A stretch of DNA of 26,127 nucleotides from a virus. The stretch lies in the IMG/VR virus record IMGVR_UViG_3300010318_000039, positions 1 through 26,127 of that record. The stretch is one strand, 5' to 3'. The notes beneath the pieces are model-generated. The model was not told the DNA's origin, searched no databases, and worked only from the letters and a program-made list of their open reading frames with translations. This document shows, in pieces, positions 1-26,127 of the stretch; within the stretch, counting starts at the first letter, position 1, and the number at the start of each line of letters is the position of its first letter. A program made the translations under genes and the position numbers.

Positions 1-93
1 TAAAGAATTTTCTTCTGGTAAATAACATACCTTAGCAATAATTTCTTCACCAGAAGTTAATTTTATTGTAGAATAAAATTCTTCTTCCATCAT
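1..93 (-). CDS. Start of an unidentified phage protein, cut by the window edge
   Basis: This is the 5' end of a gene, 31 codons read leftward and still open at position 1. The ATG at 91-93 overlaps the TGA of uvsW (90-92) as ATGA, which indicates translational coupling. A second ATG follows immediately, so the start could be either. The visible residues include the stretch FYSTIKLTSGEEIIAKV. An opening strand, then a T-G-E-E turn and another strand, recalls the small Sm-like proteins often found near uvsW in marine T4-like phages. Too little is visible to assign a family, and that resemblance is a guess from the pattern only. Confidence 0.6.
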   Translation of the reverse strand, partial: MMEEEFYSTIKLTSGEEIIAKVCYLPEENSL

Positions 94-1553
94 TTTAAAT
101 TTACCTTTATGATTTCGTATTTAAAGTTTTCTTCTTGATATATTTTTATTCTTTCGTACAAATGTCTTAAAGTATAATTACTTTTATTTTTTGATGAGAT
201 ATCATCTGCAATATCATATAAAGTTGCTATTTCTTTTCCTTCTCCTTTTCTAAGAACTCTTCCAATGCTTTGCAGATTACGTATTCTTGATTTAGACGGT
301 GAAGCAAATATAATATTATGCAAACGTTTAATATTGATACCAGTGCTAAAGGTGCCATATGAAGCAATGATAACTGCATCATTTTCTTGTTCTGCAATAT
401 TTCTTACTTGTTCTCTATCTTCTGTATCAATAGAACCATGAATAAAAAATACTTTACGTTGATCACCTACATCATTATTTATTAAATTGTATAACGGTTC
501 ACCATGCTTTTCAACATAGTTAAAAAGAACTAATGTATTTCCTTTAACGTCTTTAATAAGATTTTTAATTAGATTATTTCTTTTTTTATTAGAAACAATA
601 TAATCCATTTCTTCGTGATAATTTTCAAAATATTGATACTCATGAGAACATAAAAGAATTTTAATTCTTAAATTTGATAAGTGTCCTTTTTTAATTAAGT
701 CATCTGTTTTAGTTACTTTTTCACATGACCCAAATAATCCTTCAAGAACCCATTTATGTGTTTTAGATCCATCAAGTGTTCCTGTAAATCCAAAACGATA
801 TTTAGCATTATGAAGTTTTTCCATAATGCTAGTGAGTGATTTAGATTTAAATAAATGTGCTTCGTCACCAATTACACAATCAATGTCATCAAAATATCTT
901 TTAGGGAATTTATAAATGGATTGCCATGTTGTAACAATAACATTTTTGTCAGAATTTTTTTCTTTACCTGAATAAATTTTATGAATATACTCATCAGTAT
1001 TCCATCCATAGTCATTAAAATCTTTTACGATTTGTTCTACTAAAGAAGTTGTTGGTACGATAATTAAAATTTTATTGTTATTATTAACATAGTATCTTAC
1101 AAGAGAATAAATCATTAAAGATTTTCCGGAACCTGTAGGAGATAAAAATAATCCTCTATTATATTTAAGGGCAAGATACACCGTGTAATATTGATAATCT
1201 CTTGCTTTGATAGTTGAGATATTATCTATAAAATCTTTAACTGCTTTTGGTGATACTAATTCATTAATATCACAAGGACTTCCATACCAATCATTATTAA
1301 TTATTTCAATATTATAATTTTTTTCTTTAGACCAAGTAAACAAATGATTGTAAAGTCCAGCATATAATTCTCCTGTTCCAGGAGAATATAATCTAATAGT
1401 TCCATCCCAGTATCTGTATTTGGGATTACGTTTTAAATATTTTAATTCAGGAACTTCAAATGTAAAGTAATCTGATAATTCTTGATGAATATGAGGTTCT
1501 GTTAATAGTTGTAAAAATACTTCGTTTTTTTTCTTAATAACAATACGAGACAT
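90..1553 (-). CDS. uvsW: UvsW-type DNA/RNA-DNA helicase
   Basis: Superfamily 2 helicase of 487 aa, close to T4 UvsW (about 500 aa). Visible motifs in order are Walker A SPTGSGKS at residues 138-145, DEAH at 230-233, motif III FTGTL at 256-260 and motif VI QSIGRVLRKG at 428-437. The first 110 residues correspond to the small N-terminal substrate-binding domain of UvsW. In T4 this enzyme unwinds R-loops and branched recombination intermediates and helps switch replication from origin-dependent to recombination-dependent initiation. The ATG overlaps the uvsY stop by one base (TAATG), so the two recombination genes are probably translated together. Family assignment is firm; the in vivo role is by analogy to T4. 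Confidence 0.95.
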   Translation of the reverse strand: MSRIVIKKKNEVFLQLLTEPHIHQELSDYFTFEVPELKYLKRNPKYRYWDGTIRLYSPGTGELYAGLYNHLFTWSKEKNYNIEIINNDWYGSPCDINELVSPKAVKDFIDNISTIKARDYQYYTVYLALKYNRGLFLSPTGSGKSLMIYSLVRYYVNNNNKILIIVPTTSLVEQIVKDFNDYGWNTDEYIHKIYSGKEKNSDKNVIVTTWQSIYKFPKRYFDDIDCVIGDEAHLFKSKSLTSIMEKLHNAKYRFGFTGTLDGSKTHKWVLEGLFGSCEKVTKTDDLIKKGHLSNLRIKILLCSHEYQYFENYHEEMDYIVSNKKRNNLIKNLIKDVKGNTLVLFNYVEKHGEPLYNLINNDVGDQRKVFFIHGSIDTEDREQVRNIAEQENDAVIIASYGTFSTGINIKRLHNIIFASPSKSRIRNLQSIGRVLRKGEGKEIATLYDIADDISSKNKSNYTLRHLYERIKIYQEENFKYEIIKVNLK

Positions 1554-2029
1554 TACGTACTTCCGTTAATAAATTTTTCCCATTCAATTGCTGATTTAAT
1601 TTGAAATCCTCGATTAAAAATCATTTTCATAACATTGTCTAAAAAATATAAAACTTGATCAATATATTTAATTTTTGCTTCTATATTAATAATATCTTCG
1701 TCTGACTCTAAATAGGTTTTCATTTTTTCTGCGGTTTTAATGCTAGAGCCAAAAGGTTTTTCAACATATACTTTTGCGTCTGCTTCACCGGAATAATATT
1801 CTCTTTTTTGTTTTAATGTACGTTTATATTCAAATTCTAATGAAGTTTTAATTTGATTAATATCCGTATAGTAATTTAAATATTTGTTATGTTGAAAAGG
1901 AATTTCTAATGCTAATTTTCCTAAATCTGTTGTATAATTTTTATTCTTAAATTCAAAATCAACATAACTATCAATTTTCCATTCTTCTTTAATTTGTTCA
2001 AATAATTTAACAATAGATTCAAATCTCAT
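1553..2029 (-). CDS. uvsY: UvsY-like recombination mediator
   Basis: A 158-aa protein, slightly longer than T4 UvsY (137 aa). Residues from about 65 on match the T4 protein in pattern: a K-rich helix leading to REYYSGEADAKVY (T4 has a DYYSG motif at the equivalent place), a region that ends in ESDEDI, and a C-terminal FNRGFQIKSAIEWEKF (T4 has a similar SRGFAIKH segment). UvsY loads the UvsX recombinase onto single-stranded DNA covered by gp32. Here it directly precedes uvsW and overlaps the upstream tail-protein gene as ATGA. The N-terminal 60 residues diverge more. No uvsX or gene 32 is visible in the window. Confidence 0.88.
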   Translation of the reverse strand: MRFESIVKLFEQIKEEWKIDSYVDFEFKNKNYTTDLGKLALEIPFQHNKYLNYYTDINQIKTSLEFEYKRTLKQKREYYSGEADAKVYVEKPFGSSIKTAEKMKTYLESDEDIINIEAKIKYIDQVLYFLDNVMKMIFNRGFQIKSAIEWEKFINGST

Positions 2030-2538
2030 AATTTTTTAAATTGTTTATCTCTAATAGTATAATTTTGAAACTTAAATGTAACATCTGCTGTAAAATATTC
2101 TATATCTCCAACCGAAGCATCAAACTCAACAGGACTTAGATTAATTGGAAATAAATTTTCATAGTCTATAAAAAATGCTGAATTAAAATTTGATGTAAGA
2201 ATTACTAATTGACCATTTGAATATTGAATTGGTCCTGGTTCTATTTGATCACTATTTGCATTTATTCGAATCCATTCGTGAATAGAATAATAATTTTTTA
2301 AATCTTCATCAATAATAAATGTTACTTTCAAATCATCATATGAAACTCCTCCCCCAGGAACAATAGGGTAAGATCTAAAAGGAGTAGGTACTTCAGTAAA
2401 TGGAATAGATAATCCAGGTAAATTTGCCTGCTGGCAAAAAAAGTCAACGGATTTAAATAATTCTAACGATAATTTAAATCCTACAGGTGCTAGAAAATTT
2501 CTATTACTAGGTTGTGTTTTATACCATTCAGCAGACAT
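2026..2538 (-). CDS. Tail-tube-fold virion protein (position of marine-phage 'gp3', resembles gp19/gp54)
   Basis: I choose the ATG at 2536-2538, giving 170 aa starting MSAEWYKTQ. The frame is open back to 2616, but that extension would be translated across the gene 23 terminator. The inner ATG has a GGAAG Shine-Dalgarno-like sequence and an ATAAATA late-promoter motif 22 nt upstream. The protein has the layout of the gp19 tail-tube family: an N-terminal NFLAPVGFKLSL strand, FFCQQANLPGLSIP, EVPTPFRSYPIVPGG, then VTFIIDEDLKNYYSIHEWI. In marine T4-like phages the gene between 23 and uvsY is often annotated as gp3, the tail completion and sheath stabilizer protein. By sequence it looks more like a tail-tube or tube-initiator fold. 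It is a virion protein with good confidence, but its exact location in the tail is open. Confidence 0.75.
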   Translation of the reverse strand: MSAEWYKTQPSNRNFLAPVGFKLSLELFKSVDFFCQQANLPGLSIPFTEVPTPFRSYPIVPGGGVSYDDLKVTFIIDEDLKNYYSIHEWIRINANSDQIEPGPIQYSNGQLVILTSNFNSAFFIDYENLFPINLSPVEFDASVGDIEYFTADVTFKFQNYTIRDKQFKKL

Positions 2539-2560
2539 ATCAGCTTCCCAAGCTATAATA

Positions 2561-2568
2561 TATTTATT
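2561..2568 (-). promoter_or_regulatory. Late-promoter-like AATAAATA
   Basis: On the minus strand this reads AATAAATA, one base from the T4 late -10 consensus TATAAATA. It lies just downstream of the gene 23 terminator and 22 nt upstream of the chosen ATG of the tail-tube-fold gene. It would restart late transcription after termination and supports the shorter start for that gene. Confidence 0.55.
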
Positions 2569-2573
2569 TGCAT

Positions 2574-2597
2574 AAAAAAAGAGGTCTTTCGACCTCT
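2574..2597 (-). terminator. Intrinsic terminator after gene 23
   Basis: On the minus-strand RNA a 7-bp stem, AGAGGUC paired with GACCUCU (2591-2597 with 2580-2586), closes a GAAA tetraloop (2587-2590). It is followed by an uninterrupted U-tract (2574-2580). This is the classic rho-independent form. It sits 23 nt past the gene 23 stop and is the clearest terminator in the window. Confidence 0.9.
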
Positions 2598-2610
2598 CTT
2601 GTAATATGTA

Positions 2611-2638
2611 AATCAAGAATCACATTAAGTTCTTGATT
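2611..2638 (-). repeat. Inverted repeat spanning the gene 23 stop codon
   Basis: A perfect 9-bp inverted repeat: AATCAAGAA at 2611-2619 and TTCTTGATT at 2630-2638, with a 10-nt loop. It covers the last codons of gene 23 and its TGA (2620-2622) and lies directly before the main terminator. It could form an mRNA 3' hairpin that protects the capsid transcript. Confidence 0.6.
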
Positions 2639-4059
2639 CTTACACGTCTGTAGTACATGTTCTTCGAAGCGGTGAGAGCTTCGGCATCAGGAATAGGTAC
2701 TCCATCAGCATCAAGACCACTGAATACGAATGGGTTAGCAACCATACCATAACGGGTCTTGAAGCCAATCTTAGGCTGGAAGGTGTTAGGATCAATCGAA
2801 CGTAGCATCTGGAGAGGTACGTATGGGCAATAGAAGAGACCAGCATCATAAGGACTGGTTCCCTTGTAACCCATGACATAGTAATGATCGTTTGATACGT
2901 TAGCCGAATAAGGATCAACGAAGACCTTGATTCTACCATTGATAGTACCAACAGCAAGATTGCCAGTGTCATCAACCTGACCGACAGAAGGACCACCAGC
3001 ACCAGTTAGACCCGAGCTATAGTCAAGAACACCAGCCATCGCTAGAGCTGAAGCTACGTCAGCCGAGCAGATGAGGAAGTTGCCCTTTCCACGACGAGTT
3101 TCTTGAGCGATAGCGTTGGCATCACGCTCAACCTGGAATAGAAGACCCTTGAACTTCTCAACAGACCAACGACCGTTTGAATCAACGTCAAGGTCGAATA
3201 CACCAGCCGTAGCAACGTTGTTCTGAGCACCAGGCTTAGCGATGGTGTAAACAGTACGAACGACTTCACGGTTGATTTCAGCAAGGATTTCCGAGCTGAG
3301 AATGTTGGCAAGCTCTTGCTCAGCATCAAGACCATGAACAGCCTTAAGATCTTGAGCGAGTTCTAAAGTATACTCAGAACGAAGGGCTCTAGTTTTTGCT
3401 GTTACGGAAGTCTTTTCAATACTGAAGCTCATTTCGTTGAATAGGGTTGGAGATGATCCAAGAACTTCAGCAGTTTCACGAGCAATAGGAGTTACGCCAC
3501 GCTCATAAGTACCAACTCCAGCACCATCGTCATTAAGAAGACCTGGATTTGAAGCAGTATATGAAGGATCGTTAGCAACACCGATAGGCACAACAGGATC
3601 GTTATAAGCAGCAGGACCCTGAGTGTTAGCCGAGAAGTTTACATCAGGCTCGTTGAAGAGAGCTTCACGACCTTTGCGAAGACCAGCAGCACCATTGTGT
3701 TGATAGTGAGCTTTCATAGCGAAGATAAGACCTGTAGGACCGCTCATTGGCTGAACACCACAGATATCATAAGCCATTAGATTAGGCATAGCACGACGAA
3801 CTAGGCTGATCATGATAGGATCGAAACCAGCTAGTCCACCAGTTTTAGTATCAAGACCCGAACCTGAAAGTGCATTAGGGCCGATAGCACCAACAACATT
3901 AGGAGCTTCTGTAAGCATTCTCTCTTCACGGAGAGCACGTTCTTGGTTTTCTAAAATTACAGCGGTTACAGCCTGCTTATATTTGTCCGTAATAGGCGAA
4001 GCCTCGGAAGCGTTAAGAACAGGTGCCCACTTTTCTGTAAGATGGGAAGCGTTAAACAT
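2620..4059 (-). CDS. 23: Major capsid protein gp23
   Basis: A 479-aa protein with the HK97-fold major capsid sequence of T4-like phages (T4 gp23 is 521 aa before processing). Recognisable segments include LIFAMKAHY near residue 112, the ALRSEYTLELAQDLKAVHGLDAE region followed by LANILSSEILAEINREVV, and the C-terminal GLFYCPYVPLQ and FKTRYGMVANPF. The first 60 or so residues are a cleavable prohead segment, normally cut by gp21. The gene is visibly richer in GC than its neighbours (29 of 60 bases at 2641-2700) and uses C- and G-ending codons, as expected for the most highly expressed protein. The leader has a GAGG ribosome-binding site and a late-promoter motif upstream, and transcription ends at the hairpin at 2574-2597. 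No gene 24 homologue follows, as is usual in marine relatives. Confidence 0.97.
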   Translation of the reverse strand: MFNASHLTEKWAPVLNASEASPITDKYKQAVTAVILENQERALREERMLTEAPNVVGAIGPNALSGSGLDTKTGGLAGFDPIMISLVRRAMPNLMAYDICGVQPMSGPTGLIFAMKAHYQHNGAAGLRKGREALFNEPDVNFSANTQGPAAYNDPVVPIGVANDPSYTASNPGLLNDDGAGVGTYERGVTPIARETAEVLGSSPTLFNEMSFSIEKTSVTAKTRALRSEYTLELAQDLKAVHGLDAEQELANILSSEILAEINREVVRTVYTIAKPGAQNNVATAGVFDLDVDSNGRWSVEKFKGLLFQVERDANAIAQETRRGKGNFLICSADVASALAMAGVLDYSSGLTGAGGPSVGQVDDTGNLAVGTINGRIKVFVDPYSANVSNDHYYVMGYKGTSPYDAGLFYCPYVPLQMLRSIDPNTFQPKIGFKTRYGMVANPFVFSGLDADGVPIPDAEALTASKNMYYRRVRIKNLM

Positions 4060-4094
4060 TTTTACCTCTTTAAACGTTTGTTATCGTTTGATAA

Positions 4095-4102
4095 TATTTA
4101 TT
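4095..4102 (-). promoter_or_regulatory. Late-promoter-like AATAAATA before gene 23
   Basis: The minus strand reads AATAAATA, 35 nt upstream of the gene 23 ATG and inside the 50-nt gap between genes 22 and 23. An AGAGG ribosome-binding site follows near 4066-4070. The placement is ideal for a strong, separate capsid transcript. Confidence 0.65.
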
Positions 4103-4109
4103 ATTTAAA

Positions 4110-5258
4110 TTATTTCCAGCGTGATAAAGCGTTGACGTATGCAGCCATTGCTGGCGATACTTCTTCGGATAATGCAACTGGACTATCATCACTTACTTCA
4201 GTTTTAGTTACTGATTCAGGAAAATATGATTTACGAAGTGTCTTTACAGCATGTGTAAATTGTTCTTCTGAATCAAATCTCAATCCTTCAGCTAACGAAG
4301 CAAGTTTTTCTTTTTGAGTATCAGCAAGTCCTTCTGAAACTTGGTTTAGAATTACGACTTTGCTTGACTCATTAAGACGATTATTTAATTCCACGTTACG
4401 CTCAATTTGTTTGTTGAGGCGTTCTTCCATCTCACAAAGCTCGTCTGCAAGTTCTCCAACGACATCAGATTTTTCGTCGGGGATATTAATATAATGTTCA
4501 GCAAAAAGATTCTTAAGACCTGCAATAAAGTCTTCAGTAATCTCATTACGAATACCACGATCAATGGCAACTTGATTTTGTTCAATCCATTGATTAATAC
4601 CGTACTTAATAGTACCTTGTACTTCTTCAGATAGTTCAGCTTTAATAGCTTCTACTTTCTCAACAAGTCTGGTTTCGAATTGCTCTTCAAGCTTGGTATA
4701 CTCTTCCTGAAGCTTAGCTTTAACAGCAGCTTCGAAAATTGTTTTTGCTTTATCTCTATATTCTTCGGAAAGCTCTTCACCTTCTGTTAAAGCAGCAACG
4801 TCAGAAGAAAGATCGAGTTCTTCAAATGAAGGTCTGATAGGATATTGCACATTCGGACCTTTTGTAGTTCCGTAGGCAACTTCAGCTCCTACAGTAGGAG
4901 TAGGATCTCCAGAACTTTTTTGATGGGCTTGCTGAGGATCTCCTGAAATTTGTGAAATAGGAGCAGCAGCTTTAGCACCAGGATTTTCTTCGCCATCCTC
5001 ATCATGTTCATGAGGAGTAGTTGTAGTTCCGCCAAGATCTACCGGAGCTTTTTGACCAATAGCAACAGTTGGGGGAACAGATGGTTGTGCATCTTTTCCT
5101 CCAGCCTTTGCTGTTTGTACATCTGAAATTTGAGAAGGCTCTTTTCCTACTGCAGGAATTACGGAAGCAGAAACTGTAGGCATTGGATCACCAGCTTCAA
5201 GAACAATTTTTTGTCCTTGTACAAGCTCCTCAAACTTTTCGTTTAACATATCTGACAT
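4110..5258 (-). CDS. 22: Prohead core scaffold protein gp22
   Basis: A 382-aa protein in the scaffold position between the protease and the capsid gene. Residues from about 150 to the end are charged and helical, rich in E, K and L with coiled-coil heptads (for example the region around EFETRLVEKVEAIKAELSEE is extended below the residue limit here). They end in SPAMAAYVNALSRWK, a typical gp22 tail. Residues 30-140 form a low-complexity P/G/A/S/T-rich stretch, which makes the protein longer than T4 gp22 (269 aa). The scaffold fills the prohead, is degraded by gp21 during maturation and is absent from the virion. An ATG with a GAGGA ribosome-binding site supports this start. Confidence 0.9.
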   Translation of the reverse strand: MSDMLNEKFEELVQGQKIVLEAGDPMPTVSASVIPAVGKEPSQISDVQTAKAGGKDAQPSVPPTVAIGQKAPVDLGGTTTTPHEHDEDGEENPGAKAAAPISQISGDPQQAHQKSSGDPTPTVGAEVAYGTTKGPNVQYPIRPSFEELDLSSDVAALTEGEELSEEYRDKAKTIFEAAVKAKLQEEYTKLEEQFETRLVEKVEAIKAELSEEVQGTIKYGINQWIEQNQVAIDRGIRNEITEDFIAGLKNLFAEHYINIPDEKSDVVGELADELCEMEERLNKQIERNVELNNRLNESSKVVILNQVSEGLADTQKEKLASLAEGLRFDSEEQFTHAVKTLRKSYFPESVTKTEVSDDSPVALSEEVSPAMAAYVNALSRWK

Positions 5259-5295
5259 TTGAGTTTCCTCGTTCTTCTAACAATTATTCTAAGAT

Positions 5296-5303
5296 TATTT
5301 ATC
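5296..5303 (-). promoter_or_regulatory. Late-promoter-like GATAAATA before gene 22
   Basis: The minus strand reads GATAAATA, 37 nt upstream of the gene 22 ATG and a few bases past the stop of gene 21. It differs from the T4 late consensus at one position. Confidence 0.6.
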
Positions 5304-5306
5304 AAA

Positions 5307-5951
5307 TTATAGATTTGAAAGGAAATGCTCAAAAGCTTTAAGCTTCCTTTCTTCTATATTTTTTCTAGTGGAATTTGAAATATATTTATGATATTTAGTA
5401 ACTTGTTGCTCACGAAGAATACCACCATCCCAAATCCATTCTTTTCCTTCCATAATTCCATTTACAAATGCATCTGGAGCGGAAGGATCCGATACTATAT
5501 CAGCAGCAGTAGCAAGCATAAAATCATCACGTACATAATTAGAACCATTACGTTCTTCAAGTGATCCCATACCTCTAGAAGAAACACCAAGCTTTACTCC
5601 TTCATCCAATAGTGATTTGGCAATTTGCCCCATTGGTGTATCAAGAATTTTAGCTTTTCCGAAAAAATTTGTTCCTTCTGATCTGAGTTCAACAATACGA
5701 TGTGATACTCTATCTAGATTTACTGTTGGGCCATCTGGATGTCCAAGTTCCCCTAAAGCACGACCCGTCTTTACGTAATGTTCGTTGTATCTTTGAACCT
5801 CTCTATTCAAAACATTGAAAGGATATACTCTACCATTTCTGTTTTTAATTTCTGATTGTAAAAAAATACCTTCAATATATAAATGTTTTTTGCCATTATG
5901 TTCTTCTACAAGAACATTAATTTCTTCTATATTTTCTGTGATTAGTTTCAT
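5307..5951 (-). CDS. 21: Prohead core protein and maturation protease gp21
   Basis: A 214-aa protein, nearly the length of T4 gp21 (212 aa). It is a serine protease of the herpesvirus-assemblin-like fold. The likely catalytic His is His71 in GELGHP and the nucleophile lies in LGVSSRGMG (Ser124 or Ser125). An early NGRVYPFNVL segment is also diagnostic. The enzyme cleaves capsid and scaffold proteins inside the prohead so that the shell can expand. Its ATG overlaps the stop of the 58-aa gene as ATGA, so both prohead core genes are probably translated together. The assignment is firm by sequence and position. Confidence 0.95.
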   Translation of the reverse strand: MKLITENIEEINVLVEEHNGKKHLYIEGIFLQSEIKNRNGRVYPFNVLNREVQRYNEHYVKTGRALGELGHPDGPTVNLDRVSHRIVELRSEGTNFFGKAKILDTPMGQIAKSLLDEGVKLGVSSRGMGSLEERNGSNYVRDDFMLATAADIVSDPSAPDAFVNGIMEGKEWIWDGGILREQQVTKYHKYISNSTRKNIEERKLKAFEHFLSNL

Positions 5952-6124
5952 TGCTCTATTTCTAATGGTTCTGCGGGTTCATTAAAATAAGTAGAAGCAA
6001 CAACTTGTTTGTATTGTGCAATAGCTTCTGCAGCAGAAGATTGCATAAGATCATGAACCATATCCAAAGCTTCTGCTTTTTTCTTATCAGCGATCAAACT
6101 TACAATATCTAAAGATTTGTTCAT
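5948..6124 (-). CDS. 67: Small prohead core protein, gp67-like
   Basis: A 58-aa ORF that starts MNKSLDIVSL and ends PLEIEQ. It fills the gap between portal (20) and protease (21), where T4 has genes 67 and 68. The short helical layout of Asp/Lys-rich, LM, AEAI, K-xxVA then a Pro-Glu tail resembles T4 gp67 (80 aa), which helps fix prohead shape. The long acidic tail of the T4 protein is missing. No gene 68 equivalent is present. The ATGA overlap with gene 21 and the ATG start support it as a real gene. Family assignment rests mainly on position and a short pattern. Confidence 0.72.
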   Translation of the reverse strand: MNKSLDIVSLIADKKKAEALDMVHDLMQSSAAEAIAQYKQVVASTYFNEPAEPLEIEQ

Positions 6125-6148
6125 ATAAATAAACGATTAAATATAAAA

Positions 6149-7837
6149 TTATTTAGCAGAAGGTTTATTTGTAGAAGGTTTTGGTGCTAATTTTGCTCTT
6201 TCTTTTTCTGCTTCTAAAGATCTTTGTGTATCTATTTCAGCCTGAGTATTTTGAATTTCTGGAGCATAAGCATCATTTTGCCTTGACATAGTATCAAGAG
6301 ACATAGAATCTGCTGGATCAATTGCAATACCTGATGCAATATCTTTTTTCATTTGACGATCCAATTCTTTATATTCTTTATCTGTTTGTAACAGAATTTG
6401 ACGACGAATATATTCAACTGAAAAATATTTACCAACAAATGGGTCCATTTGTTCAACTAAACTAATTCTTTCTTTCATTAGTTCAGTTTTTTTCAATTCA
6501 TTGAAATGATTGTCAAACAAAAAGTCATATTGAATATGCTCTTCCATGTCTTCCCAATCTTCTGGGGTAATAATACCTTTGAGAATTAATTGAGTTTTAA
6601 GAATATCGTGAAATAGTTGTGAAAATTGTTTACGAAGTCTACCAATAAATTTTGCAAATTTAAGTTCGTCTCTTAAAATTTCTGTAGTTTTTCCAAGATT
6701 AAAAGCTTTATTATCATCAGTTAATCTTGATGGTGGAAGATTAAGTGAATTGTAAAGTTTTTTTCTAAAATACTCTACATCTTTAAGTTCTCCAAGATTT
6801 TGACCACCAGGAAGAGTAGAAATTTCTGTTCCTCTGCCACCTTCTCTACGAGGAAGCCAGAAATCTTCGAGCATACTCATGTGCTTTTTATCGTCACGAA
6901 TTTCCCCAGTAGCAGAATCATAAACAAGTTTATTTCTATATCTTGTCATAACTTCACGAAGATATTGTTCTGCTTTTACCTTCGGTAAATTACCTACATC
7001 GATATAAAAAATTCTTCTTTCTGGAGCACGAGATAATCTGTAAATAACAAGAGAATCTTCAATCATTCTTAATTGATTGAGAGATTTAATTGCTTTATGT
7101 AAAAAACTAATCGTGATTTTTTTGTTAGTATCTTTTAATCCTGAATGGCATGTAGCGATGGAATCGGCTGCAATTTTGATTCCTTGATTGCTAGCGTAAT
7201 TGTATGATCCAGATGTCGATGGAACATTAGCAACACCGAATCCTTGAGGGTTGTAAATATAATATTCAATATAATCACCCCAATCAAATTCTAAAGCTGA
7301 TCCTCGTTGACGATATTTTTCTGCTTCTTGTTTATCAATTTTGTGACGAATTTTTTTAATTTTTAAAGGATCAATAAATCTCAATTCTAAAATTCCTTTT
7401 TTTGGGGTATCAAGATCAACTACTTTATGATAATACATGCGACCATCAATATACCAATTACGAATAATTTGATGGGCATTTTTATCAAATTTAAGCATTC
7501 TCAAAATAGTATCAAATTCTTGTCTGATTTTAGATTTGATATTTTGACCAATAGATAAATTAGATAGTTCAATTTCAACTGGAGCATCATCAGCATCAGA
7601 AACAACAAATTCATTTACAATTTCGTCAATTGCAGAATCACATTCTGGATGCAAAGCCATGCTACGATATCTTTGTATCAATTCAAATTCATTTCTTGAT
7701 ACACCTTCTACATCAACATACGTACCAAAATAGCCACCTGCTACGGTGGCTACAGCATCATCTTGATTAGGAGGAATTGGGGACTGACCTTTCAATTCCT
7801 CCTTGCGATTGATTTTAAATCCAAATAATTGACTCAT
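6149..7837 (-). CDS. 20: Portal vertex protein gp20
   Basis: A 562-aa protein, near the T4 gp20 length (524 aa). It begins MSQLFGFKINRK and carries the marine gp20 hallmarks: RYRSMALHPECDSAID near residue 51, the RAPERRIFYIDVGNLP segment, YDSATGEIRDDKKHMSMLEDFWLPRREGG in the middle (quoted across separate motifs), TLPGGQNL, and the LPPSRL segment. Twelve copies form the ring at the unique vertex through which DNA is packaged, and the prohead assembles from it. The C-terminal 40 residues are low-complexity and rich in A, E, K and P. The ATG follows a late-promoter motif that overlaps the end of gene 19. Confidence 0.97.
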   Translation of the reverse strand: MSQLFGFKINRKEELKGQSPIPPNQDDAVATVAGGYFGTYVDVEGVSRNEFELIQRYRSMALHPECDSAIDEIVNEFVVSDADDAPVEIELSNLSIGQNIKSKIRQEFDTILRMLKFDKNAHQIIRNWYIDGRMYYHKVVDLDTPKKGILELRFIDPLKIKKIRHKIDKQEAEKYRQRGSALEFDWGDYIEYYIYNPQGFGVANVPSTSGSYNYASNQGIKIAADSIATCHSGLKDTNKKITISFLHKAIKSLNQLRMIEDSLVIYRLSRAPERRIFYIDVGNLPKVKAEQYLREVMTRYRNKLVYDSATGEIRDDKKHMSMLEDFWLPRREGGRGTEISTLPGGQNLGELKDVEYFRKKLYNSLNLPPSRLTDDNKAFNLGKTTEILRDELKFAKFIGRLRKQFSQLFHDILKTQLILKGIITPEDWEDMEEHIQYDFLFDNHFNELKKTELMKERISLVEQMDPFVGKYFSVEYIRRQILLQTDKEYKELDRQMKKDIASGIAIDPADSMSLDTMSRQNDAYAPEIQNTQAEIDTQRSLEAEKERAKLAPKPSTNKPSAK

Positions 7838-7864
7838 AACAGTATTAACTTTTGAGTTATATAC

Positions 7865-7872
7865 TATTTATC
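7865..7872 (-). promoter_or_regulatory. Late-promoter-like GATAAATA before gene 20
   Basis: The minus strand reads GATAAATA and overlaps the stop codon of gene 19. It is 27 nt upstream of the gene 20 ATG, in the same place relative to the start as the other late-type motifs in this window. Confidence 0.6.
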
Positions 7873-8524
7873 AAACGTCAGCATTGACTTGACGATTAGT
7901 TACTCCAGCCCTCGCAGTGGAAGGAGCTTCAGTAGTCCAATATGAATACTGAAATTCTGTAGAAAATTCTTCAATTTGATCATTACTATCGTAAGCAAGA
8001 TCAATTTGACTGACACTTGTTGGGAACGCATACCATAATTTATAAGTCCTTAAAATATTTCCACCTTTACCATTTGCATCTGGAGTAGGAGCTTTTTCTA
8101 ATTGATGAACAAATAAATGTGCGGTATATCCATTTGCTTCACCAGCTAAGGGTGTTAATAAGTCTGCTGTGTTTCCAGCATGACCATTAATAGCTTCCAT
8201 CCACTGTTCCATAACTGCACGAACTTTGAAGTCTTTATCATTAATGAATGTAGGACTCCAGTTATCAAATGTTCTGTCTCCAGCAATTTTAACTGTACGA
8301 CCACGGAAAGGAACTTCAATAGTTCCTAAACTCGAAGCCGGTAAAGCAGCAGATTTACAGAGTAAATTTACTAATTCTTTTTCACTATCTTGAACAGCTC
8401 CTGTTCCAGTTCCGCCTGCTCCAATTGATCCTGTTGGAAACACGATATCAACAAGAAACATATTAGGTCTAACGCCTTGACCTACCTTTGAAATGAAATC
8501 GCTAATTTTGCTTGTGTATGCCAT
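7871..8524 (-). CDS. 19: Tail tube protein gp19
   Basis: A 217-aa protein beginning MAYTSKISDFISKVGQG, the marine gp19 N-terminus (T4 gp19 is 163 aa). The core includes PNMFLVDIVFP, LCKSAALPASSLGTIEVPFRGR, VKIAGDRTFDNW and FKVRAVMEQWMEAIN, the standard order of the tail-tube fold. A glycine-rich loop at about residues 31-43 and a longer C-terminus account for the extra length. Stacked hexamers form the inner tube of the contractile tail. It sits directly downstream of the sheath gene with a 32-nt gap. Confidence 0.95.
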   Translation of the reverse strand: MAYTSKISDFISKVGQGVRPNMFLVDIVFPTGSIGAGGTGTGAVQDSEKELVNLLCKSAALPASSLGTIEVPFRGRTVKIAGDRTFDNWSPTFINDKDFKVRAVMEQWMEAINGHAGNTADLLTPLAGEANGYTAHLFVHQLEKAPTPDANGKGGNILRTYKLWYAFPTSVSQIDLAYDSNDQIEEFSTEFQYSYWTTEAPSTARAGVTNRQVNADV

Positions 8525-8556
8525 TTTTGTTTACCTTGAATGTGATTGGTATTTAA

Positions 8557-10524
8557 TTATCTACCCACTACTTCATTAAATGAAACTCCAGTCTTTGTCG
8601 CAGTAAATGTAATTGTAATATAATTAATTGAGCGGGTTGGTTTGATAAAAAGTTCAGCTACAAATTCATTTCTATCAATAACATCTGGAGTATTGTTTGA
8701 ATCATCACATACCACGAGGTAATCAGTAACACCTCTACGAGATTGTACTTCGTTAAGGTAAGAATTCACTGCACTTGCAAAAGAAGATCTAGTAATTTCA
8801 TCGTTTTGTTCAAATAGAACTTGCTTAGCAAGTCTCTCAACACGTTTTTCAATGTTGAGGAATAGACGACGAACATTAATTCTATCAAAAGCACTTGGAG
8901 AAGCAAGAGCTGTTTTATCTCCAAATAATGTAATGCCAGAACCAGGGAAAGAAACTATCGGATTAATTCTATTTTGATAAAGAAGATCTCTATCAGCTTT
9001 ATTTGGATTATATGCTAATTTAATAGCGTTTCTGAGAGAACCTCTATTAACTCCTGCTGGTGAATACCAATCATCTAAAGATGCAGATGTAGAAACACAG
9101 AGACCAGCTATATCTCCATTGCAAGCGAGATAGCGATATTTGTCACTAAAACGATCATAATAATACTTATAACCACTGTCAAATATGGCATATGAAGTAG
9201 AAGTTAATCCACGGAAAAATGCAATAGTATTATCTCTTTGTTGAGTTGCAGATAATCCACCAGTAGAACCAATTTGATTTCCTTTGTGAGGAGAAACAAA
9301 AGAGATACAATCTTTTCTTGATGTAGCAATTTGAATTACTTTATTTGCCTTTGAAAGTGTATCTTCTTGGGTTGACATTGATCCACCCATCAGTACAAAA
9401 TTAATTTCTGATTCTTCTGTATCTAAAAATAGATCATAAGCATCACCTATTTCCGAAGTAGTATAAGTATAATCATCTGTGCCACCTGAAAGAGTTGATA
9501 TTGAATCTGCACATAAAGCAAATTTAGTTCCAGATGCTAAAGTAGTTGAATCCACTCCCCAAGCATTTCCCGCACCAGCAGTTGACGGATTAATAGATGC
9601 AGATGGAGCAGCTCCAGCGTAAATATAGGAAGATTGTAAATTAATTTCTTCTTTATAGTAAGCTGATCCTCCTTCAGTTGTTCTAGCATCTGATAATTTA
9701 GATAGATAAGTATATCTTTCTACAATTGTATTTACAGAACCAGAAATTTCTCCAGTCGTATCAATTACAGCTACATGAATTTCGTCATATGAAATTCCTT
9801 TGGAAGCAGCAAAAGAAGAAGTTCCTGGACGAGGACCAATAGCAGAAAGTGAAATACCTGTCGTATCTATTTCTGTATTAAGATACCAATCTACAGCACT
9901 AGCAATAGCAACATCATTTACACCATCCTCTAAAGTATCTAAACTTGTAATAAGTGTGTTTGGATCATCAAGAACAACAACTAATTTTTTAGCAGTTTCG
10001 TCCCAAGAAACCACTTCAGCCGTTTTTGTTCCACCAGTAACATTGAAAGTGACATTAGAACCAGCTACAGGAGCACTGCTAGGAACTTCTGCTAATATAA
10101 TAATTTGATCAGGACCTCTATCGACCACAACAACCTTAGCTTGATTGCTCCAGGTTCCAGCATAACGAGATACAAAAGTTTCTGATGATCCAGTTCCAGC
10201 TTCCCAATCGGCTAAATTTTTAACTAAAACACCACTTCCATCTGCAGTAGCATTTAAAACTGAAGAAGATGCACGGACTACTGCGAGTCTACCACCATAA
10301 TTTAAATATTCCGAAGCAACAAACCAATCATCTGCATTATTATCAGTTGGTTTTCCAAACACATCAACAAATTCTTTTTGGGTGTTGATATTTATAATTT
10401 GTCCAATAGGGCCTTTTTTGAATGTAGATGCAAAAGCAGCGGTAATTTGCTGAGCCCCAATTACCACAACATTAGATAGGTCACGCTCTTTAAGAACTAT
10501 TCCAGGCGAGACTTGACTTGACAT
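8557..10524 (-). CDS. 18: Tail sheath protein gp18
   Basis: A 655-aa protein, nearly the length of T4 gp18 (659 aa). The N-terminus MSSQVSPGIVLKERDLSNVV is the sheath linker strand. A conserved segment follows: FASTFKKGPIGQI, EFVDVFGKP and ASEYLNYGGRLAVVRA. The variable protruding domain is in the middle. The C-terminus carries the most conserved block, RINPIVSFPGSGITLFGDKTA, then INVRRLFLNIEK and FIKPTRSINYITITF, which make the contact with neighbouring subunits. The gene starts with a strong GAGGAG ribosome-binding site just before the ATG and a late-promoter motif. The sheath contracts to drive the tube through the host envelope. Confidence 0.97.
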   Translation of the reverse strand: MSSQVSPGIVLKERDLSNVVVIGAQQITAAFASTFKKGPIGQIININTQKEFVDVFGKPTDNNADDWFVASEYLNYGGRLAVVRASSSVLNATADGSGVLVKNLADWEAGTGSSETFVSRYAGTWSNQAKVVVVDRGPDQIIILAEVPSSAPVAGSNVTFNVTGGTKTAEVVSWDETAKKLVVVLDDPNTLITSLDTLEDGVNDVAIASAVDWYLNTEIDTTGISLSAIGPRPGTSSFAASKGISYDEIHVAVIDTTGEISGSVNTIVERYTYLSKLSDARTTEGGSAYYKEEINLQSSYIYAGAAPSASINPSTAGAGNAWGVDSTTLASGTKFALCADSISTLSGGTDDYTYTTSEIGDAYDLFLDTEESEINFVLMGGSMSTQEDTLSKANKVIQIATSRKDCISFVSPHKGNQIGSTGGLSATQQRDNTIAFFRGLTSTSYAIFDSGYKYYYDRFSDKYRYLACNGDIAGLCVSTSASLDDWYSPAGVNRGSLRNAIKLAYNPNKADRDLLYQNRINPIVSFPGSGITLFGDKTALASPSAFDRINVRRLFLNIEKRVERLAKQVLFEQNDEITRSSFASAVNSYLNEVQSRRGVTDYLVVCDDSNNTPDVIDRNEFVAELFIKPTRSINYITITFTATKTGVSFNEVVGR

Positions 10525-10563
10525 TTTATTCTCCTCTCGGTTAATCCAGTTTAAATCTAAAAT

Positions 10564-10571
10564 TATTTATC
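10564..10571 (-). promoter_or_regulatory. Late-promoter-like GATAAATA before gene 18
   Basis: The minus strand reads GATAAATA in the 54-nt gap between genes 17 and 18, 39 nt upstream of the gene 18 ATG. A GAGGAG ribosome-binding site follows close to the start codon. Confidence 0.65.
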
Positions 10572-10578
10572 AAAATTA

Positions 10579-12222
10579 TTAATTCCACATATAAGAAATG
10601 TCTTCTTGTGTATCTCCATACCAAACTGTTCCGTCTTCTACAAAACCCTCATCACCCTCAAGTCCAGTAACAATAAAACCGAAAGGTGACATATCTTGTT
10701 CAATTTGATTTTTTTGTTCGTCATAAATTCTTTTGCGAACATCATTGTCCGTCATTTCTTTAAAATACTCTTGAACAGCTAACCAAGCAAATATAACTAA
10801 ACACATCACAAGATCATCATGAAATCCTTCATCAGCTTCAAATGATTGCTTTTTTTGAATGAATGTGGTAAGCTCAGAAATAATTTCGTAATCTCTAAAC
10901 AATAATTTGTCGTCCTCGATCATTTGCTTTAAATTTGCACAACCAACTTTCTTTACAGTGATTGACATTTTTAAACCAAGTTGAGTTTTAGTACCAGAAA
11001 ATCCTTGACCAACAATTTGACCCGCTCTACCTCTCATAGAACACATCAATACATTCGGATACTCAAGATCATAATTAAGAATTGATGCTACTTGATCGCC
11101 TACATCATTTACTTCACATAAAACATATGCATTATTATATGCTCTAGCAACATCGTTTATAATATTAGGAAAAAGCATTGGTTTAATTTCATTATTTCTA
11201 TATTTTGCAACTATTTTGTATGGAACTGTTGTGATATCAAAAACAATAAAAGCAGAATAATCCCCTCCTATACCTCTGCTTACGTCCGCTGTTATAATAT
11301 ATTCTGCTTTTTTATTTGGTTCTTCGTATATATCTAAACCTTTATTAGATTTAATTGGCGTATCAAATACTAACGATCTTAATTTTGATGCTGAAATAAG
11401 AGTATCAACCGAACCTAAGAAATTACATTCAAATTCCTGAGTAAATTGACGTTCAGAAGTATTCTTAATTGTTTCTTCTTTCCATTTAGCATCACGTCCA
11501 GGAACCTCAGACCAATGAACTTCGGTCCAGATATAATTATTTCTTTCATTTTGAGCATCTACCCACAATTTATAAAAATGATTCATGCCATATGGCGTTG
11601 AAATAATAATAACTTTTGTTTTATTTCCTGAAGAAATTGTAGGATATACTGATGAGAAAAAATCATCTGCAATATGATTTGGAACAAATGCAAATTCGTC
11701 TAAAAAAATAATATTAAATGACATCCCTCTCACAGCAGATGCTGAGGTTGATGCTGCCATAATTTTGGAACCATTTTCTAATTCCATAGAACCTTTGTTC
11801 CATGAAATAACTCCTTGCTGTAACCATTTAGGAAGATTTTCGTATGCTGTTTGTAATCTTCCTAATAAGTCACGAGCAGTTGATGCTTTGTTTGCTAGAA
11901 TACCAATATTTGAACTATCATTAAATAAAGCATAATGAAGTAAATATGAAACTACTGTAGTGCTCTTACCAGTTTGTCTGGGAAGCTTAGCTATATTAAA
12001 TCTATTTTCGTGAAATTTTTTTACAAGTTCTTTTTGAAAATCATACATTTTAAAAGGTACTAAACCTTCATCAACGGAAACAATTTTTACATAATTAACT
12101 GCAAAATATACAGGATCTTCTTTACATTTTAAATATTCTGCAATTTGTTTTTTAGTCCACTGATGAGGAACGTTCGCTTTTTTTAAAAGCGGATTTCCCA
12201 AATAAATCTGATCACTACTCAT
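10579..12222 (-). CDS. 17: Large terminase subunit gp17 (packaging ATPase and nuclease)
   Basis: A 547-aa protein, shorter than T4 gp17 (610 aa). The ATPase domain has Walker A-type PRQTGKST at residues 81-88, Walker B IIFLDEF at 171-177 and the coupling motif STPYG at 208-212. The nuclease domain shows the RNase H-like acidic residues in TADVSRG (Asp313), LCEVND (Glu370) and the late HDDL motif. It docks on the portal, translocates DNA into the prohead and cuts the concatemer. The ATG overlaps the upstream zinc-finger-like gene by 8 nt. All key residues are present, so it should be active. Confidence 0.97.
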   Translation of the reverse strand: MSSDQIYLGNPLLKKANVPHQWTKKQIAEYLKCKEDPVYFAVNYVKIVSVDEGLVPFKMYDFQKELVKKFHENRFNIAKLPRQTGKSTTVVSYLLHYALFNDSSNIGILANKASTARDLLGRLQTAYENLPKWLQQGVISWNKGSMELENGSKIMAASTSASAVRGMSFNIIFLDEFAFVPNHIADDFFSSVYPTISSGNKTKVIIISTPYGMNHFYKLWVDAQNERNNYIWTEVHWSEVPGRDAKWKEETIKNTSERQFTQEFECNFLGSVDTLISASKLRSLVFDTPIKSNKGLDIYEEPNKKAEYIITADVSRGIGGDYSAFIVFDITTVPYKIVAKYRNNEIKPMLFPNIINDVARAYNNAYVLCEVNDVGDQVASILNYDLEYPNVLMCSMRGRAGQIVGQGFSGTKTQLGLKMSITVKKVGCANLKQMIEDDKLLFRDYEIISELTTFIQKKQSFEADEGFHDDLVMCLVIFAWLAVQEYFKEMTDNDVRKRIYDEQKNQIEQDMSPFGFIVTGLEGDEGFVEDGTVWYGDTQEDISYMWN

Positions 12223-12451
12223 TTAAACTCCTTTGAACATCCTTATCAATAGCATCCATATTATTTAATCTATTTTCCCAACCTTTACCATCTGTAGTAC
12301 CTTTGCATGGATTAATGCAAGTGTCATCTCCAAACTTGTCACATACTAAAGAAGCAAGTTCAGTTTCATTACCTTGTTTGTTTGTGCCAGTCCAAAAATG
12401 TTGACCGTTAATCCATAGGGCACCACATTTTGGGCAGGTCTTGGTATTCAT
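12215..12451 (-). CDS. Small Cys-rich (zinc-ribbon-like) protein upstream of gene 17
   Basis: A 78-aa protein starting MNTKTCPKCGALW. Cysteines lie at 6, 9, 37, 45 and 49, with His18 between the pairs. The CPKC knuckle plus CDKFGDDTCINPC suggests a single zinc site, although the second half is not a classical CxxC. It overlaps gene 17 by 8 nt, so it is coupled to the terminase. Similar short Cys-rich proteins occur at this place in marine T4-like phages and carry no established function. A role in packaging or DNA binding is only suggested by position. Confidence 0.75.
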   Translation of the reverse strand: MNTKTCPKCGALWINGQHFWTGTNKQGNETELASLVCDKFGDDTCINPCKGTTDGKGWENRLNNMDAIDKDVQRSLNE

Positions 12452-12479
12452 AGCTCTTATCTGTATAAGGTCAATATTA

Positions 12480-12487
12480 TATTTAGG
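12480..12487 (-). promoter_or_regulatory. Weak late-promoter variant CTAAATA
   Basis: The 87-nt gap 12452-12538 contains CTAAATA on the minus strand, about 28 nt upstream of the zinc-ribbon-like gene. This is the spacing seen for the better motifs, but the match is poorer. I see nothing else in the gap. Confidence 0.3.
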
Positions 12488-12538
12488 ATTTGTTATTTAC
12501 GATGTCGTAATTATTACAAAAATTTTGTTATGGAATCC

Positions 12539-13015
12539 TCACCCTTCGTGCTTATTGTCCATATACTTAGCAGCCGAATCGACATAATCAGCTGCAAGTG
12601 TTATTTTCGATTGGACCCATCCAGGAATTTGCATAGTAGGAGATTTAATCAATGTTATTAGACGATCACAGCAATGTTTAATTTCTTCAAGCTGATTAAG
12701 AATCATCGCCCCTTCATCATCAAGTTCTCTACCCATTGCAACATCAATATGATTTTCGGATAATGATTCTTTGATTTCCTTATATGATTTTTTCTTTTTA
12801 TATTCAGCTTTAAGTTTTTTTTCCATGGCTAGTAGATGTTTATAATAATCGGGAAATTCATCTAGATGTTGAAGGGCAATTCCATATGCTTCATCGTGAG
12901 ATGTTACATGCTCTCTTTCTACAGTAGAACCAATTTCTGCCTGTCTAATAACGTATTTTACAGAAACACCATGTTTTCTTGCAATTTCTCTTTCTGTAGG
13001 TACTCTTTTTTTCAT
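12539..13015 (-). CDS. Small conserved phage protein, DUF5661-like
   Basis: A 158-aa protein. The N-terminal half has EIARKHGVSVKYVIRQ, which looks like a helix-turn-helix-style helix pair. It is followed by the motif EHVTSHDEAYGIALQHLDEFPDYY read as two parts, EHVTSHDEA and HLDEFPDYY, which I associate with DUF5661. The middle is Lys/Glu-rich and probably helical. The C-terminus carries PGWVQSKITLAADYVDSAA, a motif I recall at the ends of several unrelated marine T4-like phage proteins. Function is unknown. It overlaps the 91-aa gene as ATGA and belongs to the packaging gene run between 16 and 17, but that does not prove a packaging role. Confidence 0.7.
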   Translation of the reverse strand: MKKRVPTEREIARKHGVSVKYVIRQAEIGSTVEREHVTSHDEAYGIALQHLDEFPDYYKHLLAMEKKLKAEYKKKKSYKEIKESLSENHIDVAMGRELDDEGAMILNQLEEIKHCCDRLITLIKSPTMQIPGWVQSKITLAADYVDSAAKYMDNKHEG

Positions 13016-13287
13016 GATATATATGAAACTTTGACACCCCTTATGTCATCATTTGATGCATATATTTTTTCGGTTGATTTTTTTCTAATTACTAATGATT
13101 GCCCTGGGGTCATACTAAAAGAAGCAACAGTAGCTGGAGTTTCTGCCCCATCAGTAATTGTAACTAGATGTGTTGTATTTCCTTGTTCATCATGAATTAA
13201 ACGTACTTCTGTGGCACCGTTAATTGTGCTAGCAGTTCCTGCAGTGACGGGTAATGCAATTTCTTGACTTAAGATTTTTAATCTCAT
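13012..13287 (-). CDS. Unknown small protein between genes 16 and 17
   Basis: A 91-aa protein that I do not recognise as a named family. It is predicted to be all beta: alternating hydrophobic strands such as EVRLIHDEQG, THLVTITDG and QSLVIRKKSTEKIYAS, without Cys, membrane segments or a signal peptide. The layout resembles small virion decoration or plug proteins, which is inference only. The ATG is preceded by a late-promoter motif 20 nt away, and the stop overlaps the next ATG as ATGA. Confidence 0.7.
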   Translation of the reverse strand: MRLKILSQEIALPVTAGTASTINGATEVRLIHDEQGNTTHLVTITDGAETPATVASFSMTPGQSLVIRKKSTEKIYASNDDIRGVKVSYIS

Positions 13288-13306
13288 CGCTTTTATAGTT
13301 TATTGA

Positions 13307-13732
13307 TTATTTATCTTCAGACATTTTCTTACCCATGTCTTTTAACATTTTTTGAAGATCTGCAGTAGATCCAACAAACATAGTATTATTAACTGTAGTA
13401 GGTGAATTACCTTTTACTGGAGCATCAAGATCTTTCATTTTCTTTTGAAGATCAATTAATTTATCAGTCATGTCTGAGACCTGCTTCATAGCGTTCACAG
13501 CGACTTCGTATGCTCTAGGATGACCAGACTCCTGAGCAACCTCCAAGGCCCCTTGCACGGCCTCCTGGCCCTTTTCTATGAGGTCGTAGAGTTGACCACG
13601 AGTATATTCATAATCTTTTTGTGGATCTTCCTGTTTTACTTTTGAAATTTGTACAATAGGATTATTATTAGATGTTTCTGTCGAAACATCTATATCAAAA
13701 ATTTGTTCCATATTTTTTTCAAAATCATTCAT
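13307..13732 (-). CDS. 16: Small terminase subunit gp16
   Basis: A 141-aa protein, close to T4 gp16 (164 aa). The layout is an acidic N-terminus, a long central coiled coil (about residues 45-105, with RGQLYDLIEKGQEAVQGAL then EVAVNAMKQVSDMTDKLIDL) and a flexible end with TTVNNTMFVGSTADLQKML, the latter typical of marine gp16. It forms a ring that recognises DNA ends and stimulates the gp17 ATPase. The ATG overlaps the stop of gene 15 as ATGA. A markedly GC-rich patch lies inside the coding sequence at 13541-13570. Confidence 0.9.
   Translation of the reverse strand: MNDFEKNMEQIFDIDVSTETSNNNPIVQISKVKQEDPQKDYEYTRGQLYDLIEKGQEAVQGALEVAQESGHPRAYEVAVNAMKQVSDMTDKLIDLQKKMKDLDAPVKGNSPTTVNNTMFVGSTADLQKMLKDMGKKMSEDK
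13308..13315 (-). promoter_or_regulatory. Late-promoter-like GATAAATA after gene 16
   Basis: The minus strand reads GATAAATA, overlapping the last codons of gene 16 and 20 nt upstream of the 91-aa gene. The leader would be short if this is used. Confidence 0.5.
13541..13570. other. GC-rich GGCC cluster inside gene 16
   Basis: In these 30 bases 22 are G or C, against roughly one third in the surrounding DNA. The palindrome GGCC occurs three times, at 13547-13550, 13559-13562 and 13567-13570. The encoded residues lie in the central coiled coil of gp16 and could easily be coded with AT-rich codons. A packaging-site role is a hypothesis, based on the T4 proposal that gp16 binds a pac-like site within its own gene. 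Confidence 0.5.
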
Positions 13733-14541
13733 AATAGATCTATTTGCTCATTAAATCCAAAATCATCATCTGATGTTACTAAAGCATCATCAAGATTATT
13801 AATAATGTTATCATTATTTTTATCATCCAATGCTTTAGGAGAATATGTAAATTTAGCATTTCTTTTATGTTGATTATAAGTACCAACACTCTCAAAAACT
13901 ATTGCTTTACGTATAATATCAATTTGATTAAATGGTCCATAGATATAAGATTTAGCAATAAAATTTAATTTCCATTCAATTAAACGTCTTTGCATAAAAC
14001 TATCATCCCAATCATCTGTATGATCAACACCAGTTAATGTAATACATACATCACGGTTTTCATTCATTTCAGGAATAAAATTAATTGTTATGTTGAAATT
14101 TGGTTGAAAGTATGGTAAAATCTGTTCAAGAATTTGCAATCCATCGTCTTGATTTTTTGTTAATATTCCTAATTCAAAATCAATATTATATGGTACAGGA
14201 ACATATTGTACTTTTACTTCAGAACCATTGTTGTCAATAACTGCTTTATATTTTTGAATCGGACTAGTTTTTCGTGAACTATCATAACCAATATTTGTCA
14301 TTTCGAAGTACATTCTCGGAAACTTAATATCTTGATATGGAGGTCCTGGAGTAGGGTCAGGGTTCTGTTCAATACGTCTTATGAATTTATCTTTTGGTCC
14401 ATACGCCAAAGGAATTTTTTGGACATTAATAATATCTCCCGTTTGAGGATTTCTTCTTTGAACTTCTATGTTATTAAAAAGTGTCCCAAACCCTATAACG
14501 GTTTTTCTAATTGCTTCGTTATAAAAATGCGAGCCTAACGT
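13729..14541 (-). CDS. 15: Tail terminator / proximal sheath stabilizer gp15, apparent ACG start
   Basis: With the start I propose the protein has 270 aa, matching T4 gp15 (272 aa). The first ATG/GTG/TTG start in this frame is TTG at 14409, but that drops about 44 conserved residues. Upstream, the frame is open from 14559 and encodes LGSHFYNEAIRKTVIGFG and TLFNNIEVQRRNPQTGD, matching the T4 gp15 N-terminus (FGYFYNSSFRR then GDLFSNIQIKRQ). The codon where a Met is expected is ACG at 14539-14541. Later motifs LQILEQILPYFQPNFNITI and RRLIEWKLNF are strongly gp15-like. The protein caps the top of the tail and joins it to the neck. A late-promoter motif 37 nt upstream of the ACG also favours the long form. 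An ACG start or an ATG-to-ACG sequence error are both possible. Confidence 0.88.
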   Translation of the reverse strand, partial: TLGSHFYNEAIRKTVIGFGTLFNNIEVQRRNPQTGDIINVQKIPLAYGPKDKFIRRIEQNPDPTPGPPYQDIKFPRMYFEMTNIGYDSSRKTSPIQKYKAVIDNNGSEVKVQYVPVPYNIDFELGILTKNQDDGLQILEQILPYFQPNFNITINFIPEMNENRDVCITLTGVDHTDDWDDSFMQRRLIEWKLNFIAKSYIYGPFNQIDIIRKAIVFESVGTYNQHKRNAKFTYSPKALDDKNNDNIINNLDDALVTSDDDFGFNEQIDLL

Positions 14542-14578
14542 TGTTTTGTACCCGTTTATTCAAAAATAACTATTAATT

Positions 14579-14586
14579 TATTTATT
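14579..14586 (-). promoter_or_regulatory. Late-promoter-like AATAAATA before gene 15
   Basis: The minus strand reads AATAAATA, overlapping the end of gene 14. It is 37 nt upstream of the ACG proposed as the gene 15 start but 169 nt upstream of the TTG alternative, so its spacing agrees with the ACG. Confidence 0.55.
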
Positions 14587-15460
14587 AGAAGCTACCCGTA
14601 AAATTACCATATTCACCAAAAGGATTTATTTCATCAAATACAAGAATATCATCTGCTTCGGTTTCTATATCTTTATTTTCTTCATATTGAGTATTAGGAT
14701 CATCAATTGTACTGAAGGAGACAATTTCCCATTCAGCTTGAGATATTTCACCGGTTACTAATTCTTCTTCTATAAATGTTCCTGTTCTATCAATAACGGT
14801 AAGAGTTTTTGTAGTTGAATTCCAATTAGTTACAGTCGCACTTACATTAGAAACAGATCCTTCAACTTTTTCACCTACAACAAAATTAAGACCTGTTGGA
14901 TTGTTAGCAAAAATTATATTAATAGCAGGACTTTGAATTAAATCAATATTATCAATTTGTGATATACCTGTTTCAATTGTTTCGTTACCAATTTCATATA
15001 ATTCTGCTGTAATAGTATAAAATTGTAATTTTCCAAATTGATGAAATACTGCTTCTACTTTCACATATTTGATTTCATACAAATCTTTAGTTAAAGGAAA
15101 AAATAATAAATCTCCTTCTAATGGTCTCGGTCCTAAATCATAAGTTTCTGATTCTTGTAACCATCTACGAGAAGAAACATTAAATACAATTTCATCTGTA
15201 ACTTTTAATCCAAATTTATTAATAAATTCACTATTGTTTCCAAATCCTTCTACATTTTGTAGAATCATTTCAATTTGTAATTGTGTTTCAAATTTAGAGT
15301 AAATTACATCATCTAATGTGTTTTCTTTAATGATAGTTCTTGGTAAATAATAAATATCTGTCCCAAAAAGTTTTATTTGTTCATCTGTAAGATCTTGATA
15401 TAAATTTTGTTCCCCTTCATATCCTGCATAATATGAAGGAAAATACTGACTTGTAGGCAT
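14585..15460 (-). CDS. 14: Neck protein gp14
   Basis: A 291-aa protein beginning MPTSQYFPSYYAGYEGEQNL, the marine gp14 N-terminus (T4 gp14 is 256 aa). The core has the diagnostic GTDIYYLPRTI, DDVIYSKFETQLQIEMIL and FGLKVTDEIVFNVSSRRW segments, followed by RPLEGDLLFFPLTKDLYEIKYV (quoted in parts). An inserted region after about residue 180 with a GLNFVVGEKVEG-type beta segment and an acidic linker makes it longer than the T4 protein. With gp13 it builds the neck that seals the filled head and receives the tail. It lies 4 nt after gene 13. Confidence 0.92.
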   Translation of the reverse strand: MPTSQYFPSYYAGYEGEQNLYQDLTDEQIKLFGTDIYYLPRTIIKENTLDDVIYSKFETQLQIEMILQNVEGFGNNSEFINKFGLKVTDEIVFNVSSRRWLQESETYDLGPRPLEGDLLFFPLTKDLYEIKYVKVEAVFHQFGKLQFYTITAELYEIGNETIETGISQIDNIDLIQSPAINIIFANNPTGLNFVVGEKVEGSVSNVSATVTNWNSTTKTLTVIDRTGTFIEEELVTGEISQAEWEIVSFSTIDDPNTQYEENKDIETEADDILVFDEINPFGEYGNFTGSF

Positions 15461-15464
15461 TGTT

Positions 15465-16295
15465 TTATCCTATAAGATCCATAGGTGGCAAAGAATAATC
15501 TGTAAGCATTTTTGCTTCTAATTCTTTTACTTCGTTATTTCCATCTTCCCATATTTCTCTTCCGTTTAAGGTAATTCCTCCAGGAAGCTGAACATTATTA
15601 TACTTAATAAGGTTTTGCCCCCACTGTCTTTTGATCAAAGCAGTAGCGTATCGTTTTAAAAAACTATCATTATAAACTTGAGACCATTCTTGAGGATCTA
15701 AAGCCCTATAACAATCAATAACAAGATACCTTCCTTCTTTGACTCTTGTTCGATCAATATCAATATACAATCTATCTTGTCTTTTATTAAATCTATATTC
15801 TACAAGACCACCTGTATTTACTACCATGTCAAGTGTTTCAAAATATTGTTTAATCATATAATAATATGACATGTCAAAATTTCCAAATGTATAGCCGGAT
15901 GAAAATGAAAAAATATCAAGTAAGAAATATTGATTACTTAATCCCCACATTTCATTGGCAGAAAGATTTGAAGTTACTCCAAATACTTTTTGAATGCCAA
16001 TTACATGATCTGGTACTTCGATAAAGTTTTTTCTATTTTCCCATCCGGCACCATCTGGATCATCTGTACTAGAAAGTTCGTTTGTTTCTTGAAATCTTTC
16101 TACATCTTCTGCAGTAAATTGATGTTTAAGATACATTCTTTCAATACCATCAAAATGATATTCTTGATAATATTGAATTGCATCATCAATTAAATCTTCA
16201 ATCTGATTACTATCTACATTAATTTGTAATACAGGATAACCTAATTTTCTCAAACAATACTCTTTAAATTGTATTCTAGTATTAGGCTTAGCCAT
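15465..16295 (-). CDS. 13: Neck protein gp13 (head completion)
   Basis: A 276-aa protein, somewhat shorter than T4 gp13 (309 aa). It opens MAKPNTRIQFKEYCLRKLG then PVLQINVDSNQIEDLIDDAI and YYQEYHFDG, a very characteristic gp13 start. Other hallmarks are EVPDHVIGIQKVF, FDMSYYYMIKQYFETLD, the YRFNKRQDRLYIDID strand pair and the C-terminal TALIKRQWGQNL and LPGGITLNGREIW. It binds under the portal after packaging. Two late-promoter-like motifs precede it. Confidence 0.95.
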   Translation of the reverse strand: MAKPNTRIQFKEYCLRKLGYPVLQINVDSNQIEDLIDDAIQYYQEYHFDGIERMYLKHQFTAEDVERFQETNELSSTDDPDGAGWENRKNFIEVPDHVIGIQKVFGVTSNLSANEMWGLSNQYFLLDIFSFSSGYTFGNFDMSYYYMIKQYFETLDMVVNTGGLVEYRFNKRQDRLYIDIDRTRVKEGRYLVIDCYRALDPQEWSQVYNDSFLKRYATALIKRQWGQNLIKYNNVQLPGGITLNGREIWEDGNNEVKELEAKMLTDYSLPPMDLIG

Positions 16296-16311
16296 TGATT
16301 GATTTTTTAAT

Positions 16312-16319
16312 TATTTATT
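16312..16319 (-). promoter_or_regulatory. Late-promoter-like AATAAATA near gene 13
   Basis: The minus strand reads AATAAATA only 16 nt upstream of the gene 13 ATG. This is close for a promoter with a leader and ribosome-binding site, so the motif at 16370-16377 is the better candidate. Confidence 0.35.
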
Positions 16320-16369
16320 GATGGTTTTGAATTTAAAATCCTGTAGAATTTATTATATTTGTTCAATCA

Positions 16370-16377
16370 TATTTATA
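16370..16377 (-). promoter_or_regulatory. Late promoter with exact TATAAATA
   Basis: The minus strand reads TATAAATA, an exact match to the T4 late-promoter consensus and the only exact one I found in the gaps. It lies in the 93-nt gap between the 58-aa gene and gene 13, 74 nt upstream of the gene 13 ATG. It could drive the 13-14-15-16 run. Confidence 0.7.
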
Positions 16378-16388
16378 AAAACATGATA

Positions 16389-16565
16389 TTATGATTCTGA
16401 CTCCGTAGGTTCTTCAGTATTTAAAAGATCTAATGTTTCTAGACCACCAATCAACTTTAATTTATATTCTTTAAGCTTTGTAAGATTTTCTTCTAGTTCA
16501 GTAATTTGCTTTTCAGTTTTAGATAATTGTTCCTGAAAATTTGTTCTAACACTTTCGATTTCCAT
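16389..16565 (-). CDS. Small coiled-coil protein upstream of gene 13
   Basis: A 58-aa ORF starting MEIESVRTNFQEQLSKTEKQ and ending TEEPTESES. Residues 8-40 form one heptad-rich helix (EQLSKTEKQITELEENL, then KLKEYKLKLIGGLETLDLL), and the tail is acidic. Similar tiny coiled-coil proteins with a K-L-xGGLETL segment occur before gene 13 in marine T4-like phages, without known function as far as I recall. It starts with ATG and has a late-promoter motif 27 nt upstream, but I see no clear Shine-Dalgarno sequence. The coding signal (periodic leucines, no stop) supports a real gene. Confidence 0.75.
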   Translation of the reverse strand: MEIESVRTNFQEQLSKTEKQITELEENLTKLKEYKLKLIGGLETLDLLNTEEPTESES

Positions 16566-16592
16566 ATTATAATCAAGAGATATAATTTCTAT

Positions 16593-16600
16593 TATTTATT
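16593..16600 (-). promoter_or_regulatory. Late-promoter-like AATAAATA before the 58-aa gene
   Basis: The minus strand reads AATAAATA, 27 nt upstream of the small coiled-coil gene and just past the end of the 702-aa glycosyltransferase gene. It would separate head/neck transcription from the glycan cassette. Confidence 0.6.
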
Positions 16601-16604
16601 TAAG

Positions 16605-18713
16605 TTATAATTTTTTGTAAACGAAACAGCCATTAATATTATCTACTTTTTCAAATTCTAAAAGTTTCATTAATTCTACCGCTTTTAAAGTATCTTCTGA
16701 CCATTCTATATCATCCACAAAACAATAACCTCCTTTAACAATATTTGTTGCATAGTTAATTATGTCTTTTAGTAATTGAATTGTGTGTTGACCATCAATA
16801 TGCAAAACATTAATATTTTTGATATTTCTAATTTCATCACTTGTAGATTTAAATAAAGTTACATAATCATTTACACCTAATTTGTCAATACCATTTAAAC
16901 ATATTTGATACATTTTTTCTAAGTTGACATTACTCCAAAATTGCTTATGACTTGGATGATCATAACCAATTGTCGCTTCTTGATTTGACCAGGGATCTAT
17001 TCCATATACTTTACCCTTGTTTAATTGTTTTAATGCAAGAGCAAAAGGAAACAAACTTTTTCCTCCATATACTCCTATTTCCACACAAACAGGATCATGA
17101 TAATTTGAACATGTTTCTAAAACACAATTAATAATTTTATTATATTTTGTTTCAGAACACCATCCCCATTCCCCATATTGTTCATCAAAATTTTTATATA
17201 AATTTATTAATTCATTTTTGATATCATTTTTATTGCTTATTTTCGGAAGAAGAAAATTTTTAACTCTAGGAAGATCAAAAATTATTTTTGGTAACAATTG
17301 TACTGGATAATTTCTTTTTTCATATTGATTGTACATTTCATCAGATACAATTTCTTTCACAGATTCTGTTGAAAGAGTGTTAACTGACGACATATTTGCA
17401 TAATGAATAAATGAATCAGCTTTTTTCTTTCTTCTTTCTTCTCCTCCCATCCACGTAAAATGCCAACCACAATCTTGAACTATTGCATTTTTTTCTGTTA
17501 TCCATCTAGGTTGATATTCATTCAACACATTAGATCTCATTTTAGTTGGAGTTCCACCATTTTTTAGTTGTTTTGCTGTACATAACAATAATGAATTTTG
17601 CCATGGAACAGGACTATTGTTTTCAAACAGTCTTTTATCTGCTCTACCTTCAAATAAAATTAATGGAACTTTAATTATATTTTGATGATTATTTCTACAA
17701 ACTGAAGAAAAATATTCTACGTATTTTGGATCAATAATTTCATCACAATCACTTAATATAAAAACAGTATCATCGGAATAATTATCAATAATTGATAAAA
17801 CAGCATCACGTTGAATTCTTTCTCTTGTCCATGCTTTAGATTCAGCAGCACTTTTTGATTCTGATGAATTATATTCATCAATTTCATTAGGAATCAAAGA
17901 ATTATCATCAATTTTTATTTCTAATACTTTTATTTTTTCTTTTGGAAGATTTAATTCTTCAATCAAATTTTTACATATAAACTCTTTAGAAATACCACTA
18001 TGTGTATAATTCAATTCCGAGATAATAAACTGATCTACATAATCATTTAAAAGATTAATTCGAAGCTCTAATAATTCTTTTTCGTTAAAAAATGGAAAAC
18101 AATCAATAACTTTTTTAGTGGGTAAAACAGCAGAATAATTTTGTAAATGATATACAAACGAATTAACTTTAATAAAATTGAAATTTAATTTAGGAAGAAT
18201 ATTTTCAAAAAGATCTATATCATTGGGGTGGGGATATTTAATTTCATTTGGATATTCCACAAAAGTTTTTTTATGGAATGCTACTGGCATATACCATCCC
18301 TTACAATTATGGATAATTTCTGGAACTTTTGTTATATTTTGTGATACAAATGTATTAAATTTTTCATAGTCGAATGTTTCTGGAGTAGTACCACAATTAT
18401 ATTCAATATTTCTATCATTTACAGGAATTCTTCCAGATTCTACTAAGTATCCGGTAACTACAGTATTTTGTTTACAGTGTTCAAAAAATGGAACGTCCCA
18501 ACCAGGGGATACAAACATATCATCATTTAAAAGTATTACTACATCATATTTTGCTTTTAATACACCTTGATTATAAGCAGAATAAACATCAGTTTCATCA
18601 ATAATTTCTATAAGTTCATAATTATTAATAGTATTTTGTTTTAAATATTTTTTACAAATATCGATGCAAGTACTATTTGAAAGATAAGGCAATACTATAG
18701 AAATTTTATTCAT
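16605..18713 (-). CDS. GT2-like, GT17-like and SAM methyltransferase fusion protein
   Basis: A 702-aa protein with three modules. Residues 1-195 look like a GT-A family 2 glycosyltransferase: ISIVLPYLSN start, SAYNQGVLKAKYDVVILLNDD with the DD metal-binding pair at 64-65, and a GWYMPVAFHKKTF acceptor-side segment. Residues 200-490 match glycosyltransferase family 17: CFPFFNEKELLELR, SELNYTHSG, the SDCDEII motif at 321-327 and CGWHFTWMGG at 415-424. Residues 540-690 are a class I methyltransferase with VEIGVYGGKS at 544-553, VYGIDPW at 569-575 and INVLHIDGQH at 634-643. No signal peptide or membrane segment is visible, so it should act in the cytoplasm. It follows the 1257-aa protein after two bases and shares GT17 sequence with it. 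The acceptor and donor are unknown; modification of a virion glycan or a host surface sugar is inferred. Confidence 0.8.
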   Translation of the reverse strand: MNKISIVLPYLSNSTCIDICKKYLKQNTINNYELIEIIDETDVYSAYNQGVLKAKYDVVILLNDDMFVSPGWDVPFFEHCKQNTVVTGYLVESGRIPVNDRNIEYNCGTTPETFDYEKFNTFVSQNITKVPEIIHNCKGWYMPVAFHKKTFVEYPNEIKYPHPNDIDLFENILPKLNFNFIKVNSFVYHLQNYSAVLPTKKVIDCFPFFNEKELLELRINLLNDYVDQFIISELNYTHSGISKEFICKNLIEELNLPKEKIKVLEIKIDDNSLIPNEIDEYNSSESKSAAESKAWTRERIQRDAVLSIIDNYSDDTVFILSDCDEIIDPKYVEYFSSVCRNNHQNIIKVPLILFEGRADKRLFENNSPVPWQNSLLLCTAKQLKNGGTPTKMRSNVLNEYQPRWITEKNAIVQDCGWHFTWMGGEERRKKKADSFIHYANMSSVNTLSTESVKEIVSDEMYNQYEKRNYPVQLLPKIIFDLPRVKNFLLPKISNKNDIKNELINLYKNFDEQYGEWGWCSETKYNKIINCVLETCSNYHDPVCVEIGVYGGKSLFPFALALKQLNKGKVYGIDPWSNQEATIGYDHPSHKQFWSNVNLEKMYQICLNGIDKLGVNDYVTLFKSTSDEIRNIKNINVLHIDGQHTIQLLKDIINYATNIVKGGYCFVDDIEWSEDTLKAVELMKLLEFEKVDNINGCFVYKKL

Positions 18714-18715
18714 AG

Positions 18716-21700
18716 TTAAAATCCTAAATGTTTTTTTCGATTAAATTCAATATCATATTGTTTATATTCATTATGTAAATTATAATTATCATTAGCAAAT
18801 TGATGCCAATTTTCCCAATTTTGTCCCCAAACACTATTTAAATATTCTTTGTTTAACATGTGAGAATCAAAAATTTTTCTTGTCATTAAATCCCCTTCTA
18901 TTTTTGAAGTTTGAGACCCACTTTGGGAATAGTCTTTAGTGTTTCCGTGATAATAGTGCGAATGAACAAAACTTCCTTTAATATTATTCTTTTTAATTTT
19001 TAATAAATAGTCGCAGTCTTCGCAATAAGCCGGATATAAATTTTCGTCGAATAGTCCGCATTTTTTAACAGCACTATCTTTTAATAAGAAACATTCAAAA
19101 GAACCTAAGTCATAAGAGGCAAATTGTTCATTGATAGATGGCGGCCAAACTATTCCAACTTCCTCATTTTTACTTTTTGCAACCATCTCTTCCAAAAATC
19201 CCGGAGTGAAAGATACGTCATTATTGCAAATAATCCAATATGGTTCCATTACATACGATTTAATAATTAAATTCCACGCTGCTGGTACTCCTATATTAGA
19301 CGGTAAATGGCAAACTTTTACGTTTTCTATGTAGTCATGATTAATATTACATAATTGATCCAACTCTGTTGTTATTTGGTCTCTTCCATTATTATTAATA
19401 ATAAAAAAATCTTTAACAGGATAGTCAACACTATTTATCAGCCTTTTTAACCAGTGTACTCCGTTTACAATAGGGACTCCAATAACAGGAATAGGAACGT
19501 AATAAGTATTTTCTAAAGTTTCATGCCCGTGATTAATTATTTTTTTAAATTCCGGTACTTCTATTATATTTAGCCATTCTTTGCGATTTTTATCAAAATT
19601 TTCGTAGGTAAGTTCTTCCGTGATATTAATTGCATTTTGTTTTCCTTTTTTAATTATTCCGCAACCTTGGTCCGTGTTTACAACATACATCTCTAAATCA
19701 TCTCTTGTTGATCGTAGTTCAACAAATGCCTTCCAACAATCCCCGTTCCATACCCCATGTCTAAATGGAACGAGTTGATGTTCTTTACATATCGGATTCA
19801 TGTCATGGCAAACAATGTATCCGTTATCATTTAAAACTTCTAGAGAATTAAGAATATCTCTTAAAACCTGGTCAGCATAATGCAATCCATCTATAAAAAT
19901 AATATCGAACTTTTCATTATTATTTTTGAAAAACTCATCCGATGTTACGTGAAAAGTTGCGGGACTATTTGTATCTGGATCGACTCCCACTTTATATTTG
20001 CAATTTATTTTTGCTAAATTTTGTCCATCAAAAACGCCAATTTCAAGGTACTTTTTAGCATTTATTTTTTCAATTAATATATTAATAAGGTCGTTTCTTT
20101 CTACAGCATTAGATTGTATTTTTTGATCAGATAAATACATATCTACAATTTTACTAAAATTTTTCTCTAGTAAGAAAAACTTTCTTAAATGCTCGTGCTC
20201 TAAAATCTGAGTCGGTAAATCTTCCACAGGATATTCTTTTAATACATATCCCTTATAGCCCCAAGGATTAATACCTCCAATAGATGGTTTCCATTGATTA
20301 ATAAATTCTTCTAACTCTTTAGAATTCATATCTTTGTGTATAGAATCATTTATTCTATCCGCATAATGAGATGTGGATTTTTGTTTTAATTTTAATCTGT
20401 TATTATCTCCCATCCAACTAAAATGCCATCCACATTCTTCGATTCTTTTACCATCTTGAGTGATATAAACTATTGGATAAGGATTGTTAATATTAAATCT
20501 CATTTGAAATGGAGTGGCATTTTTAAAATGAGACGTTGTGCACATAAAAAATACATTATCCACGCAAACTGGAGTATCAGTCTCCACATTATAAGCTCTT
20601 AAATTTGCCTTACCCTCTAATTCTATAAGAGGAATTTTTATCAAGCAATTTTGATTAGCTAAAGCCATATCAGAAAAATATGGGATATTTTCTGGTTTTA
20701 TGATTTCATCACAATCAGATACAAAAAATACAGTATTATCATCAAATTGATCTATGATTGTTAACAGGCTATTTAATAATAATCTTTCTCTGGTTCTTGC
20801 ATTTACAGAATTTTTATAACTATCATTTGATTTACCAGATAATGATCTAAAAGCAATATCATCCACAGTATTTTTTATATCTTCATCATTACTTGGTAAC
20901 TCCACCTCAAGAACAATAAATTTATCTTCTGGAAACCCTAATTCTTTAATATATTTTTTTGCTAATAATTCTTCTCGTGGAATGCCACTTTGCGTTTTAG
21001 TTCCTTCAAGAATTACAAATGTATCTACATAGTCTTTTAACATATTAAATCGTAGTTCTAATAATTCTTTTTCGTTAAAGAATCTAAAACAATCAATAAT
21101 TTTTTTACTCATAATAGGTAGTTCTGTGGGATAAAATTTCATAATACTATTTTTTAAATCTTCTGGAAAATTATTAAAATCATAATTTTTGAGCGAAAAC
21201 TCCTCTTTGTCTCTTTCAAAAAGATCTTTTTTATTTTTAATACTATCCGAAATATTATCAATATATTCTTTTTTATTAAACTTTATATGAGAAAGAGCCC
21301 CTAATTTTGATTTAATTTTATCTACACCTCCAAAGTAAGAAAAATGCCATCCTGCTGATGGTATCACAGATAAGCCACATCTATTTTCTCTAATAGTTTG
21401 ACAACCATTTGTAATTGTAATACCCACAGTAGTAATATATGAACCCCACCAAATGAAATCTTTTGTGGTGTTAAAATTATAGAAAAATAAACGATTTTGC
21501 AATACAAAATAGTAATTATTATTTTCTTGAGTATCTATAATAATTTTTTTAATAACTTTTTTATCGGGGATTTCGTCACAATCTCCAAATATAAACATAT
21601 CATTTTCAGAAAAATTATATTTTTTTAAAAATGTAGACACATAATTTCTTTGAGCTTCTTCAATTTCCCAAAAATCTCCATCCTCGGGAATATTATATTT

Positions 21701-22489
21701 GGTTATATCCGGTTCATATTTTAAACGGATAATTTTATTTCTAATTTCTTCAGGAATTTCTTCCCAAATTTCATCAAGATGATACGGTTTAGGTTTTCCA
21801 GAATGAGTATAATTAGATTCGCAAATAATGAAATTATCTATGACATCATTCAAGTAATCCAAGCGAAGTTTTAATACATCAAACTCATTAAAAAACAAAA
21901 ACGCATCAACAACCTTTCTATTCATTATAGTTGATCCAAGTCCAAATTTTTCCATATTTTCATCAATAACTTTTTTTTGATTTTCATCCATAAGGTGATA
22001 ATAATTGCTACGAAGCAATTGACATAATTCTCTAGTCTCTTTTCCTTTACCCCATGGCCAAGACGCTACCATTTTCTGAAACATTAATAAATGTTTTCCA
22101 GAATATTCGGGAATATCTATATCTTCAATGTTATTACGCTCATAACATTGTAATCCTAAATTAGCATAGATATAACAATTTTGCCAATCTCCTCTTGTTT
22201 GATAAATCGAGGAGAGAAAATAATATGCTTCTGGCCTATCTGGAGAAGATATTAAAGCATTTTCTATTAATACTTTTTCTGTTCCTTCTCTTGAGCCTTG
22301 TTTTTGATAACAAAAAGCTGATCTTAATAATGACTTATATATTAAAATTTTATCTTCTGATCTTTCGGAAGCCCTTAAATAATAACTATGAGCAGGAGCT
22401 GTATGATTTTGACTTTCATACCACGCAGCTAAATTATAATTTTTTTCTCCATTTTCTGTATCTAACGAATAATCAGTCAGTTCATTCAT
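18716..22489 (-). CDS. Giant TPR, GT17, GT17, methyltransferase, GT2 glycosylation protein
   Basis: A 1257-aa protein with at least five modules. Residues 15-185 hold TPR-like helical repeats (AAWYESQNHTAPAHSYYLRA, EAYYFLSSIYQTRGDW). Residues 190-455 are a full GT17 domain: AFLFFNEFDVLKLRLDYL, CESNYTHSGKPK, GDCDEIP at 302-308 and AGWHFSYFGG at 379-388, close to the eukaryotic MGAT3-type layout. Residues 462-770 are a second GT17 copy with SDCDEII at 591-597 and CGWHFSWMG at 686-694. Residues 805-950 are a methyltransferase (YLEIGVFDGQN, FDIIFIDGLHYADQVLRDIL, VCHDMNP). Residues 1000-1200 are GT2-like (PVIGVPIVNGVHWLKRLI, FIINNNG, ICNNDVSFTPGF, YCEDCDYLLKI). It overlaps the GH130-like gene by 8 nt. 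All catalytic signature residues appear intact. Substrate is unknown. Confidence 0.82.
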   Translation of the reverse strand: MNELTDYSLDTENGEKNYNLAAWYESQNHTAPAHSYYLRASERSEDKILIYKSLLRSAFCYQKQGSREGTEKVLIENALISSPDRPEAYYFLSSIYQTRGDWQNCYIYANLGLQCYERNNIEDIDIPEYSGKHLLMFQKMVASWPWGKGKETRELCQLLRSNYYHLMDENQKKVIDENMEKFGLGSTIMNRKVVDAFLFFNEFDVLKLRLDYLNDVIDNFIICESNYTHSGKPKPYHLDEIWEEIPEEIRNKIIRLKYEPDITKYNIPEDGDFWEIEEAQRNYVSTFLKKYNFSENDMFIFGDCDEIPDKKVIKKIIIDTQENNNYYFVLQNRLFFYNFNTTKDFIWWGSYITTVGITITNGCQTIRENRCGLSVIPSAGWHFSYFGGVDKIKSKLGALSHIKFNKKEYIDNISDSIKNKKDLFERDKEEFSLKNYDFNNFPEDLKNSIMKFYPTELPIMSKKIIDCFRFFNEKELLELRFNMLKDYVDTFVILEGTKTQSGIPREELLAKKYIKELGFPEDKFIVLEVELPSNDEDIKNTVDDIAFRSLSGKSNDSYKNSVNARTRERLLLNSLLTIIDQFDDNTVFFVSDCDEIIKPENIPYFSDMALANQNCLIKIPLIELEGKANLRAYNVETDTPVCVDNVFFMCTTSHFKNATPFQMRFNINNPYPIVYITQDGKRIEECGWHFSWMGDNNRLKLKQKSTSHYADRINDSIHKDMNSKELEEFINQWKPSIGGINPWGYKGYVLKEYPVEDLPTQILEHEHLRKFFLLEKNFSKIVDMYLSDQKIQSNAVERNDLINILIEKINAKKYLEIGVFDGQNLAKINCKYKVGVDPDTNSPATFHVTSDEFFKNNNEKFDIIFIDGLHYADQVLRDILNSLEVLNDNGYIVCHDMNPICKEHQLVPFRHGVWNGDCWKAFVELRSTRDDLEMYVVNTDQGCGIIKKGKQNAINITEELTYENFDKNRKEWLNIIEVPEFKKIINHGHETLENTYYVPIPVIGVPIVNGVHWLKRLINSVDYPVKDFFIINNNGRDQITTELDQLCNINHDYIENVKVCHLPSNIGVPAAWNLIIKSYVMEPYWIICNNDVSFTPGFLEEMVAKSKNEEVGIVWPPSINEQFASYDLGSFECFLLKDSAVKKCGLFDENLYPAYCEDCDYLLKIKKNNIKGSFVHSHYYHGNTKDYSQSGSQTSKIEGDLMTRKIFDSHMLNKEYLNSVWGQNWENWHQFANDNYNLHNEYKQYDIEFNRKKHLGF

Positions 22490-23459
22490 TTATAAATTCC
22501 CCAATAAAAGTTTTTGGTGTTTTTAAAATATAAGCAGCATTATCTTGAAAACCAAAAGTAATTAAATAACTATCTTGATATTCTACAAGACCACAGCAGA
22601 ATTCAACCTTTGCATTCAAAAAAGAAAATAATTTAGAAAATCTTTGATTTTGAAAATTACTATCCCACAATACAAATCTATGTCTATATGTTCCATCTTT
22701 TCTTCCTTGCTCAGATTGATATAATTCAGTTTCATGAATTAATGTCATATAGCCATCTTTATATTTGATAATCTGAGAACCACCTCGCATATCATTAAAT
22801 CCAGATATGTATTCTGTTGTAACAAATACTTCGGTATCATTACCATTCGGATCAAATTTCATTAATGCAGTTGGATTGGTCCACTTCAAAAGATGAAATG
22901 GTTTATCTTCAATAGGTGTACAATTTTTCATGCAATATTCATTATCTGGAGGAGGTCCAGGAATGCGATATCTAGAAACTTCTTTAATATTATTTCCATC
23001 AAGTTCGAGTTCAGAAAGTTCCATTCTTCCTGTTCCGATAGTATCTAAATCTCTTCTGACGCCAATACCATATAATTTATTTTCCCATTGTATTAATCGA
23101 ACATCCTCAAGACCAACAAAATGCCATTGCGGTATATAAGTATCAAATAATGATGTGTCTATATTGTTATGACTAATTAAATCTAGATTATCATCTAATT
23201 GTAAAATATGATTAACTGTTCTTAAATTCATATCTTGTTCAGGATGAACATATACCAATGGTCCCCATATATGTTCATGAATATTTAATTCAGCATGATA
23301 TAAAGTGTAATTTACATTACGAACATTTACTAATATTTTGTTATTTACAACACAAACAGATGGATTTGTGAGTGCAGGTCCTTTTAAATTTTCAGAAGGA
23401 ATAAGTAAAGGTTTAATAATTCCGCCATTTTCTAATGCCAATTTCACAAAATTATTCAT
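22482..23459 (-). CDS. GH130-like five-bladed beta-propeller protein
   Basis: A 325-aa protein with the motif order of glycoside hydrolase family 130 and its relatives. NPSVCVVNNKILVNVRNVNY is near residue 32, then GLEDVRLI at 116-123 with KLYGIGVRRD (the G-x-E-D-x-R signature), MKNCTPIEDKP at 177-187 (GH130 usually has an E-K-N-W-x-P motif), GGSQIIKY, YRHRFVLWD, and EFCCGLVEYQDSYLITFGFQDNAAYIL (given in parts) at 286-312. GH130 enzymes are mostly mannoside phosphorylases or mannosidases. Related propellers are fused to glycosyltransferases and may only bind sugar. The Trp of the K-N-W motif is Cys here, so catalysis is uncertain. It is the first gene of the glycan cassette and overlaps the next gene by 8 nt. 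Confidence 0.7.
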   Translation of the reverse strand: MNNFVKLALENGGIIKPLLIPSENLKGPALTNPSVCVVNNKILVNVRNVNYTLYHAELNIHEHIWGPLVYVHPEQDMNLRTVNHILQLDDNLDLISHNNIDTSLFDTYIPQWHFVGLEDVRLIQWENKLYGIGVRRDLDTIGTGRMELSELELDGNNIKEVSRYRIPGPPPDNEYCMKNCTPIEDKPFHLLKWTNPTALMKFDPNGNDTEVFVTTEYISGFNDMRGGSQIIKYKDGYMTLIHETELYQSEQGRKDGTYRHRFVLWDSNFQNQRFSKLFSFLNAKVEFCCGLVEYQDSYLITFGFQDNAAYILKTPKTFIGEFINE

Positions 23460-23639
23460 AAATTTTCATCTCTCAACGTCTCAAAATTATATAATTATTA
23501 TATGGTATTTTTTATTTCGTAAATTTTTTACAGCTGTCAAGTAACAAATAATTTGCTTCTTTCATACTATTTATGTCGAGTAATTAATACTAAAAAATTA
23601 AAATTTTATATGCTATATAACTAAATTTACTATAAATTA
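23460..23639. other. AT-rich gap between lectin-fold gene and glycan cassette
   Basis: The 180-base gap is the longest without a gene. It is strongly AT-rich and holds one late-promoter-like motif (23568-23575) and a TTGACA hexamer on the minus strand (23535-23540) that has no TATAAT at normal spacing. No ORF or clear terminator is visible. Confidence 0.6.
23568..23575 (-). promoter_or_regulatory. Late-promoter-like CATAAATA before the glycan cassette
   Basis: The minus strand reads CATAAATA, 108 nt upstream of the GH130-like gene. The leader is longer than for the structural genes, so the call is weaker. It is the only late-type motif before the three cassette genes, which could be transcribed from it as one unit. 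Confidence 0.4.
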
Positions 23640-24332
23640 TCAAATGCCAAAGCGAGTTCTAGAAGCATCAAAGATTTGCGTTACTTCGCTTGCATTAAGA
23701 GCAACCTCATAAACCAATGCCTGTCCAATATGGCAAGTCGTCATTTCACCGTAGCCAGGATCGCCACCAAGGTAGAAGGGAGATCCGGCAGAATTTGTAT
23801 ACCAATCATTAAAACCAGTTTTTACTGATACCGTGTTTTTATAGTAAGTAAAGTTGAAACCGTTTTTAACAAAGCAGACGTGCATCCATTCATTCTGAGG
23901 CAACACATAATCAAATTTTATAGCGGGATACTCAAATGCCTTTGGGGTTAGCTTGATAAATGGTGCTGGGTATCTGTTGCCCATGATGACATCATCGGTG
24001 CTTTCAAATATTCTAAAAAATATGCTCCAAGTAAATGAGCCCGTTGGGGTGATCTCAGGCTGTGTGTAGTTCGAAAATGCCGCGTAATCGCTGCCACCAC
24101 CCCCGAAGGAAATATAGCCACCAAAGTCAGGAGAATATGTGGAGTTACCGCTTAGATTTCCATTATAGCCATTACCGCTAAGATCAAACCATGTTGTACC
24201 ATTATAAGGGCTTGGATAAGAATTAGGATCAGATGCATCTAAGTAGATTTTTAATCCAGATAAAGGCACTCCAGATCCAGGTCCAGATTGAACTGTCGTA
24301 AATATATACGGATTAATATAAATTAAACTCAT
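23640..24332 (-). CDS. LamG/concanavalin A-like lectin-fold protein
   Basis: A 230-aa protein with the typical laminin-G-like arrangement: LSGLKIYLDASDPNSYP near residue 24, WFDLSGNGYNGNLSGN at 47-62, then GSFTWSIFFRI, WMHVCFVKNGFNFTYYKN at 149-166, PFYLGGDPGYGEM, IGQALVYEVALNASEV and a final F-x-x-x-R-x-R-F-G-I. These jelly-roll domains often bind carbohydrate in phage fibres and adhesins. No signal peptide is visible. The ATG overlaps the upstream 175-aa gene as ATGA. By hand count 79 of 180 bases (23641-23820) are G or C, clearly more than the flanking cassette, which suggests recent acquisition or different expression. A receptor-binding or fibre-tip role is inferred. Confidence 0.82.
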   Translation of the reverse strand: MSLIYINPYIFTTVQSGPGSGVPLSGLKIYLDASDPNSYPSPYNGTTWFDLSGNGYNGNLSGNSTYSPDFGGYISFGGGGSDYAAFSNYTQPEITPTGSFTWSIFFRIFESTDDVIMGNRYPAPFIKLTPKAFEYPAIKFDYVLPQNEWMHVCFVKNGFNFTYYKNTVSVKTGFNDWYTNSAGSPFYLGGDPGYGEMTTCHIGQALVYEVALNASEVTQIFDASRTRFGI

Positions 24333-24856
24333 GATTCCGGTAACGATAAAGTATAAATTGAAGATAAATGACTATCATTTAACATTTGCTGCAATTTTTC
24401 TATCCACTGGTTATCAAGATTAAGTTGAGAAAGAAGTAACCATATAGATTGTTGCATAGCAGGAGGATTTGCACGACCCGCAAGACAATCTTGCATAGCA
24501 CTTACAAATATCGCAAGTGCTCCTGCTGGAGCTGGAGAACTAGTAGTCAATACTTTGTTAAGAACTTCTTGATATACATCACTTATTAATAATTCTGCAT
24601 AAAATTTATTATAATCTGGTGATGGCGGTGGCAGTTGTTCAATCAACCATCCGTAAGTATATGTAAGAGCATCAAGATCAATTGTTGATGTTGGCATTAA
24701 ATATTCATTATCAGGATCATAGGTAGGTTTGGGATCATGCACTAGAGTAATTATTATATAGCGATCTGTGTCGAGTCCTAGAACTGGCTCATCATCATTA
24801 CGTGGATATGCTATTAATTTTGATTCAATTAAATCCCACAATGCTTTATTAGACAT
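24329..24856 (-). CDS. Unknown 175-aa protein between the fibre and lectin-fold genes
   Basis: The ATG at 24854-24856 has an AAGGAG Shine-Dalgarno sequence nine bases upstream, so I prefer it to the in-frame TTG six bases earlier. The protein starts MSNKALWDLIESKLIAYPR and I do not recognise it. The N-terminal half is a mix of strands with a Pro-rich linker (about residues 68-82, LIEQLPPPSPD). The rest is helical and ends LSSIYTLSLPES. No Cys motif, signal peptide or membrane segment is seen. The tight packing (start one nucleotide before the end of the fibre gene's stop region, ATGA with the lectin-fold gene) suggests a small virion protein or fibre chaperone, without proof. Confidence 0.75.
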   Translation of the reverse strand: MSNKALWDLIESKLIAYPRNDDEPVLGLDTDRYIIITLVHDPKPTYDPDNEYLMPTSTIDLDALTYTYGWLIEQLPPPSPDYNKFYAELLISDVYQEVLNKVLTTSSPAPAGALAIFVSAMQDCLAGRANPPAMQQSIWLLLSQLNLDNQWIEKLQQMLNDSHLSSIYTLSLPES

Positions 24857-24858
24857 TA

Positions 24859-26127
24859 TCAATTTCTCCTTATTTTTAAGTAAACTTTTAATCCTTTACC
24901 AGCTGTAGTTGATCCAACTTGAATAATATCAATCGTAATTAGTGCATTATCAGCTAATGCAGTATCACTGATAACTGCCGGAACATCGGCAGTAGATGTA
25001 GAAGTCTCTCCACTATCAATAGTTAATCTTGTAGAAAATATACTCGTTCCACCTTCCTTTATATCAACCTCAATTTTTGAATTAACAGGTGCTGTATTTA
25101 CAGTGGCTCTTGCATTTAATAATGTACCAGCATAAGGCATTCTAAAAGATACCTTATCATTTCCTGATGTAAGATCAGTAGTTTCATCAGAAGCAGCAAT
25201 TACGAACCAATCTTCATTTCCTGTCCATTTTACTCCAGAACCAGTAGAAGTAAGAACATCGCCAGAAGTACCCAATAGATTATCAACATCATAAAGTCCA
25301 CTTCTAAGCCTTATATTTCCAAAGACATCTAACTTTTGTGTAGGAGTTGAAGTTCCTCCTACAGCAATATTTCCATCGTACGGTGCTAATTGAATAGTTC
25401 CATCAGCATCTACATCAATACTAGGAATACCAGAGACATCATTAACTGAAAATATAGAACCGGATGTTAAGTTATTAGTAATACTAAAAAGTTGTCCCGC
25501 AGAACCTTCAAATGAAATTGTGCCGGAGTTTAAAGTATCGTAAGGAATTATATCAATAATTGATCCAATCCCAAGTGCTCCAGTTGAAGGAGTAAATTGG
25601 AATTTCGTTGTTGATATATTTAAAGAACTTACAGGACTAGTATTATCCGCGAATGTTATATATTTTGGAGTAGTTGTACTAGTATCATCAGTAAGAGTTA
25701 TAGAAGTACCACCACCTCCACCTGCAGGTCCTTGTAATCCTTGGACTCCTTGATTAGATATTCCTTGAAGACCTTGAATACCTTGATTTGATATACCTTG
25801 AAGTCCTTGTAATCCTTGAGGTCCTTGAGGTCCTTGTAATCCTTGAGGTCCTTGTAATCCTTGTAAAATTTCACCCTGAAGTCCTTGAATACCTTGAGTT
25901 CCTTGAACAGTATCTCCATCTGTTCCAGGTGTACCTTGAAGACCTTGAATACCTTGTAAAATTTCACCCTGAAGTCCTTGTAATCCTTGTAAACCTTGAG
26001 GTCCTTGTAATCCTTGAGGTCCTTGTAATCCTTGAGGTCCTTGAAGACCTTGTAAAATTTCACCTTGAAGTCCTTGTAATCCTTGAGGTCCTTGAGGTCC
26101 TTGTAATCCTTGAATACCTTGGTTTGA
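24859..26127 (-). CDS. Collagen-like tail or neck fibre protein, N-terminus missing
   Basis: The frame is open from the right window edge to the TGA at 24859-24861, giving the C-terminal 422 aa. The TTG at 25275 is internal, because the reading frame continues upstream without a stop. From residue 1 to about 140 of the visible part the protein is a Gly-X-Y collagen-like repeat rich in GLQ, GPQ and GIQ. After a GGGGG hinge comes a repetitive beta region with short phrases such as [10 protein letters not shown] and [17 protein letters not shown]. This includes [19 protein letters not shown], a phrase common in phage fibres. The last 130 residues form a beta-rich head with IEVDIKEGG and [10 protein letters not shown]. 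It is a trimeric fibre by analogy. It lies upstream of the lectin-fold gene, which may supply the receptor-binding part. Confidence 0.85.
25708..26127 (-). repeat. Collagen-like Gly-X-Gln repeat tract
   Basis: About 140 residues of Gly-X-Y, mostly with Gln in the third place, encoded by a 9- and 18-nt DNA repeat. Five-residue breaks of form G-x-x-x-Q occur at 26050-26064, 25954-25968 and 25861-25875 (GEILQ), 25903-25917 (GDTVQ), and 25783-25797 and 25750-25764 (GISNQ). A 29-nt DNA segment is identical at 25859-25887 and 25952-25980. The tract runs past the window edge. Confidence 0.9.

Follow-up and report, generated by a model that had tools for sequence, protein, structure and literature searches.

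What do two adjacent phage proteins, each a chain of glycosyltransferase (GT) and methyltransferase (MT) modules, make, and on which surface do they act? The window analyzed here, a 26,127-nucleotide stretch of viral DNA (IMG/VR record IMGVR_UViG_3300010318_000039), carries them in a minus-strand cassette. It is a fragment of a T4-like cyanophage whose host type is Synechococcus-like cyanobacteria; the terminase, 85.6% identical in sequence comparison to that of Synechococcus phage S-CAM1, bears out the phage origin stated in an earlier note on this DNA. The cassette is most likely a late-expressed glycan assembly line decorating virion fibres, with host-surface modification as the main rival.

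Both open reading frames of the earlier note, 702 aa at 16605-18713 and 1257 aa at 18716-22489, are real (Table 1). Both are encoded on the minus strand, which puts the 1257-aa gene ahead of the 702-aa gene in transcription. Pfam also confirmed the proposed domain orders, TPR-GT17-GT17-methyltransferase-GT2 and GT2-GT17-methyltransferase, with the TPR match below threshold. The stretch delimited in that note, 16605-22489, contains the two claimed genes, but leaves out a third gene of the unit, an upstream mannosyltransferase-like gene at 22482-23459 that had been overlooked. This beta-propeller gene overlaps the 1257-aa gene by 8 nt, and the 702-aa gene starts 2 nt past the stop of the 1257-aa gene. 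Window positions 13896-20483, which span the end of the 1257-aa gene, the whole 702-aa gene and the neck genes, recur at 99.74% identity in an independent contig, L004 (6588 bp); as this contig reproduces the arrangement, the latter is not an assembly join. No transmembrane segments were found in the three proteins, and no Rfam families or tRNAs within the window. Solved structures searched by sequence and by profile yielded nothing useful on the GT17 alignment, the two large proteins or the propeller.

Table 1. Features of the cassette, in window coordinates.
Feature	Position	Strand	Basis
GH130/GT108-like beta-propeller gene, 325 aa	22482..23459	-	AlphaFold model, family-wide Pfam scan
1257-aa protein TPR-GT17a-GT17b-MT-GT2	18716..22489	-	ORF, Pfam
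TPR head unit, residues 1-185	21935..22489	-	Recurrence in related loci; Pfam TPR below cut-off
GT17a, residues 187-458	21116..21931	-	PF04724 102 bits; DCDE 303, GWHFS 380
GT17b, residues 459-770	20180..21115	-	PF04724 39 bits; DCDE 592, GWHFS 687
MT1, class I methyltransferase (Methyltransf_24), residues 775-965	19595..20167	-	PF13578 9.1e-10
GT2_1, residues 985-1257	18719..19537	-	PF00535 2.3e-11
702-aa protein GT2-GT17c-MT	16605..18713	-	ORF, Pfam
GT2_2, residues 1-196	18126..18713	-	PF00535 4.5e-6
GT17c, residues 198-500	17214..18122	-	PF04724 48 bits; DCDE 322, GWHFT 416
MT2, class I methyltransferase (Methyltransf_24), residues 505-702	16608..17201	-	PF13578 6.1e-12
T4-type late-promoter-like site CATAAATA	23568..23575	-	115 nt 5' of propeller gene; ATAAATA count

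A six-frame scan of the window with the GT17 model PF04724 (curated cut-off 26 bits), a check suggested in the earlier note, found exactly three sites, all above the cut-off, as had been claimed. Pfam E-values were 7.5e-39 for the 1257-aa protein, in two stretches, and 3.4e-12 for the 702-aa protein; GT17b and GT17c cover only the first half of the model. In local alignments scored against shuffles, GT17b and GT17c were 44% identical (z = 81), and GT17a aligned with GT17b at z = 30 and with GT17c at z = 35. The metal-binding D, D and E, whose loss had been named as grounds for rejecting the assignment, are invariant in the three copies and in all 33 aligned GT17 modules. The signature DCDE is likewise present in three of three, but GWHFS, also said to be kept throughout, is found in GT17a and GT17b and reads GWHFT in GT17c.

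Structure prediction, also suggested, was carried out for GT17c. The AlphaFold model (pLDDT 91.3, pTM 0.91) matched GT-A enzymes in Foldseek with E about 1e-7 and modest TM-scores of 0.34-0.45, and viral GT17 models with TM 0.64-0.68; its best BFVD match was "Glycosyl transferase, family 17" (E 2.6e-17). GT17c is thus predicted to have a GT-A fold, the type proposed for GnT-III (PMC7014118, PMC7185993). Human MGAT3/GnT-III, a GT17 enzyme, has DxDE and the GT-A type fold in common with the window modules, which nevertheless differ from it: they have no transmembrane or stem region, and their closest relatives come from viruses and bacteria rather than animals.

The earlier note found the GT17 trio striking for a family best known from eukaryotes. 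The count stands, but the rationale is weakened: of 292 cyanobacterial genomes sampled, 21 encode GT17; a single strict motif picked it up in 145 bacterial contigs, five isolated cyanophages have it, and one viral locus (L014) has four copies in tandem. Judging from these sequences, GT17 is widespread in bacteria and phages, and bacterial GT17 modules also appear fused to other GTs or TPR units, as in Azospirillum (GT4-GT17-TPR-GT9, L122), in cyanobacteria (GT2-GT17-WbsX, L217) and in a TPR-GT17-TPR protein (L216). Unlike the cassette, these three fusions are chromosomal, with one GT17 each and no methyltransferase, and no propeller gene was seen among the scanned proteins of bacterial GT17 fusions.

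The two large proteins had also been read as one module set in permuted order. Formally the order is a rotation, GT17-MT-GT2 against GT2-GT17-MT, as would result if one gene had recently duplicated in tandem and then undergone circular permutation, and the identity between GT17b and GT17c would fit such an event. All four GT2 and MT modules exceed their cut-offs, with 44.3 bits for GT2_1 and 27.1 bits for GT2_2 (PF00535, 23.3 bits), and 39.8 bits for MT1 and 46.8 bits for MT2 (PF13578, 26.3 bits). However, GT2_1 and GT2_2 gave no alignment above chance, and MT1 and MT2 are only distantly related (36% over 130 residues, z 9). In the GT17 tree, moreover, the three copies fall in separate clades, each at its own position and each with other viruses: GT17a with L006, L101 and L108, GT17b with the GT17 modules of the first genes in L005 and L009 (support 100/100), and GT17c with second-gene modules. 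Each copy thus belongs to an older lineage of its own. The module order therefore reflects separate assembly. L009 and L045 carry GT17c-MT2 without the front GT2, which was found outside the window only in the near-identical contig L004; GT2_1-like modules, 45-54% identical, are joined straight to TPR in L045, L104 and L108. We consider duplication with permutation highly improbable, the GT17 tree and the missing GT2-GT2 alignment together ruling out a recent event.

The overlooked gene encodes a putative beta-mannosyltransferase or mannoside phosphorylase of GH130/GT108-like type. The window propeller alone gave nothing reliable from PHROGs, Pfam or NCBIfam, and the assignment is based on the family-wide Pfam scan and the predicted structure. 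PF04041 matched 24 of 37 family members with E <= 1 and a best value of 4.8e-6, but did not match the window member. The AlphaFold model (pLDDT 84.8) had as best PDB matches only GH130 beta-1,2-mannoside phosphorylases (E 2.5e-10, TM about 0.6), and Leishmania GT108 was also among the structural matches. Residues N32, E118-D119 and D306 are invariant across the 37 propellers; judged from pattern and order rather than from superposition, they fit the mannose-site residues N28, E91-D92 and D281 of Teth514_1788 (PMC4264767). The propeller resembles GH130/GT108 enzymes in predicted fold, and its Asn / Glu-Asp / Asp pattern may correspond to their mannose site; for the window member, sequence similarity is marginal. 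A host origin was considered for the propeller, which has a nearly identical copy in the cyanobacterial assembly L214, and rejected: the neighbours of that copy are collagen-like, LamG and ribonucleotide reductase genes, so L214 looks like a phage contig.

The propeller is one half of a recurrent pair. Propeller and TPR unit occur together in a majority of some 50 distinct viral loci, and the TPR unit heads 80 ORFs (47 distinct proteins) of the loci compared; Pfam TPR matches, below the cut-off in the window protein, are above it in L110. The 8-nt overlap is repeated in most loci where the two genes are adjacent, and propeller and TPR identities covary from locus to locus (Spearman 0.85; 1225 non-independent pairs from 50 loci). 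Behind the TPR unit the modules vary, including GT2, GT17, GT7/GT25, FkbM or type-24 methyltransferase, radical SAM and 2OG-oxygenase-like modules, with a fusion series from TPR-GT2 through TPR-GT17-GT2 and TPR-GT17-MT-GT2 to TPR-GT17-GT17-MT-GT2. Sister cassettes finish with an oxygenase-like module, which the window cassette does not have. By sequence comparison, the TPR unit is a constant head with exchangeable cargo, a feature that the earlier note had missed, and the constant front with varying rear modules points to an assembly line with interchangeable parts that would build a sugar coat on a surface. A GT17 fused to the propeller (L046) and a cyanobacterial GT2-TPR-propeller protein with a PF12141 beta-mannosyltransferase match (L215, 1.7e-7) point to a functional link between propeller, TPR and GTs. 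We found no published description of the propeller-TPR cassette in the open-access literature.

In O-GlcNAc transferase, the TPR part recruits the acceptor. It is possible, and we suggest it only tentatively, that the propeller-TPR pair gives T4-like phages a constant platform for plug-in glycosyl-, methyl- and hydroxyl-transferring modules that diversify virion-surface glycans combinatorially; the TPR unit would then bring in a phage fibre protein to serve as the acceptor. Gly-X-X repeats occur in the loci of only 18 of the 47 TPR proteins, many of these loci being short.

The cassette sits directly between tail/collagen/LamG genes and the neck gene gp13 on the same strand, and the genes immediately upstream code for tail proteins of collagen-like or lectin-like type. 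In L046 and L053 it has the same position before gp13, and several more loci adjoin collagen-like or tail-fibre genes. The minus strand of the window has 15 ATAAATA sites and the plus strand four, and nine of the 15 lie within 130 nt 5' of a start codon, a zone making up 11% of the window; CTAAATA, a motif sometimes considered for cyanophages, was not enriched. Late-promoter-like control and tail-gene neighbours suggest action during virion assembly, but the location is not decisive, because the host-recognition cluster also contains genes that do not act on virions (PMC7029224).

The explanation that we prefer, at about an even chance, is that the three genes are one co-transcribed, translationally coupled unit of the host-recognition cluster and make a short, mannose-containing, O-methylated oligosaccharide, most likely attached to a virion surface protein. 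A beta-linked mannose would come from the propeller enzyme and further sugars, at one linkage per module, from the GT17 and GT2 modules, and the two methyltransferase modules would cap sugars; the TPR unit may serve as scaffold or acceptor-binding part, and the tail proteins just upstream are candidate acceptors. Counting against this reading, no sugar-nucleotide genes, oligosaccharyltransferase or other attachment enzyme were found in the window. The indecisive location, the missing oxygenase-like module, the Gly-X-X frequency and the half-model GT17b and GT17c matches were counted on the same side.

The assembly line for a methylated oligosaccharide, an idea of the earlier note, gains by analogy from a proven precedent, chlorovirus PBCV-1 A064R, a GT-GT-methyltransferase chain for which enzyme work demonstrated synthesis of the methylated terminus of the capsid glycan (PMC9614988). 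A064R and A111/114R are soluble viral chains of two or three transferase modules (PMC9614988, PMC7826918), as here. In the cassette, too, Pfam finds at least two GT modules together with a methyltransferase on a single viral chain, and it may work much as A064R does. The chlorovirus proteins differ in the names of their GT families, have no TPR unit or propeller partner, and belong to a virus of a eukaryotic alga. The function of A064R is proven, whereas that of the cassette is predicted from sequence and structure; established are domain identities, retention of catalytic residues, propeller-TPR pairing, cargo exchange, protein solubility and location.

It is possible, though in our view unlikely, that the cassette instead remodels the surface polysaccharide (O-antigen or capsule) of the infected cyanobacterium, thereby keeping rival phages from adsorbing or progeny from adsorbing again. 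The published interpretation of pelagimyophage glycosyltransferases in the same cluster is of this kind (PMC7029224), surface polysaccharide loci typically hold GT2 and FkbM methyltransferases, cyanobacteria have GT2-GT17-WbsX (L217) and GT17-WbsX (L218) fusions, and the single GT17 of phage S-B05 lies in a cluster of sugar-nucleotide and LPS-type genes. The cassette, however, lacks a membrane anchor, a sugar-nucleotide gene and any lipid-linked step, and late-promoter-like control beside tail genes fits poorly with this account.

Modification of phage DNA or another small molecule, rather than a surface, is improbable. PHROGs does label the MT modules "DNA methyltransferase" (phrog_27561, 2.2e-12; phrog_2675), and modified bases can be substrates of phage glycosyltransferases, but both modules are Methyltransf_24 and, as read from their sequences, contain neither the [DNS]PPY motif of DNA amino-methyltransferases nor a target-recognition region. 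Both have the SAM-binding EIGxxxG motif (YLEIGVFDGQ in MT1), and MT2 has a weak Pfam match to the sugar O-methyltransferase TylF (0.015). Five serial sugar transferases and a mannoside propeller would be ill-suited to base modification. That the fusions are enzymatically decaying leftovers of a plastic region, with little function, would agree with the hypervariability of the region and with the absence of one or more modules from many relatives; it is nevertheless very unlikely, since frames of 1257 and 702 codons remain open, active-site residues are intact in 33 of 33 aligned GT17 modules and in all 37 propellers, and two independent assemblies carry the arrangement.

Phage virion glycosylation is rarely studied, and marine-phage glycosyltransferases are usually assumed to target host lipopolysaccharide. 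If virions are the target, the cassette would parallel, in phages, the machinery that makes chlorovirus capsid glycans, and it could account for surface-identity variation among close cyanophages; the natural series of module fusions is useful for studying how multi-step sugar enzymes assemble. The conserved mannosyltransferase-like/TPR pair, with its varying catalytic modules, is a defined marker for deciding between virion and host targets in isolated phages. Synechococcus phages DSL-LC02 and S-SCSM2R both have a propeller gene followed by a TPR-headed protein with the identical 8-nt overlap, and differ from the window in their cargo, an FkbM methyltransferase with radical SAM/SPASM in DSL-LC02 and an oxygenase-like module in S-SCSM2R, with no GT17 in either.

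The window contains the complete IMG/VR record (26,127 bp). On its minus strand, the gene order begins with collagen-like tail genes, continues with the neck genes (gp13, gp14, gp15) and those for terminase, sheath, tube, portal, protease, scaffold and capsid, and ends with a helicase. Along its entire length, the terminase shares 85.6% identity with that of Synechococcus phage S-CAM1 (family Kyanoviridae). S-CAM1 lacks the three-gene cassette; the corresponding position there encodes a tail fibre and a long structural protein of the virion. The propeller gene overlaps the 1257-aa gene by 8 nt, and a 2-nt gap separates the latter from the 702-aa gene. A late-promoter-like CATAAATA lies 115 nt ahead of the propeller gene; sites of this type cluster before late genes in the window. 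At two other loci (L059, L075), relatives of the window's lectin protein adjoin the cassette.

Cassette genes and neighbouring features in the window
Feature	Position	Strand	Remarks
Small ORF, 57 codons	16390-16563	-	Between 702-aa transferase gene and gp13; own ATAAATA site 36 nt upstream
702-aa transferase gene	16605-18713	-	Between tail genes and gp13
1257-aa transferase gene	18716-22489	-	Between tail genes and gp13
Propeller gene, 325 aa	22482-23459	-	Just ahead of the two transferase genes
LamG/ConA-like lectin protein	23640-24332	-	PF13385, 8.9e-12; between collagen-like tail gene and cassette

Pfam assigned two GT17 domains, Methyltransf_24 and GT2 to the 1257-aa protein (TPR-GT17a-GT17b-MT1-GT2_1), and GT2, GT17 and Methyltransf_24 to the 702-aa protein (GT2_2-GT17c-MT2). 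The three GT17 modules proposed in an earlier note were recovered by a six-frame PF04724 search of the window, which gave three matches, all above cut-off. Because GT17b and GT17c matched only the first half of the PF04724 model, the structure of GT17c was predicted from an alignment of 33 relatives (pLDDT 91.3, pTM 0.91). The model matched GT-A enzymes in the PDB at modest TM-scores, among them heparosan synthase 2, GlcAT-P, chondroitin polymerase and GnT-II. Among viral models, the best named match was "Glycosyl transferase, family 17" (TM 0.68 and 0.72, E 2.6e-17); next came long giant-virus proteins of several domains. The prediction is consistent with the GT17 identity claimed. A 2020 review did not report a solved GnT-III structure (PMC7014118), and our sequence search for one found none. 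Residues D7, R21, E101, D125-x-D127-E128, G219-W220-H221, G226, K234 and P278 were invariant in 33 GT17 modules, so that the acidic signature is indeed kept in all three window copies.

The note had also read the two proteins as the same module set in permuted order, which did not hold. GT17b and GT17c are 44% identical and GT17a is about one third identical to each, but in a maximum-likelihood tree of 37 modules all three fell in separate clades: GT17a with L006, L101 and L108, GT17b with the first-gene modules of L005 and L009 (support 100/100), and GT17c with the second-gene modules of L009, L005, L045, L047 and L053, plus L046. GT2_1 and GT2_2 gave no alignment above chance, and MT1 and MT2 are distant from each other. 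Together, these results contradict permuted duplication of one unit and indicate that the two module orders came about as separate modules were joined. Among the loci examined, the only other occurrence of GT2_2 was in L004, which is the same virus assembled a second time (99.74% identity over 6588 bp).

The propeller has 59 relatives in viral contigs in one scan. The best matches of its model (pLDDT 84.8) were GH130 beta-1,2-mannoside phosphorylases; Leishmania GT108 mannosyltransferases matched as well. PF04041 was matched by 24 of 37 relatives (best 4.8e-6), but not by the window propeller itself. The invariant residues Asn32, Glu118-Asp119 and Asp306 follow the same order as Asn28, Glu91-Asp92 and Asp281, which belong to the mannose site of Teth514_1788 (PMC4264767), a match by pattern rather than by superposition. 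Both GH130 and GT108 have the five-bladed propeller, and phosphorylases as well as dual transferases are found among them (PMC8950772), so the fold does not fix the direction of the reaction, which could run either way; from the neighbouring genes, we infer a putatively biosynthetic role. Mannose is probably one of the sugars handled by the cassette, and the only one that can be named. L214, a contig from the bin of a cyanobacterial assembly but probably phage, has the propeller next to genes for collagen-like and LamG proteins and a B12-dependent ribonucleotide reductase.

Two fusions indicate a functional link between the propeller, TPR and GT modules. The cyanobacterial chromosomal protein L215 (1119-3308) combines GT2, TPR and a propeller-type domain in a single chain, with a match to PF12141 (beta-mannosyltransferases); the phage cassette may have its cellular source, or a cousin, in this protein. 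In L046 (1405-3330), a GT17 module is fused to a GH130-like propeller in a 641-aa protein, whose gene precedes gp13 and a short TPR gene that stands alone.

Modules were mapped across all fetched viral loci by iterative HMM searches, and 30 TPR proteins were checked with Pfam. The commonest form, a TPR unit followed by a variable part and an oxygenase-like module, accounted for 19 of 47 distinct TPR-bearing proteins. Others were TPR-GT2 (L045), TPR-GT17-GT2 (L009), TPR-GT17-MT-GT2 (L005), TPR-GT17-GT17 truncated by the contig end (L006) and TPR-FkbM-radical SAM/SPASM (DSL-LC02), as well as large proteins with FkbM, GT7C, GT25 and GT17 ahead of the TPR unit (L104, L106, L108). One locus (L014, 2866-7313) has four successive GT17 modules; one follows a TPR unit, and each of the other three is a gene of its own. 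Propeller and TPR identities covary between loci (Spearman 0.85, a descriptive value, as locus pairs are not independent), but the cargo does not follow them. The TPR units of L005 and L009 are only 36% and 33% identical to that of the window while their GT17b modules are 64% and 66% identical; conversely, L047 has a 61% identical TPR unit with an unrelated FkbM cargo. This conflict between identities shows that modules have been exchanged.

GT17, GT2 and the methyltransferases are known families, and multi-domain viral GT/methyltransferases are already known from chloroviruses. Bacteria also have GT17 fusions, namely an Azospirillum GT4-GT17-TPR-GT9 protein and a cyanobacterial GT2-GT17-WbsX protein; of 292 cyanobacterial genomes sampled, 21 contained GT17. 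In Azospirillum and Niveispirillum, long proteins (650-1450 aa; L118-L143) fuse GT17 to GT4, TPR and GT9 modules. Within the open-access literature, we found no account of a propeller-TPR pair whose cargo is exchangeable, and the novelty lies in this conserved platform with swapped modules more than in three GT17 copies as such.

No transmembrane segments were found in the cassette proteins; their site of action would therefore be the cytoplasm, with soluble acceptors, or at most the inner membrane face. The cassette occupies the equivalent of the host-recognition cluster known from pelagimyophages and cyanomyophages; glycosyltransferases in that cluster were interpreted as altering the host O-chain (PMC7029224). 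That the present cassette changes the host surface is plausible but less likely: the tail-gene neighbourhood, the late-type control, the solubility of the proteins and the precedent of the chlorovirus PBCV-1 GT-GT-methyltransferase protein A064R (PMC9614988) favour decoration of the virion instead, which we give about an even chance.

The oxygenase-like C-terminal module of sister cassettes, lacking in the window's cassette, matches Pfam DUF6445 near or barely above cut-off, and modules of this type occur at about 30 loci. It is 80% conserved in 15 sister cassettes, with H97-x-D99, H173 and R187 kept, a spacing characteristic of 2-oxoglutarate/Fe(II) oxygenases. Mimivirus has a known enzyme that hydroxylates and glycosylates collagen; by analogy, sister cassettes alone might hydroxylate and then glycosylate collagen-like fibres. 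L057 10124-10717 (DSL-LC02) is recorded as an FkbM methyltransferase, but is of the DUF6445 type with the HxD...H...R pattern, and the annotation looks wrong.
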